Below, piece by piece: positions 1-64,000 of a DNA stretch of 64,000 bases. The DNA comes from Deltaproteobacteria bacterium (lineage in GTDB: Bacteria; Myxococcota_A; UBA796; GCA-2862545). The notes beneath the pieces were generated by a model. The model worked only from the letters and a program-made list of their open reading frames with translations, searched no databases and had not been told where the DNA came from. The DNA lies in NCBI GenBank assembly GCA_007693595.1, contig REDI01000049.1, positions 1 to 64,000 of the forward strand, written 5' to 3'. Position numbers and translations under genes: made by a program. The stretch's first letter is position 1; each line of letters opens with the position of its first letter.

Positions 1-320
1 TCGGCGTCGATGTCGACCTCCCTGTCTGTGTCGTCGTCGACGTCGGTGTCTGTGTCGACTTCGGGGTCTGTGTCTGTGTCGACATCGGTGTCTGTGTCCG
101 CATCGGCGTCAGAGTCCGTGTCCGTGTCCGCATCGGCGTCGGCGTCGGCGTCAGAGTCGGTGTCGGTGTCGGCGTCAGAGTCGGTGTCGGTGTCGGTGTC
201 CGTGTCCGTGTCGGCTTCCTCGACGAGTGGCCCCCCGGGTCGGTTGGTCGCATCGAGCCCGCTACTGCATGCCGCGAGGGTGGCTGTGGAGAGCAGGGCC
301 AGGATCGCAGACGAGCGCAT
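1..320 (-). CDS. Lipoprotein with Asp/Thr-rich linker, C-terminal part outside window
   Basis: The start is ATG at 320 on the minus strand, and the frame stays open to the window edge. The N-terminus MRSSAILALLSTATLAAC is a short signal peptide ending in a lipobox with Cys18, so the protein should be lipidated and exported. It is followed by about 20 ordinary residues and then a long alternating run of Asp with Thr, Ala, Ser or Val (roughly residues 35-105). Such acidic linkers are common in surface lipoproteins of Myxococcota-like bacteria and act as spacers between the anchor and a folded domain. The functional domain lies beyond base 1, so no function can be given. The small plus-strand Ser/Val-rich frame over the same bases is a mirror of this repeat. 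Confidence 0.8.
   Translation of the reverse strand, partial: MRSSAILALLSTATLAACSSGLDATNRPGGPLVEEADTDTDTDTDTDSDADTDTDSDADADADADTDTDSDADADTDTDVDTDTDPEVDTDTDVDDDTDREVDIDA
10..218 (-). repeat. Low-complexity Asp-Thr/Ala/Ser codon repeat
   Basis: About 200 bases built from the hexamer GAC-ACC/ACG/GCC/TCT (read on the minus strand), encoding a D-[T/A/S/V] dipeptide tract inside the lipoprotein gene. Units differ at third positions, so this is an old, codon-shuffled tract rather than a perfect recent microsatellite. Confidence 0.85.
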
Positions 321-466
321 GGGGGCTCCCTGTTGTTGGAGGTGCGCGGAGGAAGGAGCCTATTAACCGACGATCGGCAGCGCTGCCAACGGGGGACTCG
401 GGCCCTCGACCTGCGATCGACGGCGCGGGGAGCGCCGTGAGACACGACGCCCCGCGCGTCCGGCGA

Positions 467-3163
467 TCAGGGAGAGGGCTCGAGGGGGGCCTCCAGGTCG
501 CCTGGGGGCTCGGTGGAGCTGTTGTCGCCGCTGTCGCCGCTGTCTCCCCCGAAGCCGCTGTCGACCATCCAGCGAAGGCGCGGGTAGTCGGTGTCGGAGA
601 AGACCCAGATGTCAGAGCTGAAGGCATCGAAGAGCGAGGAGCCGACCAACTCCGCGGCCATCACGGGGTTGTCGCCCGTCACGTTCTCGCCAGGGTTCTC
701 GACGCCGGCGAGGTCGGTCGCCCAGTGGACCTCCGTCACCGGCCAACTGGGCCTCCCGTTGGCGTCGCCGGCGATGCCGGTTTGGGCTCCGCTGCCTGGA
801 GTCGAGATCGACATCTCGGTGGCGAGGTAGGTGTTCTCGACGAGGGTTATTGCGCCTGACTGGCGATCCCCGGCGACCCCGTGGGTCCGGCTATGCCCGT
901 CGATCGTCGCGTCGACATAGCAGTCTCGGATGGTCGCAGCGCCATCGTTGACGCGACCAATCAGCCCACCAACGCGGGTGCCGTGACCGCTGATCGTTCC
1001 CGTGAAGGCCGCTTCCTCGAGCAGGCCTCCGTCGCGCAGGAAGACCGCGATCCCACCGATGGTGTTGTGACTACTCCCGGGGCCGTTGGCCTCGATGTGT
1101 ATCGTTCCACGGAAGGCGACCTGTCGAACATGGCCGTCGATGAACGAGAACAGTCCCGCGGTCTGGGAGCTCAGCCCCGCCTGTTCGATCGCGCCGTCGT
1201 AGACGAGGTGCTCGGCCAAGGCTTCTGGCTCGATGAGCTGTGCGAAGGCGACGGCGTTTCGGTTGGAGAACACGACGTTGGTCTCATCGCCGTAGAGGTT
1301 GCGGATCACCGCGCCCCCCAGCACGTTGCGGGCGAGCATGGAGGCGTAGCGTGACGCGCGCACGTCGAAGCCCGAGAAGGTCAGGTTCTCGACGGTGCCG
1401 CTCAGGTTCAAGAAGAGGGCGGTGCCGTCGGTGGAGCTGGCTTCGTCGAGCGTGAGGTTGCGGATCGTGTGGCCATTGCCGTCGAGACTGCCAGAGAACT
1501 CTTCGATCTGCGTCCATGTGAACCCATCGAGGTCGACGTCCTCGCCAAGGCGGAAACGGCAGTGTTCCGCATCGCGGATGGCGTCGAAGGCCTCGACGGA
1601 CTGGATCACGTAGGGGCTCGACGTGGTGCCGCTGCCCGTCCACTCGGCGAAGGGGACCTCGACGCAGGTGAAGGGATCGGTTGAGGTCGCGGCCGTGGCG
1701 GGCTCGCTCTCGTCGAGCTCATCACTGGCGACCACCGTGCAGATCCAGTTCTCATCGTCGCCGACGGAGTCGCCGGGTACGGTGCTCTCGCTCTCGCTGT
1801 GGACGGCGTCGACGAAGGGGGTGCCGTTCACGGACCACGTGAAGCTGTAGGTGATGGCGTCGTCGTCCGGATCTTCGCTAGGAGCGACGACCGAGCACGT
1901 GATGTCCGAGCCCGCGATGGCTGGGTTGGGCGCGACGGCGATCCCGGGTCGGGTGGGCGGTGTGTTCGCGATGGTCAGCTCTTGGGACTCTTGGGTCTCG
2001 CTGTCGAGGTCGGAGTCGGTCACGTAGGCGTCGACCATGATCCGGTTGCCCCGCACGGTCTCGCCGTGGGGGAGCACGAGCCCATCGAAGGCGATGACCT
2101 CATCGTCGAGGGTCCAGGTCGGGACCAGCGTCAGATCATCGCCGTCGGGATCGTTCGCCTCAAAGGTGATGCGGATGTCGTCGAGGGTCCGCGCGGGGTC
2201 GGGGTCGAGGGTGACCGAGAGCAGCTCGGGCGCGCTGTTCAGGATGACGATCTCATTACTGGTGGCGGGCTCGCCGTCGATCTCTTCATCGCTGGGGGTC
2301 ACGACGACATAGACCGTGTCACCCTTCGAGAAGTGCCTGCCTTCCAGGCTGTTGTCGTCGCTGGATTGAACCTCTACGCCTTCGACGATGAAGGTGTAGC
2401 TCAGGCTCACGTCGTCGCCGTCAGGGTCCTCGACCCCCGAGACCTCGGCGATCAGGGTGGTGTTGGTGTAGGCCAGCTCAGGTCCGAGGACGACCGAGGC
2501 GATCGAAGGCGCGCCGTTTCCGATCTCGGTGGTCAGGGTGACTGGATCGCCGTCCTCTTCGCCGTCGTTCGGCGTGGCGACGACCGTCCACTCCTGCCCG
2601 CGCTCCAGGTCCGCGCGCGGGACGATGGGACCATCGTGGGAGGTGGGGTCGCCGTTGAGGCTCCAGCTCCAGCTCACGGTGACGTCGTCGTCGTCCTCGT
2701 CGGCGGTCGAGAAGGTGACGACGAGATCACTGTCCGAGGCCGGCTCGGTGTCTTCCCAGGCGGCGGTCAGCTCCGGCGGGGTGTTGAGGATCACGACCGA
2801 CGAGGTCCCTGCGGTGCCTTCGCGGCTCCCTGCAAAGGGGGTGACAATGGCCTCCCACGTCTCGCCCTTGGCGGTCTCGGCGCTCGGGACCTGGTCGGAG
2901 GTGAGGCCGTCGACGGTCTCGCCGTCTCGCGTCCAGGCGTACTCGAAGCGCACGCCCGCGTCGGGCTGAATGACTTGGACCACGAGCCTGTCGCCCGTTC
3001 GGGGCTCCGCGGGCTCGAGGAGGAGGGTGGGGGCCCTAGGGCCTGCAGGGGTGTCCGTCCCCGTGTCGACCGAAGAGTCGCTGCTGACGCTGCCTCCGTC
3101 CCCGTTGCAGCCTGCCAACACGAGCCAAGTCAGAACTCCGATCCCAATCGAGCGTGAACCCAT
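467..3163 (-). CDS. Large multi-Ig-domain surface lipoprotein with GLUG-like C-terminal repeats
   Basis: 898 residues. The ATG at 3163 has a strong AAGGGAGGAG ribosome site; a longer frame upstream lacks one. MGSRSIGIGVLTWLVLAGC is a lipoprotein signal peptide (LAGC). A Ser/Asp/Thr linker follows, then about five tandem 85-100-residue Ig/PKD-like domains with recurring 'NTPP', 'DPDGDD' and 'TWTLD/SWSLNG' motifs (about residues 45-500). After these comes a right-handed-helix-like region with GLUG-type motifs (GGLIGRVNDGAATIRDCYV, about residues 700-760). It ends in an acidic Ser/Gly tail. The likely role is adhesin-like or a surface scaffold; no catalytic motif is visible. It is monocistronic, with no close same-strand partner. 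Confidence 0.85.
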   Translation of the reverse strand: MGSRSIGIGVLTWLVLAGCNGDGGSVSSDSSVDTGTDTPAGPRAPTLLLEPAEPRTGDRLVVQVIQPDAGVRFEYAWTRDGETVDGLTSDQVPSAETAKGETWEAIVTPFAGSREGTAGTSSVVILNTPPELTAAWEDTEPASDSDLVVTFSTADEDDDDVTVSWSWSLNGDPTSHDGPIVPRADLERGQEWTVVATPNDGEEDGDPVTLTTEIGNGAPSIASVVLGPELAYTNTTLIAEVSGVEDPDGDDVSLSYTFIVEGVEVQSSDDNSLEGRHFSKGDTVYVVVTPSDEEIDGEPATSNEIVILNSAPELLSVTLDPDPARTLDDIRITFEANDPDGDDLTLVPTWTLDDEVIAFDGLVLPHGETVRGNRIMVDAYVTDSDLDSETQESQELTIANTPPTRPGIAVAPNPAIAGSDITCSVVAPSEDPDDDAITYSFTWSVNGTPFVDAVHSESESTVPGDSVGDDENWICTVVASDELDESEPATAATSTDPFTCVEVPFAEWTGSGTTSSPYVIQSVEAFDAIRDAEHCRFRLGEDVDLDGFTWTQIEEFSGSLDGNGHTIRNLTLDEASSTDGTALFLNLSGTVENLTFSGFDVRASRYASMLARNVLGGAVIRNLYGDETNVVFSNRNAVAFAQLIEPEALAEHLVYDGAIEQAGLSSQTAGLFSFIDGHVRQVAFRGTIHIEANGPGSSHNTIGGIAVFLRDGGLLEEAAFTGTISGHGTRVGGLIGRVNDGAATIRDCYVDATIDGHSRTHGVAGDRQSGAITLVENTYLATEMSISTPGSGAQTGIAGDANGRPSWPVTEVHWATDLAGVENPGENVTGDNPVMAAELVGSSLFDAFSSDIWVFSDTDYPRLRWMVDSGFGGDSGDSGDNSSTEPPGDLEAPLEPSP

Positions 3164-3426
3164 GGTCTCCTCCCTTGCGGTGAAGTCCCGGCGCACGATG
3201 GATGGGCTACGCGGGACGTCCACAGCCTAGCGGGGAGGAGCGCGTGTCGTGGACAATTCTTGACGATAGCGGCGCAGACAGCGTTCTACGTTGACAAAGC
3301 GCCCTTCGTGCTGCGGCCTTGGTCTCGCACGAGCGCAGCGTAGCGGCGCGTCCTCCGGAAGCTCGCTCCCGTGTAGGCCGCCGGGTGGACGCACAGGGGC
3401 CGCCGTGGGGGTTTGGCCCCGACGCT

Positions 3427-4281
3427 TCAGTCGGTGGTGCGACGTAGCTTCATCTGCACGTCGCCCGACCAGTAGGCGTCGAAGGCGCGAACGCAGGTCT
3501 CAAGGTAGCGCACGTAGTCGATATAGACTTGATCGCCCCACTGGGCACGGATCGTGTCCTCGTGCATCTCGAGGCGGCGGAGCCACTCGGCGGTGGTGCG
3601 GCCGTAGTGGGTGCGCCGCATATACAGCTCCTCAATCTCCCACTTGGGGCGGAGCGCCATCACCATCTCTTCGAGGCGTGGGTTGCGGCCGCCAGGGAAG
3701 ATCACGTCGGCCGTGAAGGCGAGGTCCTCGAGGTCCTTGCGCCCGCGCGGGAGCTTGTCGGTGAGGATCGCCTGAAATGCGAAGGGTGCGCCAGGCTCGA
3801 CCCAGTCGGCGAGGCGATTGAAGTACTGGCGGTAGATCGCGACAGCCTGCTTCTCGCGGGCTTGGCGAGGGGAGCAGAGGTGGTCGATCATCTCGATGCT
3901 GACCAGGGCGTCGTACTTGAAGTCAGGCTCATACTCGGCGTAGTCTTGGAGCCAGAACTTGGCGTTGCCGATCTTCCGCTCGTGGCACCAGCCGATCTGC
4001 TCGGTCGACAGGGTGATGCCGTGAGCCTCCTTCACGCCGAGGCGGGTCGCCACGTCGATGAAGGAGCCCCAGCCGCAGCCGATGTCGAGTACGGTCTTGG
4101 TGTTGTCGAGCTCGGCGAGCTCATAGAGGAAGCGGGCCTTGTTCTCTTGGGCGGCTTCGAGGGTGACGTGCTCGTCGTCGTAGACGGCGCAGGTATAGTG
4201 CATGTTCTCGTCGAGCCACAGCTTGAAGAAGTCGTTGCTGACGCTGTAGCTGGTGTCGATCTCGGCTTGCGTGGAGGTCAT
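3427..4281 (-). CDS. Cyclopropane-fatty-acid-synthase-like SAM methyltransferase
   Basis: 284 residues; ATG at 4281 preceded by AGGAGAGG. It is a class I SAM-dependent methyltransferase. The N-terminal YSVSNDFFKLWLDENMHYTCAVY matches the CFA/mycolic-acid cyclopropane synthase family. The SAM-binding loop is VLDIGCGWGS (about residues 64-73), followed by GITLSTEQ and VSIEMIDHL. It lacks the long N-terminal domain of E. coli Cfa (382 aa), so it corresponds to the compact mycolate-synthase-like subgroup. The substrate could be an acyl chain or another small molecule. The family is secure; the substrate is not. Confidence 0.82.
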   Translation of the reverse strand: MTSTQAEIDTSYSVSNDFFKLWLDENMHYTCAVYDDEHVTLEAAQENKARFLYELAELDNTKTVLDIGCGWGSFIDVATRLGVKEAHGITLSTEQIGWCHERKIGNAKFWLQDYAEYEPDFKYDALVSIEMIDHLCSPRQAREKQAVAIYRQYFNRLADWVEPGAPFAFQAILTDKLPRGRKDLEDLAFTADVIFPGGRNPRLEEMVMALRPKWEIEELYMRRTHYGRTTAEWLRRLEMHEDTIRAQWGDQVYIDYVRYLETCVRAFDAYWSGDVQMKLRRTTD

Positions 4282-4467
4282 GGGCCCTCTCCTTGTGCGG
4301 GGCGGCTAGCTACCGGATCTGCGCGAAGTCGTCAACCGCGAGGCGTGCGGTCCTGGCGCCTCCACGGGGGAGTGTCGGGCTCGGTCGGCCCCCGGGCTAC
4401 ACGAGGAGGCGGCGCCGTGGCTCAGAGGCGGGAGATCTCACCTGACCCGCCGGTCGGTTTGGTGGGG

Positions 4468-5592
4468 TCAGGGGAGCAGCTCGACGGCGATGTCGACCTC
4501 GCGGGTCTGGCCGTCTCGTGCGAAGCGAACGGTCACGACATCGCCTGGGGCCCGCGTATCGAGGATCTGGTAGAGGTCGTCGAAGCGGGTGATGGGCTGG
4601 TCGTCGATCGCGGTGATGACGTCGCCGAGCGCGATCCCGCGCGGAGTCCGGCGCATGCCGCGCATGCCTGCCTTGGCAGCGGGGGACTCGGCGGTCACAT
4701 CCCGAATGATCACCCCGCGGATCCCGAGCCGGCGGGCCTGGTAGTCTTGAAGGAGCGAGACGCCGAGCCCCACGTTCAAGGGGCGGCCATGCTCGATGAT
4801 CTGGGAGACGACCCGCTTGATGGTGGGGGCAGGGACCGCGAAGCCGATGCCTGCGGAGGCCCCCGAGCGGGAGAAGATCATGGTGTTCATGCCCAGCAGT
4901 CGACCGCGGCTGTCGAGGAGGGGTCCCCCGGAGTTGCCGGGGTTGATGCTGGCGTCGGTCTGGATCATGTCGCGGATGGTCACCCCGCCGTAGCCCTCGA
5001 CGTCGCGGCCCAGCGCACTGATCACCCCGACGGTGAGCGTGTTGTCGAGGCCGAAGGGGTTGCCGATCGCCACCGCCTTCTGGCCGACCCGCAGCTCGTG
5101 CTCTTCGGGCGGCAGCCGGATCGCCACCAGCTTGTCGGACGGAGCCTCGATCTTGAGGACCGCGATGTCTTTGCGAGGCTCCCCCCCCACGAGCTCAGCG
5201 GGGTACTCGGAGCCGTCGGAGAGGGTCACGGCGTAGGAGCGGCTGCCATCGACCACGTGGAAGTTGGTGACGATATGACCGTCGGTATCCCAGATGAATC
5301 CGGTGCCCGATCCCCGAGGCACTTCGACCATTCCCCGGTTCCAGTCCCGCACGACCTGGCGTTGGGTCACGTAGACCGTCGCGGGAGACGCGGCCTCGAA
5401 GACGTCGATGGTGTTGCGCTCGTCCTCGATGAAGGCGCTGGGAGGTGGGGCCTTGACGGTCGGAGTGACCCGCTCGGCTCGCTGCGCCGGCTCCCTGGGC
5501 TCAGGCGCGGCGTTGGCGTGAGAAGCCCGGGGATCCTGGGCGCAGGTCAAGGCGGCAAGGGTGATGCAAAGGGTCAGCAGTCGGTCCATCAT
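4468..5592 (-). CDS. HtrA/DegP-type periplasmic serine protease with one PDZ domain
   Basis: 374 residues. The N-terminus has a signal peptide (LLTLCITLAALTCAQ) and a Pro-rich stretch. A trypsin-like domain follows with the full triad: His in VTNFHVVD, Asp in RKDIAVLKI and Ser in INPGNSGGPL. A single C-terminal PDZ domain (about residues 285-370) contains GVIIRDVTAESPAAKAGMRG. Family role: ATP-independent proteolysis and quality control of misfolded envelope proteins. Two adjacent ATGs (5592 and 5589) are possible starts, with no clear ribosome site. It lies 40 nt downstream of the TauE-like gene on the same strand, so the two may be co-transcribed. Confidence 0.88.
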   Translation of the reverse strand: MMDRLLTLCITLAALTCAQDPRASHANAAPEPREPAQRAERVTPTVKAPPPSAFIEDERNTIDVFEAASPATVYVTQRQVVRDWNRGMVEVPRGSGTGFIWDTDGHIVTNFHVVDGSRSYAVTLSDGSEYPAELVGGEPRKDIAVLKIEAPSDKLVAIRLPPEEHELRVGQKAVAIGNPFGLDNTLTVGVISALGRDVEGYGGVTIRDMIQTDASINPGNSGGPLLDSRGRLLGMNTMIFSRSGASAGIGFAVPAPTIKRVVSQIIEHGRPLNVGLGVSLLQDYQARRLGIRGVIIRDVTAESPAAKAGMRGMRRTPRGIALGDVITAIDDQPITRFDDLYQILDTRAPGDVVTVRFARDGQTREVDIAVELLP

Positions 5593-5632
5593 GGCAGTGT
5601 CGTAGACGCGGGTGAGGGGGGCGGCAAGGTGC

Positions 5633-6232
5633 TCACCCGATCAACCGCCACCACAGGCCGAACAGTCCCGCCAGGAGGATCGCCGCGGCGAGGGCGCGAC
5701 GGATCCAGAGCTTTCCAACCAGGAGGGTACGAACACCATAGGCAGCGGCCGAAAGGCCGGGCGCGGTCCCTAGTCCGAAGACCAGCATGGTCAGCGCGCC
5801 CTGCCACCAGCCGCCCGCCCCGACCGCGAGCCCGAGGGTGGCGTAGAGCAGGCCGCACGGCAGCAGCCCGTTGATCACTCCGAAGCCGAAGCGAGCCGCC
5901 AGACCCTTGGCCCCGAGGGCTTGGGCGCCGAGCCTGGCCAGGCCTGGGATCGGAACCTTGGGCTCGGGCACGAAGCCCGCGAGCGCGGCAGAGAACCACA
6001 CGAGCAGCACGGTGGCGATGGCGCTGCCGATCCAGGGAGGACCTGGCACCACGTCGCCCAGCCCACCCGCGAGGGCGCCCAGGGCGGTGTAGGTCAAGAG
6101 CTTTCCCGCTTGCCACGCGATCAGGTCGGGCACCGATCGGGCGGAGGCTGCCGCGAAGCCGCCGCACATGCCCAGGCAGTGCGGCGTGCCGATCAGGCTC
6201 GCGATGAGCGCGGCGGGCAGAGTCGTGAGCAC
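5633..6232 (-). CDS. DsbD_2/TauE-SafE-like membrane protein (cbb3-associated)
   Basis: 199 residues; GTG start at 6232 with GGAGG spaced 5 nt upstream. About six membrane segments. Two family hallmarks are GTPHCLGMCGGF near the N-terminus and NGLLPCGLLY in the middle, with paired Cys/His that suit metal or thiol-disulfide transfer across the membrane. Homologues commonly sit beside cco/fix genes and are annotated as sulfite exporter TauE/SafE or cytochrome c biogenesis transmembrane proteins. Here it diverges from ccoN, which supports a role in copper delivery or maturation of the cbb3 oxidase. Transport of sulfite is not supported by context. Confidence 0.8.
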   Translation of the reverse strand: MLTTLPAALIASLIGTPHCLGMCGGFAAASARSVPDLIAWQAGKLLTYTALGALAGGLGDVVPGPPWIGSAIATVLLVWFSAALAGFVPEPKVPIPGLARLGAQALGAKGLAARFGFGVINGLLPCGLLYATLGLAVGAGGWWQGALTMLVFGLGTAPGLSAAAYGVRTLLVGKLWIRRALAAAILLAGLFGLWWRLIG

Positions 6233-6418
6233 GAGGCCTCCGCGGGTCGCCTAACCCGGTCCTCGACGTATCCTACGACGTGGGACGCGACCCCGAGAGC
6301 GAGAAGGCTAGGATAGGCGTGCCAGATGGCCCGTCGTGGTCCAAGAGCGGGTACTGCGGGTGTGCAACCTGGCGTTGCGGTGGGCGGACTTCCTGGTAAA
6401 AGGCTGATGCGACGAGGG

Positions 6419-6434
6419 TGTGCTCCTTCGCACA
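6419..6434. promoter_or_regulatory. Inverted repeat TGTGC-N6-GCACA, candidate activator site for ccoN
   Basis: TGTGCTCCTTCGCACA is a perfect 5-bp inverted repeat with a 6-bp spacer, 109 bp upstream of the sigma-54 -24 element at 6543. That is the usual enhancer distance for an NtrC-type activator. Further TGTGC half-sites lie nearby (6361, 6442, and two TTGTGCC copies near 6480-6515). The same motif precedes the regulator gene and the usp gene. Confidence 0.65.
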
Positions 6435-6542
6435 TGCGCGGTGTGCCAATTCGCCGTCCAGACCTTGTCCTCGTGGGTTGTGCCAGCGGTGGCGCAGCGC
6501 ACCCCTTTGGTTGTGCCCCGGCCATCTCCGAGAGGGTGGTTG

Positions 6543-6558
6543 TGGCACGCCATCTGCA
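6543..6558 (+). promoter_or_regulatory. Sigma-54 (-24/-12) promoter of the cco operon
   Basis: TGGCACGCCATCTGCA matches the consensus TGGCACG-N4-TTGCA at 11 of its 12 specified positions, with GG and GC in exact 10-bp register. The expected transcription start is near 6569, giving a leader of about 16 nt that carries GGAGGT at 6575-6580 just before the ccoN ATG. Confidence 0.75.
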
Positions 6559-6584
6559 TACTCCTCGGTCCTTCGGAGGTCCTC

Positions 6585-8039
6585 ATGTCTGAACCATCTG
6601 TCGCCGCGGCACCTCTGAACCCGTCTCCTCCCGGGTACGACGACGCCGTGGTCAAGAGATTCCTGATCGCAACCGTGGTCTGGGGCATCGTCGGGATGCT
6701 CGTCGGCGTGGTGCTGGCCTTGCAGCTCGCTTGGTGGCCCGCCAACACCAACCTGCCCTACTTCACCTTCAGCAGGCTGCGCCCGCTGCACACCAACGCC
6801 GTGATCTTCGCCTTTGGTGGGAATATCCTCTTCACCGGCATCTACTACTCCATGCCTCGGCTGCTGCGGGTGCCGATGTGGAGCAAGGCGCTGTCCGAGT
6901 TCCACTTCTGGGGCTGGCAGGCGATCATCGTCTCGGCGGCGGTCACCCTGCCCCTGGGCCTGACACAGACCCACGAGTACGCGGAGCTCATCTGGCCCAT
7001 CGACATCGCCATCGCGGTGGTGTGGATCGCGTTCGCCATCAACTTCTTCGGCACCATCGCCGTCCGGAAGGTCAAGCACCTCTACGTGGCGATCTGGTTC
7101 TACATGAGCTTCGTGATCGCGATCCCCATCCTGCACATCTTCAACAACCTGGCCATCCCCGCCACGCTCACCAGGTCCTACCCGATCTACAGCGGCATGA
7201 CCGATGCGCTCGTGCAGTGGTGGTACGGGCATAACGCGGTTGGCTTCTTCTTGACGACTCCATTCCTGGGCCTGATGTACTACTTTCTGCCGCGAGCGGC
7301 GAACCGTCCGGTCTACAGCTACCGGCTGTCGATCATCCACTTCTGGGCCTTGGTCTTTATCTACATCTGGGCAGGGCCTCACCACCTGCTCTACTCGGGT
7401 CTGCCCGACTGGGTCCAGACGACGGGCATGGTCTTCAGCCTCATGCTCCTCGCGCCGTCCTGGGGCGGAATGCTCAACGGCCTGCTCACCCTGCGCGGTG
7501 CGTGGGACCGACTGCGGAGCGACTACATCCTCAAGATGATGGTCGTCGCGGTGTCCTTCTACGGCATGTCGACCTTCGAGGGCCCCATGATGTCGATCCG
7601 GTCGGTCAACGGGCTGTCGCACTACACCAACTGGACTATCGGGCATGTGCACAGCGGTGCCCTGGGCTGGGTCGGCATGCTGTCCTTCGGCATCCTCTAC
7701 TGGCTCGTGCCGAGGCTGTGGAACAAGTCGAAGGTTTACTCCAACAAGCTGGGCGAGACCCACTTCTGGATCGGCACCATCGGCATCGTCATCTACACCG
7801 TGGCGATGTGGGCCGCGGGCGTGACCGAAGGTCTGATGTGGCGCGCGGTCAACCCCGACGGCACGTTGATGTACGCCGACTTCTCCACGATTGTGGGCTA
7901 TATCCAGCCCTTCTACTGGCTTCGCCTCCTCGGGGGTCTCATGTACCTCAGCGGCGTCGTCCTCATGGCCTACAACCTGTTCATGACGGTCCAGCAGCCC
8001 TCTCCCGAGACGGGCGCCGCGCCGCAGCCTGCGAAGTGA
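6585..8039 (+). CDS. ccoN: cbb3-type cytochrome c oxidase subunit I (CcoN)
   Basis: 484 residues; ATG at 6585 chosen because GGAGGT sits 4 nt upstream and the sigma-54 promoter lies just before it; a longer upstream reading would run through the promoter. Twelve or so membrane helices. The heme-copper signature residues are visible: the low-spin heme His in RPLHTNAVIFAFGG, the CuB His and crosslink region in WYGHNAVGFF, the His pair in AGPHHLLYS, and HYTNWTIGHVHSGALGWVG for heme ligands. This is the catalytic subunit, reducing O2 to water at high affinity in the inner membrane and pumping protons. Confidence 0.97.
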   Translation: MSEPSVAAAPLNPSPPGYDDAVVKRFLIATVVWGIVGMLVGVVLALQLAWWPANTNLPYFTFSRLRPLHTNAVIFAFGGNILFTGIYYSMPRLLRVPMWSKALSEFHFWGWQAIIVSAAVTLPLGLTQTHEYAELIWPIDIAIAVVWIAFAINFFGTIAVRKVKHLYVAIWFYMSFVIAIPILHIFNNLAIPATLTRSYPIYSGMTDALVQWWYGHNAVGFFLTTPFLGLMYYFLPRAANRPVYSYRLSIIHFWALVFIYIWAGPHHLLYSGLPDWVQTTGMVFSLMLLAPSWGGMLNGLLTLRGAWDRLRSDYILKMMVVAVSFYGMSTFEGPMMSIRSVNGLSHYTNWTIGHVHSGALGWVGMLSFGILYWLVPRLWNKSKVYSNKLGETHFWIGTIGIVIYTVAMWAAGVTEGLMWRAVNPDGTLMYADFSTIVGYIQPFYWLRLLGGLMYLSGVVLMAYNLFMTVQQPSPETGAAPQPAK

Positions 8040-8047
8040 GGTGAGGC

Positions 8048-8770
8048 ATGGCTGACAACAATCAACAAGAACACTGGCACCGCAGGCTTCTCGAGCATCG
8101 GGCCGCCCTGTTCGCGGTGCTGACAACCGTCGCGCTGAGCGTGGGAGGGATCGTCGAGATCGTGCCCATGTTCACCCTGCACGCCGAGTCTGACGCGGCC
8201 AACCGGCTCGCGCCGTACTCCCCCCTCGAGGTGGCGGGGCGTGACATCTACATGCGCGAAGGCTGCGTGGGCTGCCACTCCCAGATGGTGCGGCCTTTTC
8301 GCTCCGAGACCCTCCGCTATGGCGGCGACTGGTCACGCTCCGAGGAATATGTCTGGGACCGCCCCTTCCTGCTCGGCAGCCGTCGCACGGGCCCCGACCT
8401 CCACCGGGTCGGCAAAAAGTACAGCGACTCCTGGCACTACGATCACATGAAGGATCCCCGCAGCATGGCTTCCAACAGCATCATGCCGCCGTATCCCTGG
8501 CTGCTCGAGTGGAAGGTCGACTCCGGCGACGTGCAGGCGTCCATGTGGGCGCTGAAGATGGCGGGCACGCCCTATACGGACGCTCAGATCCAAGGGGCGC
8601 CTGAGGACATGAAGAAGCAGGGCGAGGCGATCGTCGCTCGGCTGGCCGAGGGTGGACGAAGCGCCGAGCACGACGACGAGATCGTCGCGCTCATCGCCTA
8701 CCTTCAGAGCCTCGGGCGGCACCAGCGTCGCGACGTGGCAGATGCCAGCTCGCCGGAGGTGACCGAATGA
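8048..8770 (+). CDS. ccoO: cbb3 oxidase monoheme cytochrome c subunit (CcoO)
   Basis: 240 residues; GAGG upstream of the ATG, 8 nt after ccoN. One N-terminal membrane helix (about residues 18-40) anchors a periplasmic cytochrome c domain with REGCVGCHSQMVRPF, where CVGCH binds heme c and the distal Met lies in NSIMPPYPWL. The GGDWSRSEEYVWDRPFLLGSRRTGPDLHR stretch is typical CcoO/FixO. It passes electrons from CcoP to CcoN. Confidence 0.96.
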   Translation: MADNNQQEHWHRRLLEHRAALFAVLTTVALSVGGIVEIVPMFTLHAESDAANRLAPYSPLEVAGRDIYMREGCVGCHSQMVRPFRSETLRYGGDWSRSEEYVWDRPFLLGSRRTGPDLHRVGKKYSDSWHYDHMKDPRSMASNSIMPPYPWLLEWKVDSGDVQASMWALKMAGTPYTDAQIQGAPEDMKKQGEAIVARLAEGGRSAEHDDEIVALIAYLQSLGRHQRRDVADASSPEVTE

Positions 8771-8979
8771 TCCCCCTCCAGATCGTCTACGCAGCCAAGT
8801 TCGTCTTGAAAGATGGAGCCAGTCAGATCCAGTTCGGCTGGATCGGGGCCGCCTTCACCCTGCTGTCCTTCGCCATCTTCGTGGCGTGGGTCATCTGGGC
8901 GTATCTCCCGTCTCGCAAGCAGGCGATGGAGGAGGCGGCTCGACTTCCCTTTGATGACCAAGATGGGGGTGCAGCGTGA
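8767..8979 (+). CDS. ccoQ: cbb3 oxidase small subunit (CcoQ/FixQ)
   Basis: 70 residues; its ATG overlaps the ccoO stop (ATGA), showing translational coupling. One membrane helix (about residues 24-46, GWIGAAFTLLSFAIFVAWVIWAY) is followed by a charged tail. Size, topology and position between ccoO and ccoP match CcoQ, which stabilises the complex. Sequence conservation in this family is low, so the call rests mainly on context. Confidence 0.85.
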   Translation: MIPLQIVYAAKFVLKDGASQIQFGWIGAAFTLLSFAIFVAWVIWAYLPSRKQAMEEAARLPFDDQDGGAA

Positions 8980-9833
8980 GCAAGAAGCAGCTCGATCAGC
9001 TCATGGGTCACGGTGCCGATAACGACGGGATCGAAGAGTACGATAACCCGCTCCCCGACTGGTGGATCGGCCTGTTCATCTTCACGGTCCTCTTCGCCGT
9101 CGGCTACACGGTAGAGTACCACTTCATCAGTGGCCGCTCGCAGGACGCGGCATACCTGGCCCAGCTCGAAGACGCCAAGGAGCGCTGGCCCGAGTTCGGC
9201 AAGGCGGTGGGAGTGCCGACCGACGCCGCCTCGATCGCCGAGGGCCAAGAGATCTACGTCGCAAACTGCGTCAACTGTCACGGCGCGAACCTCGAAGGGG
9301 GGATTGGTCCCAACCTGGCGGACGATGAGTGGATCCACGGCGGCGAGCCCGATCAGATCGCAGCGATCGTCACCGAGGGCGTGGCGGCCAAGGGCATGCC
9401 CGCGTGGGGCGGCTTGCTCGGGCCCGACAAGGTCGCCAAGGTCACCGCCTTTGTCGTCAGCAAGAAGGGCACCCAGCCCACTTCGGCCGCTCCTACACCT
9501 GCGGCGGCGGCTGGCGCATCTGCCGAAGCCCAGGCCGATCCGGTCGAGGTAGACCCCTTCGACCCAGCCGACATCACCGACGAGATCCTCGCTGCTGGCG
9601 CCGAGGTCTACAAGACCAACTGCGCGGTCTGCCACCTCGAGGACATGACCGGACAGGTCGGGCCGAGCCTCGTCGATGGCGAGTGGAAGCACGGGGGGGA
9701 GCTCTCCGACATCATGAACACGGTGACCAACGGGATCCCCGAGACCGCGATGGTTGCCTGGGGCGCAGTGCTCGGTGACGAGAAGGTGCGTGACGTCTCG
9801 GCCTTCATCTACAGCAAGAATCAGGAAGATTAA
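8976..9833 (+). CDS. ccoP: cbb3 oxidase diheme cytochrome c subunit (CcoP)
   Basis: 285 residues; start overlaps ccoQ by 4 nt. The N-terminus IEEYDNPLPDWW precedes a single membrane helix, typical of CcoP. Two cytochrome c domains follow: CVNCH with NLADDEWIHGG and CAVCH with LVDGEWKHGGE. They are joined by an Ala/Pro-rich linker (about residues 165-190). It receives electrons from soluble or lipoprotein cytochromes and hands them to CcoO. Confidence 0.96.
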   Translation: MSKKQLDQLMGHGADNDGIEEYDNPLPDWWIGLFIFTVLFAVGYTVEYHFISGRSQDAAYLAQLEDAKERWPEFGKAVGVPTDAASIAEGQEIYVANCVNCHGANLEGGIGPNLADDEWIHGGEPDQIAAIVTEGVAAKGMPAWGGLLGPDKVAKVTAFVVSKKGTQPTSAAPTPAAAAGASAEAQADPVEVDPFDPADITDEILAAGAEVYKTNCAVCHLEDMTGQVGPSLVDGEWKHGGELSDIMNTVTNGIPETAMVAWGAVLGDEKVRDVSAFIYSKNQED

Positions 9834-9844
9834 CGAGGTCTGAC

Positions 9845-11197
9845 ATGGCCATCTTCAGCGGTGCAAGAGAGTGGGTCTATCCCCAACATATGCGCGGGAC
9901 CTTTCATGCGCTCCGCACCTGGGGATCCGTGCCTCTTCACCTGCTGTTGTTCGTGCTGCCGTGGATTATGATCAACGGCTATCCTGCGGCGCGCCTCGAT
10001 CTGCCTGGACGGAGGCTCTACCTCTTCGGTCAGGTCTTCACGGCCGCCGATGGCTTCTTCATCGCGTTGCTCGGTATTGCAGCCGCGTTCCTGCTGTTTT
10101 TCGTCACGGCCCTCTTCGGTCGGGTCTGGTGTGGCTACGCCTGCCCTCAGACCATCTTGTTGGAGTCCTGGGTCCGTCCCATCGAGAAGTTCTTCGAGGG
10201 CGACCGGAGTCGCAGGAAGCGTCGCGATGCAGGGCCCTGGACCTTCGACAAGATCTGGCGCAAGGCCGGGAAGTGGGGCGCGTTCTTGCTTGCTTCCTTC
10301 CTGGTCAGTATGGCGTTCGCGCAGTGGTTCGCGGGAGCGTGGGAGCTCTGGACCTTTCAGGCGGGCTGGGTGGACTACATCCTGGTGGGCGTGTTCACCG
10401 GCCTGTGGTTCGCGGACTTCGCGTGGTTTCGCGAGCAGCTGTGCAACTACCTCTGCCCTTACGCTCGGTTCCAGGGCGCGCTGACCGATAAGCACTCCCT
10501 CACCATCAGCTACGACGCCCAGCGTGGTGAGCCGCGCAAGAAGGGCAAGGCTCAAGGTCAAAGAGGTGGGTGCATCGACTGCCACAAGTGCGTGGTTGTC
10601 TGTCCCCAAGGAATCGACATCCGCGACGGCTTCCAGCTCGAGTGCATCGCCTGTGGAAAGTGTATCGATGCGTGCACGAGCGTGATGGAGCGCTTCGATC
10701 AACCGACCTTGGTGAGGTACAGCACCGAGGCGCGCGACATGGGCAAGGTCACCCGCTTGATCCGTCCGAGGACCGTGGTCTATGCGGGCCTTCTGACCGC
10801 GCTCGCGGGCGCGATGTTGTTCATGCTGTTCACCCACAGCCCGCTCGAGGCGCAGGTCGCGAGGGCGGCGGGGACCCACTACACGGTCGATGGCGATGGC
10901 TATGTCCGCAACGTCTATATGCTGCGTATCGCGAACAACGAGGCTCGTGGCGAGCCCACCGCGTTTACGGTCGAAGTCGAAGGCCTCGAGGGGGCGGAGG
11001 TCCAGGCGCCGGAGGTCGTGCTTCAGCCTTCGACCAGCCGAACCATCCCGCTCGTCGTTCGCGTCCCGACGGCTGAGGCGCCCACCAATGTGCCGATCAC
11101 GGTGCGGGTGAGCTCCGAGAGAGATCGGGTCAACCTCAAAGCGACGTTCGCCGGTCCCGGCGACGGTCGCCGCTCGGATAGGGGGTATGGCCAATGA
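9845..11197 (+). CDS. ccoG: Cytochrome c oxidase accessory ferredoxin-like protein (CcoG/FixG/RdxA)
   Basis: 450 residues. Membrane helices in the N-terminal half carry the conserved GRVWCGYACPQT and CNYLCPYARFQ motifs. Two [4Fe-4S] motifs follow: CIDCHKCVVVCPQGIDIR and CIACGKCIDACTSVM. The C-terminal about 110 residues form a periplasmic Ig-like domain. CcoG acts in copper handling (Cu(II) reduction) during cbb3 assembly. It lies 11 nt after ccoP and overlaps the next gene. Confidence 0.95.
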   Translation: MAIFSGAREWVYPQHMRGTFHALRTWGSVPLHLLLFVLPWIMINGYPAARLDLPGRRLYLFGQVFTAADGFFIALLGIAAAFLLFFVTALFGRVWCGYACPQTILLESWVRPIEKFFEGDRSRRKRRDAGPWTFDKIWRKAGKWGAFLLASFLVSMAFAQWFAGAWELWTFQAGWVDYILVGVFTGLWFADFAWFREQLCNYLCPYARFQGALTDKHSLTISYDAQRGEPRKKGKAQGQRGGCIDCHKCVVVCPQGIDIRDGFQLECIACGKCIDACTSVMERFDQPTLVRYSTEARDMGKVTRLIRPRTVVYAGLLTALAGAMLFMLFTHSPLEAQVARAAGTHYTVDGDGYVRNVYMLRIANNEARGEPTAFTVEVEGLEGAEVQAPEVVLQPSTSRTIPLVVRVPTAEAPTNVPITVRVSSERDRVNLKATFAGPGDGRRSDRGYGQ

Positions 11198-11322
11198 GGT
11201 GGCCTCTCATCATTGTCGGATTCTTTACCGTGATCCTTCTGGTCAACGGCACCTTCCTCTACCTGGCGGTCACCACCGCCGAGGAGCCGCTGCCGTCGTA
11301 TGCTCTCGATAAGGATCGCTGA
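11194..11322 (+). CDS. ccoH: Minimal CcoH/FixH-like membrane protein, 42 aa
   Basis: A small gene with ATG overlapping the ccoG stop and its own stop overlapping the ccoI start (TGATG). The product has one membrane helix, PLIIVGFFTVILLVNGTFLYLAV, followed by TTAEEPLPSYALDKDR. The NG-x3-YLAV-T and terminal tyrosine/lysine pattern resembles the N-terminal helix of FixH/CcoH. The roughly 100-residue periplasmic domain found in typical CcoH is missing. Position between ccoG and ccoI supports the assignment; the sequence alone would not. Confidence 0.7.
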   Translation: MRWPLIIVGFFTVILLVNGTFLYLAVTTAEEPLPSYALDKDR

Positions 11323-13670
11323 TGACTCAGACGGCGCCAGAGGCTGCGGCCTGTCCGCACTGTGGCACGGCCGTCGAGGGTCCCATCGACGTCTACTGCT
11401 GTGGGGGGTGCGAGCTCGCCGCGCAGATCATCCGTGGAGCAGGCCTAGAACGCTACTACGACGAGCGCGAGGCTTTCGCCCCTCGACCGGAAGGCCGACG
11501 TTTCGACGCCGAGTGTCTCCCCGTGGTCCAGGCGAGGGACGGCACCGCCGAGGTCGTGTTCGCCCTCGATGGACTGCGCTGCGCTTCGTGTACCTGGGTG
11601 ACGGAGCGGGTCCTGGAGCGCACCCCCGGAGTTGTCGATGCCCACGTGAGCTACGCGAGCGGTCGGGCGACGGTGCGCTTCGATCCTGGCGCGGCCCAGG
11701 TCGAGGGGATCGTCCGGAGGGTGGCGGCGCTGGGCTATCGTCCCCGACCCGCCGAGGACGCCCTTCGTGGCGATCGCGATCTGCTCGTGCGCACCGGGCT
11801 CGCTGCCTTTGTCGCGGGCAACGTCATGCTCCTCTCGGCGTCGATCTACGCTGGCTGGTGGGAGGGGATCGCGGTGGAGCACGCGCAGCTCCTGCGATGG
11901 ACGCAGCTCGTGCTCACCACCCCTGCCGTTCTTTACTCGGCAGTCCCCTTCTTTCGAGGGGCGTGGGCAGGCTTGAAGGCGGGCCTGCTGCACATGGATC
12001 TGCCGATCAGCATCGCGGTGGCGGCGCTCTACCTCCATGGGATCGGGGCGGTTCTCTGGCACGCCGATGGCTACCTCGACTCCTTGACCATGCTCATCGC
12101 CTTGCTCCTTGGAGGTCGGCTGCTCGAGGCACGAGGGCGCAAGCGGGCAGGGGAGGCGGCGGCGGCGCTGGCGGCTCGTCTTCCCACGCGGGCGCGTCGT
12201 CGGACCGAGGATGGCGTCGAAGAGGTCGCGGTCGAGGAGCTCGAGGTCGGCGATCGGGTCGAGGTCGGTGCCGGCGAAGAGCTCCCCGCCGACGGTCGGA
12301 TCGCCGAGGGGCAGGCGATGGTGCAGATGGCCATGATCACCGGGGAGGCTGCTCCGGTCTCGCTCACCGCGGGCGATCGGGTCGTCGCGGGGGCGGTCGT
12401 CGAGTCCGGCGCGGTCACCTTGAGGGTTGAAGCCACGGGTGCCGAGACTGTGGGGGCTCAGATGGCACGACAGCTCCAAGCGGCCACCGATCGCGGCAGC
12501 GACCCCACGGCTGCTGACAAGCTCGCCCCCTGGTTCGTAGGGCTGACTTTGATCATCGCCGCGCTCTCCTTCGGGATCTGGACGTGGCTCGCCGACGCGG
12601 GGGTGGCGCTTCAGGTCATGGTCGCGGTCCTGGTCACGGCATGTCCTTGTGCCCTCGGCTTGTCGGGTCCCCTCGCGACCGCTGCGGGGCTCGGGGCCTC
12701 GGCGAGACGGGGGGCTGTGCTCCGAAGCGGGGGGGCCCTCCTTCAGCTCGCCGAGATCGACACCGTGGCCTTCGACAAGACAGGGACGGTCACCGGAGGC
12801 GTGCCCGAGGTCATCGCGGCCGACGATCGGGTGTTGCGCCTCGCGGCGGGCCTGGAGCGCCACAGCGCGCACCCTATCGGTCGGGCCATCGTCCATGCGG
12901 CGACCGAACGCCAGATCCCCCTACCCATCGGCACCGAGATCCGCGAGATCGCAGGCCTTGGGATCGAAGGCCGGATCGACGGGGTGCTTTACCGGATCCG
13001 TGCAGGGGCGCCCGGTCAGGTGGTGGTCGAGCGAGTGCTCGAGCCTATCGAGGGCGAGCTTCGCCAGGTGGGGGTCGAGGCGGTCGGCGCCATCGTCCTG
13101 CGCGACCGTCGGCGAGCCGACGCGGCCTCCGCCATCACGGCCTTGCGGGCCCTGGGGCCTCACGCCGCCGTCCTGTCGGGGGATCGGCCCGAGGTAGCAC
13201 GGCAGATCGCCGCGGAGGCTGGGATCTCCGATGTGCAGGCAGGGCTGAGCCCCGACGACAAGGTGGCCTGGATCCGCGCTCGGCAGGCCCAAGGGCACCG
13301 CGTGCTCTTCGTCGGCGACGGACTGAACGACGGACCGGCCCTCGCCGCCGCCGATGTCGGCCTCGCCATGGGCGCGGGCGCGACCTCGAGCGTGCTCGTC
13401 GCCGACGGGGTGATCGCCCACGAGGGACTCGGACCCGTGCCGGCCGCGCTCCGAGTCGCGGTGGCCGCGCGCGACGCCGTGCGCAGGAATGTTCGCCGGA
13501 GCGTTATCTACAACGTGCTCGCCGTGTCGGCTGCCGCCGTCGGGCTGGTCAATCCTCTGGTGGCGGCCCTGTTGATGCCGCTGTCGAGCGCCTGGGTCAT
13601 CGCGGGGGCCTTGGGCGTCGAACGGCGGGTCCGTCGCGCGGAATCTACCCCCATCCCGGAGCCCCAATGA
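11322..13670 (+). CDS. ccoI: Copper-exporting P1B-type ATPase for oxidase assembly (CcoI/FixI/CopA2)
   Basis: 782 residues. The N-terminal Cys-rich segment (CPHCGT...CCGGC) and a heavy-metal-associated domain with GLRCASC typify CcoI. Eight helices include the ion-translocating CPC (VTACPCALGLSGPLA). Catalytic elements: TGEAAPV actuator loop, DKTGTVTGG phosphorylation site, SAHPIGRAI nucleotide-binding HP motif, and GDGLNDGPAL hinge. Moves Cu(I) toward the periplasm for CuB insertion. Coupled to ccoH upstream and ccoS downstream by 1-4 nt overlaps. Confidence 0.95.
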   Translation: MTQTAPEAAACPHCGTAVEGPIDVYCCGGCELAAQIIRGAGLERYYDEREAFAPRPEGRRFDAECLPVVQARDGTAEVVFALDGLRCASCTWVTERVLERTPGVVDAHVSYASGRATVRFDPGAAQVEGIVRRVAALGYRPRPAEDALRGDRDLLVRTGLAAFVAGNVMLLSASIYAGWWEGIAVEHAQLLRWTQLVLTTPAVLYSAVPFFRGAWAGLKAGLLHMDLPISIAVAALYLHGIGAVLWHADGYLDSLTMLIALLLGGRLLEARGRKRAGEAAAALAARLPTRARRRTEDGVEEVAVEELEVGDRVEVGAGEELPADGRIAEGQAMVQMAMITGEAAPVSLTAGDRVVAGAVVESGAVTLRVEATGAETVGAQMARQLQAATDRGSDPTAADKLAPWFVGLTLIIAALSFGIWTWLADAGVALQVMVAVLVTACPCALGLSGPLATAAGLGASARRGAVLRSGGALLQLAEIDTVAFDKTGTVTGGVPEVIAADDRVLRLAAGLERHSAHPIGRAIVHAATERQIPLPIGTEIREIAGLGIEGRIDGVLYRIRAGAPGQVVVERVLEPIEGELRQVGVEAVGAIVLRDRRRADAASAITALRALGPHAAVLSGDRPEVARQIAAEAGISDVQAGLSPDDKVAWIRARQAQGHRVLFVGDGLNDGPALAAADVGLAMGAGATSSVLVADGVIAHEGLGPVPAALRVAVAARDAVRRNVRRSVIYNVLAVSAAAVGLVNPLVAALLMPLSSAWVIAGALGVERRVRRAESTPIPEPQ

Positions 13671-13804
13671 GCGCCATCTTTCTTCTGATCCCGATCGCGT
13701 TGGTCCTCGGTGGCGCCTTCGTCGCGCTCTTCGTGTGGGCGGTCGGCCGAGGGCAGTTCGACGATCTCGATGACGCCCCCGAGCGCATGCTGCGCGACGA
13801 CTAG
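13667..13804 (+). CDS. ccoS: cbb3 oxidase assembly protein CcoS
   Basis: 45 residues; ATG overlaps the ccoI stop. MSAIFLLIPIALVLGGAFVALFVWAV is one membrane helix, followed by GRGQFDDLDDAPERMLRDD. The 'GQFDDLD.P..R.L.D' tail is the CcoS signature. Needed for cofactor insertion into the oxidase. Last gene of the operon. Confidence 0.95.
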   Translation: MSAIFLLIPIALVLGGAFVALFVWAVGRGQFDDLDDAPERMLRDD

Positions 13805-13911
13805 ACCAGAAGGTCGGGCGACTCCGGCGGAAGAGTCAGGTTAAGGCGCCCGGCGCCGCGCCTCGGCCTCACCCGCTGTGGGTCGGGTTACGGGGGCCTT
13901 CGGAGGAGCGC

Positions 13912-15357
13912 ATGCGCCCAGACACTGACGGCGCGCTCTACGCGGAGCGCGTGCTGCTCGAGTCCCAAGACGAGTCTCGGATCGAGCCCGCCCTCATTCG
14001 CTGGCGAGCTGGTGTCATCACCGAGGTCAGACCTTGCGGCCGTGCCGAGGCTCAGACCCTCGCCCCTGAGCGGATCGACCTCGGCGACCGGCTCGTGGCC
14101 CCGGCCTGGGTCAACGCCCACACCCACCTGGCCATGAGCGCCCTTCGGGGTCTTGGGGGCGATGAGGCGCGTGAGGGCAACGTGGTCGAAGACCTCTGGT
14201 TCCGGGTGGAGTCGGAGCTGACCCGCGACGACGTCCGGGCCTTCGCTCGGCTCGGCGCGCTTGAGTGCTTGCTCTGTGGCACCGGCGCCGTCTTCGACCA
14301 CTACTACCACGCCGACGCCGTCGCCGAGGCCCTGGTCGATGTCGGCCTCGAAGGCATGGTCGCTCCTACGCTTCAAGATCTGGCTGGTCCCGGCAGCGGC
14401 GACTTCGAGGCGGCCCTCGCCACCACGCTTGAGCTCGATGATCGGACCGATCTGGTGGAGCGGGGGATCGTGGTTGCCCTCGGGCCCCACGCCAGCGACA
14501 CGGTGAGCGATGGCCTGTGGGCGCGCATCGTCGAGTCCTCCCTCTCGCGGGAGCTCCCCGTCCACGTCCACGTCGCCCAGTCCCCCGAAGAGGTCGCCCG
14601 GGCACGCGAAGCTGGCCATGAGACCCCCATCGCGCGACTTCAAGCTGTCGCTGCCCTGAATCGCCTTCCCATGACCTTGCTCGTGCACGGGATTTACGCG
14701 ACGACGCGCGATGTGGCCTCCCTTGACCCGAGCCGCACGGTCCACGTCCACTGTCCGGCGAGCCAGGCTCAGTTCGCGCATCCGGCCGACATCTCGCGCT
14801 GGGCGTCGATCCCGATGGCGCTGGGCACCGACGCGGGCGCGTGCAACGACGCGATGAACGTGCAGCGGGAGCTCTTCTTGCTCGCCCACGCCGAAGCCTG
14901 GCGAACCACCCATCGGCACGAGCTCTACGCCACGCTCGACCGCGATGTCGCCAAGGGCACGGCGGCCCTCTCCGCCCACCGAACCCAGACCTTCCTCGGG
15001 CGGGTCCAGCGGGCGGATCCCCGGTCGGCCTTGCGCGCGATCGGCGAGGTCCCCGGCGGGGTCCACCCCAAGGCCCAGTGGGGCAAGATCGCCGTTGGAC
15101 GCCGGGCTTGTCTCGCGGCCTTCGACCTGGCACACCCTGCGATGTGGCCCGGACGGGACCCCATGAGGGCCCTCGCCTTTACGCATGCTGCTGCCGCGCT
15201 CCACACCCTGGTCGTCGGGGGCCGGGTGGTGGGCGAGGTGGGTGCGGTGCAGGCCATCCTCAGCGACTCAAGAGTCGCTGCGTGGACGGCCGAGGCCGAC
15301 CAGCGGCTCGAAGCGCTGCTCGGTCGGGCGTCGGGAGGTCTCTCGGCAGACGGCTAG
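13912..15357 (+). CDS. Amidohydrolase-family deaminase (TrzN/MtaD/SsnA-like)
   Basis: 481 residues; ATG with GGAGG 5 nt upstream, 107 nt after ccoS. TIM-barrel metal-dependent hydrolase: the metal-binding NAHTHLAMSALRG (HxH), GTGAVFDHYYHAD, VHVHVAQSPEEV, VHGIYAT and ALGTDAGACND (catalytic Asp) are present. Related enzymes deaminate cyclic amidines such as methylthioadenosine, S-adenosylhomocysteine or guanine. The specific substrate is not readable from sequence. Its 3' end overlaps the convergent cytochrome gene by 4 nt. Confidence 0.85.
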   Translation: MRPDTDGALYAERVLLESQDESRIEPALIRWRAGVITEVRPCGRAEAQTLAPERIDLGDRLVAPAWVNAHTHLAMSALRGLGGDEAREGNVVEDLWFRVESELTRDDVRAFARLGALECLLCGTGAVFDHYYHADAVAEALVDVGLEGMVAPTLQDLAGPGSGDFEAALATTLELDDRTDLVERGIVVALGPHASDTVSDGLWARIVESSLSRELPVHVHVAQSPEEVARAREAGHETPIARLQAVAALNRLPMTLLVHGIYATTRDVASLDPSRTVHVHCPASQAQFAHPADISRWASIPMALGTDAGACNDAMNVQRELFLLAHAEAWRTTHRHELYATLDRDVAKGTAALSAHRTQTFLGRVQRADPRSALRAIGEVPGGVHPKAQWGKIAVGRRACLAAFDLAHPAMWPGRDPMRALAFTHAAAALHTLVVGGRVVGEVGAVQAILSDSRVAAWTAEADQRLEALLGRASGGLSADG

Positions 15358-15749
15358 CCGTGGGTGTCGATGAGGTAGAGCACCAGACTGTCGAGGTCGA
15401 AGTCGTTGATGGACGCCCCGACGCCCTGCATCGACCCGGAGCCGTCACGGATGACGGAGCGTAGCTCCGCTTCGGTCAAGCCTGGGACCCTGACGTCGAG
15501 GTTCGGCCCCGTGCCCCCTGTACCCGACATGCCGTGGCAGCTCGAGCAGCGGTTGCGGTAGACGACCTGTCCGCGCTCGATGCTCGGATCGTCGAGGGTG
15601 TCGGTACTCAAGTTGGCTTCGGTTTCCGAGTGTGTGCCCGAGTCCACGATAGTATCGGACTGGGACGAGAAGTCGGTGCTGTCGGGGGCGTCGCCACACG
15701 CTGTGAGGCAGAGGAGAGCGATAGACAACCAAGAGAACGTGCGGGTCAT
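15354..15749 (-). CDS. Cytochrome c lipoprotein (single heme)
   Basis: 131 residues; the ATG at 15749 has GGAGG 5 nt upstream; an upstream TTG is less likely. MTRTFSWLSIALLCLTAC is a lipoprotein signal peptide. After a Ser/Asp/Thr linker comes a class I cytochrome c domain with RCSSCHGMSGTGGTGPNL. The closing QGVGASINDFDLDSLVLYLIDTHG helix is typical of small cytochromes. The Met ligand appears to be in GSMQGVGAS. It may shuttle electrons to the nearby cbb3 oxidase; that is inferred from proximity. Confidence 0.88.
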   Translation of the reverse strand: MTRTFSWLSIALLCLTACGDAPDSTDFSSQSDTIVDSGTHSETEANLSTDTLDDPSIERGQVVYRNRCSSCHGMSGTGGTGPNLDVRVPGLTEAELRSVIRDGSGSMQGVGASINDFDLDSLVLYLIDTHG

Positions 15750-15823
15750 GATGGCCTCCAAGAGAAGGGTATCCCGTGCGAGGTCGGCTCACCCGACGTG
15801 AGAGGCGTGGATCGGGCTCTTGG

Positions 15824-16150
15824 TCAGGAGCCCCACGTAACGTGGATGTAAGAAACGACGTCGGCGATCTCTTGGGCCGTGAGGATGCTGCGGTAAGAGA
15901 CCATGGTCGTGCCGGGTATGCCGTCGAGGACGGCCTCGATGACTTCGTCGCGCTCCATGCCGGGCAGGGTCTCGGTGAGGTCGCTCCCGTCGCCGCCCGT
16001 GCCGTCGGCGGCGTGGCAGCTCTGGCAGGTGCGCGCGTAGACCGCTTCGCCGTTGCTCACGTCGCCGTCGAGGGTGTAGGCGGGGTGCTCGGGTTCAGGG
16101 TCGCCGCAGGCTGCGGTGAGCAAGGTGATGAGCATCAGCGAGCGGGTCAT
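15824..16150 (-). CDS. Cytochrome c lipoprotein (single heme)
   Basis: 108 residues. MTRSLMLITLLTAAC is a lipoprotein signal peptide, followed by a short linker and a compact cytochrome c with TCQSCHAADGTGGDGSDL, and TTMVSYRSILTAQEIADVVSYIHVTWGS carrying the candidate Met ligand. It is paralogous to the cytochrome 75 nt downstream. It is divergent from the sigma-54 regulator, with 257 bases between the starts. It is probably a membrane-tethered electron carrier for the cbb3 oxidase. Confidence 0.88.
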   Translation of the reverse strand: MTRSLMLITLLTAACGDPEPEHPAYTLDGDVSNGEAVYARTCQSCHAADGTGGDGSDLTETLPGMERDEVIEAVLDGIPGTTMVSYRSILTAQEIADVVSYIHVTWGS

Positions 16151-16280
16151 GGCGCCTCCGGGCCGTCAAGGGCGCGGTCAGTCTACGGCATGCAGGGGGG
16201 GGGCGTCGACCGGGGTTTGACGAGGTCGGGGCGCTGGAGGGTCGCGTGACGGGCGCCAAGGTCGAGACCCCGCGGCGCGT

Positions 16281-16296
16281 TGTGGCATTTAGCACA
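16281..16296. promoter_or_regulatory. TGTGG-N6-GCACA inverted repeat, candidate autoregulatory activator site
   Basis: TGTGGCATTTAGCACA differs at one arm base from the TGTGC-N6-GCACA motif. It shares ATTTAGCACAC with the site near 19937. It lies 62 bp upstream of the -24 element of the regulator's own promoter, a fitting enhancer distance. Confidence 0.55.
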
Positions 16297-16358
16297 CGGA
16301 AAGCCCTCATCTCGTGCCCCTCGACCCGGCCGACATGTTGTATAATGTGGGCTAGGGG

Positions 16359-16374
16359 TGGCACGGTTCCTGCT
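16359..16374 (+). promoter_or_regulatory. Sigma-54 promoter of the regulator gene
   Basis: TGGCACGGTTCCTGCT has a perfect -24 box and a GC at the exact -12 register (consensus TGGCACG-N4-TTGCW). Expected start near 16385, before the TTG start codon at 16408. Implies that the sigma-54 activator is made from a sigma-54 promoter. Confidence 0.7.
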
Positions 16375-16407
16375 TCGGTACACAGGACAGGTGTCTCGGA
16401 GGTCCGG

Positions 16408-17799
16408 TTGACGAAGCCAACAGTGCTGGTAGTGGACGATGAGGAGCTACTTCGGTGGTCCCTGGTCGAGCATCTCAAGGGCGAGGGGTATGACGTAGCG
16501 CAAGGGGCGACCGGCGTCGATGCTATCGAGCAGGTTCGTGCTGTCTCTCCCGATCTGGTCCTGCTCGACCTCAAGATGCCTGAGATGGACGGCATGACAG
16601 CGCTGCGTAAGCTGCGTGAGGAGGGCTTTGAGGTCCCGGTGGTGGTGCTTACCGCCCACGGGGGGGTCGACAGCGCGGTCGAAGCGACCCGGCTCGGCGC
16701 GGCGGACTATCTCTCGAAGCCCTTCGACTTGCGCGAGATCTCCCTCGTGGTCGAGAAGGCTATCGACGACGATCGCCTTCGACAAGAAGTCTTGTACCTC
16801 CGAAGCCGCCAGCGAAATGGCTACGGCGAGTTCATCGGGGCGAGCAAGGCCCTGACCGGGATATTCTCGACCTTGCAGCGCCTCGAGGGCGTTGATGCAC
16901 CCACCGTTCTCATCCAAGGGGAGTCTGGCACTGGCAAGGATGTCCTCGCCAGGGCCATCCATGCGAATGGGCCACGAAAAGACCGGGTCTTTATGGAGGT
17001 TGACTGTGCGGCCCTCCCCGAACAGCTCATCGAGTCGGAGCTCTTCGGGCACGAGAAGGGGGCCTTCACCGACGCGCGAACCATGAAGCGCGGTCTGATC
17101 GAGGTCGCGCGGGGAGGGGTGGTCTTTCTTGACGAGATCGGCGAGATGTCACTCGGGACGCAGGCGAAGCTGCTCCGTGCCCTCGAGAGCCGTCGCTTCA
17201 AGCGCGTCGGGGGTGTCGCCACGCTCCACATGGACGCGGCCGTGATCGCGGCGACCAACCGTGACCTCAAGAGCGAGGTGAAAGAGGGCAAGTTCCGAGA
17301 AGACCTCTACTTTCGTCTTCACGTCATCCCATTGCAGGTCCCTGCGCTCCGGGAGCGGACCGAAGATATTCCCCTGCTCATCGAGCACTTCCTCGATCGA
17401 TTTAATCGTCAGTTCGGGCGGAAGGTCACCGGCCTGTCCGCCGAAGCGATGCAGCGTCTGAGGGCGTACCCCTGGCCCGGCAACGTCCGGGAGCTCCGAA
17501 ACGTGCTCGAGCGCCTGGTCTTGCTCGGTGACGACGGTGTGATCCAGGCCGCCCACCTGCCGCCCGAGATCCGCTACGCGGCGCAGAGCCGCCCCTCCAC
17601 GATCGAGGGCTGTCCCTTCGTCCTCCCTGAAGTGGGCGTGGACCTCGAGGAGGTCGATCGGGGCTTGCTCATCCAGGCGCTCCAGCGAACGGACGGCAAC
17701 CAGTCCGCTGCGGCCCGCTTACTCAGCATCTCGCGTTACGCGCTACGCTACCGCATGGAGAAGTATGGCCTCCTGCAGAAGGGGGGGCCCAAGGGTTGA
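16408..17799 (+). CDS. NtrC-family sigma-54-dependent response regulator
   Basis: 463 residues from a TTG start at 16408 (GGAGG 5 nt upstream). That start is also favoured because a longer frame would swallow the sigma-54 promoter. Receiver domain 1-120: acidic pair D10/D11, phosphoacceptor D54 in LVLLDLKMP, and KPF. Central AAA+ domain: Walker A GESGTGKD, sigma-54 contact loop GAFTDA (variant of GAFTGA), Walker B VVFLDEIGEM, and arginine-finger region FREDLYFRL. C-terminal Fis-type helix-turn-helix: GNQSAAARLLSISRYALRYRMEKYGL. It activates sigma-54 promoters after phosphorylation by a histidine kinase, which is not in this window. It is the natural candidate to bind the TGTGC-N6-GCACA sites at ccoN, at usp and in front of itself. 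Confidence 0.93.
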   Translation: MTKPTVLVVDDEELLRWSLVEHLKGEGYDVAQGATGVDAIEQVRAVSPDLVLLDLKMPEMDGMTALRKLREEGFEVPVVVLTAHGGVDSAVEATRLGAADYLSKPFDLREISLVVEKAIDDDRLRQEVLYLRSRQRNGYGEFIGASKALTGIFSTLQRLEGVDAPTVLIQGESGTGKDVLARAIHANGPRKDRVFMEVDCAALPEQLIESELFGHEKGAFTDARTMKRGLIEVARGGVVFLDEIGEMSLGTQAKLLRALESRRFKRVGGVATLHMDAAVIAATNRDLKSEVKEGKFREDLYFRLHVIPLQVPALRERTEDIPLLIEHFLDRFNRQFGRKVTGLSAEAMQRLRAYPWPGNVRELRNVLERLVLLGDDGVIQAAHLPPEIRYAAQSRPSTIEGCPFVLPEVGVDLEEVDRGLLIQALQRTDGNQSAAARLLSISRYALRYRMEKYGLLQKGGPKG

Positions 17800-17843
17800 G
17801 CGAACCGTCTTCAGGGTAGAACTCAGAGAACAGGAGGTCCATC

Positions 17844-19598
17844 GTGCGCAACGTGATACGGTGGGCCCGTCGGGCGCGGCGAACCCTCGGGGGTAGCGCG
17901 GGCTTGGATCTTTGGTACGACCCTGGCTATCGGCTTCCGATCCCCTCCCTGGGCCCTCGGCACGGCCTTGAGCCCAGACGCGCGGACTTCGTCGCGTGGT
18001 TTCTGACGCTCGAAGGGTTCGTTCACACCGAGGACGTGCACACGCCCCAGCCGGTCCGGTACGGCGACCTGGCCCGAGTCCACACCGAGGAGCTGCTCAC
18101 CTCGCTGACCGATGGGCGCCGTCTGGCCGAGGTCTTTCACACCGACCCCGCCGAGTTTCAGTCCGACGAGGTCATGCAGGCCATCCGTCGGGCCGTTGGA
18201 GGTACGGTCGAGGCCGCGCGTCAGGCGCTGGCGAGTCGCTCGGCGTGCCTGAACCTTCTGGGGGGCTTTCACCATGCCTTTCCCGAGAAAGCGGGTGGCC
18301 TATGCCCGGTCAATGACATCGCGGTGGCGGTGGCGGTCCTTCGTGCGGAGGGCTTCTCTGGACCGATCAGCGTCATCGATCTTGACGCGCACCCCCCCGA
18401 TGGGACGACGGCCTGCCTCGCGGGCGATGAGCGGGTCTGGATCGGATCGCTCTCGGGCTCAGACTGGGGTCCGCTGGTAGGCTGCGATGAGACCGTGCTG
18501 CCTCCGGGCACGGGCGATGGGGCGTATCTGGCGGCGCTCGATGCCTTGCTCGCGAGGATGCCCTCCTCTGAGCTCATCTTCATCATCGCCGGGGGCGATG
18601 TGATCGCCGGGGATCGCATGGGGCAGCTCGGGCTGAGCCTCGACGGGGCCAGACGGCGAGATCTGGCCGTCCTCCAAGCCGTCCAGGGTCGAGGAAGCGT
18701 CTGGTTGCCCGGAGGTGGATACACGACGGAGGCCTGGAAGGTCCTGGCGGGGACGGCGTTTGCGCTGCTCGGGCGAGGCCTGGCCGCGATCCCCAACCGC
18801 GATCCGTTGGACTTGCGCTTCGAGCGCATCGCGTCCCACCTGGATCCGCAGACTCTAGGAAGCGACGAGGAAGACTGGCTCGGTTCCGCCGAGATTGAAG
18901 AGGAGCTTGGGATCCGACAGCGAGCGCCGTCCAGGCTCCTCGGAACGTACACCCGGGAGGGGCTGCTCCACGCCCTCGACGCGTACGGGATCCTCTCTCA
19001 TCTCGCCCGCTTGGGCTACCGCGCTTTTCGGGTGGAGATCGAGGCTGCGGCGCTCGGCGAGCGGGTCCGGGTGCTCGGGAGTGATGCGGGCAGCCAGGAG
19101 CATGTCTTGGGCGAGGTCGTCGTGGAGCGAAAGACCTTGGCGAAGCGTCCGATCGTCTTTGTTCACTGGCTCACCCTTCGGCACCCCGCCAGCACCTTTG
19201 GACGCGCGCGCCCCCAGCTCCCCGGCCAAGAGGTACCCGGGCTGGGGATCTCGGTGGAGGTGGTCGAGCTGCTGAGCCGAGCGGCTGCCCGAACCGACGC
19301 CCATGGGGTTGGCTTTCGGCCCAGCTACTTCCATACGGCTTGGCCAACCTCCGAGCGGTCGTCCTTCGTGGATCCGGGGCGGCAAGGCCGCATGGAGGCG
19401 CTCGTGCGCGATCTGGGGCACCTCGGTCGCTACGACCTCTCGGTGGCGCTTCAGCAGGGGAGGGTCCGGTTGAATGGGGAGCCGTACGCTTGGGAGCCGG
19501 AGCCGATGGTGTACTGGCTCAAAGGGAAGTCTGCTCGCGACCCTCGCGTGGACAAAGAGCTAGAAAAGTATAGGTTTACCCTCTCTGAAGAGCCCTGA
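17844..19598 (+). CDS. Histone-deacetylase-fold protein with an extra C-terminal domain
   Basis: 584 residues; GTG start with CAGGAGG, 44 nt after the regulator, so probably co-transcribed. Residues about 25-315 form an arginase/deacetylase fold: RHGLEPRRA, GGFHHAFPEKAGGLCPVND, the zinc-binding DLDAHPPDGT (D-x-H), and IIAGGDVIAGDRMG. Class II HDAC-like and acetoin-utilisation proteins are about 300-370 residues, so the C-terminal 250 residues are extra. I do not recognise that part (conserved-looking VVVERKTLAKRPIVFVHWLTLRHP). It could deacetylate proteins, polyamines or another acetylated metabolite; the substrate is not readable. Note His-to-Pro in DAHPPDGT where family members usually have HHGDG. 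Confidence 0.82.
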   Translation: MRNVIRWARRARRTLGGSAGLDLWYDPGYRLPIPSLGPRHGLEPRRADFVAWFLTLEGFVHTEDVHTPQPVRYGDLARVHTEELLTSLTDGRRLAEVFHTDPAEFQSDEVMQAIRRAVGGTVEAARQALASRSACLNLLGGFHHAFPEKAGGLCPVNDIAVAVAVLRAEGFSGPISVIDLDAHPPDGTTACLAGDERVWIGSLSGSDWGPLVGCDETVLPPGTGDGAYLAALDALLARMPSSELIFIIAGGDVIAGDRMGQLGLSLDGARRRDLAVLQAVQGRGSVWLPGGGYTTEAWKVLAGTAFALLGRGLAAIPNRDPLDLRFERIASHLDPQTLGSDEEDWLGSAEIEEELGIRQRAPSRLLGTYTREGLLHALDAYGILSHLARLGYRAFRVEIEAAALGERVRVLGSDAGSQEHVLGEVVVERKTLAKRPIVFVHWLTLRHPASTFGRARPQLPGQEVPGLGISVEVVELLSRAAARTDAHGVGFRPSYFHTAWPTSERSSFVDPGRQGRMEALVRDLGHLGRYDLSVALQQGRVRLNGEPYAWEPEPMVYWLKGKSARDPRVDKELEKYRFTLSEEP

Positions 19599-19602
19599 CT
19601 GT

Positions 19603-19851
19603 TCAGCTCCACCCCTCGTCGAAGCGGACGTCGAGCACTTTGGGGTCGCCGTCTTGGGCGCTGACCTCGATGTCGACGAAGTCTAGGCCCATGCGAGTGA
19701 GCAGCGCGCTGAGCTTGTCGCGAACATCGTCGGCGACCTGGACAGGTGCGCTGACCCTGACCCATGACAGGCGCCCGGGGCGCGCCTCGACGCAGGCGTG
19801 GATCTCGTGGGCGAGCTGGTCGAGCACACGCTCGGTCTGGGGCTGGGACAT
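19603..19851 (-). CDS. Small protein of unknown function under a sigma-54 promoter
   Basis: 82 residues; ATG at 19851 with AGGAG 5 nt upstream. No signal peptide or membrane segment. The sequence (MSQPQTERVLDQLAHEIHAC..., ending VLDVRFDEGWS) suggests an alpha/beta fold with an N-terminal amphipathic helix. I do not recognise a family. It is convergent with the deacetylase-fold gene (4 nt gap) and divergent from usp. It shares with usp the inverted repeat at 19937 and has its own -24/-12 promoter on the minus strand. This points to a role in the same response. Confidence 0.75.
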   Translation of the reverse strand: MSQPQTERVLDQLAHEIHACVEARPGRLSWVRVSAPVQVADDVRDKLSALLTRMGLDFVDIEVSAQDGDPKVLDVRFDEGWS

Positions 19852-19882
19852 GGGAACTCCTGGGGAAGGGGTTCGACGTTCT

Positions 19883-19898
19883 TGCAAGCTTGATGCCT
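19883..19898 (-). promoter_or_regulatory. Sigma-54 promoter of the 82-aa gene
   Basis: Read on the minus strand: AGGCATCAAGCTTGCA, with GG and GC 10 bp apart and a perfect TTGCA at -12; the -24 box matches GGCA of TGGCACG. Predicted start near 19873, about 20 nt before the ATG at 19851. Weaker than the ccoN and regulator promoters at -24. Confidence 0.55.
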
Positions 19899-19936
19899 AT
19901 CGTGAAGCGGGTTCCACGGCGAGGACGCCGAGCATA

Positions 19937-19952
19937 TGTGCGATTTAGCACA
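19937..19952. promoter_or_regulatory. Shared inverted repeat TGTGC-N6-GCACA between divergent sigma-54 promoters
   Basis: TGTGCGATTTAGCACA is a perfect 5-6-5 inverted repeat. It lies 73 bp before the -24 element of the usp promoter and 39 bp before that of the 82-aa gene. A single activator site could therefore serve both directions. Confidence 0.65.
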
Positions 19953-20024
19953 CAGCGACGGGCGAGGGTGGGTGGATTATCCCTGTCCAGGTCGCGCAGA
20001 GGCGGTGACGACGTCTCGGTCCAC

Positions 20025-20040
20025 TGGTCCAAGGCTTGCA
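20025..20040 (+). promoter_or_regulatory. Sigma-54 promoter of usp
   Basis: TGGTCCAAGGCTTGCA: the -12 box TTGCA is perfect and GG/GC spacing is exact; the -24 box is TGGTCC against TGGCAC. Predicted start near 20051, leaving a 39-nt leader with CAGGAG before the usp ATG. Confidence 0.6.
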
Positions 20041-20089
20041 GGTGGCTAAGTCCGTCGTGCGCGTCTCGATACTTACCTCAGGAGTCCTC

Positions 20090-20524
20090 ATGTCCTTTCC
20101 CTACGAAAAAGTTCTTGTACCTACCGATTTTTCCGACATTTCTCTCCAGGCGCTCCAGGTCGCTCTCGACGCGACGGGCGGCGACGCGAGCCGACTGCAC
20201 GTCGTCAGCGTGCTGGTCCCCGTCGTTCCTCCTTCTCCTGGCATCGTCTGGGGCACCGTCGACGATCAGGTCCGCCTCACCCGCGTCCAGGAGGCGCTGG
20301 AGCAGCTCTTGTCAGAGCGCGGCCTGGCCGGGGCCACCCCCCACGTCGTGATCGGTACGCCAGGCACGATGGTCGCCGATCTGGCCAAGGAGATCGACGC
20401 CGATCTGGTGGTCGTCACCAGCCACGGCCGAACGGGCCTCGTCCGAGCGGCGCTAGGCTCGGTCGCCGAGCGTGTCGTGCGGCTCTCGCCCGCTCCTGTG
20501 CTCGTCCTGAAGGCTTCGAAGTAG
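20090..20524 (+). CDS. Universal stress protein, UspA family
   Basis: 144 residues; ATG at 20090 with AGGAG 5 nt upstream; a frame running further 5' crosses the promoter. MSFPYEKVLVPTDFSDIS is the classic UspA start, and the ATP-binding signature GTPGTMVADLA...VVTSHGRTGLVRAALGSVAERVVRLSPAPVLVLK is complete (G-2x-G-9x-G(S)). Cytoplasmic single-domain Usp. In other bacteria such Usps are induced under oxygen limitation. Here the same regulatory motif as at the cbb3 operon suggests a similar link. Confidence 0.92.
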   Translation: MSFPYEKVLVPTDFSDISLQALQVALDATGGDASRLHVVSVLVPVVPPSPGIVWGTVDDQVRLTRVQEALEQLLSERGLAGATPHVVIGTPGTMVADLAKEIDADLVVVTSHGRTGLVRAALGSVAERVVRLSPAPVLVLKASK

Positions 20525-20625
20525 CGTTCCAACTTCTCCCCGTCGAGGGGCCGGGCCGGTAGGCATCGGGGGCGCCTCGCGTTAGGGGCCGCCGGCGCCG
20601 TCGGCGGCGCGTCCGGAGGCGTGGA

Positions 20626-22284
20626 GTGGTCTATGCGATAGGAGCGGTCGGGGTTGTGGTCGCCCTGGTGGGCTTCGCGGTTTTTGTGATCGGCGTTCGG
20701 GCTTGGTTGCTACCGCTTCCTCATCGTCGCTTCCTCGGTTTTCGCCCACTCTTGGCGTGGGTGGTGCGCAGGCGCCTCGGCGAGTATCGCGTCCAGTCGA
20801 TCGTGCCCGATCCCTCGTCCCCGGAACAGGCTCAGCGAAGTCACCGGGTCGCGGTGATCGGAGGGGGGATCGCTGGGATCGCCGCCGCGACCACCTTGGC
20901 GGAGCGGGGTGTGAGCGTGACCCTCTTCGAAGGCAACACGTACCTGGGAGGCAAAATCGGGGCATGGCCCGTAAGCTTCGAGGACGGGGGGACCGCCTAC
21001 GTCGAGCATGGTTTTCACGCCTTCTTTCGTCACTACTACAACCTCGACCGCTTCCTCCGTCGCATGGGGTTGCTCGAGGGCATGCGCGCCATCGAGGAGT
21101 ACGTCATCCTGAAGACGGACGGCTCGACCCTCGGCTTTGGGGGAACCGAGACGACGCCGGGCTTGAACATTGTCGACCTGGCGCTTCACGGGGTCTTCGA
21201 CTGGCGTGCGATCATCAAGGATCCGGCCGCCTCCAAGCGAATGGAGGCCCTCCTGCGCTACGACGCGGAGAAGACCTTCGAGCGCTGGGACGACGTCAGC
21301 TTTGCCGAGTTTGCCGAGCGCGCTCGGCTCGCGCCGGACCTGGCGCTCTCGTTTACGACCTTTTCACGGGCTTTCTTCGCGGACCCCGACCGCATGAGCA
21401 TGGCCGAGCTGGTCAAGAGCTTCCACTTCTACTATCTCTCCCACGACTGTGGGCTTGAGTATGATTTTCCTACGCGGAACTACCACACGGCCTTGCTGGA
21501 GCCCATCCGACTCCACCTCGAAGCGAACGGTGTCGACATCCGCTTGGGCAGCCGCGTGAGCAGCATCGAGCGTCGGGACGCTGGCTACCACATCGGCCCG
21601 GACTGGTTCGACGAGGTCGTGCTCGCGGCTCATGTACCCGGCGCAAAGGCCATCGTGAGGAACAGTCCGGATCTCCAGCGAGCGGCTCCTGATCTGGCGC
21701 GCCACATGGCGGAGCTCCAGGCCGGTCAGCGCTATGCGGTCTGGCGTCTGTGGCTCGACGTCGACGCACGGGAGGGGCTGCCGATGTTCGTGATCACCGA
21801 TCGCGAAGAGCTGCTCGACTCCGTAACCTTCTACCACCGTTTTGAGCCGGACTCCGCGGCTTGGGTCGCCGAGCGCGGGCGCGGCTGTGTCTTGGAGCTC
21901 CACTGCTACGCGGTCCCCGATGCCCTCGACGGCCCGGAGCAGGTCAAGGCGGCGCTCCTGCGCGACCTGCATCGATTCTTCGAGGAGCTGTCCGAGGCGA
22001 CGATCCTTCGAGACGCCTTTCAGCTCCGAGACGACTTTCCGGCCTTTCACAAGGGGCTGGCGCGGCATCGACCCGGCGTTCAGACCGGCGCGGCGGGGCT
22101 GTACCTCGCGGGGGACTGGGTTCGGCTGCCCTTCCCAGCCATGCTCATGGAGGCAGCCTTCAGCTCTGGCCTCTTGGCGGCCAACCACATCCTGCGGGGC
22201 TTGGGGGTCCGCGAGGAGCCCGTCTTTCACGTTCCGCTCCAAGGCTTGCTGACGGGCCTGCCCGAGGGGGAGGTCCCAGACTGA
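20626..22284 (+). CDS. CrtU-like FAD-dependent carotenoid desaturase/oxidoreductase
   Basis: 552 residues; GTG start with GGAGG 7 nt upstream. An N-terminal membrane helix (about residues 3-28) precedes a phytoene-desaturase-type FAD fold: VAVIGGGIAGIAAATTLAERGVSVTLFEG (about residues 78-106). The C-terminal GLYLAGDWVRLPFPAMLMEAAFSSGLLAANHIL closely resembles isorenieratene synthase (CrtU) and related carotenoid desaturase-methyltransferases. There is no Rieske domain and no other carotenoid gene nearby. Alternatives include a generic amine-oxidase-family desaturase. It follows usp by 101 nt and may be read through from it. Confidence 0.78.
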   Translation: MVYAIGAVGVVVALVGFAVFVIGVRAWLLPLPHRRFLGFRPLLAWVVRRRLGEYRVQSIVPDPSSPEQAQRSHRVAVIGGGIAGIAAATTLAERGVSVTLFEGNTYLGGKIGAWPVSFEDGGTAYVEHGFHAFFRHYYNLDRFLRRMGLLEGMRAIEEYVILKTDGSTLGFGGTETTPGLNIVDLALHGVFDWRAIIKDPAASKRMEALLRYDAEKTFERWDDVSFAEFAERARLAPDLALSFTTFSRAFFADPDRMSMAELVKSFHFYYLSHDCGLEYDFPTRNYHTALLEPIRLHLEANGVDIRLGSRVSSIERRDAGYHIGPDWFDEVVLAAHVPGAKAIVRNSPDLQRAAPDLARHMAELQAGQRYAVWRLWLDVDAREGLPMFVITDREELLDSVTFYHRFEPDSAAWVAERGRGCVLELHCYAVPDALDGPEQVKAALLRDLHRFFEELSEATILRDAFQLRDDFPAFHKGLARHRPGVQTGAAGLYLAGDWVRLPFPAMLMEAAFSSGLLAANHILRGLGVREEPVFHVPLQGLLTGLPEGEVPD

Positions 22285-22336
22285 TCGGTCCGGGGGGTGG
22301 GATCCGTGGCGCGACGGGGTGCGCCTCGACAAACTT

Positions 22337-22352
22337 ATGACAGGCACGTCAT
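22337..22352. promoter_or_regulatory. Inverted repeat ATGAC-N6-GTCAT upstream of the phosphatase gene
   Basis: ATGACAGGCACGTCAT has perfect 5-bp arms with a 6-bp spacer in the 214-bp gap before the phoD-like gene. It is probably an operator; the factor is unknown. The arms differ from the TGTGC motif of the sigma-54 sites. Confidence 0.35.
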
Positions 22353-22498
22353 GTTCAAGAGGCTCCGGGGTAGGCGGCCGAGTCGAGGGAGGGGCCTTGA
22401 GCGTGCGGTGGACAATCGCGACGGGGGACGCCAGATTGCGGGGGTGGGGTCGTCGTCTCGATGGTAGCGGCGTCCCCGCACCGTGACCAGGAGTGCTG

Positions 22499-23905
22499 AT
22501 GAAGCCGACCCGTCGAGACGTGCTCAAGGGGTTCGCCCTCGCGGGGGTGGGCGCCGCCGTCCTCCCCGGCTGTGGTGCTATCCCCGAGCGCCAGCCGTGG
22601 CCCGAGGCCCGCTGGGAACCTTCCGGCTCACCCGACGCCGAGGTCTTTCCCTTGGGAGCCCAGGCTGGCGAACCCGGCCCGGATCGCCTCTATGCGGTGG
22701 CGAAAGTCGTCGCCGAAGGGACCGTGACCCTCCACTATGCGCTCTTCGTCGACGGACAGTGGCAGGCGCAGGAGCCCGTCGAGGCCCAGCGCGATGAGCA
22801 CGGCCCCTTCGTGCGGGCCTGGGTTCGGGATCTCCCCTCCGATACCTCCGTGGCGCTCTACTTCTCGGTCGAAGGAGGGGCGCGATCCCCGGTCGTGTCC
22901 GCTCGAACCTGCATGGCCGAGGGGCAGGCCGGCTCGATTCGGCTCCTCCTAAACTGCTGTGATCACCGCAGCGGGCGCCCGCTGTTGGCCTTGAGCAACG
23001 CGCTCGCCTTTCCCGAGGTCGATGCCCATATTCACCTCGGCGATGCGGCCTACTGCGATGGCTCCCTCACCGTCGAGGAGTTTGGCGAGATCTGGCAGAG
23101 TACGCTGGAGCTTCAGGGTTATCAGGACCTCTTCTCGCACTGCGCGGGGATCTACACCTGGGACGACCACGAGGTCGACAACAACTGGGAGTTCGAAGAG
23201 CTCGATCCCCAACTCATCGAGAACGCCCGCATCGCGATGCACCAGCATGTACCGCTCCCGCGGGATGCGGAGCACCCCGATCGCCTCTGGCGGTCCTTGC
23301 GCTTTGGCGATGTGGCGGAGCTCTTCATGCTCGACTGCCGCGGGGAGCGCGATCGCCCCAATGGGCGCTACATCTCCGAAGAGCAGCTCCAGTGGTTGCT
23401 CGATGGCCTCTCGCGCTCCACCGCGACCTGGAAGCTCATCGGCAACAGCGTACCCATGAGCTCCTTGCCTGGGCCGTATCAGGCGCCTATCGCCATCAAC
23501 GACACCTGGCACGGTCACGGCGACGGAGAGCAGCGGCGTCGACTCGTCGAGCACATCACCAGCAACGGCCTTGAGGGCGTGCTGGTCCTCTCGGGCGACT
23601 ACCACATGCCCGCCCTCAGCCGCCTGGATCCCGAGGGCCCTGGTTTTGGACTCTGGGAGGTCATCAGTGGCCCGGGTGGGAGCGCGCCCAACCCCATCGG
23701 GCTGCTCATGGATCCCGACGACCAGATCGTCTACCTCGACGCGGCGCGCAACATCATGGTCCTCGACTTTCACAGCGACGGTACGGCCCGGATCCAGATG
23801 GTGGACGAGGACCAGCGGGTGCGCCTCGACGCCACCCTCGATGTGTACGGCGAGCTGCTCGCCTTCGAGAGCCACCGCGTCGCTGACGACCCACCCGAGC
23901 CATAG
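22499..23905 (+). CDS. PhoD-like alkaline phosphatase, Tat-exported lipoprotein
   Basis: 468 residues; ATG at 22499 with AGGAG. The N-terminus TRRDVLKGFALAGVGAAVLPGC combines a twin-arginine signal (RRDVLKG) with a lipobox Cys. The PhoD metallophosphatase core shows LLNCCDHRSG, HIHLGDAAYCDG, YTWDDHEVDNNWE, ELFMLDCRGERD, LIGNSVPMSS and LSGDYHMPALSR, supplying the metal-binding Asp/Asn/His residues. Predicted to hydrolyse phosphodiesters/monoesters outside the inner membrane, with metal cofactor inserted before Tat export. Confidence 0.87.
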   Translation: MKPTRRDVLKGFALAGVGAAVLPGCGAIPERQPWPEARWEPSGSPDAEVFPLGAQAGEPGPDRLYAVAKVVAEGTVTLHYALFVDGQWQAQEPVEAQRDEHGPFVRAWVRDLPSDTSVALYFSVEGGARSPVVSARTCMAEGQAGSIRLLLNCCDHRSGRPLLALSNALAFPEVDAHIHLGDAAYCDGSLTVEEFGEIWQSTLELQGYQDLFSHCAGIYTWDDHEVDNNWEFEELDPQLIENARIAMHQHVPLPRDAEHPDRLWRSLRFGDVAELFMLDCRGERDRPNGRYISEEQLQWLLDGLSRSTATWKLIGNSVPMSSLPGPYQAPIAINDTWHGHGDGEQRRRLVEHITSNGLEGVLVLSGDYHMPALSRLDPEGPGFGLWEVISGPGGSAPNPIGLLMDPDDQIVYLDAARNIMVLDFHSDGTARIQMVDEDQRVRLDATLDVYGELLAFESHRVADDPPEP

Positions 23906-23973
23906 GGGTGCGGGCCTCGGGCGAGGCCGGATCGCGACAACTGGTGACGTGCCGCGTAGGGAGGGCTAAGTAA

Positions 23974-23989
23974 GTGAGTGGTCACTCAC
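23974..23989. promoter_or_regulatory. TetR operator, GTGAGTG-GT-CACTCAC
   Basis: A perfect 7-bp inverted repeat with 2-bp spacer immediately upstream of the TetR gene and its efflux operon. Such a TGAGTG/CACTCA palindrome is typical of operators bound by efflux-controlling TetR repressors, here presumably by the adjacent gene product. Confidence 0.75.
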
Positions 23990-24003
23990 CCTGTGGAGCC
24001 GCC

Positions 24004-24603
24004 TTGGGCCGTCCCCAGCATATCACGGATCAACAGGTTCTATCGGCCGCCAGGGCGGCCTTCCTGAGGCATGGCCCCTCCGTCTCGACCGCGACCATCG
24101 CGGCGCTGGCGGGCCTGTCTCAGGCGGCCGTCTTCAAGCGCTTCGGCACCAAAGAGAACCTCATGCTCCTCGCGCTGGCGCCTGAGCCGTGGCCTCCATG
24201 GCTGCGGTTGGTCGATGCGGGGCCAAACGATCGCCCGATCACCGATCAGCTCTGTGCCATCGGCACCGGCGCGCTGCGTTTCTTTCGCGGTGTCGTGCCC
24301 TGCTTGATGGTGTTGCGGGCCTCGGGGCTCGGACCGGAGTGCATGCACGAGCATTTCGACGAGCCTCCCCCGCTTCGAACCCGGCGCATCCTCGCGAGGT
24401 GGTTCGAGCAGGCTGCCGCCCGTGGTCAGCTTCGCTGTGCCGATCCGGAGGATCTCGCGCTGCACTTCATGGGGGCTCTTCATGTGCGGGCCTTCCTGGG
24501 TCACCTCTTCGCCGACGCGAGCCCGGTCGAGCGCGATGACGACTACGTGGCCCAGCTCGTCGACACGATGTGGAACGGCATCGCCCCTGGAGGGGAGCGA
24601 TGA
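24004..24603 (+). CDS. TetR-family repressor of the RND efflux operon
   Basis: 199 residues from a TTG at 24004 (GGAG 6 nt upstream). An in-frame GTG at 23974 would place the operator inside the coding region, so the TTG is preferred. N-terminal DNA-binding domain: ITDQQVLSAARAAFLRHGPSVSTATIAALAGLSQAAVFKRFGTKENLM, with the HTH at about residues 27-47. The C-terminal ligand domain is variable. Its stop overlaps the start of the outer-membrane-factor gene (ATGA), so repressor and pump are one operon, likely autoregulated and induced by a pump substrate. Confidence 0.9.
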   Translation: MGRPQHITDQQVLSAARAAFLRHGPSVSTATIAALAGLSQAAVFKRFGTKENLMLLALAPEPWPPWLRLVDAGPNDRPITDQLCAIGTGALRFFRGVVPCLMVLRASGLGPECMHEHFDEPPPLRTRRILARWFEQAAARGQLRCADPEDLALHFMGALHVRAFLGHLFADASPVERDDDYVAQLVDTMWNGIAPGGER

Positions 24604-25988
24604 GCGTCCTGCTGATCGGGTGCTGGCTCGTGGGGTTCGCCACCGCCGCACCTGCGGAGCTCGGAGCCGACGACACCTATAGCGTCGGAACTTCGCAGCC
24701 TATCCCTCAGGAGCCCTGGTGGGATCGTATGGGCGACGAGCGACTCTCGGCCTACGTTCACGAGGCGCTGGGGCGTAACCCTGACCTCAACCGAAGCCGC
24801 GCCTTGGTCCGTCAAGCCGATGGAGGGCGCATCGCTGCACTCGCGGGCTTCGCCCCCACCTTGAGCGCGGGTGGCACCACCACCATCGCTCCGCTCGAGT
24901 CTCTTGGGTTCGGCTTCGGGCTCCCCTTTCCGCCCGACGCTCCCAAGACCTACGTGCTCGGGGGCGCGACGGTCAACGCCAACTTGCAGGTCGACGCCTT
25001 TGGGGGTGGGGTCGCTTCGTACCGCGCTGCCTCCCAGGACCTTCAGGCGAGTCGGGCGGATCTCGAGGGGGCCTCCTTGTCCATCGCGACTCTGGTGAGC
25101 GAGGCCTACTACGATCAGGTCGTCGCGAACGCTCGGGTGCGGGTCATCGAGCGGCAGATCCAGTCCAATCAAGAGTTGCTCGAGGTGCTCCAGCTCCGCT
25201 ACGAGGGGGGAGAGGCCACGGCTCTCGATGTGCTTCAACAGCGCCAGCAGCTCGCCTCGACCCTAGCACAGCTCCCTACGGCCAAGCTCCTGTCCGACAC
25301 CGCTGGGCAGCGCCTCGCCGTGTTGCTCGGTCGACTCCCGACCGCCCTGCCGCCAGCGGCGGACGCCCTGCCCGATCCCCCGCCCGACGTCCCTGTCGGT
25401 GCGCCGATCGACCTGATCGAACATCGTCCTGGCCTGCGCGCCGCCGCGGCCCGGACGCAGAGCGCGCGGGATCGCCGTTGGTCCGCCAAGGCCGCCCTGC
25501 TGCCCACCCTCGGCGTCCAGGGCACCACGGGCTACCAGTTTATCGATCGGGGGGAGTTCTTCGATCAGACCTACTGGAACGCCGGCGCCAACTTTACGGT
25601 GCCGATCTTCAATGGGGGTCGGACCTACGGGGGGCTCCGTCAGGCTCAGGCCACCTTCGACGCCCAGGCGGCAGCCTTCGAAGGTGCGCTCTTGGCTGCG
25701 GTCATGGAGGTCGAGATGGCCCTGGCCCAAGAGCGGCGCCAGCGGGAGTCGGTCGAGGCCTTGGGCACCCAGCTCGATGCGGCGCAGCAGGCCTACGACG
25801 CGGCCAAAGACCAGTATTTCGGTGGGCTGACCCCCTACCTCAACGTGCAGGCTGCGCTCGGTCGTTTGCAGGCGGCGGAGCTCTCGCTCCTGCAGGGTCG
25901 CCGCGATCTGCTCTCGGCGCGCATCAGCCTGCACGAGGCTCTCGGCGGACCTTGGACCGCAGATCTCGGCCAGGAGCGTGTGAGATGA
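24600..25988 (+). CDS. Outer-membrane efflux factor, NodT/TolC family
   Basis: 462 residues; ATG overlaps the tetR stop, with GGAGGGGAG upstream. Signal peptide LLIGCWLVGFATAAPA. Two TolC repeats: PWWDRMGDERLSAYVHEALGRNPDLNRSRALV and a second about residue 270 on. GGGVASYRAASQDLQASRADLEG is the typical coiled-coil hairpin of RND partners. Forms the trimeric exit duct for the downstream pump. Confidence 0.92.
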   Translation: MSVLLIGCWLVGFATAAPAELGADDTYSVGTSQPIPQEPWWDRMGDERLSAYVHEALGRNPDLNRSRALVRQADGGRIAALAGFAPTLSAGGTTTIAPLESLGFGFGLPFPPDAPKTYVLGGATVNANLQVDAFGGGVASYRAASQDLQASRADLEGASLSIATLVSEAYYDQVVANARVRVIERQIQSNQELLEVLQLRYEGGEATALDVLQQRQQLASTLAQLPTAKLLSDTAGQRLAVLLGRLPTALPPAADALPDPPPDVPVGAPIDLIEHRPGLRAAAARTQSARDRRWSAKAALLPTLGVQGTTGYQFIDRGEFFDQTYWNAGANFTVPIFNGGRTYGGLRQAQATFDAQAAAFEGALLAAVMEVEMALAQERRQRESVEALGTQLDAAQQAYDAAKDQYFGGLTPYLNVQAALGRLQAAELSLLQGRRDLLSARISLHEALGGPWTADLGQERVR

Positions 25989-27145
25989 AGACCGTGACCC
26001 GCGTCCTCATGGGGCTCGCCGCGCTAGGGATCGCGGGGCTGGGCATCGGTGCGGCGGTGGTGATGGTGGTGCTCGCACCTGGAGCGGGCAGCCAAGACGA
26101 GGTCGAATCATCGGTCCCCGTCGAGGTGATGCCCGCGAACCCAGAGCGGATCGAGGCGGTGCTCCAGCTCACCGGCTCGGTCGAGCCCGCGCGTCAGGTC
26201 GCCCTCTCTCCCGAGGTCGCGGGCCGCGTCGCCTGGATCGATCCCCGGCTCCGACCTGGCGGACGCCTCGACGAGGGGGACGTGCTCCTGCGCCTCGATG
26301 CACGGGACCTTCGGGCCGCGCTCGTCGCAGAAGAGGCGCGGCTTGCCCAGGCCGATCTCGAGCTCGCCCTCGAGCGGGAGCGGCAGCGCACCTCGGCGCG
26401 GGAGTGGGAGCTCTTGGGAGATGTCGCCCGATCCGAGAGCCTCGCGCTTCGCCGACCGCACCTGGCGGTGGCTGAGGCCAACCAGCGCTCCGCGGCTGCA
26501 GCGGTCGATCGCGCTCGGCTGAACCTCGCCCGAACGCGCCTGAAGGCTCCCTTCCGTGCGGTCGTCGTCAGCCAGAACGTCGAGGTGGGTCAGGTGGTTG
26601 GGAGCCAGGGGGCGGTGGTGACGCTCGTCGGCACGGACGAGGTGCGGGTGATCGCCAACGTGCCCTCCGATCGCCTCGCGGAGGTGGATGTGCCCGGCCT
26701 CAACGCCCAGGAGGGCGCCGTGGCGCGGGTCTCCTTCGGGCGTGGCGCGCCCGCTTCCTACGAAGGGGTGGTCACCGGAGTGGTCGGCCAGCTCGATCCG
26801 CAGACCCGCACGGCGCAGCTCGTCGTCTCGGTTCAAGAGCCGTTCTCGGGGGAGCGACCCCTTCTGCCTGGCACCTTTGTCGAGGTCGAGATCTTGGGTC
26901 GCCCCATCGACGACGCGGTCAAGGTGCCTCGCGAGGCCGTGGTCGACGGTGAGGCGGTGTGGGTGGTGGTCGAGGGCAGGCTGGAGCGCCGTCCGGTTCG
27001 CATCGGCTGGAGGGTGGCGCAGGATGTCGTGATCATCGAAGGGCTACATCGAGACGACCAAGTGGTCACCTCACCGCTGGCCCTGCCGGTGGAAGGTCAG
27101 CGCGTGTCGGTGCGCCCCTCGGTCGCTGCGCGCGGGCAGGAGTGA
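25985..27145 (+). CDS. RND efflux periplasmic adaptor (membrane fusion protein)
   Basis: 386 residues; ATG overlaps the preceding stop. One N-terminal membrane helix, then a lipoyl-like segment (GSVEPARQVALSPEVAGRVAWIDPRLRPGGRLDEGDVLLRLD), an alpha-hairpin, the second lipoyl half (LKAPFRAVVVSQNVEVGQVVGSQGAVVTLVG) and beta-barrel plus membrane-proximal domains. AcrA/MexA-like. Links the RND pump with the outer-membrane factor. Confidence 0.92.
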   Translation: MKTVTRVLMGLAALGIAGLGIGAAVVMVVLAPGAGSQDEVESSVPVEVMPANPERIEAVLQLTGSVEPARQVALSPEVAGRVAWIDPRLRPGGRLDEGDVLLRLDARDLRAALVAEEARLAQADLELALERERQRTSAREWELLGDVARSESLALRRPHLAVAEANQRSAAAAVDRARLNLARTRLKAPFRAVVVSQNVEVGQVVGSQGAVVTLVGTDEVRVIANVPSDRLAEVDVPGLNAQEGAVARVSFGRGAPASYEGVVTGVVGQLDPQTRTAQLVVSVQEPFSGERPLLPGTFVEVEILGRPIDDAVKVPREAVVDGEAVWVVVEGRLERRPVRIGWRVAQDVVIIEGLHRDDQVVTSPLALPVEGQRVSVRPSVAARGQE

Positions 27146-27148
27146 TCC

Positions 27149-30100
27149 ATGCAGGGCACCCCCCGCGGCGGGCTCATCGCGCTGATGGCCAAGAACTCGG
27201 TCGCCGCCAACCTGCTGATGGTGTTCATCATGCTGGCCGGGGTCTTCTTGGGGATCCTCCAGCTCAGGCAAGAGGTCTTTCCCGAGTTCGATCTCGACAT
27301 CATCTCGGTTCAGGTCGTGTACCCTGGCGCGAGCCCCGATGAGGTCGAGCAGGGCATCGTTCTCGCTGTCGAAGAGGAGGTGCGTAGCCTCGATGGGGTG
27401 AAGTCGGTCCGTTCCACCGCCAGCGAGGGCGTCGGCGCCATCCAGGTCGAGCTCCTCCTCGGCGCCAACCCAGACAAGGTCCTGGCGGACGTCAAGAACG
27501 CGGTCGATCGGATCACGAGCTTTCCCGAAGAGGCGGAGCAGCCTTCGGTCAGCCTGCTCACCTCGCGTCGTCAGGTGATCGGGATGGTCATCTCTGGCGA
27601 TCAGTCCCTGCGGACCCTGCATAATCTCGCCGAGAAGGCCCGTGTGGACCTCCTCGCAGGCGGCGGGGTGACGGTTGTGGAGCTCGACGGCGTCCCTCCG
27701 CTCGAGGTGGCGGTCGAGATCTCGCGCGAGGATCTGGAGCGCTACGATCTGAGCCTCGATGAGGTGGCTCAGCGCATCCGCCTGTCTTCGCTGGAGTTGC
27801 CCGCAGGGGGCGTCGAGACCCGACGTGGTCAGGTCCTCGTCAAGGTCGATGACCGGCGACGGTCCGGCTTCGCCTTCGCTGACGTGGTGCTCCGGGGAAC
27901 GCCGGGCGGGGGCGTGCTCCGCCTCGCAGACATCGCGACGATCCGCGATACCTACGCCGAGACGGATCAAGCGGCCTACCTCGACGGAGAGCGCGCCGTC
28001 CGGATCGACGCGTACCGGGTGGGTAGCGAGTCGCCGCAGCAGGTCGCCGACACCGTTCGGGCATACGCCCAGACGCTCCAGGACGCCTACCCTGACGGGA
28101 TCCGGGTCACCCTGCTCAAGGACCAGTCCATCCTGCTGCGGGAGCGGATCGATCTCTTGGTGCGAAACGGTGTTCAGGGCCTATTCTTGGTGCTGGTGGT
28201 GCTGTACCTCTTCTTGAACGCCCGGCTGGCCTTCTGGGTCGCGGTCGGGATCCCGATCAGCTTTCTGGGTGCCTTTGCGCTCCTGCCAGGCTTCGACATC
28301 ACCATCAACATGATCAGCCTCTTCGGGTTCATCATCACTCTCGGGCTGGTGGTCGACGACGCGATCATCGTGGGCGAGAACATCTTCGAGAAGATGGAGC
28401 AGGGCCTCGCGCCCATGGAAGCGGCCATCGTCGGCGCACGCGAGATGTCGGTCCCGGTCACCTTTGCGGTCTTGACGACGATCGTCGCCTTCTCGCCCAT
28501 GTTCTTCGTGCCTGGCGTGACGGGGAAGATCTTCTTCATCCTGCCGGGCATCGTGCTCGCGGTGTTGATCTTCAGCCTGATCGAGTCTTTCTTGGTGCTC
28601 CCTGCCCACCTCGGGCACCAGAGTCGTCTTGCACGGTTCGTCCAGCGCAGGCTCCGCTTTATCGACGCGCCGAGTCGGTGGTTCAGCGAGCGGCTCGCGG
28701 CCTTCACCGACCGGGTCTACCGCCCCGTGCTCCGGGGCGTCCTGCGGGGTCGCTACCTGGTGTCCGGGCTGGCGGTCGCCTTGTTCGCGATCTCGGTCGG
28801 CGTGACGGCGAGCGGCATGGTTCCGTTCAGCCCCTTTCCTCGCCTCGAGGGGAACGAAGTCACCGCCGCAGCGCAGCTCCCCTTCGGAGCCCCCATCGAG
28901 GCGACGGAGCGGGTGAGGGCCGCGCTCGAAGAGGGGCTCGCGCAAGCCGTGGAGGAGCTCGACGCGCCCGAGGCAGTGGTGGGGGTGTTCAGCGCGGTGG
29001 GGCGGGGGCCGATCGCCGGTGGGCCGGTCTCAACGCCGACGGCTGGGGGGAGCCACCTCGTCACGGTGGAGCTCGAGCTCGTGGGGAGCGAGCGCCGCAA
29101 GGTCACGGCCGAGCAGATCGCCAAGGCCTGGGAGCGGAGCACCCCTCTCCTGCCTGGGCTCGAGTCCCTTACGTTCAACGCGAATATCGGGCCGGGTGGT
29201 GAGGCGGACGTCGATGTGCAGCTCAGCCATCCCGATCCCGAGGTGTTGGTCACCCTCGCGGCGCAGATGGCCGACACGCTGCGCGGCTACTCCGATCTCA
29301 CGGGCGTCAAGAACAGCTATGCCGAAGGCAAGCCTCAGCTCTCGTACCAGATCCTCCCCCGGGCCAGCACCTTGGGGCTGACAGGCTCCGACGTGGCCCG
29401 TCAGCTTAGGGCCTCCTTCTTCGGCAGTGAAGCCCTGAGGGAGCAGCGAGGACGCAACGAGGTCAAGGTGATGGTCCGTCTTCCTCGCGAACAGCGCGAG
29501 ACGGAGTTCACGCTCGAGGAGCTTCGGGTGCGCACCCCGACGGGCGGCTACGTGCCTCTTCGCGAGATCGCCGAGGTGCGCCGCGGGCAGTCACCCACCG
29601 ATATCCGCCGGGAAGACGGCCGCCGGGTGGTGGACGTCACCGCCATGCTGGCCGAGGGAGTCGACAGCAACCAACGGGTGGTTCGTTCCCTCTCCGAGGA
29701 GGTCTTCCCGGCCCTCCGTGAACAACACCCGGCGCTCGGACTGAGGTTCGCAGGGTCACAAGCCGATCTCAGCGAGGCGATCTCGACGCTGATGCGATAC
29801 TACGCCGTCGCGCTGGTCGTGATCTTCGCCTTGTTGGCCATCCCGTTCCGAAGCTACGGTCAGCCGCTCATCATCATGCTCGCCATCCCGATGGGCTATG
29901 TGGGCGCGGTCGGGGGGCACGTCTTGCTCGGCTACGGCATGTCGATGATCAGCCTCTTCGGCATCGTAGCCCTCTCGGGCGTCGTCGTGAACGACAGCCT
30001 CGTGTTGATCGACGCGGCCAACCAACGACGCCGCCAGGACGACTTCGGTGCGGTCGACGCCATCCTCTACGCGGGAGCCCGCCGCCTGCGCCCCATCCTC

Positions 30101-30361
30101 CTCACGTCGTTCACGACCTTCTTCGGTCTGATGCCGCTCATCTTCGAGACGAGCGTCCAGGCCCGCTTCATCATTCCCATGGCGATCAGCCTGGGCTTTG
30201 GCATTCTCTTTGCCACCTTCGTCATTCTTCTTCTCGTGCCTGCGGGCTATCTGATCCTCGAGGACATCAAGCAGCTCTCGGCCAGGTTCTTCGGGGCGAT
30301 CCTCGGACCCGACGAGGACGTCCCTCCTGTCGCCGCGACCGAGGGCTCGGATCGAGGATAA
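27149..30361 (+). CDS. RND multidrug efflux pump, AcrB/HAE1 superfamily
   Basis: 1070 residues; AGGAG before ATG, 3 nt after the adaptor. Twelve membrane helices in 1+5 / 1+5 arrangement with two large periplasmic loops. Starts with LIALMAKNSVAANLLMVFIMLAGVFLG; helix 4 has LGLVVDDAIIVGENIFEKME with the proton-relay Asp pair; LSGVVVNDSLVLID in the second half. Exports hydrophobic compounds, driven by the proton gradient. Convergent with the acyltransferase gene. Confidence 0.94.
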   Translation: MQGTPRGGLIALMAKNSVAANLLMVFIMLAGVFLGILQLRQEVFPEFDLDIISVQVVYPGASPDEVEQGIVLAVEEEVRSLDGVKSVRSTASEGVGAIQVELLLGANPDKVLADVKNAVDRITSFPEEAEQPSVSLLTSRRQVIGMVISGDQSLRTLHNLAEKARVDLLAGGGVTVVELDGVPPLEVAVEISREDLERYDLSLDEVAQRIRLSSLELPAGGVETRRGQVLVKVDDRRRSGFAFADVVLRGTPGGGVLRLADIATIRDTYAETDQAAYLDGERAVRIDAYRVGSESPQQVADTVRAYAQTLQDAYPDGIRVTLLKDQSILLRERIDLLVRNGVQGLFLVLVVLYLFLNARLAFWVAVGIPISFLGAFALLPGFDITINMISLFGFIITLGLVVDDAIIVGENIFEKMEQGLAPMEAAIVGAREMSVPVTFAVLTTIVAFSPMFFVPGVTGKIFFILPGIVLAVLIFSLIESFLVLPAHLGHQSRLARFVQRRLRFIDAPSRWFSERLAAFTDRVYRPVLRGVLRGRYLVSGLAVALFAISVGVTASGMVPFSPFPRLEGNEVTAAAQLPFGAPIEATERVRAALEEGLAQAVEELDAPEAVVGVFSAVGRGPIAGGPVSTPTAGGSHLVTVELELVGSERRKVTAEQIAKAWERSTPLLPGLESLTFNANIGPGGEADVDVQLSHPDPEVLVTLAAQMADTLRGYSDLTGVKNSYAEGKPQLSYQILPRASTLGLTGSDVARQLRASFFGSEALREQRGRNEVKVMVRLPREQRETEFTLEELRVRTPTGGYVPLREIAEVRRGQSPTDIRREDGRRVVDVTAMLAEGVDSNQRVVRSLSEEVFPALREQHPALGLRFAGSQADLSEAISTLMRYYAVALVVIFALLAIPFRSYGQPLIIMLAIPMGYVGAVGGHVLLGYGMSMISLFGIVALSGVVVNDSLVLIDAANQRRRQDDFGAVDAILYAGARRLRPILLTSFTTFFGLMPLIFETSVQARFIIPMAISLGFGILFATFVILLLVPAGYLILEDIKQLSARFFGAILGPDEDVPPVAATEGSDRG

Positions 30362-30362
30362 G

Positions 30363-31718
30363 TCAGCCTTGCTGTCTGGGGAACAGGAGATCGAGCTCGT
30401 CGGGCTTGTAGGTCTGCACGGTGGCGATGACCCGCTCCGAGAGCTCCGCGCGTTCGGCCCGGAGCTCCCTCAGATGACGTCGAAGGCTCAGCGAGGCCCA
30501 CCCGCTCCGCCAGATGCGTCGGAGCGAGACGCCCCGCTCGAGCAGCCGAAGGGTGGCGTAGCCGCTCGCGGGGAGCAGAATCGCCGCGAGGGCGGCCCAG
30601 CCCCAGCCCGCGGTCAGCCCGATGAGCAGGGGTGTGAGCAGGTAGGCGAGCCCGATCCCTACCAGCCCAGAGATCAGCCGCGAGGTTCCGATCACGTCTT
30701 TTCGAGGGGCGAAGAGGAGCCCGAAGTAGCCGATGAGGAGCAGGAGGGGCAGGTGAAGCGGGAGCCCCGGAAGGCTGAGCGGAAGCCAGAGAGCCACCGC
30801 TGCGAGGTTGAACGCGGCCCGGTGGACAAGACTCCGACCGACGAGCCCCCGGACCAGGTCGCGATCCGTCAGCCCTGCATCTTCGAGGCGCTCCTGAAAG
30901 TCGCGGACCTCGGAGAAGAGTTGGGCGACCTCGGGAATGCCTGAGACGGTCGGGTAGTAGTGGGCGAACCGGCGGGCGAGCTCGGTCCGCTCTTTGAGCG
31001 TCACCTTGCCGGGCTGGTAGAGCCGTCGGACGCCATCTAGGACCCGCAGCGTGTCCCAGTCGCTCGCGTTGACCGTGATCGCGACCAGGGACTCTTCGAT
31101 CTGGTTGGTGAGTGCGCGGGCGGCGGAGAAGGGATCTTGAGCGGAGGCCGTAACGTGAGCCTGGTCGACGCAGATCGCCTCGCCGTAGCGCACCATGACC
31201 CGGCTACGAAAGCGCTTTCGTCGGATATAGGTCAACCCCACCGGCACGATGTGGACCCGCCCACCGGCCGCGCGCCCCGCGGTCTGGAGCGCGATGCGCG
31301 CTGCTCCGGTGCGGAGCTCCATGAGATGGGGACGATCGTGGCTGAGGCCTTCGGGGAAGATGCCCATCGCGCCACCTTCGGCGAGCACATCACACAGCGC
31401 GCGGAGGGAGCTGGAGTTGTCTCGCGGGCCATCGCCGTGGTCCATTCTGCGGGCGAACGGTACCGCACCCACCGCTCTAAGGAAGGTTCCTAGCGGGGGC
31501 TTGAAGAGCGCGTCCTTGGCTGCGAAGCTGACCTGACGACCGCAGGTGGCGATGACCAGGACCGGATCGATCAGAGAGTTCGGGTGGTTGCCGGCGAAGA
31601 TGACGGGCCCGGTCTCGGGGATGTTCGAGCGCCCGCTCACGAAGATCTCGCGGAAGAAGGTCGTGACCGCTGCGCGGAGCAGGGTCTGGACAGCGAGGTA
31701 GGGGAGGGGAGGACTCAC
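30363..31718 (-). CDS. PlsC-type phospholipid/glycerol acyltransferase
   Basis: 451 residues; GTG start at 31718. Acyltransferase domain (residues about 20-215) with motif I NHPNSLIDP, FPEGLS (motif III) and VPVGLTY (motif IV). The C-terminal half has two to four membrane helices and a charged tail. Longer than housekeeping PlsC (about 240 aa). Transfers an acyl chain to a glycerol-phosphate-type acceptor; exact acceptor unknown. The leader would be very short if the TATACT box at about 31726-31731 (minus) is the -10 element. Confidence 0.85.
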   Translation of the reverse strand: MSPPLPYLAVQTLLRAAVTTFFREIFVSGRSNIPETGPVIFAGNHPNSLIDPVLVIATCGRQVSFAAKDALFKPPLGTFLRAVGAVPFARRMDHGDGPRDNSSSLRALCDVLAEGGAMGIFPEGLSHDRPHLMELRTGAARIALQTAGRAAGGRVHIVPVGLTYIRRKRFRSRVMVRYGEAICVDQAHVTASAQDPFSAARALTNQIEESLVAITVNASDWDTLRVLDGVRRLYQPGKVTLKERTELARRFAHYYPTVSGIPEVAQLFSEVRDFQERLEDAGLTDRDLVRGLVGRSLVHRAAFNLAAVALWLPLSLPGLPLHLPLLLLIGYFGLLFAPRKDVIGTSRLISGLVGIGLAYLLTPLLIGLTAGWGWAALAAILLPASGYATLRLLERGVSLRRIWRSGWASLSLRRHLRELRAERAELSERVIATVQTYKPDELDLLFPRQQG

Positions 31719-32078
31719 GAAGAAGAGTATACACTCCCTATCCCGCGAGCTGCCCGACGTGGCGCGCGCGAGGTCATCGTCAACAGATGTCAGGAAGCGC
31801 CCGCGGCCAGGGAGAGGGGGCCGGTGGAGTGGCCATCACGAAGTCTTGAGCTATCGGTAGCTTTGCGTTAGCTCCGTGCCCGGAGCGGTGCGCCCTTTGG
31901 GTGTCTCGGAGCAGAGCGTGCTCCGCGTCTGCCTTGTCTTCGCAGACTGAGTGTATATTCTTCGCGGGCGCGGTCTGGAATCCGCTCAGGGTCCGCGCTC
32001 CACCTCCCACCCTCGTCCAGGGTTCGAGCTCAGGCTCGACGATGCTGTGGACGGGCGTTCGATCTGGAGCCATCGCCC
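31719..32078. other. Divergent intergenic region with two inverted copies of a 15-bp motif
   Basis: 360 bases without a gene between the acyltransferase and the ABC operon. GAGTGTATAYTCTTC occurs on the minus strand at 31722-31736 and on the plus strand at 31949-31963, identical but for one base. Each copy contains a TATA(C/T)T hexamer that could be the -10 box of the adjacent outward-facing gene. No convincing -35 box was found. Nothing else recognisable. Confidence 0.5.
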
Positions 32079-34247
32079 TTGCCCAGCACTCCGCCAGTTA
32101 CGCTCGGTCCAAAGGATCAGGTCGCGATTATGCGCGTTCTGGCTCGCCTTACCTCGTTGGCAGGCATGGAGTGGAGCCCGGTCGCCGCCCGCACGGCCTA
32201 CGCGCAGAGCTGCACCGAGCTCAGCCGCGGGTGCGAATGGTATAAGCCGCTCGCCGACGCCGCACAGGCGGTGGGCCTGCGCACGCGCACGTGGGTTGGC
32301 ACCCCCCGCGAGGCATGGCAACGCGCTCGCGACGACATGCCCATGGTGGCGCGGCTCGGAGAGCCCACGTCCGAGGCGAACTGGCTCGTGATCGGCGGGC
32401 GCAGCCGGGGCCGGGTCCTCGTGTGGGAGCCCGACATCGACGATGTGCGCCTGCGCATGAGCAAGCGCCGCTTTGCGGGCCGGCTGAACGCAGGCGAGAA
32501 TGAGCAGCGAACGTGGCTGATCTTCGAGCCCGTCGCGCCCGCGTCCGACCTGCTCGGTCCCTCGGGGGCGGGGCTCTCGGCGGTCTCGCGGCTCTGGTAC
32601 TTGATGCAGGCTGAGCGGCGCGACATCGGGGTGGTGGTCATCTACTCCCTCGGGGTGGGCGTGCTCGGCCTCGCCACGCCCGTCTTCGTACAGGTCCTGG
32701 TCAATACGGTGGCCTTCGGCTCCTTGGCCCTGCCGATCCTCTTCCTGGTCCTGTCCCTCTTCTTGTGTCTGGCCTTCGCCGCGGTGCTTCGGGCGATGAC
32801 CTGGTACACCGTCGAGATCCTCCAGCGTCGCCTCTTCGTGCGCATGGCGGCCGATCTGTCCTGGCGTCTGCCCCGCGTCAAGGTCTCGGCCTTCGACAAG
32901 AAGAGCGGACCTGAGCTGGTCAACCACTTCTTCGACGTGTTGACCCTGCAGAAGGCCGCCAGCTCCATGCTGCTCGATGCCTTGGCGGCGACCATGCAGG
33001 CGCTCGTGGGCCTGATCCTGCTCGCGATCTACCACCCGGCCTTGCTCGGTTTCGACGTGCTGCTGGTCGGGTCCATCGCCCTGATCTTCTTCGGGTTGGG
33101 GCGTCGCGGTCCCGAGACGGCGATCAAGCTCTCGAAGGCCAAGTACCTGGTAGCAGGTTGGCTCGAACAGCTCTCGATGCGGCCTACGATCTTCAAGCTG
33201 CCCGGTGGCTCTCGGCTTGCGCAGGATCGCAACGACGACCACGCCCACATCTATCTCGACGCGCGCGAGGCCCACTTCCGGATCTTCTTCCGCCAGTACG
33301 TCGGCACCCTCGGCCTACAGGCCATCGCGGCTGCGAGCCTGCTGGGGCTGGGTGGGATGCTGGTCGTCAACGGCCAGCTCTCTCTCGGCCAGCTCGTCGC
33401 GGCCGAACTCGTCGTCTCGGCCGTGCTGTCCGCCTATGGCAAGTTCGCGGAGAAGCTCGAGACGGTCTACGATCTCATCGCCGGTCTCGACAAGCTCGGC
33501 GTGCTGGTCGACCTCCCCCTCGAGCGCTCGACCGGCGCCACGCCCAGGTCTGGGGTCGGGCCCCTGCCCATTACGCTGCACGGGGTCACCTACACCTTCC
33601 AAGACGGCACCTCGGTACTCAAGGGCGTGGACCTCGAGCTGCAGGCCGGTGAGAAGGCGGTCATCTACGGTGCGGACGGTTCGGGCAAGACGGTGCTCGC
33701 CGACATTCTCTTCGGGCTGCGCTTCCCCAAGTCGGGCCGGGTGAGCCTCGATGGTTCCGACCTCCGCAGCCTGCGCCCCGAGTCGGTCCGCGAGATCGCC
33801 TCGCTCGTCCGCTCTGAAGAAGTCTTCACTGGAACTATTGGCGAGAACCTCTTTTTGGGACGTGCGGGGCTCTCCGCCCAGTGGCAGGAGCGCGTGCTCG
33901 AGTCCGTCGGGCTCATCTCCAAGCTCGAATCCCTCCCGCGAGGCATGGAGACGAAGCTCAACGCCAACGGGGCGCCGCTCTCACAAACCCAGCTCGTCCG
34001 GCTGGTCATCGCGCGGGCCGCGATCAGCCGACCGCGGCTCCTCGTCATCGATCACATCCTCGACGCCCTCTCGGAGCGTGCGCGGGAGCCCATCCTCGAC
34101 CTCTTGCTCGCCAAGGAGGCCCCCTGGACCCTCATCGTGCTCACGCAGGATCCTGAGCTGTTGCGCGACTTCCGCAGCCGGTATCAGCTCCGGGGTGGTC
34201 GGGTCGAGCCGATTGAGCGTCGTCCGCTCCCCTCGGAGGCCTCATGA
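32079..34247 (+). CDS. Type-I-secretion-like ABC exporter with degenerate C39-like and ATPase domains
   Basis: 722 residues from TTG at 32079; an ATG at 32130 is the alternative. N-terminal about 150 residues look like a C39-peptidase-like domain (MPMVARLG, WLVIGGRSRGRVLVWEPD) lacking an evident catalytic Cys, as in HlyB-type transporters. Six-helix ABC membrane domain (about residues 180-450). The nucleotide-binding domain keeps Walker A (GADGSGKTVL) but has LSQTQ for LSGGQ, IDH for the Walker B Asp-Glu, a Q-loop reading LVRSEEV and TQDPEL in place of the H-loop. ATP hydrolysis is therefore doubtful or unusual. Followed by overlapping adaptor and TolC genes. Confidence 0.8.
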   Translation: MPSTPPVTLGPKDQVAIMRVLARLTSLAGMEWSPVAARTAYAQSCTELSRGCEWYKPLADAAQAVGLRTRTWVGTPREAWQRARDDMPMVARLGEPTSEANWLVIGGRSRGRVLVWEPDIDDVRLRMSKRRFAGRLNAGENEQRTWLIFEPVAPASDLLGPSGAGLSAVSRLWYLMQAERRDIGVVVIYSLGVGVLGLATPVFVQVLVNTVAFGSLALPILFLVLSLFLCLAFAAVLRAMTWYTVEILQRRLFVRMAADLSWRLPRVKVSAFDKKSGPELVNHFFDVLTLQKAASSMLLDALAATMQALVGLILLAIYHPALLGFDVLLVGSIALIFFGLGRRGPETAIKLSKAKYLVAGWLEQLSMRPTIFKLPGGSRLAQDRNDDHAHIYLDAREAHFRIFFRQYVGTLGLQAIAAASLLGLGGMLVVNGQLSLGQLVAAELVVSAVLSAYGKFAEKLETVYDLIAGLDKLGVLVDLPLERSTGATPRSGVGPLPITLHGVTYTFQDGTSVLKGVDLELQAGEKAVIYGADGSGKTVLADILFGLRFPKSGRVSLDGSDLRSLRPESVREIASLVRSEEVFTGTIGENLFLGRAGLSAQWQERVLESVGLISKLESLPRGMETKLNANGAPLSQTQLVRLVIARAAISRPRLLVIDHILDALSERAREPILDLLLAKEAPWTLIVLTQDPELLRDFRSRYQLRGGRVEPIERRPLPSEAS

Positions 34248-35587
34248 ACAAGTTGCTTGAGTCCAGGGTTGTTCGGGGGCCCTCGGCGCTCGGTCGGGTG
34301 CGGCCACCCGGCTACGTCGGGCAGGCGGCTCAGGGCTTGCTTATCGCGCTGGTGGCGCTGGCCCTGGGCCTGGCCGTCATCCCGTGGCAGCAGTCGGCCT
34401 TGGGCACCGGCATGGTCCAAGCGCTGGATCCGGCGGCGCGCCCGCAGGTGGTCGCCTCCCCCGTCACGGGCATGGTGTTGAAGTGGCACGTGCAAGAAGG
34501 CGACCGGGTGCAAGCGGGCGACGTGCTTGTCACGCTGCGCGACAACGACCCTTCCTTTCTTGACCGACTGCAGCGTGAGCTCGACACGGTCGACGACCAG
34601 ATCGACGCGGCCGAAGCCAGCCTGGTCGCCTACGAGTCGAAGGTCGATGCGGCCGAGGCCAGCCTCGAGGCGACCGTGGCTTCGGCCATGGCCAAGGTCA
34701 AAGCTGCGGAGCGTCGGGTGGAGTCCGCCGAGCAGCGCCACGCCATGGCCGTCGCCGACGAAGAGACCGCAGAGCTGAACCTCGCTCGGATCGAGCCTCT
34801 CTTTGAAGAGGGCCTGGTCAGCCAGCGTCAGCTCGAGCTCACCGTGCTCAAGAGCCGAGAGACCAAGGCGCGTACCCTCGAGATGCTCGCGGCGCTGGCC
34901 TCGGCCAAGGCGGATCTGGCCTCGGCGCGGGCCGTGCTGGTGAAGGATCGCGAAGAGGGTAGGGCAAAGCTAGAGTCCGCCCGTGCAGATCTCCTCGGGG
35001 CCGATCAGAAGCTCTCGAACTTGCGGGCGCGGCGGCTGGGCGTCGAGACGTCACTGGCGCGGCAGGGTGCGCAGCGGGTCGTCGCCCCCCGCGACGGGAC
35101 GGTCTTGCGGATCTATAAGGGGCAGGGCGGTGAGCAGGCCAAGCAAGGCGATCTCCTCGCGCGTATCGTACCCGATGACACTCGCCACATGGTCGAGCTG
35201 ATGGTCCAGGGGATCGACGCGCCGCTCATTCAGCCCGGTCAGCACGTGCGCCTTCAGTTCGAAGGCTGGCCTGCGCTTCAGTTCGCAGGGTGGCCGAGCG
35301 TCGCCATCGGAACCTTCCCTGGCGAGGTGATGTTCATCGACGCGGCCGACGATGGTCAGGGTCGTTTCCGCATCGTCGTGCGCGAGCCCGACGAGGGCGA
35401 TGTCGAGTGGCCGGAGAAGACCTACCTTCGCCAAGGGGTCAAGGCCAAAGGCTGGGTCCTTCTCAAGCAGGTACCGCTGGGCTGGGAGCTCTGGCGCCAG
35501 CTCAACGGCTTCCAGCCCACCGTCGACAGTCCCGAGGCCGAGAGTGAACTCAAGGCACCGAAGGTTCTAGTCCCCAAGGATAAGTGA
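34244..35587 (+). CDS. HlyD-family periplasmic adaptor
   Basis: 447 residues; ATG overlaps the ABC gene stop. One membrane helix (about residues 30-50). Split lipoyl domain: ARPQVVASPVTGMVLKWHVQEGDRVQAGDVLVTL and QRVVAPRDGTVLRIYKGQGGEQAKQGDLLARI. Between them a long coiled-coil hairpin (about residues 105-270). Bridges the ABC protein and the TolC-like protein encoded next, forming a complete tripartite exporter. Confidence 0.9.
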   Translation: MNKLLESRVVRGPSALGRVRPPGYVGQAAQGLLIALVALALGLAVIPWQQSALGTGMVQALDPAARPQVVASPVTGMVLKWHVQEGDRVQAGDVLVTLRDNDPSFLDRLQRELDTVDDQIDAAEASLVAYESKVDAAEASLEATVASAMAKVKAAERRVESAEQRHAMAVADEETAELNLARIEPLFEEGLVSQRQLELTVLKSRETKARTLEMLAALASAKADLASARAVLVKDREEGRAKLESARADLLGADQKLSNLRARRLGVETSLARQGAQRVVAPRDGTVLRIYKGQGGEQAKQGDLLARIVPDDTRHMVELMVQGIDAPLIQPGQHVRLQFEGWPALQFAGWPSVAIGTFPGEVMFIDAADDGQGRFRIVVREPDEGDVEWPEKTYLRQGVKAKGWVLLKQVPLGWELWRQLNGFQPTVDSPEAESELKAPKVLVPKDK

Positions 35588-35589
35588 CG

Positions 35590-37077
35590 ATGCTGATCTA
35601 CCTTCTGATGGCTTTGGCGGTGGCTCAACCCGCTCCTGAGTCAGCGATCGAAGATCCGCAGCTCGACACGCCTCGGACCCGCTCGGCAGAGCGCCTGAGG
35701 CGCATGTTGGGGGCCGAGCCGGCCGACCCGCTCCCGTTGCAGTCCGTCACCGAGTCCATCGATCGTCGGCATCCCCGTTTTCGGTCCGCCATGCTCGACG
35801 TCCAGCGGGCCGAAGGCGCGCTCTTGCAGAGCCAGGGCCCCTTCGACCCGAACCTGATCGCTCGGACTCGAACCCTCGCAGCAGGCTTCTACGGCTATAG
35901 CTTCGGCAACGCGATGCTCGAGTGGACCCCCGGCCCCTTCTCGGTCTATGGGGGGTGGCGGATCGGCGTCGATACCTGGGACCGCGCGGGGATCCCGGTC
36001 TATTACCAAGACAAGTGGACCCTCCAAGGCGGCGAGGCGCGGGTGGGGCTCTCGATCCCGCTGCTCGAAGGGCTCGTGACCGATCCGGCCAGGACGCAGC
36101 GCACCATCGCGGCCCTCGACATCGACCGGACCGAAGCGATGGCCGACGCGATCGAGATCCAGCTCCGTCAGCAGGCGGCGGTCGCGTGGGTGGGGTGGGT
36201 CGCCTCGGGCCGCATGCTGGCCTTGGAGCGAGCGCTGCTCGACATCGCCCAGATCCGACAGACGGCCATCGAGGCACGGATCACCCTGGGGGATCTTCCC
36301 CAGCTCGAAGAGCTGCGAAATCTCCAGTTTCTCGCCAGGCGTAGGGCATCTCTCGAGAACGCCATCGGATCCTTCGAGGCCGCGTCCCAACACCTCTCGC
36401 TCTTTCTCCGCGATGACCAGGGTGCACGACTCACCGCTGCGGCTGACCGGGTGCCCAAGGCCGAGTCCCCTCCCGCCGCCGCCCTCTCGCGCAACGAAGA
36501 CCTGCTCGTGCGCTTCGCCCTCGATCGCCATCCTGAGCTCGAGGCCATGCGCGCCGTGATCGAACAGCGTCAGGCAGCGGCCCGGCTGGCGCGCAACCGG
36601 CTGTTGCCCGATATCCGAGTCTTCGGGGAGGCGAGCCAGGACTTTCTAGGGGGTGGTGATGCGGTCCCCTCCCTCGAACCCTTCAATCTCATGATCGGCG
36701 TCCAGGGCTCCATGCCGGTCCTCAACCGTTCCGCCCGAGGGATGAAGGCCGCGACGGAGGCTCAGGTCGACGGGGCTCGCGCGGATCTGCGCTGGGCCGA
36801 AGATCAGATCGAGGCTCGGGTCCGCCAGGCCGCCGCCCGAGAACGGGCTGCCCTCGAGGGCTGGAGGGCCGCGACCGAGGCCGTCGCGCTGGCGCTCCGG
36901 ATCCAAGAGGCCGAGCAGCGAGCCTTCGACTTCGGCAAGGTCGACCTGCTCCGTCTGTGGCAGATCGAGCAAGAGACAGCCGCCGCCATCCACACCGAGG
37001 TCAACGCCTGGGCGCGCTACGAGACGGCGCGGGCCGAGCTCATCGCAGCGGTCGGCGGGCAGATCCCAGGCACCTGA
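35590..37077 (+). CDS. TolC-family outer-membrane protein
   Basis: 495 residues; ATG at 35590 with AAGGA 8 nt upstream, preferred over the GTG at 35584. Signal peptide MLIYLLMALAVAQPAP. TolC-like coiled-coil repeats, with RHPRFRSAMLDVQRAEGALLQSQGPFDPNLIARTR near the N-terminus and RHPELEAMRAVIEQRQAAARLARNRLLPDIRVFGE in the second repeat. Outer-membrane duct of the ABC/HlyD system. Confidence 0.9.
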   Translation: MLIYLLMALAVAQPAPESAIEDPQLDTPRTRSAERLRRMLGAEPADPLPLQSVTESIDRRHPRFRSAMLDVQRAEGALLQSQGPFDPNLIARTRTLAAGFYGYSFGNAMLEWTPGPFSVYGGWRIGVDTWDRAGIPVYYQDKWTLQGGEARVGLSIPLLEGLVTDPARTQRTIAALDIDRTEAMADAIEIQLRQQAAVAWVGWVASGRMLALERALLDIAQIRQTAIEARITLGDLPQLEELRNLQFLARRRASLENAIGSFEAASQHLSLFLRDDQGARLTAAADRVPKAESPPAAALSRNEDLLVRFALDRHPELEAMRAVIEQRQAAARLARNRLLPDIRVFGEASQDFLGGGDAVPSLEPFNLMIGVQGSMPVLNRSARGMKAATEAQVDGARADLRWAEDQIEARVRQAAARERAALEGWRAATEAVALALRIQEAEQRAFDFGKVDLLRLWQIEQETAAAIHTEVNAWARYETARAELIAAVGGQIPGT

Positions 37078-37101
37078 GTCGGGAAGGCCGACGGGATGGG
37101 A

Positions 37102-37527
37102 TCAGCCCTGCTCGCCGTAGCGGGGAGCGATCAGGCGCTCCAACTCGGCGCGCAGCTCATCGGGCAAGGCGGAGCTCTGCCGGGTCTCGAGGTTGAAGAG
37201 GGCGAGAACGACCTTGCCGTCGCACGCGACCTCCCCTCCCTCACGGAGGACGCGCTGACGAAAGTGGAGGCTACGATTCCCGATCTTGACGAGGGCCGTC
37301 TCGATGGTGAGCACATCGTCGAGCACGGCCTCGCGCTTGTAGTCGAGGCTGACGTGGACGACGACCGGCGCGATGCGGGCGTGGGCGAAGCGGTCACGGG
37401 TGAGCGCGGCGTCGCGGATCCATCCGAAGCGACCCCACTCTAGGTACTCTTGGTACTTGGCGTTATTCACATGCCCTAGGAAGTCAACCTCGGTGCTGCG
37501 TACGGTGTGCTGAAGGCGTGAGAGCAT
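37102..37527 (-). CDS. Acyl-CoA thioesterase, 4HBT/YbgC hotdog family
   Basis: 141 residues. Hotdog fold with the active-site region EVDFLGHVNNAKYQEYLEWGR, where the Asp is the catalytic residue of the 4-hydroxybenzoyl-CoA thioesterase family. Followed by VVVHVSLDYKREAVLDDVLTIETALVKIGNRSLHFRQRV. Hydrolyses acyl-CoA or acyl-ACP thioesters. Convergent with the TolC-like gene. Confidence 0.87.
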   Translation of the reverse strand: MLSRLQHTVRSTEVDFLGHVNNAKYQEYLEWGRFGWIRDAALTRDRFAHARIAPVVVHVSLDYKREAVLDDVLTIETALVKIGNRSLHFRQRVLREGGEVACDGKVVLALFNLETRQSSALPDELRAELERLIAPRYGEQG

Positions 37528-37572
37528 CGGACTCCTCGGTGGCGGAGGGGGCGGGCGCGCCGGAGGGCAGCG

Positions 37573-38940
37573 CTATCGCAGACCCAGGCTATGCGCTACG
37601 GCAGCACCGAACTCGACCTCGTCGAAGCGAAAGCCCAGCGCTTGAAGGCGGGCGGGCAAGACGCGCTGCCCCCCCAAGAGGAGCTGTTCCCCCATCTCCC
37701 CGAAGGCGGTCTTGACCGCGATGGATGGCGTGGGGGTGAAGGCCGGGCGGCCGAGGACTTCGCCGAGGATCTGCGCCTGGTCTCGCTGCTGGATGGGGCG
37801 AGGCGCGACGGCGTTGATGGGCCCGCTCCAGTCCTGTTCGTAGAGGGCGCAGTGGAGCATGGCCACCAGATCATCGAGGGCGATCCACGAGACCCACTGC
37901 TCTCCAGAGCCGACGGGGCCACCGGCGCCACCCTGAAAGATGGGCAGCAGGCGGCCCAAGACCCCACCCGCTGCGGTGGTGACGATGCCGATCCGGGCGA
38001 GCACCCGGCGCACGCCCAGCTCTTCGACGGGCTCCGATGCGGCCTCCCAAGCCTTGCCCACCTCGGCGAGGAAGCCTTCGCCTGATCCGCTCTGCTCAGT
38101 GAGCTCCTCGTCTTGGCGGTCGCCGTAGAAGCCGATGGCCGAGGCGCTCACCAGGACCCTTGGCCGCTGTTCGAGGCGGCGGATGGCGTCGACCACGAGG
38201 CGGGTCCCTTGGACGCGGCTTTCACGGATCGCTTGCTTGTGGGTGGGGGTCCAGCGCTGGGCGACCGAGGCGCCGGCGAGGTGTACGACGGCGTCGACGC
38301 CGACGAGGGCTTGATGGTCGATCTGGCCGCGTGCGGGGTCCCAGAGGCAGTCGCCTGGCTCGGGATCGCGCCGTACGACGCGAACGACCTGATGGCCGCC
38401 GCTGGTCAAGAAGGCCGCGAGCGCGCTTCCGACCAGCCCGGTGACTCCGGTGATCGCGACCTTGAGTCGGGGCTTCTCTGCGTAGGCAGCGTGACGGTCG
38501 AGGTCGCGCTCGGTGCGCCGGTGCCGGAAGCGAAACATGCGCTCATTGCCGGTGCGGAGGGTGGGGATCGCCAGTCGGCCGAAGAGGCCTCCCGGGGGAG
38601 ACCAGGTCACCTCGTCGGATAGGAGGCAACCCGTGGGCGTAGGCTCGAAGCGATGCTCATGGATCCAAGAGGCGAAGGGGCCCTTGCGCTGCTCGTCGAC
38701 GAAGCGACGCCCCGGCTCACACGCGGTGTGGTGGGCTTCCCACCGAACGCTGAGCGGGCCCTTCTTGATGGTGAAGACGGTCCGGGCTCCCACATCGAGC
38801 CCCCCGCTCCGCTCGAGGAGGGTGAGGCTCTCCCAGGGGGGGGCGAGGCGGAGGAAGGCCCCTGGGCGTTCGTGCCACCCCCAGACGGTGTCGACGCCGT
38901 GCGGGAGCTCGGTCTGAAAGAACTGGCTGACTGTGCTCAT
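37573..38940 (-). CDS. SRPBCC domain fused to TIGR01777-type epimerase
   Basis: 455 residues. Residues 1-145: SRPBCC/START-like lipid-binding domain (FFQTELPHGVDTVWGWHERPGAFLRLAPPW). Residues about 155-455: NAD(P)-dependent short-chain epimerase with VAITGVTGLVGSALAAFL, DAVVHLAGASVAQRW, SASAIGFYGD, and RIGIVTTAAGGVLGRLLPIFQGGAGGPVGSG, the signature of the YfcH/SDR39U1 group. The fusion is a recurrent arrangement in this family. Substrate unknown. Confidence 0.88.
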   Translation of the reverse strand: MSTVSQFFQTELPHGVDTVWGWHERPGAFLRLAPPWESLTLLERSGGLDVGARTVFTIKKGPLSVRWEAHHTACEPGRRFVDEQRKGPFASWIHEHRFEPTPTGCLLSDEVTWSPPGGLFGRLAIPTLRTGNERMFRFRHRRTERDLDRHAAYAEKPRLKVAITGVTGLVGSALAAFLTSGGHQVVRVVRRDPEPGDCLWDPARGQIDHQALVGVDAVVHLAGASVAQRWTPTHKQAIRESRVQGTRLVVDAIRRLEQRPRVLVSASAIGFYGDRQDEELTEQSGSGEGFLAEVGKAWEAASEPVEELGVRRVLARIGIVTTAAGGVLGRLLPIFQGGAGGPVGSGEQWVSWIALDDLVAMLHCALYEQDWSGPINAVAPRPIQQRDQAQILGEVLGRPAFTPTPSIAVKTAFGEMGEQLLLGGQRVLPARLQALGFRFDEVEFGAAVAHSLGLR

Positions 38941-39034
38941 GGGGCGCGCGTATCTCAGCGAAGGGGCGTCGGCGACCGGGCTCGCGAGGCTCGTCCGGCG
39001 CGATGGGCTGCGCTACGGGGGAGACGGAGGTGGC

Positions 39035-39394
39035 ATGACCGATCCTGCCCACACCGAACGGCTGGCTCAAGCGCAGCTCGACGCGTACAACGCCCACGAC
39101 ATCGAGTCCTTTGTCCAGTGCTATGCGCCGGACGTCGAGGTCTACGACCTCGGGGGCCCCATGCGCTATTCGGGCCTCGAGGAGCTTCGACGGATCTATG
39201 GCGACGTCTTCGCGACCAAGCCCGAGCTGCACGCGCACCTCGTTGGACGGCTGGTCGTCGGTGACACCGCTGTCGATCAGGAGCGAGTCGTGGGTATGAG
39301 GCCTGACGGCCGAGAGGTCCATGCCCTCGCCATCTACAAGGTCGTGGATGGCAAGATCGCGAAGGTTTGGTTCAGAGTAGCCAGTAGAGACTGA
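39035..39394 (+). CDS. SnoaL/NTF2-like protein
   Basis: 119 residues; ATG at 39035 with GGAGG 4 nt upstream, chosen over upstream in-frame ATGs that lack one. Alpha+beta barrel: LAQAQLDAYNAHDIESFVQCYAPDVEVYDLGGPMRYSGLEELRRIYGDVF is a textbook SnoaL-like start. Such proteins are small steroid-isomerase-like enzymes or binding proteins; the ligand is unknown. Its end overlaps the convergent gene by 23 nt. Confidence 0.85.
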   Translation: MTDPAHTERLAQAQLDAYNAHDIESFVQCYAPDVEVYDLGGPMRYSGLEELRRIYGDVFATKPELHAHLVGRLVVGDTAVDQERVVGMRPDGREVHALAIYKVVDGKIAKVWFRVASRD

Positions 39395-39713
39395 AGGCTA
39401 CGAAGAAGCCGACGCCGAGCAGGACGGCGATGAGGATCCCGAGTTTCTGCGGATCCCACTCGAGATCAGCGAGCCGTTTGGGACCTTGTTCGAACGGGAC
39501 GAAGGTGAGATCCTCGAAGGGCACCTCGGTGTCGTCGGGGCGCACCGCATGATCGTAGCGGGCTCCGCAGCGGCACCGAACTTGGCCATCGGCCACGAAG
39601 AAGTGATCGGACTTCCCGCAGGCGTTGCAGGTCATCCACAGTGGCGTCTTGGCGGGGCTGGGGACCCGCACGAAGCCGCAGTCATCGAGGGGGGGGAGCA
39701 CGGTTTCGGACAT
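39372..39713 (-). CDS. Small zinc-ribbon protein with C-terminal membrane anchor
   Basis: 113 residues from ATG at 39713; the ribosome site is weak. CNACGKSDHFFVADGQVRCRCGARY contains CxxC and CxC pairs consistent with a zinc ribbon. The C-terminus LGILIAVLLGVGFFVAFSLYWLL is a single membrane helix, so the protein is tail-anchored with the ribbon probably cytoplasmic. Function unknown. Confidence 0.75.
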   Translation of the reverse strand: MSETVLPPLDDCGFVRVPSPAKTPLWMTCNACGKSDHFFVADGQVRCRCGARYDHAVRPDDTEVPFEDLTFVPFEQGPKRLADLEWDPQKLGILIAVLLGVGFFVAFSLYWLL

Positions 39714-39974
39714 GGAACGCTCAAGGGTTGGTCGAGAGGAGTGTAACCCTTCTGACGGTCCGGGCCGCCTCACGCCGCCATGCGCCTCGGGGCAGTAGAC
39801 CCCTCGATGGCTGGGCGCGGTGGTTCGGGGCGAGCGAACCTGTCACCCGTCGAGGACCCGCCGTCCCGACGCTGGCCCGCTGGCGCGGTCTGCGCTACAC
39901 GCCCGACCTTGAGCCGGGAGCGTTGCGCGGGGCCTGCCGACGGGCCCGACGGATCCCGGCCTACAGGAGGGGAG

Positions 39975-41582
39975 ATGATCACGGTCTCGGGCGTTTCCAA
40001 AGGTTTTGGTGGGCGTATGCTCTTCGAGGACGTCAACGTCTCGTTCTCGCCGGGCCACAACTATGGTCTCACGGGCCCGAACGGGTGTGGCAAGTCGACC
40101 TTCATGAAGTTGCTGATCGGAGCAGAGGCCTCGGACGCGGGGTCGGTGAGTTTGCCGGAGCGCACGGCCTGGTTGCGCCAGGATCACACCCACTTCGACG
40201 AGCATAAGGTTCTCGACACCGTAATCATGGGCAATCACCGCCTCTGGCAGGCCATGGTGCGCAAGGAACACCTCTACGACAAGGACGATGCGGAGGGTCT
40301 GAGCGATGCGGAGGCCGAAGAGCTCGGGGAGCTCGAGATGGTGGTGGCCGAGGAAGATGGCTACACCGCCGAGGCGGACGCCGCGCAGCTCCTCGACGGA
40401 CTAGGGGTCGAAGAGGCTCTGCACGACCGGCCCATGGCCGAGCTCCAAGGTGGGATCAAGCTCCGGGTGCTGCTGGCGCAGGCCCTGTTCGGACGTCCCG
40501 ACGCCCTCCTGCTCGACGAGCCGACCAACCACCTCGATCTGGACTCGATCCGCTGGCTCGAGGGCTTCTTGATTGACTACAAGGGCGTCTTGGTCGTGAT
40601 CAGCCACGATCGTCGCTTCTTGAACGCCGTCTGCGATCAGATCGCCGACATCGACTACGAGACCATCATCACCTATCCGGGCAACTACGACGATATGGTC
40701 CGACAAAAGGCGGCGATGCGAGGCCGCCTCTCGAAGGATCAGGCCGCCCGCGAGAAGAAGATCGCTCAACTTCAAGACTTCATCTCGCGCTTCGGGGCTG
40801 GGACGCGCGCCTCGCAGACTCGATCCCGAGCGCGTCAGATCGAGAAGCTCAAGCCTGAAGAGATCAAGCGAAGCAACATCCGGCGCCCCTTCATTCGCTT
40901 CCCTGTCGACGACCCCAGCGGTCGGGACGTGCTCGATGTGGCCGACCTCTCGTTCTCTTATCCCGAGCCGGGCACGATCTTCCACAGCTTTCATGCCCAC
41001 GTTCAGCGGGGCGACAAAGTCGCGATCCTCGGCGCGAACGGCATTGGCAAGACCACGCTTCTCCGGGTGCTCATGGGGGAGTTGGCCTGCGAAGAGGGCG
41101 AGGTGAAGTGGGGGCACAACGCGAAGATCGGCTGGTATAAGCAGGAGCATCGCGACGAGGTCCAAGCCGGAAGCACGGTGTTCGAGTGGCTCTTCGCCCA
41201 CCGACCCGAGGTCGGGCAGGAGCAGGTGCGGGCGGTGCTGGGCCGTATGCTCTTCAGTGGCGAGGATGGCGGCAAGCCCACGGGGACCCTCTCGGGAGGC
41301 GAGGCGGCGCGGCTCATGATGAGCCAAATGATCCTGATGGGCTACAACGTGCTGATCCTCGATGAGCCGACGAACCACCTCGATCTCGAGAGCATCAGCG
41401 CGCTTGGCGAGGCCATCGAGTCTTATGAAGGCACGATCTTCTACGTCACTCACGACCGCGATCTCGCGAGCCATGCCACCCGGATCTGGGCCTTCGACAA
41501 GCCGGGGCACCTGATCGACTACGCTGGCACGATCGATGAGTATCTCGACTGGCTGGACCGCACGCGCAAGCAGTCGGCCTAA
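39975..41582 (+). CDS. ABC-F family ATPase (YbiT/EttA-like translation factor)
   Basis: 535 residues; ATG at 39975 with AGGAGGGGAG. Two ABC domains without membrane segments: Walker A GPNGCGKST and GANGIGKTT, signatures LQGGIKLRVLLAQALF and LSGGEAARLMMSQMIL, Walker B ALLLDEPTNHLDLDS and VLILDEPTNHLDLES. An interdomain linker (about residues 240-310) is charged, as in ABC-F proteins that bind the ribosomal E site. The first domain's signature lacks the canonical LSGG start. Closest in look to YbiT. Confidence 0.92.
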   Translation: MITVSGVSKGFGGRMLFEDVNVSFSPGHNYGLTGPNGCGKSTFMKLLIGAEASDAGSVSLPERTAWLRQDHTHFDEHKVLDTVIMGNHRLWQAMVRKEHLYDKDDAEGLSDAEAEELGELEMVVAEEDGYTAEADAAQLLDGLGVEEALHDRPMAELQGGIKLRVLLAQALFGRPDALLLDEPTNHLDLDSIRWLEGFLIDYKGVLVVISHDRRFLNAVCDQIADIDYETIITYPGNYDDMVRQKAAMRGRLSKDQAAREKKIAQLQDFISRFGAGTRASQTRSRARQIEKLKPEEIKRSNIRRPFIRFPVDDPSGRDVLDVADLSFSYPEPGTIFHSFHAHVQRGDKVAILGANGIGKTTLLRVLMGELACEEGEVKWGHNAKIGWYKQEHRDEVQAGSTVFEWLFAHRPEVGQEQVRAVLGRMLFSGEDGGKPTGTLSGGEAARLMMSQMILMGYNVLILDEPTNHLDLESISALGEAIESYEGTIFYVTHDRDLASHATRIWAFDKPGHLIDYAGTIDEYLDWLDRTRKQSA

Positions 41583-41666
41583 CATAGGCCTCTCGGTCGC
41601 CCGCGGCCCGGACGCGGCGCGTTCGGTGAGCACAGGTTACCCTCCGCGACCACTTCAGGAGGTCTC

Positions 41667-42611
41667 ATGCGTTCCACTCTGCTCGCCCTCTCCGCCGCGC
41701 TCTTGCTCACTGTGGGCTGCGATTCGTCCGAATCGAGCTCGTCAGGCGAGCAGCAAGCGACCCAGACCGAGAAGAAGTCCGGCAAGATGGTCGACCTAAA
41801 AGACGGTAAGATCCACCCGCGCCCACCTCCGAGCAAGGAATCCATCGAGAATCGGCGCAAGATCGCCGCGGAGGCCTACAAGGCTCGCAGCAAGAAAGAG
41901 CTCAAGGGTTCGGTTGCCGACGATGGCTGGGTGGCCCCCCCCTCCACGGCCAATCGCGACGCCTGTGCAGGGGCAGAGGGGCCGAAGTCCGTCGATCCCG
42001 GCTCGCTCCAGCCGCTCCCGCTGCCCAAGGGAGCCCACGCGGCCCTGACCGATCCCTCCAAGGCCACCGAGACCGCTCCTGACGTCTTCAAGGTCCGATT
42101 CGAGACCACAGCGGGCGACTTCGTGATCGAAGCCCACCGGGACTGGGCACCCATCGGGGTCGATCGCTTCTACAACCTGGTCAAGATCGGCTACTTCGAC
42201 CAAGCTCGCTTCTTTCGGAACGTCGCGGGATTCATGGTCCAGTTCGGGATCAGCGACTTCGCGGAGGTGAACGCGGTCTGGAAGGACGCCCGCATCAAGG
42301 ATGAGCGCGTCAAGATGGGCAACCGCCGAGGGGTGGTGACCTTCGCCAAGTGTGGTGCTCCCGACTGCCGCAGCACGCAGATCTTCATCAACCATCGCGA
42401 CAACATCAACCTCGACGGCATGGGCTTCGCCGGGTTCGGTCGAGTGGTCGAGGGCATGGATGTCGTCGACAAGCTCCACACCTGCTACGGCGAGGGCCAA
42501 CCGAACGGTCGAGGGCCTCGGCAGGATCTTGTCCAGCGCCTCGGTGGCGCCTACCTCGAGGCCGGCTACCCCAACCTCGATCAGGTCAAGCGCGCCACGA
42601 TCGTCGACTGA
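41667..42611 (+). CDS. Cyclophilin-type peptidyl-prolyl isomerase lipoprotein
   Basis: 314 residues; AGGAGG before ATG. Signal peptide MRSTLLALSAALLLTVGC with lipobox Cys18. Residues 19-145: Ser-rich and Pro/Lys-rich linker. Residues about 146-305: cyclophilin domain with DRFYNLVKIGYFDQARFFRNVAGFMVQFGIS (catalytic Arg in FFRN, Phe in GFMVQ) and STQIFINHRDN. Assists folding of envelope proteins. The usual Trp of cyclosporin-binding forms is absent (LDGMGFAGFGRV). Confidence 0.9.
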   Translation: MRSTLLALSAALLLTVGCDSSESSSSGEQQATQTEKKSGKMVDLKDGKIHPRPPPSKESIENRRKIAAEAYKARSKKELKGSVADDGWVAPPSTANRDACAGAEGPKSVDPGSLQPLPLPKGAHAALTDPSKATETAPDVFKVRFETTAGDFVIEAHRDWAPIGVDRFYNLVKIGYFDQARFFRNVAGFMVQFGISDFAEVNAVWKDARIKDERVKMGNRRGVVTFAKCGAPDCRSTQIFINHRDNINLDGMGFAGFGRVVEGMDVVDKLHTCYGEGQPNGRGPRQDLVQRLGGAYLEAGYPNLDQVKRATIVD

Positions 42612-42630
42612 TCTCGCGGAGTCCGGTGAC

Positions 42631-43095
42631 ATGGTCTTCTTCTTGCTTGCGACGCACTCCATACTCCGATGGCTCGTGATCTTGCTGGGGCTCGCGGCCA
42701 TCGGCCAAGCGGGGGCTAGCCTCGCGACGGGCCAGAGCTTCCAGAAGCGACACCGCTACACCAACCTGGCCTTCGTGCTGGTGCTCCACCTACAGGTGGT
42801 CCTCGGGATCGCGCTCTACGCGGGCTTGGGCCCGACCATGCCGGCGGTCTTCGGGGACTTCGGGGCGGCGATGAAGTCGCCTGTGCTGCGCTTTTGGGCG
42901 GTGGAGCATATCTCGGGAATGGTGCTCGGGGTCGTCATTGCGACCGTGGGCAACGCGGTGTCCAAGCGCGCCAAGCAAGACAAGCGGCGGCACCTCGCGG
43001 CCCTCGTGGGCTTTACGATCGGCCTGCTGCTCATCCTCGCGAGCATCCCCTGGCCGTTCATGGCCGCCGGGCGGCCCTTGCTTCCGGGAATGTAG
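42631..43095 (+). CDS. Small four-helix membrane protein
   Basis: 154 residues; ATG at 42631. Four membrane helices with conserved-looking HSILRWLVILLG, LHLQVVLGIALY and VEHISGMVLGVVIATVG, where His residues in helices 1, 2 and 3 could bind heme. Ends PFMAAGRPLLPGM. Resembles Bacteroidetes/Proteobacteria small cytochrome-b-like membrane proteins, but I cannot name the family. It follows the cyclophilin by 19 nt. Confidence 0.75.
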   Translation: MVFFLLATHSILRWLVILLGLAAIGQAGASLATGQSFQKRHRYTNLAFVLVLHLQVVLGIALYAGLGPTMPAVFGDFGAAMKSPVLRFWAVEHISGMVLGVVIATVGNAVSKRAKQDKRRHLAALVGFTIGLLLILASIPWPFMAAGRPLLPGM

Positions 43096-43096
43096 C

Positions 43097-44968
43097 CTAC
43101 TCGCTGCTCTTCGCTCGGGCGGCAGCCCGTGACTCGGGGCTTCCGGGGCGGGGCTGTCCGAGCAGACGGGTGCGGTGGGTTCGGGCCTCGAGGGACGCAT
43201 CGGGGCGGGGCTCGAGGGTGAAGCTCTGATCTGTAGGAGCGGCGAGGCCGAGGCGAACCTTGCGCAGCCGATCCCGCCGAGAGAGGAGCAGCTCGACCTG
43301 CTGGCCCGGAGGTTTGCCACGCAGGAGGTCACGAACCGAGCCCTTCAGTCGGTGACCATCGATGGCGATGAGCTCGTCTCCTACGATCACGTCGGCGCCC
43401 CAGGCGGGGCTGCCTCGGGTGATACGGGTGATCTGCCCGCCCGAGACCTGGATCCCGATCTGACCGATCTCGGGGTCGTTGGGCTCGCTGTGGGCGAAGC
43501 GCAGGCCGTAGAGCTCCAGGGCAGGAGCATAGTCGAGCTCGGCGGTGCCACGCACGAAGCGCTCGAAGAAGTCTTCGAGGGGTGAACCGGCGACCTCTTC
43601 GCAGACTTCCTGGAAGGCGGCGGCGGTGTAGCCTCGCTCGCCGCTATAGCGCTTGTAGGCCAGTCTCATCGCATCATCGAGGCTCGCCCATCCCCCGCTC
43701 TTCTTCCGGATCTCGGCGTCGAGCAGGAAGCCCACGACCGCCCCCTTGCTGTAGTAGTCGGTGCTCACGTTGTCGTGGTTCGCATCGGGCTGATAGTACT
43801 TGATCCAGGCATCCTCGCTGGCTTGCTCCAGGCTTCGGACCTTTCGGCCTTTCATGGCCTGCGTGCGCTCGATGCGCCGGCTGAGACGTGACAGCCACTC
43901 TTCTTCGGTGAACAGCTCGGCGCGGACGAGCAAGAGATCGGCGTAGTAGCTGGTCAGCCCTTCGGCGACCCAGAGGTTGGGAGTGAGGACCGGCTGCTCA
44001 TAGTTGAAGGGGCCGAGGCCTTCGGGGCGGAGCCGCTTGACGTTCCAGGTATGGAAGAACTCGTGCGAGGCCAGACCGAGCCACTTCTTGTAGGCGTCGT
44101 CGTCGTGCATGATGTCGGGATGGGCGAACATCAGGCTGGAGGTCTTGTGCTCCAGTCCGCCTCCCCGCCCATTGAGCACGTTGAGATAGATGTAGTCGCG
44201 GTAGGGCATGCCTCCCCAAAAGGCGACGGTGGCACGGCTGATCGCCTCGACGTCGGCGGCGGTTCGCTCTCCGGGGAAGTCGGGGGGAGCGTGAAGGTGG
44301 GCGAGGCGGTGCGGGGTTCCGTCGAGGGTCCACTCGAGGATCGAGAGCTTCCCAGCCAGGATGGGGCTGTCCACCAGCACGTCGAAGTCGGGGGCGCGGA
44401 AGCGGCTCGGCTCGCCCGAGGGGTGGGGGGGAAGCCCCGTGGCGAGATCGGCCCAGGCGTCGGGAAGGATGAAGCGCACGTCGTGCGGGCGGTCGAGGCG
44501 ATCGATGGCGGTCAGGAAGGTGGGGGCACCGTTGAGCACGGCGGCGTCGGCCTCGACGCGGCTCTCGCGAACCGAGGTGCCGTCCGCGAAGACCTTGTAG
44601 CGCACGACGACATCGGCCGTGTCTGCCGCGTCGATGACCCAGCGGTTGACCGCCGACTTTCGAACGGGGAGTCGGTCGCCGTCGGGGGTTGAGGCGACCA
44701 GGGCCTCGACGTGGCGGGCGTAGTCGCGGATCCGGTAGGAGCCGGGGGTCCATCCCGCCATGAAGAGCTCGAGCTCGTCGCCGGTAGCCGGGAAGACGGC
44801 CTCGACCTCGAGGTATTGGGCGGCGGCCTCGGGGAAGGTGAGGGTGTAGCTCGAACCCACACCGTCGGCGGTCGGGTGTGGACGAGGCTCCGGATCGAGC
44901 CCGATCGGCGGGACCGCGGGGCCTGAGGTGCACGCCGCGAGGACCAGGATTGAGGGTAGGGTTCGCAT
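43097..44968 (-). CDS. M61-family glycyl-aminopeptidase-like lipoprotein with PDZ domain
   Basis: 623 residues. Signal peptide MRTLPSILVLAAC (lipobox). An N-terminal beta domain has MAGWTPGSYRIRDYARHVEAL. The gluzincin catalytic domain has the zinc motif HEFFH in ASHEFFHTWNVKRLRPEGLGPF and the downstream Glu in WVAEGLTSYYADL. A C-terminal PDZ domain has GGQITRITRGSPAWGADVIVGDELIAIDGHRL. Family members cleave N-terminal glycine or alanine from peptides. Periplasmic by its signal. A cytoplasmic-looking paralogue lies at 49101. Confidence 0.9.
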   Translation of the reverse strand: MRTLPSILVLAACTSGPAVPPIGLDPEPRPHPTADGVGSSYTLTFPEAAAQYLEVEAVFPATGDELELFMAGWTPGSYRIRDYARHVEALVASTPDGDRLPVRKSAVNRWVIDAADTADVVVRYKVFADGTSVRESRVEADAAVLNGAPTFLTAIDRLDRPHDVRFILPDAWADLATGLPPHPSGEPSRFRAPDFDVLVDSPILAGKLSILEWTLDGTPHRLAHLHAPPDFPGERTAADVEAISRATVAFWGGMPYRDYIYLNVLNGRGGGLEHKTSSLMFAHPDIMHDDDAYKKWLGLASHEFFHTWNVKRLRPEGLGPFNYEQPVLTPNLWVAEGLTSYYADLLLVRAELFTEEEWLSRLSRRIERTQAMKGRKVRSLEQASEDAWIKYYQPDANHDNVSTDYYSKGAVVGFLLDAEIRKKSGGWASLDDAMRLAYKRYSGERGYTAAAFQEVCEEVAGSPLEDFFERFVRGTAELDYAPALELYGLRFAHSEPNDPEIGQIGIQVSGGQITRITRGSPAWGADVIVGDELIAIDGHRLKGSVRDLLRGKPPGQQVELLLSRRDRLRKVRLGLAAPTDQSFTLEPRPDASLEARTHRTRLLGQPRPGSPESRAAARAKSSE

Positions 44969-45079
44969 GGGGGGAGCCTACCGCGGCGCGGCGTAGCAGG
45001 CAGCGCCAAAACCCTCCCGAGGTGCGGTGAAGGTTGCGCCCGACGGAAGAATGGTGCACCAAGAGAGGGAGGAGATCTG

Positions 45080-45829
45080 ATGCGATACCCTTTGTTGCTG
45101 GTCGCGCTCGCGGCATGCCCTGAGCCCGAACCTCTGATTCCGACCGAAGCGCCTGTGCTTCGGCCGGTCATGGAGCTTCAGCCGGAGGCCCTCGACTTCG
45201 GGGAGCAGCGGGTCGGGACCTCGACTGTGGGGCGCGATGTCCAGATCCGAAATACCGGAGAGGACAACCTGGACGTCTATGAGATCCGGGTGGGTGATCC
45301 GGCTGAGGCCTTCTCGGTCGGCACGGTCGGCCAGGCCTTTCGGATCCCGCCGGGCTCGGCGCGTAGCTTCGTCGTGCGCTTCGAGCCCCCCGTCGCGGGC
45401 CCCTTCTCGTCGTCGATCCTCATCGTCTCGAATATCACGCCCCGGGGCAGTGAAGCGGCGGTTCCGGTCGAGGGGGTGGGCGTGGCGGCCGAGCTTGAGG
45501 TTGTCGATCAGATCACCGTCGCCGATCCCACCGAAGATCAGGAGATCCCCGTAGAGATCCGCAACATCGGTGACGTCACCCTCATCCTCGAGTCTTTCGA
45601 GATCGACGGCAACCCCGGGCTCGGTTTGGATCTCGACCCCGACCGCAACGGCGTCCTCCCCTTCGAGCTCGAACCCCTCAACCCTCAGACCAACCGACCG
45701 CTACGCACGATCTTCGTCACCTGGGACCCTTCCGTCGACGATGGCTCCGAAGAAGGCACCCTCACCATCGCCTCGAACGACCGCACGCGCGCAACGGTCA
45801 CCATTCCCATCCGGGTTGGCGAGCCCTGA
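45080..45829 (+). CDS. Lipoprotein with two ASH/choice-of-anchor-D-like beta domains
   Basis: 249 residues; GGGAGGAG before ATG. Signal MRYPLLLVALAAC with lipobox. Two Ig-like domains: LDFGEQRVGTSTVGRDVQIRNTGEDNLDVYEIRVG (typical ASH start) and a second from about residue 140. Seen in many surface and secreted proteins of this kind of bacterium as a recognition module. No catalytic residues. Confidence 0.85.
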   Translation: MRYPLLLVALAACPEPEPLIPTEAPVLRPVMELQPEALDFGEQRVGTSTVGRDVQIRNTGEDNLDVYEIRVGDPAEAFSVGTVGQAFRIPPGSARSFVVRFEPPVAGPFSSSILIVSNITPRGSEAAVPVEGVGVAAELEVVDQITVADPTEDQEIPVEIRNIGDVTLILESFEIDGNPGLGLDLDPDRNGVLPFELEPLNPQTNRPLRTIFVTWDPSVDDGSEEGTLTIASNDRTRATVTIPIRVGEP

Positions 45830-45855
45830 CCACCCGCGCCAGCGGGTCCAGGGAT

Positions 45856-46548
45856 TCAGCGCCAGTCGAGGCGCAGGTATTCGCGAGCGCAGGCCGCCTG
45901 GCTCCAGCGGTCAGCCCCAGGGGGGCACAGCCAGGCCTGATAGGTGGCGCTGTGCCCCGAGGTCGAAGGCTCGAAGGTCACGCGATGCGGGCCATCCTGA
46001 GCATCTGCGCCATGAAGGAGCACCCTGGTGCTGTCGTAGCCCCAGCGCTCCACGATGAAGAGCTGCCCCGAGCCGGTCGCGGCGACCGAGAGCTCGACCT
46101 TGGCGTCGGCAGGTAGGAGACTTCCGTTGCCGACGGCACGCCGCACGCCTTGGCTCGTCGCCCGAGCCTCGAGCTGGAGCGTGCCGGGATCCCAGGTGGG
46201 TCCTGGCCAGACCAATAGGGCGGTGATCACCCCCGCGACGAGGAACAAGCCGACCCCGGCGCGAAGGCGCCACCGCTGGACCAGGCGGGCCTGTTCGCGC
46301 TCCTTGAGCAAAGAGAGCACGTCGGCCGGGTGGAGTTCGGTGGTGGGAGGGGGCAGGTCGGAGACAGCTTGAGCGAGGGCGAGGGCCCTAGAGCGCTCTT
46401 CGCTCCCGTTCTTGCTGGTAATGACGCGCAACAAGGCGCGGCGTTCCTGGTGGTTGAGGTCGTCCGGGCGAAGGCCAGCGAGGGTACCGTCGGAGGCGAG
46501 GGGCACCATGCGGCCCTCGACCTTGGGATCCGGCCCTGACTGCTTCAC
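45856..46548 (-). CDS. Putative anti-sigma factor, single-pass membrane protein
   Basis: 230 residues; GTG start overlaps the stop of the ECF sigma gene, with GGAGGGGGAG upstream. Cytoplasmic N-terminal about 100 residues are charged (DDLNHQERRALLRVITSKNG). One membrane helix (AGVGLFLVAGVITALLVWP, about residues 97-115). The C-terminal about 110 residues form a periplasmic DUF4384-like beta domain (SGQLFIVERWGYDSTRVLLHGAD). Position and topology support anti-sigma function; there is no zinc-finger HxxxCxxC motif. Confidence 0.68.
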   Translation of the reverse strand: MKQSGPDPKVEGRMVPLASDGTLAGLRPDDLNHQERRALLRVITSKNGSEERSRALALAQAVSDLPPPTTELHPADVLSLLKEREQARLVQRWRLRAGVGLFLVAGVITALLVWPGPTWDPGTLQLEARATSQGVRRAVGNGSLLPADAKVELSVAATGSGQLFIVERWGYDSTRVLLHGADAQDGPHRVTFEPSTSGHSATYQAWLCPPGADRWSQAACAREYLRLDWR

Positions 46549-47144
46549 GACTCCCCCTCCGAGAGCTCGTCGGGTAGGAGCTGTCGAAGCTGCTTGCGAG
46601 CATAAGAGAGGCGTGAGCGGACTTGCTGGTCGCTACACCCCATGATCTCGGCTACCTCCCGGCTCTTCAGCTCTTGACCGTAGTAGAGCAGCACCGTGGC
46701 GCGGTGGAGCTCCGGGAGGCGGGCGAGGGCCAGCTCCAGGGCCCGATGGGTCTCGTCCGCCACCACCGACTGCTCCGGGGAGCGAGATGGGGAGGCGGCA
46801 GCCTTCCATAGCCGCTGAAACCGAGCGGTTCGTTGGCGTCTTCGGAGCCGGTCGATGCTCAGTCTGTGCGCGACCGTAAAGAGGAAGGCGCGGAAGGAAC
46901 CGCCTGGCTTCCAGGCGCCTTCGAGCACGCGACAGAAGGTCTCGAGGGCGACCTCCTCGGCCTCTTCTTGGTTGCGGAGCATGCGCCACACATAGCCGAC
47001 GATCCGGTCGCGATACCGCTCGAAGAGAAGGTTGAAGGCGGGGTGGTCGCCGTTCCGATAGGCCTGGAGAAGCTGCTCATCGCTCGGTCCTCCGTGGGGT
47101 CCATGGTGCGCGAAGGGCTTGGGGATCGGCAAGCTGTACGACAA
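46545..47144 (-). CDS. ECF-family RNA polymerase sigma factor
   Basis: 199 residues; TTG start at 47144 is backed by GAGGAG 5 nt upstream. Sigma region 2: DEQLLQAYRNGDHPAFNLLFERYRDRIVGYVWRMLRNQEEAEEVALETFCRVLEGAWKPGGSFRAFLFTVAHRLSIDRLRR. Region 4: ALARLPELHRATVLLYYGQELKSREVAEIMGCSDQQVRSRLSYARKQLRQLL. Translationally coupled to the putative anti-sigma factor. Target promoters cannot be seen. Confidence 0.92.
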   Translation of the reverse strand: MSYSLPIPKPFAHHGPHGGPSDEQLLQAYRNGDHPAFNLLFERYRDRIVGYVWRMLRNQEEAEEVALETFCRVLEGAWKPGGSFRAFLFTVAHRLSIDRLRRRQRTARFQRLWKAAASPSRSPEQSVVADETHRALELALARLPELHRATVLLYYGQELKSREVAEIMGCSDQQVRSRLSYARKQLRQLLPDELSEGES

Positions 47145-47263
47145 CGAAGCTCCTCAGTGTGGGTCGAGTGTAGATCAGCGTGGCCGCCTCCCGCACTCCG
47201 CCCCCCTTTCTCGCCTCCTTACAGGCGCGCGGCCAGGGGCCTTCTTAGCTAGCTACCGCGCAC

Positions 47264-49063
47264 TCAGCCCTCGTAGAGCCCATCGAGGAGTTCGAGGTGG
47301 CGCGCTTCGAGGACCCTGCGCTTGACCTTGAGGGAGGGGGTGAGCTCTCCGCCCTCGACCGAGAGATCGTAGTCCAGGATGGCGAACCGCTTGATCGTCT
47401 CGAAAGACGGCAGGGTCTTGTTCACCGCATCGATGGCGGACTGGATCTCGGCGCGGACGAGCGGCTCTTTGGACCAGGCGGCGGCGTCGGTTCCATCGAT
47501 CCCCCGCTCCGACGCGAGCAGGGTCACGGCCTCGACGTCGAGGGTGAGCAGGGCGACGCAGTATCGTCGCTTATCGCCATGAACGATGACCTGGCTGACG
47601 TAGGGGCAGGCCGCCTTGATCTTGTTCTCGATCTTCGAAGGGGCGATGTTCTTGCCGCCTGCGGTGATGATCAGCTCCTTCTTGCGCCCGGTGATGTAGA
47701 GGAAGCCGTCCTCATCGATGCGACCCAGGTCGCCGGTGTGCAGCCAGCCCTCCTCGTCGAGCGCCTCGGCCGTGGCCTCGGGTCGGTTGTAGTAGCCCTT
47801 CATGATCCCGCGCCCCCTCAAGAGCACTTCTTCGTCCGGCGCGATGCGGAGCTCGACGCCAGGGTAGGCCTTGCCCACGCTCCCGAACCGAAGATCGTCC
47901 AGCCGGTTGCTCACGGATCCGGCCGAGGACTCGGTCAAGCCATAGCCCTCGAGCACGGGGAGCCCGGCGGCGTAGAAGAAGATCGCGATCTCGGGGGCCA
48001 AGGGGGCGCCCCCTGAGATGAAGCAGCGCATCCGTCCGCCGAAGCCATCGCGGATCTTCCGAAAGACCAGGCGCTGAGCGATCGAGAGCTGGAGTCGCTC
48101 CAAGAGGTTCAGGGGTAGGCCTTGTTGCTGCGCACGAACCCCGCGCTCCCCGATCCGGCTGGCCCAGGCCAAGAGCTTGGTGGCGAACGGGCCGCGCTCC
48201 TTGGCCTTGCGGTGTATCCCGGCGTAGACCTTCTCGAAGACGCGGGGGACGGCTCCGCAGAAGGTGGGGCGGACCTCCTTGAGGCCGGTCACGAGGTAGG
48301 GGATGTCGCCGTCGACCGCCGTGGGCAGACCGATGCGGATCGCGATCATCTCGCAGATCTTTCCGAAGCTGTGAGAGAGGGGCAAGAAGAGGTACTGGGC
48401 GTCCTCGCCGGTCAGGCTCGGACGGATCACCTCTTCGGCGCTCGCGGTCGTCGCGACCCAGTTGTCGTGGGTGAGCATGACACCCTTGGGGACTCCGGTG
48501 GTGCCCGAGGTGTAGATCAGCGTCGCAAGATCGTCGGGACCGATCTGCTCCAGGTTCGCGTCGAAGGCGCCGGGAACGTCTCGGTCCGCCGCCTGGCCGC
48601 GACGGGCCAGCTCCGAGAAGGTCACCACCCTGTCGTGGGCTGACGATCCTTCGATGAGGACGACCTCGCGTAGATCGGGGAGCGCATCCCAGATCTGGAT
48701 GATCTTCTGGAGTTGGTCTACGCTCTCAACGAAGCAGACGGTCGCGCCGGAGTCGCTGAGGATGAATCCACACTCCTCTGCGGTGCTCGACGGGTAGATC
48801 GTCGAGACCGCGCCGCCGGCGCACAGCGCAGCCAGATCGGCTTCGATCCACTCGAGTCGGGTGCTGCAGAGGATGGCGACCCGCTCCCCGTGCCGCAGGC
48901 CTCCCGCCCGCAATCCACAGGACAAGGCGCGCACTCGCTCTCCGAACTCGCGCCAGCTCACTTTGGCCCAATCTCCCCCGATCCGGTGCTGCCAAGCCGT
49001 CCTATCGGGGGTCTGTTCGATACGCCATCGGAGCATCGCGGGTACGGTCTTGGCATCGGTCAT
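47264..49063 (-). CDS. Long-chain acyl-CoA synthetase (AMP-forming)
   Basis: 599 residues; GGAGG before ATG. ANL superfamily: P-loop TLIYTSGTTGVPKGVMLTHDN, VLEGYGLTESSAGSVSNR, hinge HTGDLGRIDEDGFLYITGRKKELIITAGGKNIAPSKIE. Length and the 'LPLSHSFGKICEMIAIRIGL' region fit FadD15/long-chain type. Activates fatty acids with CoA at the expense of ATP. Stands alone on its strand. Confidence 0.93.
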   Translation of the reverse strand: MTDAKTVPAMLRWRIEQTPDRTAWQHRIGGDWAKVSWREFGERVRALSCGLRAGGLRHGERVAILCSTRLEWIEADLAALCAGGAVSTIYPSSTAEECGFILSDSGATVCFVESVDQLQKIIQIWDALPDLREVVLIEGSSAHDRVVTFSELARRGQAADRDVPGAFDANLEQIGPDDLATLIYTSGTTGVPKGVMLTHDNWVATTASAEEVIRPSLTGEDAQYLFLPLSHSFGKICEMIAIRIGLPTAVDGDIPYLVTGLKEVRPTFCGAVPRVFEKVYAGIHRKAKERGPFATKLLAWASRIGERGVRAQQQGLPLNLLERLQLSIAQRLVFRKIRDGFGGRMRCFISGGAPLAPEIAIFFYAAGLPVLEGYGLTESSAGSVSNRLDDLRFGSVGKAYPGVELRIAPDEEVLLRGRGIMKGYYNRPEATAEALDEEGWLHTGDLGRIDEDGFLYITGRKKELIITAGGKNIAPSKIENKIKAACPYVSQVIVHGDKRRYCVALLTLDVEAVTLLASERGIDGTDAAAWSKEPLVRAEIQSAIDAVNKTLPSFETIKRFAILDYDLSVEGGELTPSLKVKRRVLEARHLELLDGLYEG

Positions 49064-49100
49064 GAGGCCTCCAGGCGAGGCCCCAGTCTATCAGGCGACG

Positions 49101-50924
49101 CTAGCTCCCCTCGGATGGCTGGAGCCACGCGCGCCGCCGAGCGGCCCCAGGCTCATCGTCGAGGATCTCTATCCACGCGGTGTCGAGGGGTGGACGGGCG
49201 ACGATCGCCTCGAGGGTGTGCAGCTCATCGCGACGGAAGACGTGCAGCGTCACGACCTCGCCAGGCGCCCGCGCGGCGATCTCGTCCGGTAGGCTCGAGG
49301 TGGCCTTGAGGCCGTCGAAGGCCACGATGGTGTCTCCTGCGGAGAGGCCGGCGACCATGGCGGGGCTGCCCTCGCGCACCCAGACCACCTTGGTCGAGGT
49401 GCCTCGAAGTCCGAAGCCCAGGTCGCCCCGCGTCTCCCAGCGCGACGGTGGCACCTTGCCTTCCTTTCCGCCGCGATCCTTCATCCCTTCTCGCGGACGG
49501 AGGTGAGCCCTGAGTCCGACGTAGCGCAAGAGCTCGACCAGCTCTTCCCAGAGGGCATCGCCGGTCCCATGGAGCGCCATCTCGAAAAAACCAGAGAGGT
49601 CGAGACCCGAGACCTCGCTCGCGACCCGCTGCACGCCATCTTCGGGGACCCCGACCCCCGTCTCGCCGTGCCGCTCGTACAGGGCGCGCATCACGTCGTC
49701 GAGACAGGTGCTGCCGTCGGTGCCTCGGCGAAGGGTCAGATCCAGCGCCAACGCGACCATCGCGCCCTTCGTGTAGTAGCTGACGATCGCGTTCGTCGCG
49801 TTCTCGTCCTGCTGGTAGAACTTGGTCCAGGCGTCGAAGCTGCTCTGCGCTACGCTCTGCTTGAACCGCCCAGCTCGCCGCATGACATCGGTGAGCTTGC
49901 GGCCTATGAGCTCCAAGAAGCTCTGGGGACGGATCAGGCCGGTTCGAACCAGGCCAAGGGGCTCGTAGTATGCGGTGATCCCTTCGAAAGCCCAAAGCAG
50001 GGTCGTGTGGCACTCGCGCGAGAGGTCGAAGGGGGTGAAGGCCGCTGGCTTGATGCGCTTGACGTTCCAGTTGTGCACGTATTCGTGCGAGGCGAGAGCC
50101 AGCAGGGTGCGGTAGCCATCGCTGATCTTGGCCTCATCGAGCTGAGGGAGGTCCCCTCGCGAGCAGATCAGGCTGGTGGAGCTGCGGTGCTCGAGCCCGC
50201 CATAGCCCGAGCCCACGACCATGATCTGAAAGAGGTAGCGATCGAGGTCCGTGGGGATACCGAAGGTACGAAGGTGTCCCTCGCAGATGGCCTTGAGATC
50301 GCGGCAGAGCCGTTGTGTGTCGCAGCGGTAGCGGCCCGTGATCGCGATCTCGTGAGGGATCCCTGACGCGTCGAAGGTCGCGTGTTCGAAGAGGCCCATC
50401 TCGACTGGGTGATCGATGAGCTCGTCATAGTCCTTGGCGAGGAACCGTCCGAAGCCGAGAGGGTCCCCGGTCCTTCGGGGAAGGGTGGTGGCGACCTGCC
50501 AGCCCTCGCAGGAGGGATCGAGGGGAGGCTGGAGGCAGAGTTCTTGGGGACGTCGCTCTCGACCCCGAGCCGCCAGAAAGAGGCTGGTGCCGTTGAAGTA
50601 ACCGTGGGTGCGATCGAGGTGGGCCTTTCGTACCGAGAGGTCCCAGGCGTAGACCTCGTAGGTGAGTCGGAGGCTCCCCGAGCAGGGGGCTGCCTGCCAG
50701 GTCTGTTTATCGAGCTTTCGGATAGCGCAGGGTGTGCCATCGCACTCGGCGCGCACCGGCCCGAGGTGTTTCGCGAAGTCGCGGACGAGGTAGGATCCTG
50801 GGATCCATGCGGGAAGGGTGAAGATCTGTCCGCTGGGATCCGGGTCTTCGACGGTGACCGTCACGGTGAAGACGTGACCAGCAGGGTTGCTCGGGACGAC
50901 GGTGTATTGGATGGCTTCGGACAT
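49101..50924 (-). CDS. M61-family peptidase with PDZ domain, no signal peptide
   Basis: 607 residues; ATG at 50924 with GGAG 6 nt upstream; a longer frame lacks support. N-terminal beta domain: FTLPAWIPGSYLVRDFAKHLGPV. Catalytic gluzincin: ALASHEYVHNWNVKRIKPAAFTPFDL (HExxH) and LLWAFEGITAYYEPLGLV (third ligand Glu). The C-terminal PDZ domain has VREGSPAMVAGLSAGDTIVAFDG. Unlike the copy at 43097 it has no export signal, so the pair may act on peptides in different compartments. Confidence 0.9.
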   Translation of the reverse strand: MSEAIQYTVVPSNPAGHVFTVTVTVEDPDPSGQIFTLPAWIPGSYLVRDFAKHLGPVRAECDGTPCAIRKLDKQTWQAAPCSGSLRLTYEVYAWDLSVRKAHLDRTHGYFNGTSLFLAARGRERRPQELCLQPPLDPSCEGWQVATTLPRRTGDPLGFGRFLAKDYDELIDHPVEMGLFEHATFDASGIPHEIAITGRYRCDTQRLCRDLKAICEGHLRTFGIPTDLDRYLFQIMVVGSGYGGLEHRSSTSLICSRGDLPQLDEAKISDGYRTLLALASHEYVHNWNVKRIKPAAFTPFDLSRECHTTLLWAFEGITAYYEPLGLVRTGLIRPQSFLELIGRKLTDVMRRAGRFKQSVAQSSFDAWTKFYQQDENATNAIVSYYTKGAMVALALDLTLRRGTDGSTCLDDVMRALYERHGETGVGVPEDGVQRVASEVSGLDLSGFFEMALHGTGDALWEELVELLRYVGLRAHLRPREGMKDRGGKEGKVPPSRWETRGDLGFGLRGTSTKVVWVREGSPAMVAGLSAGDTIVAFDGLKATSSLPDEIAARAPGEVVTLHVFRRDELHTLEAIVARPPLDTAWIEILDDEPGAARRRAWLQPSEGS

Positions 50925-51042
50925 CGGGGCTCCGGGTCGAGCGCGAGGGTTAACCTGCGGGAGGGCTCCGCTCCGGGAGGTCCAAAGAAGCGACCCCGCC
51001 GCCGCGTGCGCGGGGCGGGGTCGGGGAAGAGCTCGCGAGATC

Positions 51043-51876
51043 TCAGTCGGTGGCTTCGGCCGGGGTGCCGCTGAAGGCGGTGAAGGCCGCGATGCCCTCG
51101 ATCGAGCCGAAGAGGCCCGGCTCGAAGGTGAAGCCTTCGGCGCTCGCCTGGTAGGCTCCAACCGGGCCCTCGGGGATAAAGGCCAGCCCGACTCCGGGGA
51201 TCGTGGCGTCGTTGATGTCTTCGTCGCTGCTGCCCAGGACGCCGTCGGCCGCCATGGGGTTGACGTAGTAGGTGTCGCCGCACTGGGCGCAGGTGAGGGT
51301 GGCGCCACCGAGGGGGTCGCCCTCGTCATCTTGGATGAAGGCCATGACCGAGCCGTCCTCGAGACGGGCATCGCTCCCGATGGTCTCGAGACCGCTGTCG
51401 ATCAGCGCGGCGGTGCCGGCCGAGAGGTAGAGGATCGGGCTGGTGAGCTCATCGCCAGCCTGGGCGTTCGAGTAGGACTCTGCGGCGAAGCCGGTGGCCG
51501 ACGGGAAGACGGTGGGCTCGCCGGTGTCGGTGTCGCAGTCCTGCAGGATCAGGAAGATCGCCAGCGGCGCCAAGGCGACGTTGACCTCGGTGATGGCGTA
51601 GCTGCCGTCGGCGTTCACCGTCGCTTGACCCAAGATGTTCAGGTCGCCACCCTCGATGGCGGCCGATGGGTCGACGGCCAGCACGCAGTGGGTGTCGTCG
51701 GCCGGATCTTGGCTGAGCACTTCGAGGGTTTGTCCGCTGATCGTGACGAGGGGGGGTTGAACCTCGGTCTCGGAATCGGAATCGGACTCAGAGCTGAGCT
51801 CGGTCTCTTCATCGTCGCCGTTACAGGCACCAAAGGTAAGGGCCGCCGCGAGGGCAAGCAGTAGGCTGCGGTTCAT
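51043..51876 (-). CDS. Lipoprotein of unknown function with acidic Ser/Asp linker
   Basis: 277 residues; GGAGGAG before ATG. MNRSLLLALAAALTFGAC lipobox, then an acidic linker (GDDEETELSSESDSDSETEV), then two beta-rich domains with transthyretin/carboxypeptidase-like look (VTISGQTLEVLS..., LGGATLTCAQCGDTYYVNP). CAQC could hold a disulfide. Function unknown. Confidence 0.75.
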   Translation of the reverse strand: MNRSLLLALAAALTFGACNGDDEETELSSESDSDSETEVQPPLVTISGQTLEVLSQDPADDTHCVLAVDPSAAIEGGDLNILGQATVNADGSYAITEVNVALAPLAIFLILQDCDTDTGEPTVFPSATGFAAESYSNAQAGDELTSPILYLSAGTAALIDSGLETIGSDARLEDGSVMAFIQDDEGDPLGGATLTCAQCGDTYYVNPMAADGVLGSSDEDINDATIPGVGLAFIPEGPVGAYQASAEGFTFEPGLFGSIEGIAAFTAFSGTPAEATD

Positions 51877-52001
51877 GTCTCCTCCATGCTGGGGTCAGGT
51901 GAGATAGATCGACCTCCAGCGCGATCGCACCGTAGCACGGTATCTCGCCCCTGGCACTTCAAGCACGCATCGTCCCGGCGGGGCGTGCTGCCCCTGCATA
52001 C

Positions 52002-52400
52002 TCAGGGATCGCGGGTGCGCTCGGTTTCGCTCTTGCAGTCGATGCACTGGGTTGCGACCAAGCGGGCGGAGAGTCGGCCGAACGTGATCTCTTCGCCACA
52101 GAGTTCGCAGGCCCCATACTCCCCTTCGGCGATCCTCCGCAGGGCTGTCTTGACCTTGTGGAGGAGCTGACGCTCCCGATCGGCTTTGCGCATCACGAGG
52201 TCCCGATCCGACGAGGTGCTGGCCTGGTCCAGGTGGTCGGCGGCAGTCTGCTCCTCGCGGGTCAGCTCCGAGACGGCGGCGGTGCCGAGGTCCAGCAGTT
52301 CGGCGAGCTGGGCTTGAAGGCGCCCGTGGAGCTCAACGAGCTGCTCGTGACTCAGGTACTCGTCTTCGGGGAGGGCAGGGGGGATGGCTTGAGTGGACAT
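52002..52400 (-). CDS. DksA/TraR-family zinc-finger protein
   Basis: 132 residues; AGGAGG before ATG. Coiled-coil N-terminal half (LHGRLQAQLAELLDLG...DLVMRKADRERQLLHKVKTALRRI) and C-terminal zinc finger CELCGEEITFGRLSARLVATQCIDCK (C-x2-C-x17-C-x2-C). Shorter than E. coli DksA but with the same domain order. Likely binds the RNA polymerase secondary channel, though acidic tip residues cannot be confirmed by eye. Confidence 0.88.
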   Translation of the reverse strand: MSTQAIPPALPEDEYLSHEQLVELHGRLQAQLAELLDLGTAAVSELTREEQTAADHLDQASTSSDRDLVMRKADRERQLLHKVKTALRRIAEGEYGACELCGEEITFGRLSARLVATQCIDCKSETERTRDP

Positions 52401-52506
52401 GCGGCCTCCTAGGGCTGGGCGGCCGCGCTAGTCACCCATCGGTGCGGGGTGTGCAACCTCCCCCGGCCTGCTCGGATGGGATAACCACGCCGCCGGTGGA
52501 GCGATC

Positions 52507-54462
52507 GTGTCCCCTCGCCTCGTCTTGATGGTCTCCCTTCCCGCGTTCTTGCCGGTGCCTGCTGCGCACGGCGCGGACGAGCCCGAGGAGCTCATCGTGG
52601 AGGGGGAGCGTCGGCGCGCGGCCGATCCGGCGGAGGCCCGCATGGCCGTGACGACGATCGCCGTCGACGAGCGCCTGCCCGAGGGCGCGGATCTGGCCGA
52701 CGCCATCGCCCGATCGCCTGGCACGACGGTCCAGCGGCTTGGAGGACTCGGGGACTTCAGCGCCGTCTCGCTGCGGGGCGCGGCGCTCCGGCAGGTTCAG
52801 GTCCACCTCGACGGCCTCCCGCTCAACCCCGACGGCAGCGCGGCCTTCAACCTCTCAGAGCTACCCCTGCGGGCCTTCGAGCGGGTCGAGATCTGGCGCG
52901 GCGCGGGTCCGGCGGCGCTCGCAGCCGCGCCGCTCGGCGGTGTGATCGATCTGCGAACCGCGGCGGATGCCCGAGCGCCCCTCACGGTCGAAGGCACCTT
53001 CGGATCCTGGTCTACGGGGAGGGGAGCCGTCCGCGGCGCCACCACGATCGGAGGGACCGAGATCTTGGGCGCAGCCGAGGTGCTCACCACGCAGTCGGAC
53101 TTTCGGTACTTCGATGACAATGGAACGGACGGCTACTGGCTGGATGACCGGATCCGGCGTCGAGCGAGCAACGACAAGCGCCAGGCGTCGGGTCTCCTGC
53201 GTCTTCGGAGCACCAAGGGGGCGGTGCGGCGGACGGGGCTGATCCTCCTCAACGCCCGCGACGAAGGCCTGCCTGGTCCCATCGGCGCGCCAGCGGATGG
53301 GCGGCTCCGTACCCTCTGGGCGCTGGGTAGCGGGGGGCTCGAAGGAGCGCAGGGCCAGACCGCGCTCTCGGCGCGCGCGTGGGGCCAGCTCCGCGATGAA
53401 CGCCTCACGCTGCCCTCAGGCGAGGCCATCCCGGAGCAGCAAGGTCACCTCGGCCTCTCTTTGGGAGCGGTACGACCCTGGGCACGCGGCGAGGTGGGCC
53501 TCACCCTTCAGGGCCGCTTCGATGGGCGGGCCAGGGTCCTGGAGCAGCCGGGCGCCGCCCGACTGACCTTGACCGGCGTCGGACACGGAACCCTCTCCTT
53601 GGCGAACGACCGCTTGCTTCTCGAGGCGGTGGCCCAGGGGCAGGGCTGGTGGGAGCAGCGTGAAGGGGTGCGGATCCTGCGCTTCGCGCCGCTTCCTCGC
53701 GTGGGTGCGCGCGCGCGGGCCTCGGACTCGGTCACCCTCCGCACGGCTGCGGGGCGGGCGGTCCGGCCCCCCGACTTTCTGGAGCTCTTCGGCGATCGCG
53801 GCCCGATGCGTGGGCGGTCCGATCTGCGTCCAGAGCGCGGCACCTGGGCGGACGCTGGCCTGCGCCTGCACGGCGAAGGCCAAGGTGCGGAGCTCGGCCT
53901 CTTCATCCACCACGCCCTCGATCGGATCGTTTACGTTCAGAACGCTCAGCGCGATCTGGTGCCCATCAACCTCGGTGAGAGCGTGGTCGGTGGGGTTGAG
54001 CTTGGTGGAGATGTGCAGCGTTCGTGGTTCGACGCACGAGCCAGCCTGAACCTCAGCCCGAGCTTCGTGGTGAGCGAGGTCTCGGGGCTCCACGGGCGAC
54101 GGCTTCCGCGCATCCCGCCCGTTGGTGGCTTCGTCGAGGTCGCGCTTCGACACAAGCGAATCGCCAGGGTGAGCTACGACCTCGCCTACGATGGCGGCAA
54201 TGCGTGGGACGAGGCAGGGCTCTTCGTCGCGCCGCCCCGTGCGCTTCACGGCGCCTCCGTCCGACTTCAGCCGCGAAGTGGGCTTCCAGCGATCGGGATC
54301 ACGGTTCGAAACCTGACCGATACGCTCGTTGCCCCCATGTCCCGTGATCCCCGAAACCCAGCCTCGGGGGACGTGCTCCGCCCGCTGACCGACTTCGCGG
54401 GATATCCCCTGCCTGGACGGACGGCCTTGATCACCCTGACGTGGAGTCCATCATCCTCCTGA
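52507..54462 (+). CDS. TonB-dependent outer-membrane receptor
   Basis: 651 residues from GTG at 52507. Signal peptide MVSLPAFLPVPAAHGA, then a TonB-box-like EELIVEGE. The plug domain has LPEGADLADAIARSPGTTVQRLGGLGDFSAVSLRGAALRQVQVHLDGLPLNP and RVEIWRGAGPAALAAAPLGGVIDLRT. The 22-strand barrel shows the closing VRNLTDTLVAPMSRDPRNPASGDVLRPLTDFAGYPLPGRTALITLTW. BtuB/CirA-like length. The ligand is unknown; no cobalamin riboswitch or siderophore genes are nearby. The downstream lipoprotein gene overlaps its 3' end. Confidence 0.92.
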   Translation: MSPRLVLMVSLPAFLPVPAAHGADEPEELIVEGERRRAADPAEARMAVTTIAVDERLPEGADLADAIARSPGTTVQRLGGLGDFSAVSLRGAALRQVQVHLDGLPLNPDGSAAFNLSELPLRAFERVEIWRGAGPAALAAAPLGGVIDLRTAADARAPLTVEGTFGSWSTGRGAVRGATTIGGTEILGAAEVLTTQSDFRYFDDNGTDGYWLDDRIRRRASNDKRQASGLLRLRSTKGAVRRTGLILLNARDEGLPGPIGAPADGRLRTLWALGSGGLEGAQGQTALSARAWGQLRDERLTLPSGEAIPEQQGHLGLSLGAVRPWARGEVGLTLQGRFDGRARVLEQPGAARLTLTGVGHGTLSLANDRLLLEAVAQGQGWWEQREGVRILRFAPLPRVGARARASDSVTLRTAAGRAVRPPDFLELFGDRGPMRGRSDLRPERGTWADAGLRLHGEGQGAELGLFIHHALDRIVYVQNAQRDLVPINLGESVVGGVELGGDVQRSWFDARASLNLSPSFVVSEVSGLHGRRLPRIPPVGGFVEVALRHKRIARVSYDLAYDGGNAWDEAGLFVAPPRALHGASVRLQPRSGLPAIGITVRNLTDTLVAPMSRDPRNPASGDVLRPLTDFAGYPLPGRTALITLTWSPSSS

Positions 54463-55535
54463 GATCTGCGATGATCGTGCTCTGCGCCGCCTGTGTAGGG
54501 AGTGTCGAACCGGCGTGCCTGGGTCCCGAGCCCGCGGATCCGCCGCAGGCGGCGGTCCTCAGCACGCTGACGGAGCGCTTCGATGCCGGTACCTTGTCGG
54601 TGATCGAGCTCTCGGACCTTACGGTCTGCGATGGGGTCACCGCCGCCACAGGCGACAGCGTGGTGAGGACGCAGGACGAGGCCGTGATCCAGCTCGATCG
54701 CTTTCGCTACGATCGGGTGCGGATCTTCCATCCTCCGCGCTGGCACGAGCCGGTCACGGAGTTCTCCGTGGGGCGGGGCGCCAACCCTCATGACGTCGCC
54801 CGCTGCGGTGGAGCGTGGCTGATCAGCCTGTACGAAGAGGACGCCCTCGGTCTGTTCGACGACGAGGGGCATCGGATCGGCGAGATCGGGCTGAGTGAAC
54901 ACGCCGATGGCGATGGTCTCCCAGAGGCGAGCGGGATCGTCGGCCTGGGCGACACCGCCTGGGTGGCCCTCGAGCGTCTTTCGCGGACCTCCACGGGCTT
55001 CTTCCCGGAGGGCCCAGGGCGGCTGGTCGAGATCTCGTGCGATGTCCACCGCGTGAGCGGCTGGGTCGAAGCCCCGCCCAACGTGCAAGTCGACGTCGGG
55101 GCGGATGGCGTGATCCGGGCCTTCGGAGCGGATGGGCGGCTGATGCGCTTGGATCCAGAGCAGGCGGTGCTCCAGCCTGAGCTCACCTTTGAGAAACCGA
55201 TCGCACAGGTGGCCTTCGACGCCGACGGGTACGGGGTGGTGATCACCCGCGGCGCGCGGTTGTGGCACGAGCTGTGGTGCGTCGATCCGCAGGGTGAGGT
55301 CGAGCCCTTTTTTGCGACAGACGCCTTCTTGCCCACCCTCGTACCCGCCCCGGACGGCACGATCTGGGCCGCGGTGCGTCGGGGGTGGGCCTCTGCCGAC
55401 AGCGCACCTGAGGGCTTTGTTGTCCACAAGGAACCCACAACCGGCATCTGGCGCTTCGAGCCCAAGACCTGTCGCCTGATCGACGACGCTCCGATCCCGA
55501 CCGCGCTGCCGCCCTTCAGTATCGACTTCTACTGA
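54441..55535 (+). CDS. Beta-propeller-like lipoprotein, partner of the TonB receptor
   Basis: 364 residues if started at the GTG at 54441, which overlaps the receptor gene by 22 nt; the ATG at 54471 (354 aa) is the alternative. The hydrophobic N-terminus MIVLCAACVGS looks like a lipoprotein signal. The remainder has repeated beta-blade patterns (NPHDVARCGGAWLISLYEEDALGLFDDEGHRIGEI, NVQVDVGADGVIRAFGADGRLMRLD). Overlap and order suggest that it binds the same ligand as the receptor at the cell surface. Function otherwise unknown. Confidence 0.75.
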   Translation: MESIILLRSAMIVLCAACVGSVEPACLGPEPADPPQAAVLSTLTERFDAGTLSVIELSDLTVCDGVTAATGDSVVRTQDEAVIQLDRFRYDRVRIFHPPRWHEPVTEFSVGRGANPHDVARCGGAWLISLYEEDALGLFDDEGHRIGEIGLSEHADGDGLPEASGIVGLGDTAWVALERLSRTSTGFFPEGPGRLVEISCDVHRVSGWVEAPPNVQVDVGADGVIRAFGADGRLMRLDPEQAVLQPELTFEKPIAQVAFDADGYGVVITRGARLWHELWCVDPQGEVEPFFATDAFLPTLVPAPDGTIWAAVRRGWASADSAPEGFVVHKEPTTGIWRFEPKTCRLIDDAPIPTALPPFSIDFY

Positions 55536-55632
55536 ACGTGATCGGGCTGTGACACACCCGACGACGAGCCGCGCGGTCGGGAGTAGGGTGGGGCGACGGT
55601 CCGGCGATCTGAGTTGCGGGGTGTGCACTGAG

Positions 55633-55660
55633 TTGCTCAATCGCGACCTGACGGTATAAG
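55633..55660 (+). promoter_or_regulatory. Candidate sigma-70-type promoter of the giant RNA
   Basis: TTGCTC (55633-55638), 16 bp, TATAAG (55655-55660). The -10 box matches TATAAT at five of six; the -35 is moderate (TTG conserved). Expected start near 55667. No ribosome site or credible reading frame follows. Confidence 0.5.
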
Positions 55661-58359
55661 CATGATTATGTGTCAGTATCGGACCTGCACAGCGGTCGCC
55701 ACCGACCCTGTCGAGCGCATGAATGGGAAATTATTTGCCGATTCAAGCAAAGGAAAGAGGACGATCTACCGTGGGGTTCATGTTGGCACGGCGTCTGCAC
55801 AGAGTAGGGGTGCAGCCGGTAAGGCCGGTGAGCGACCGAAGGGAACACCCCGAAGCGCTCACCCGCTCGCCGGGTGGGGGCCTCCGGGCAGCCACGTGTT
55901 CTTTGACGTCAAAAACTCCATGGAGGGTGGTGACCCTGCCTCCGTTCGCGCTCCGAAACCTTCGGGTCGAGGAACACGGATCGCACTCACCTACTCGGAC
56001 ATCGGACAGACCTGCTCGAACCGCCCAAGCGTCGCTCGCGACGCGCAAGCGGCCCCACCGCCTCGGCGGCGGGTGCGCGAGCCCTTCGGGGGGAGCGTCG
56101 GGTGGGGGATCGCGCCCTCGTGGCGTGGCGATGTGCCGGGGAAAACCTCGAAGGAGACCAAAGCCCATGGAAGGACAGGAACTCGAGGGTGGAGACACCC
56201 GAGAGATCACGGACTCGTCGACGGAGCAAGGCCTCGAAGGTGACTGCTCCCTCCTCTCTCTCGCAGGGAGGTGGTCGACTCAACACCTATCGGCCTCGTT
56301 CGCGGGGAAGGTAGCGAAGAGTCGTAGCGGTATGGCGCTCACCCCGGTGAGCCTGTGTCGCTCGTGAGACGAGCTGGCATCGCAGCATGACCTCGGTCAG
56401 AGACGCGCGTAACGTCTCGCTGTCGGTGTCGAGCGCGGCCTACGGGTCGCCCCTTGAGTTCTCCCGCCGACGCGGGGGAGCACGAGGAAGCTCAGGGCGC
56501 GCGGCAGGCACCGCGGTCTTGGGTAGGGTTGGGAACCACCTCATGCTCCCAGCTCAGCCGGCAGGAGTCGGCGCGCGGACGAAGCTCCCCAGCTCTCGGC
56601 CGTAGGACCTGCGGATGACGCAGGTGGCTCGACGCGTACCCAGCGCGTCGGTCCTGCAGGTGGCGTGACGGCGTCACCCAAGCTCCCTCTCGGAGGGAGA
56701 CCGTCCCGCGCACTGTGGTGGGTCGGAACGGGGGCTGCTCTCCTCGGAGCGCAGCCGATGGCTCTTTGGGGTCATCCTTGGCATCGAACCTGAGCGATGC
56801 CAAGACGGGATCGCAAGATCCCATCGGCACAGATTCGTCGGTGCCGGTGCCGTCGAGCTGCGAGGCTCGGTCGGTGCGGCTCCCTTCGCGGGGAGCGCTC
56901 AGGCAGCGAACCATTACGCGTGGTTCGTCCGATGGACACGGTGCGACGGCCCGTGACCGCCGACACTTCGGTCGTCGGCAGGAGCTCTTCGGAGTCTCCG
57001 AGCCAGCCTGCCCCGGTCCCGGCGGCGCAGGGCGGTACGCTACGTCAGTAGCAGCAGTAGAGCGCGTCTCTCGCCTGAGAGGGAGGTGACTTGAGCTCGG
57101 CCTCGGTCGAGGGTGTCCTTCGGGGACACGACAGCGCACGACGCGCTCCGGGCGTCGGCGTCCCAGCCTCGGCTGGGTCCCGCGTGAGCGGGTGTGGGTG
57201 GCTTCGGCCCCTACGGATCACCGCGTGGCTGTGGTGGGTGCGACCCTTCGCGGGTTGGCACAAGTCAGCGCTTCGGCGCTGGCGGACGTCTGAGTTCTAG
57301 CGACGGACTCAGCGGGTGGGGACACCACTTCGGAGGTGTCGAGCGGTTTCGCTCATGGGGCTGCCTCTCGCAGTCAGGGGTGCCGACCCGACTCGGCGAA
57401 CCGGGCTTCCGGCCGACCCTCTACGGCCGGGGCGTGTACCACGTCGGATAGGGTACACACTCGCCAGCGATGGTGGGGCCGAGGAGCGGGACCTTCGGGT
57501 AGCGCTCAGCAGCTCGCCCGGGCTGCACAGCGGTACGGCGCTCGCACCGTGCCGGGCCATCAACGCGTGCTCTTCGGGGCGCGCAAGGGTGGACAGAGGG
57601 TAGGGAACGGGTCTTCCCGTACCGAGGGATCCCGACGGCTCTTCGGAGCCGAGCCGCTCCCCGTCAAACGGGATGTGGTGTCTCACAGCAGGGTAGAAAC
57701 GCCAAGGAGGCAACGGCCGCGGTGACGCGGTGCGGCTGTCGACAAGGAATACCCTTCGAAGGGTCCGACATGCATCGCGAGGGCAGCTCCTCGCGAGCCC
57801 AGAGGTTCGCCTCGACGCTCGCAGGAAGCAGAAACGCGATGAACCCCAGAGCCGGCAGCAGGATGCAACAAGCCTGCAGAGCTGGTGCGGAGCAAGCCGG
57901 CGAGGTGGTGCGAAACCACGAGGTCGGAACGCGATGGAGTCGCATGGCCGCGGCTCCCCAAAGCCGCCTTCGGGTGGTGGGAGTAGACGCATCGGTCGTG
58001 GAGCGTGCTCGCAGCGAGTGCTCAGGCTTCGGTCTGAACTCGTCGTGAATCAGGCACGTGACGCGCGAACGGCAGAGGGGAACCGAGAACGGACGGACTG
58101 CGCCAAGCGGCTCATCAGAAGTGGTGAGGGCGCGAGCGCGAGGGGCCTGGGTGGTGCGGTGGCGTGCCCCAAGGTCATGCAGGGCAGCGAGAGGCTTTGG
58201 TCTTGAGCGGCTGCGTCGAACGTCCTCAAAGAGAGGCGCCGGAGACGGCGTAAGCTCACAGAGGGCTGCGGGAGAGGCCAACGACCCGCATCGTCGCAAG
58301 TGCAGGCAGGTTTACACTAGCGTTTGTTGGTGTCTGCCCGCTCCCTGGTAGTCCACGGT

Positions 58360-58379
58360 CGCGCACTCGCGAGTGCGCG
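58360..58379 (+). repeat. 20-bp perfect palindrome in the 3' part of the giant RNA
   Basis: Perfect two-fold symmetry across 58360-58379 (half CGCGCACTCG). In RNA it would form an 8-bp hairpin with a CGCG loop, or pair between two molecules. Confidence 0.8.
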
Positions 58380-58428
58380 CTCAGCTCAGGTCCCGTTCGT
58401 CCTGTCCTCCATCGGCTTTACCGGCTGC

Positions 58429-58467
58429 TCGCCCCGATCAAGTTCGCTTGGTCGGGGCGATTTTTTT
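58429..58467 (+). terminator. Intrinsic terminator of the giant RNA
   Basis: A 14-bp stem: 58429-58437 pairs with 58452-58460, then T-G, C-G, A-T, A-T and G-C pairs up to a TTCG loop at 58443-58446. Directly followed by seven T (58461-58467). The T-tract is only on the plus strand, so it ends plus-strand transcription. One of the clearest intrinsic terminators in the window. Confidence 0.9.
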
Positions 58468-58583
58468 GTGGGGCGGGCCGAGCGTCGGCTGTTGGGCGTG
58501 GGCGCGTCGCCGGTCTGCGCTGCCGCGGTTGGGATCGAGGGTCGGTTCCCACCGCTGTCGAGACTCAGCGTCGGCATCCGCGC

Positions 58584-59363
58584 CTATTTCTTTGGAGGGG
58601 GCTTGGGGCGGCGGTAGACCCAGCGGGTCTCGGTGCTGGCCTGTTCGTCGTAGCGGTAGTCCATCACGACCGCCTCGCGGACCTCGATGGGTCGCGTGAT
58701 GCGGTGCTCGACGATCCAGCGGGCCAGGGCGCCTCGGGCTTGCTTGGCGTAGAAGCTGATCGTTCGGGCCTTCCCTTTGCTGACGTCTTGAAAGACCGGC
58801 GTGATGACGGGCAGGTCGAGAGCGTTCTGGTCGACCGCTCGGAAGTATTCTTGGGAAGCGAGGTTCAGGACCGTCGGCTCGGGGTGGGATGTGGCGATCT
58901 CGTGGATCCTTCGTGCGATCTTGTCGCCCCAGAATGCGTAGAGGTTCCTTCCTCGGTCCGTGTGGAGCGAGGTGCCCATCTCGAGGCGGTAGGGATGGAT
59001 CCGGTCGAGGGGGCGGAGCAGGCCGTAGAGCCCCGAGAGGATTCCGACGTGGTCCTGGGCCCACCTCAGATCGGCCTCGGACAGCTGGTGGGCGTCGAGG
59101 CCTTGGTAGACGTCGCCTGCGAAGGTCAAGACGGCGGGGGTGCCCTCGCTGTGATCGGGGCTCCAGCTTGCGAAACGCTCGACGTTGAGCGTGGCGAGGT
59201 TGTCGGAGAGGTTCATCAGGGCCTTGAGGTCCCCGACATCAAGCCCCTTGGCGCGCTCGGCGAGCTCGATGGAGTCCTGGGTGAAGTAAGGTTCCGTCGA
59301 AGAGATCGATCGAGGCGCCGGGTCGAGCTGGAGCTTCTTGGCGGGGGAGAGCAGGACGAACAC
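58584..59363 (-). CDS. yaaA: Peroxide stress protein YaaA (DUF328)
   Basis: 259 residues; GTG start with TGGAGG 5 nt upstream. Full-length YaaA: SPAKKLQLDP at the N-terminus, LTFAGDVYQGLDA, ILSGLYGLLRPLDRIHPYRLEMGT, YAFWGDKIA, LNLASQEYFRAV, and KGKARTISFYAKQARGALARWI. Binds DNA and limits intracellular free iron during peroxide stress in E. coli. Convergent with the giant RNA. Confidence 0.95.
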   Translation of the reverse strand: MFVLLSPAKKLQLDPAPRSISSTEPYFTQDSIELAERAKGLDVGDLKALMNLSDNLATLNVERFASWSPDHSEGTPAVLTFAGDVYQGLDAHQLSEADLRWAQDHVGILSGLYGLLRPLDRIHPYRLEMGTSLHTDRGRNLYAFWGDKIARRIHEIATSHPEPTVLNLASQEYFRAVDQNALDLPVITPVFQDVSKGKARTISFYAKQARGALARWIVEHRITRPIEVREAVVMDYRYDEQASTETRWVYRRPKPPPKK

Positions 59364-59523
59364 GATCGCCTCCAGTGCAAGGAGGGGCGCTAACCCAATC
59401 GGAGCTCGAAGGGGGCGTGGGCGAGGCTACCGCGTGGAGGTTCCGGGTCGCGGTAGCGGGGCTCGGTGCCTGGCCGCAGCCTCCGGGGTGATCGATTCGG
59501 TTAGGCCTGCGGCTGGAGGCACG

Positions 59524-60801
59524 ATGTCCGAGACCCTGCGTTGGCTGGAGCGCGCCCGAATCTCTCCAGAAGCGGTGAGAGACGCCCTGTGGACCTTACG
59601 AGATCCGGAACAGGCTCGCATGGCGGCCCTCGCGCTGCGCGCGGTCGGGCCTGCGGGGGCTGGGGCCCTCGCCGAGGCGCTGGAGGTGCCCGAGGCGCGG
59701 GTGAGGGCGGTGGTGATCGAGACGGCGGCGCTGCTCCCGAGCCTCACGGCCGCGCTGGCCGACAGGGTGGACCAGGAACCACTCCCTTGGCTCCGTCGGG
59801 CCTTGGTTCGGGCCGTCGCGCCTCGATCTCCAGCGCGGGCCAGGGCTTGGAGCTGCGCCCCCGATCTCACCGTGCGCGCGGAGGCGCTACGAGCCTGTCC
59901 CAAGGATGAGGCGTCGGCGTCGCTCGCGGCCGCTGCCTTGCGCGAGCTCGATCCAGGCGGCCGCGCTGACCCTGCCGACCGCGTCGTGCGCGTCGTGCGC
60001 GTCGAGGTCGCCTGGCATGCCTGTACGATCCTCGCCGTGTACCCGGTGGCCGATACCGCGGAGATCCTGCGCTCTCTCAGCCGCTCCCCCAACCCCTTTC
60101 TGGCGAGCCAGGCCGCCCTTGCCCTCGTCGCGGGGGGCGGCCGCGCTGCGCCTTCCATGGGTCGGCTCTTCGACCCTGCGGTGCCCTCAGACCTTCAGGG
60201 AATGACTAAGCTGCGCGACGAGGACCCCCGCGACCTCGAGCTCGCCGAGATCGGACTCCTCCGGGGAGCCGAGCCTCTCCTTCTCCGCGCCGCGCTGGGA
60301 CGGCTTTCGTCCTCGCCGGCGACGAGCGCGGCGATCGCTGCCGCCCTGTCCCACCCCCTGCCCGAGGTGCGTAAGCTGGCGCTCACGGCGCTCGATCGCC
60401 GTAGGGATGACCCGGTCTGGGAGGCTTACGAGCGCATGGAGGCCGAAGAGCCCGAGCCGGAGCTCCGCGAGGCCTTGCTGTGGACCCTGGGCCGGCGCTC
60501 GGAGCCGCCGAGCCTTCGGCCTTTGATCCGCGCGGCCTGCCGGGAGCGCTCACCTAGCCGGGAGGTGGCGATCCAAGCTCTCTTGGCACGGGTCAAGCGC
60601 ACGGCGCGTGCCCGTACCCAAGAAGCAGGGGAGGCCTTGGTCTCGAGACTTCGCGACGGCAGTCTGCGAGAGCGAGGGCTGGCGGCGGAAGCGCTGGGGC
60701 GTTTCTCGGATCCCCAGACGGCTCAGGCGCTTCGATCGGCGCTCCCACAGGCTCCGCGCGAGCTCCGCGCCCGGATCGAAGAGAGCCTCCAGCGGCGCTG
60801 A
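59524..60801 (+). CDS. HEAT-repeat protein
   Basis: 425 residues; ATG at 59524 with GGAGG 5 nt upstream; an in-frame extension upstream is not supported. Built of Ala/Leu/Arg-rich helical pairs, e.g. ALRAVGPAGAGALAEALEVPEARVRAVVIETAALL and LVSRLRDGSLRERGLAAEALGRFSDPQTAQALRSALPQAPRELRARI. Probably an alpha-solenoid scaffold. No signal peptide. Partner unknown. Confidence 0.82.
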   Translation: MSETLRWLERARISPEAVRDALWTLRDPEQARMAALALRAVGPAGAGALAEALEVPEARVRAVVIETAALLPSLTAALADRVDQEPLPWLRRALVRAVAPRSPARARAWSCAPDLTVRAEALRACPKDEASASLAAAALRELDPGGRADPADRVVRVVRVEVAWHACTILAVYPVADTAEILRSLSRSPNPFLASQAALALVAGGGRAAPSMGRLFDPAVPSDLQGMTKLRDEDPRDLELAEIGLLRGAEPLLLRAALGRLSSSPATSAAIAAALSHPLPEVRKLALTALDRRRDDPVWEAYERMEAEEPEPELREALLWTLGRRSEPPSLRPLIRAACRERSPSREVAIQALLARVKRTARARTQEAGEALVSRLRDGSLRERGLAAEALGRFSDPQTAQALRSALPQAPRELRARIEESLQRR

Positions 60802-60840
60802 GGCCGGGAGGCTCTCTACCCTACGTCGCGCGAGCTCTGG

Positions 60841-61302
60841 CTACTCGCCCCATTCGCTGCGGATGTAGGCGACCGCCGCCTTGGCGTCTTGCTCGTTCAC
60901 CACCGAGCCCCAGGGCGGCATAATGCCGACATCGCCGCTCACGCCTTCGCGGATCGACTTGACCAGCGCCGCGTCGGACTTTGCGAGACGAGCAGGATCA
61001 TCGGGGAAGCTTGCGGCTTGGCCATTGTTCCCCTTGCCGTCGGCCCCATGGCAGGCGACACAGTAGGTGTTGTAGACCTCTTTGCCGCGGGCGACCGGAT
61101 CGGGCGCAGCTTCTTCGGCGTCGGGATCGATGCTGCCGCCGACCTCGGTCGCGGTCGCCTGGGTGTCCTTGACGTCTTCGGCGTGGTGATGATCCAGACC
61201 GAGCTCTTCGCGGACTTCCGCCCGAACACGGTCGTAGTTGGCCTGGTTGGGGTTGGTCGCTCCGCAAGCGGTGAGCGCGAGAGAGAGCAGGATGAGGCGC
61301 AT
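60841..61302 (-). CDS. Cytochrome c lipoprotein (single heme)
   Basis: 153 residues. MRLILLSLALTAC lipobox, then a charged linker with a His triplet (ELGLDHHHAED), then a cytochrome c domain with TYCVACHGADGKGNNGQAASF and the Met ligand region DVGIMPPWGSVVNEQDAKAAVAYIRSEWG. Third monoheme lipoprotein cytochrome in the window. Probably a membrane-anchored electron carrier; the His-rich segment could bind metal. Confidence 0.9.
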   Translation of the reverse strand: MRLILLSLALTACGATNPNQANYDRVRAEVREELGLDHHHAEDVKDTQATATEVGGSIDPDAEEAAPDPVARGKEVYNTYCVACHGADGKGNNGQAASFPDDPARLAKSDAALVKSIREGVSGDVGIMPPWGSVVNEQDAKAAVAYIRSEWGE

Positions 61303-61339
61303 CGGAGGGCTCCGGGTTCGGTTCGCGTCTGGGCCGGTC

Positions 61340-62260
61340 CTATCCGCCCTGTCTCATCCTGCCACTGCCACGCGTTGTGGCAAGGGAGGGAGATGTCTTC
61401 GGTCCTGGCTCCCCGGGGTCGCGCCAGAAGTAGATCAAGGCCGCTCCCACGACGAGCAGCCCGATGGTCGCCCAGAGCAGGGCCCAAAAGATGGCGGGGA
61501 CCCCGGTATAGTTTGCCATGTTCACGGCGTCGGAGTGGCCGACGCCCTGGGTCGTTCGCGAGATCAAGGTCCGCACGCTGCGCAGGCCGTCGAGCGAGAT
61601 TTGAACGCCGAGAAAGACCACGACGAACTGACGGAGGCTTGGCGTGGCGGCGATCGCTGCGGTTAGGAGCAAGGCGCCGGCGCCCACCCCGACGGCCCAG
61701 GTGACCATCGCGCCGCTGAGGAACAGCCCCACCAAGGCGCCGAGGACGAAGAGGCCGCCGAAGGCGCTGAGGAGCGCGGTGGCGATCCACCGCTTCTTCC
61801 GCGCGCGCTCCACGGCGAACCCCAGGCAGCCCAGGCCTGCTCCCGCCCCTGCCGCCGCCGCGAAGACGGTCAGGTTGCTTGCGAAGACGACGGTCGAGAG
61901 GAGGGTGGCGGCTCCCAGGGCGATTAGGGTGGGGCGTGCCCAGCGCTGGCGCCGTCCAGCGAGCAGGAGTAGGGCTCCGGTGAGGGTGGTGCTCAGGTAC
62001 CCAGCCGAGCTCGTGAGGATCCTGCCGCTGCCACGCGAGGTCACGCGCCCGCTGGTATCGAGGTTGACGCGCAAATCGAGGACCTCACCCCCGGTGAGCA
62101 CCGCCATCACGGCGTGACCTGTCTCGTGGATGAAGGTGTTGAAGAGCCGCGCGGGGTAGGTGAGTAGGAAGCCGAAGGGGAGAACCATCCCCAAGATCAC
62201 GAGCGCGGCTGCTATGAGCAGCATGGACCGGGCTCTCCAGGGCGACGAGGCTCGACTCAT
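61340..62260 (-). CDS. M50B-like membrane metallopeptidase
   Basis: 306 residues with seven to eight membrane helices. HETGHAVMAVLTGGEVLDLRVN carries the HExxH zinc motif within a membrane helix, as in the M50B-like/YUP8H12R.19-type family. No clear NPDG-like second motif was seen, so it may be a degenerate or separate branch. It overlaps the start of its downstream (3') side with the EEP gene by 4 nt, so the two are co-transcribed. Confidence 0.8.
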   Translation of the reverse strand: MSRASSPWRARSMLLIAAALVILGMVLPFGFLLTYPARLFNTFIHETGHAVMAVLTGGEVLDLRVNLDTSGRVTSRGSGRILTSSAGYLSTTLTGALLLLAGRRQRWARPTLIALGAATLLSTVVFASNLTVFAAAAGAGAGLGCLGFAVERARKKRWIATALLSAFGGLFVLGALVGLFLSGAMVTWAVGVGAGALLLTAAIAATPSLRQFVVVFLGVQISLDGLRSVRTLISRTTQGVGHSDAVNMANYTGVPAIFWALLWATIGLLVVGAALIYFWRDPGEPGPKTSPSLATTRGSGRMRQGG

Positions 62261-63504
62261 CGGGCGATCTGCAGCTCGACGGCGACGGCGTAGTGGTCGG
62301 AGAGCTCGTAGTCTACCCCCTCCAGGGGCTCGGTGTAGGCGAGCCAGGCCTTGTTCACGCGGACGTAGCGGTTGGGGTCGCGCAGCAAGACGTGATCGAT
62401 GCGCGCAGGCGGCTCATCGCCGGCGTAGCTCTGGAAGAAGGTGTAGTTGCAGTCCGTGACCGTGTGGACCCGTCGCGCGGACTCGCGCTCACAGAAGGCG
62501 CCGTCGCCGTAGGGGGCCTCGCGGTAGAGCTCGCCGAGGCCGGTTGGAACGTGCAGACCCGCCTCGACATCGCCGGGGGGACCGTGCAGGGCGAAGGTGT
62601 CGACCATGCCGCCATAGTAGGCGAGCAAGGGAAAGGCGGAGGCGTTGCGTAAGTAGCCGGTGTGGCGCTTTCCGTCGGCGTCGACCCAGGCATCGTTGGC
62701 GTAGTAGGGCCCCGCGTTGATGTCGCCACCCAGGATCACGATCCCTGGCTCCTCGCCCAGCACCAGGCCGAGCTCACGGGCTTGCCGGTCCCGGAGGTGC
62801 CAGAAGTCGTAAAAGGCCGACATATGGGTGGTGGCCAGGGTGATGGTGTGGCTCGTGTTGAGCAGACGGAAGGAGTAGGTGAGGTAGCCGCGCTTGATGT
62901 TCGGCCCAGGCCAGCGCTCCACCCTGCGCTGGGCATCGAAGAAGGCCTCGGTGCGGTCGACGCTCATGCCCGCGACCTCGTCTCGCACGAAGATCGCGGT
63001 GCCGTGGCGCTCGGAGTCGCGTCGGCTGCCGACCCAGGCCGTATAGCCGTTCTGCTCTGCGACCTCGACGAAGCGCTCGGTGTGGTCCCACTCGAAGAGC
63101 TCTTGGATCAACAAGATGTCCCAGTCATCGGTGAAGAGGACCTGGAGCTGCGCTTCGAGGCGCTCTTCGACGTGGGGCATCTGGACGCGGGTGAAGAGGT
63201 AGGGACGATCCAGCAGAGCCACGTTGTAGTTCAGGATCCGCAGGGTCACGGGGTCGACGAGGTCGGGGAGGGCTTGGTGAGCCTCGGTCATGGCCTGCTG
63301 CCAGGTGGTGGGGTTGGGGGGCCGCGTGGGTCGGACCCGTCGGTTGAGGAGGTCATCGACCGAGGCGTCGAGGCCGTAGGCGGGGGCTAGGTGGGCGAGC
63401 GCCTCGGTCTCGTCGAGCAGGGCTAAGTCTTTTTCGAGGTCGCCGATCTTGGGGGCGCTGCTTCCGGAACAGGCCACGAGGAGAAGGGAAGCGAGAATGC
63501 GCAT
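62257..63504 (-). CDS. Endonuclease/exonuclease/phosphatase-fold lipoprotein
   Basis: 415 residues. MRILASLLLVAC lipobox. EEP-superfamily motifs in order: ILNYNVALLDRPYL, DILLIQELFEWDHTERF, ATTHMSAFYDFW, VILGGDINAGPYY, ARIDHVLLRDP, LSDHYAVAVELQ, supplying the metal-binding Glu and the Asp/Asn/His catalytic set. Closest in feel to bacterial sphingomyelinase-C-like phosphodiesterases, which act outside the cell on phospholipids; DNase activity is the alternative. Stop overlaps the M50B-like start (ATGA). Confidence 0.85.
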   Translation of the reverse strand: MRILASLLLVACSGSSAPKIGDLEKDLALLDETEALAHLAPAYGLDASVDDLLNRRVRPTRPPNPTTWQQAMTEAHQALPDLVDPVTLRILNYNVALLDRPYLFTRVQMPHVEERLEAQLQVLFTDDWDILLIQELFEWDHTERFVEVAEQNGYTAWVGSRRDSERHGTAIFVRDEVAGMSVDRTEAFFDAQRRVERWPGPNIKRGYLTYSFRLLNTSHTITLATTHMSAFYDFWHLRDRQARELGLVLGEEPGIVILGGDINAGPYYANDAWVDADGKRHTGYLRNASAFPLLAYYGGMVDTFALHGPPGDVEAGLHVPTGLGELYREAPYGDGAFCERESARRVHTVTDCNYTFFQSYAGDEPPARIDHVLLRDPNRYVRVNKAWLAYTEPLEGVDYELSDHYAVAVELQIAR

Positions 63505-63604
63505 GGGGTACTCCTATTTCGGAGTGAGTCTATCCTATGTGGACCGAGCGACGCGGAGAGAAGGATCTCGTTAAGGCGGAGGGCTCGATGCAAGGAGTCG
63601 CTGG

Positions 63605-64000
63605 ATGACTACTTTTTCCAACCCTGCCCCGCCTCTTATCGAGCGCTGGCGCGCCATGGCAACCAAGGCGAGCGGCGGGAAAGATCCAGAGGCGCTGACG
63701 GCGCGGCTGGGGGCGCTCTCGCTTCCTGCCTTGTGTTGGGAACGGCCCGAACCAAGCTTGCCCTCGGGTCGGGTGGGGCCCTGGGAGCCCCGGCAGCCCC
63801 TCGCCTCACCCGATCGGTCCGAGATCGCTGAGCTCTACGAGCGCTTCGTGGCACCTCTGCTCCTCGCGGAGCCTTCGTGCCTCGCGGGGGATCCCAGCGC
63901 GGTCCCCGACCCTGCCTGGCTCGAGGCGATCCTGCCCGAGGGGGCCCTGGGGATGCCTGTCGCGATCCAGGCGGGGGCCTCCGCGGGTGCGGTCCTCGGC
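63605..64000 (+). CDS. Unknown protein, N-terminal part (continues past window)
   Basis: 132 codons from ATG at 63605 with AAGGAG 8 nt upstream; open to the last base. No signal peptide. Pro- and Ala-rich, MTTFSNPAPPLIERWRAMATKASGGKD..., ending in a Gly/Ala-rich stretch. No family recognised. Confidence 0.65.
   Translation, partial: MTTFSNPAPPLIERWRAMATKASGGKDPEALTARLGALSLPALCWERPEPSLPSGRVGPWEPRQPLASPDRSEIAELYERFVAPLLLAEPSCLAGDPSAVPDPAWLEAILPEGALGMPVAIQAGASAGAVLG

Follow-up and report, generated by a model that had tools for sequence, protein, structure and literature searches.

Very few large structured RNAs of unknown function are known in bacteria. Among those closest to the RNA described here, OLE is dimeric and GOLLD and ROOL form RNA-only cages; recent structures establish that large bacterial RNAs can build cages without protein, and no catalytic role is known for these RNAs (PMC12286853). 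GOLLD is the largest of the three, with many members exceeding 800 nt, and GOLLD and ROOL sit in phages or prophages near tRNA islands. In myxobacteria, the small RNA Pxr (~108 nt) is apparently transcribed from σ54 promoters, has paralogues, and adjoins nla19 in the homologues examined (PMC5568312). Ribosomal RNA offers a further point of reference: its expansion segments extend the helix tips of a conserved core by lineage-specific, hairpin-rich insertions, and its copies are dispersed within a genome.

Here we analyze a 64,000-nucleotide stretch of DNA from a deltaproteobacterium (hereafter the window), in which positions 55810–58467 very likely constitute a structured RNA gene of an undescribed family, its transcription as one molecule being inferred. 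Like OLE, GOLLD, and ROOL, the predicted products are large, intricately folded noncoding RNAs, and the family likely joins, in a loose sense, these ornate RNAs of unknown function while exceeding them in predicted size (~1.0–2.7 kb, versus many GOLLD members above 800 nt). In contrast to the setting of GOLLD and ROOL, no tRNA or tmRNA was detected anywhere in the window, there were no phage matches, and the neighbors encode a TonB receptor and YaaA. Control by σ54, dispersal in multiple copies, and a duplicated core are unreported for OLE, GOLLD, or ROOL in the literature we searched. The family shares with Pxr the character of a σ54-linked noncoding RNA with paralogues, but its members are 10–25 times larger and dispersed, and the two are unrelated in size and location. 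By analogy, the helix-tip expansion of the window RNA is comparable in form to that of rRNA, to which it has no homology.

A hairpin-rich stretch without a conserved reading frame

On one side of the locus lies an ORF of 364 aa, which follows a TonB-dependent receptor gene; on the other, downstream and on the opposite strand, lies yaaA. An earlier note on this DNA had read positions 55667–58467 as a giant structured RNA with its own promoter and terminator, citing a strand bias of CTTCGG and a high density of hairpins. Both observations held on recounting: CTTCGG occurs 13 times and its complement CCGAAG twice, and the stretch contains 27 perfect hairpins (stem of at least 6, loop of 3–8), compared to 0–16 in other non-overlapping segments of 2.8 kb, making it the richest 2.8 kb of the window. 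The next most hairpin-rich segment, at ~18201–21000 with 16 perfect hairpins per 2.8 kb, lies at least partly within an ORF at 17844–19598.

The host genome carries three copies of the locus with unrelated flanks: the window copy (C5); C95, at ~80.9–83.6 kb and 72% identical to the window copy; and C46, which has two matching ends of ~70% identity and a diverged middle. Divergence among these paralogues is 29–42%. Comparing the copies all but excludes the possibility that the stretch is a protein-coding gene or a misread pseudogene. In favor of such a gene, there are ORFs of up to 227 aa inside the stretch, a size expected by chance from GC-rich DNA. Against it, these ORFs are not conserved between the three copies, leaving no plausible gene; no reading frame is conserved among the copies, each having 13–18 stops in every forward frame and many indels relative to the others; and one domain of the RNA, B2, shows the covariation described below. 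A conserved protein frame, one of three findings that the earlier note had said would refute its reading, is therefore absent among the three copies.

A match to Rfam, rRNA, or an intron was the second such finding, and none was obtained. Rfam searches produced no match at E≤1 over positions 53000–61000 and, across the entire window, none that reached a gathering threshold. The covariance models of OLE, GOLLD, ROOL, HEARO, and the other Rfam 15 families were not matched, nor was there any model match to, or landmark of, group I or II introns, RNase P, tmRNA, or rRNA. Relatives of the RNA, searched up to E=10, gave only sub-threshold chance matches and no credible ribozyme. A search of the open-access literature, with subscription papers outside its scope, found no description of such an RNA family, which, judged by Rfam and the papers searched, is likely new.

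A likely σ54-controlled transcription unit

The promoter originally proposed, a σ70 type with the sequence TTGCTC-16-TATAAG, found no support, a σ70 scan returning zero matches. The broader claim that the RNA has its own promoter held in part: a promoter exists, but it is of the σ54 (−24/−12) type and lies ~125 bp further in. This element, TGGCACG-N4-CTGCA at 55784–55799 (forward strand, as are all features of the RNA gene given below), is supported by its sequence, by conservation, and by the point at which paralogue homology starts; 0.02 matches to the motif are expected by chance over the whole window. BLAST homology between the window copy and C95 starts exactly at the σ54 promoter and stops at the terminator, and homology with C46 starts 5 bp before that of C95 and likewise ends at the terminator. 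Because paralogue homology begins at the σ54 promoter, ~125 bp downstream of the claimed σ70 site, we moved the start to ~55810, with the 5′ end inferred to lie 12 nt past the −12 element. The predicted transcript, 55810–58467, is ~2.66 kb long. The terminator held as originally described: an intrinsic terminator at 58429–58467 consists of a 14-pair stem with a UUCG-type loop followed by T7, and has equivalents in C95, in C46, and in many relatives, where strong terminators mostly fall ~480–670 nt past the start of B2.

Considering only loci with enough upstream sequence, a sense σ54 motif precedes 36 of 65 family loci, compared to 4 of 188 control stretches. A strict match is missing in the other 29 of the 65, mostly from distant families, so the promoter is not universal. 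The host genome encodes RpoN and yields about 13 strong matches to enhancer-binding proteins, and the locus therefore meets the definition of a σ54-dependent gene as a −24/−12 promoter in an RpoN-encoding genome. Other σ54 motifs in the genome precede ATG-starting frames, indicating that the host uses such promoters generally.

In many relatives, the palindrome TGGGA-N8-TCCCA is found ~45 nt further upstream than the σ54 motif. The window contains a degenerate, enhancer-like counterpart, TGGGAAATTATTTGCCGA at 55724–55741, which has two mismatches to this pattern and occupies the same position relative to the σ54 site. Searching 60 genomes for the palindrome together with the σ54 pattern produced 28 matches, versus 7 for a reversed-pattern control; in 24 of the 28 the promoter is complete (TTGGCAC context), and the remaining four have no −12 element. 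The full-form matches examined lead to conserved 5′ sequences of the RNA, the exception being L154, whose contig ends too early to judge. When we looked in the same 60 genomes for other genes that the palindrome might control, the pattern proved nearly exclusive to the RNA genes. Taken together, it is likely that the RNA gene is σ54-controlled, an inference drawn from sequence alone in which both transcription and the regulator are inferred.

A duplicated core with a variable helix tip

Downstream of the promoter, the RNA gene contains a conserved motif, TCTTTGACGTCAAAAACTCCATGGAGG at 55900–55926, found toward the 5′ end of most relatives that carry the promoter, and three conserved domains. 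Domain A (56147–56241; matched by nhmmer in 29 further loci) is the 5′ half of module 1, and domain B1 (57698–57764; matched in 22 further loci) is its 3′ half. Domain B2 (57831–57932; 107.5 bits, 14 pairs) is module 2, and its 102 nt served to build a covariance model, R1. In total, A, B1, and B2 were found in about 30, 23, and 32 loci, respectively. The single-stranded positions GGAG-AA, TGCAACA, and GAACCCC of module 2 are highly conserved.

The two halves of module 1 are joined by a helix whose 5′ strand, GCCTC-GAA-GGTG-A-CTGC at 56231–56247, pairs with 57688–57711, as read from the alignment and from complementarity. In L030, L038, and L040 a short loop caps this helix, the L030 version being GCCTG-GAA-GCCGTCAAAACGGC-AAG-CAGGC. 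Against the B2 model, A+B1 of L030 scores 37.8 bits (E=6e-7 over 795 kb), with weaker matches in L038 and L040; A+B1 is thus a module homologous to B2. The conserved core, by its sequence, consists of two homologous modules that arose by internal duplication.

The distance from A to B1 varies across loci, with values of about 5, 32, 79, 107, 139, 254, 455, 770–830, and 1457–1472 nt. The window copy is long because a 1.44-kb expansion (56248–57687), rich in UUCG- and GNRA-type hairpins, opens the tip of the module-1 helix. The relatives that were measured have predicted lengths of 0.99–1.78 kb, and the window and C95 copies are each predicted to reach 2.66 kb. The suggestion that this would be among the largest non-ribosomal structured RNAs therefore holds with a qualifier: strong expansion is confined to the copies of the host genome and a few relatives, and most members are ~1.0–1.8 kb.

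The family in uncultured Myxococcota-type bacteria

Plain DNA comparison found matches in 22 of 58 relatives, mostly as short blocks corresponding to domains A, B1, and B2. The R1 model reached further. It matched 33 of 63 species in the order and 39 of 71 in the class; across the phylum, 66 of 379 sampled genomes gave matches, 27 of these genomes lying outside the class, and a single genome had as many as six. These figures are limited to the sampled genomes. They are also undercounts, since several genomes without an R1 match carry the promoter and 5′ end of the gene at a contig end. Six contigs (L147, L150, L161, L163, L164, and L169) end ~120–140 nt into the RNA gene. Termination of contigs inside the gene fits near-identical, multi-copy genes breaking assemblies, which suggests that copy numbers are underestimated. 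An exact degenerate pattern searched over 84,980 species gave 12 loci, all in uncultured assemblies labeled 'Deltaproteobacteria', 'Myxococcota', or 'Oligoflexia' or in unplaced proteobacterial ones. Many uncultured Myxococcota-type bacteria thus carry the family, and the window RNA, at its predicted length, is the longest member found so far.

Base pairs are preserved in the core, the expansion, and the 5′ and 3′ parts

The strongest evidence for structure comes from B2. Over 75 sequences, its 14 pairs in three helices are paired in 98.5% of cells, compared to 70.7% in shuffles, with 237 both-sided changes versus 56.5±6.9. The covariation score is 0.713, versus 0.184±0.013 for shuffled alignments and no more than 0.096 for every slid register. 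This 75-sequence alignment was fitted to the covariance model and so somewhat favors it; an independent MAFFT alignment of 31 B2 sequences agrees, with one position reading GC in 12, AU in 10, and CG in 9 sequences and unpaired in none. In B1, both-sided changes occur at six of six predicted pairs.

For parts of the RNA alignable only among the three genomic copies, we compared RNAalifold predictions to those for column-shuffled alignments. Consensus folding energies gave z-scores of −6.8 for the 5′ part, −15.8 for the expansion (56252–57690), and −10.2 for the 3′ part, and both-sided pair changes gave 3.0, 5.3, and 7.1, respectively. Loops are kept while stems vary, as in CGGCTCTTCGGAGCCG, CAGCTCTTCGGAGCTG, and CCGCTCTTCGGAGCGG at one and the same place. 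The single-sequence minimum free energy of domain A alone was unremarkable (z −1.4). By sequence, across three paralogues, the 1.44-kb expansion is itself under base-pairing selection.

The third potential refutation, a lack of covarying pairs, is thereby answered by very strong covariation in the core and base-pair-preserving change elsewhere. With conserved secondary structure supported by covariation and no conserved frame, the locus meets two criteria for a large structured noncoding RNA, its transcription as one RNA being inferred from promoter and terminator alone. The central reading of the earlier note consequently stands, none of its three refuting findings having been met, with the promoter type and the start corrected.

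Neighboring genes and dispersal

We clustered the neighboring ORFs of 72 loci and found no gene common to more than seven. Recurrent neighbors, recognized by eye in translation and without a model, looked generic: dehydrogenase-E1-like and TPR-like proteins, a sensor kinase, a LysR-type regulator, and a short-chain dehydrogenase. Six loci (L032, L047, L048, L053, L126, and L129) share an opposite-strand downstream gene of ~730 aa resembling a fused 2-oxoacid dehydrogenase E1, which may reflect inherited synteny rather than a functional link. The RNA could instead be a cis-regulatory leader, or the 3′ region, of a neighboring gene, and same-strand downstream genes are indeed common to four loci. 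We consider this very unlikely, as the RNA has its own promoter and terminator, yaaA downstream in the window is on the opposite strand, and the diversity of neighbors among loci argues strongly against it.

Five genomes carry two copies that are 92–99% identical in unrelated flanks, with homology starting 2 to ~130 bp before the palindrome. Such pairs raise the possibility of a mobile element with its own promoter, such as a transposable or intron-like unit that is degenerate or non-autonomous. Its favor rests on the presence of at least two copies per genome, some of them nearly identical in this way, and on a patchy distribution. Against it, the homology boundaries vary from pair to pair; no terminal repeats or target duplications were visible at the ends of the two copies in genome G048, where they were sought; no reverse transcriptase or transposase recurs among the neighbors of the 72 loci, a motif scan being merely suggestive on this point; and no intron model was matched. 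Searches of phage, plasmid, and viral-contig collections produced no matches. A mobile element is therefore very unlikely, and the copies are likely better explained by a self-contained transcription unit that was duplicated or underwent gene conversion.

Discussion

The reading we favor, with moderate confidence, is that of a stand-alone, inducible, trans-acting large structural RNA or ribonucleoprotein. The family, selection on structure, promoter and terminator boundaries, duplication, and expansion are shown by sequence; transcription, the regulator, action in trans, and the kind of assembly are inferred. In this model, an unidentified signal would act through an NtrC-type enhancer-binding protein, whose probable binding site is TGGGA-N8-TCCCA, to activate σ54 RNA polymerase at TGGCACG-N4-YTGC. 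A single RNA of ~1.0–2.7 kb, ending at the intrinsic terminator, would be produced and would fold around the conserved core of two homologous modules, with lineage-specific hairpin-rich expansions growing from helix tips. Its most likely role would be that of a stable structural RNA, whether a scaffold bound by protein or an assembly of RNA alone resembling OLE, GOLLD, and ROOL. Action in trans is argued by the lack of a common neighbor together with the RNA's own promoter and terminator. Because the two homologous modules share strong conservation of unpaired bases, each may offer an equivalent site at which a protein or a further copy of the RNA binds or makes contact, a possibility that is inference only. 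Several points weigh against this reading: the evidence points to no specific partner or activity, single-transcript status is inferred without transcript data, the strict σ54 promoter is absent from 29 of 65 loci, and the single-sequence fold of domain A is unremarkable.

Two alternatives accept the RNA and assign it a different role, and both seem unlikely. The first is a large ribozyme, with the duplicated core catalytic and the expansions structural padding. The complex, highly conserved single-stranded positions of module 2 and the presence of two similar modules resemble ribozyme cores, but Rfam offers no credible ribozyme even among hits up to E=10, and conserved unpaired bases are equally expected from protein binding or tertiary contacts. 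The second is a small-RNA precursor, in which only modules 1 and 2 would be functional, being processed from a largely disposable transcript to pair with mRNAs. Phylum-wide sequence conservation is concentrated in A, B1, and B2, and Pxr provides a precedent for a processed, σ54-linked small RNA in myxobacteria (PMC5568312). However, the expansion and the 3′ part keep their base pairs despite 29–42% paralogue divergence, unlike disposable spacer. We therefore rank a structural RNA or ribonucleoprotein, possibly an OLE/GOLLD/ROOL-like multimer, above both, as an inference made without functional data.

A bolder reading, which we suspect is somewhat more apt to be wrong than right, is that these are phylum-wide, multi-copy, σ54-induced giant RNAs whose duplicated core and rRNA-like expansion segments, reaching ~2.7 kb, form an RNA-based particle or machine for an inducible physiological state. 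If true, few if any classes of non-ribosomal structured RNA in bacteria would be larger. The family adds a class for which no homology to an Rfam family was detected, and its longest predicted members approach the length of 23S rRNA. The graded size of the module-1 helix (~5 to 1470 nt) makes it a natural system for studying the origin of expansion segments outside the ribosome, and a σ54 promoter and enhancer palindrome almost exclusive to these genes provide an experimental handle.

Several observations concern σ54 regulation around these loci. An enhancer-binding-protein motif was sought near family loci and found at only two. In the window, a gene for an enhancer-binding protein (16246–17799, with a Sigma54_activat match at 16834–17334) lies ~39 kb from the RNA. 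A second perfect σ54 promoter, TGGCACGCCATCTGCA at 6543–6558, is followed by an ATG-starting frame and marks a candidate ordinary σ54-dependent protein gene. At L028, an ORF resembling an enhancer-binding protein sits just upstream of the RNA, at about −2355 to −918 relative to B2, and is a candidate regulator.
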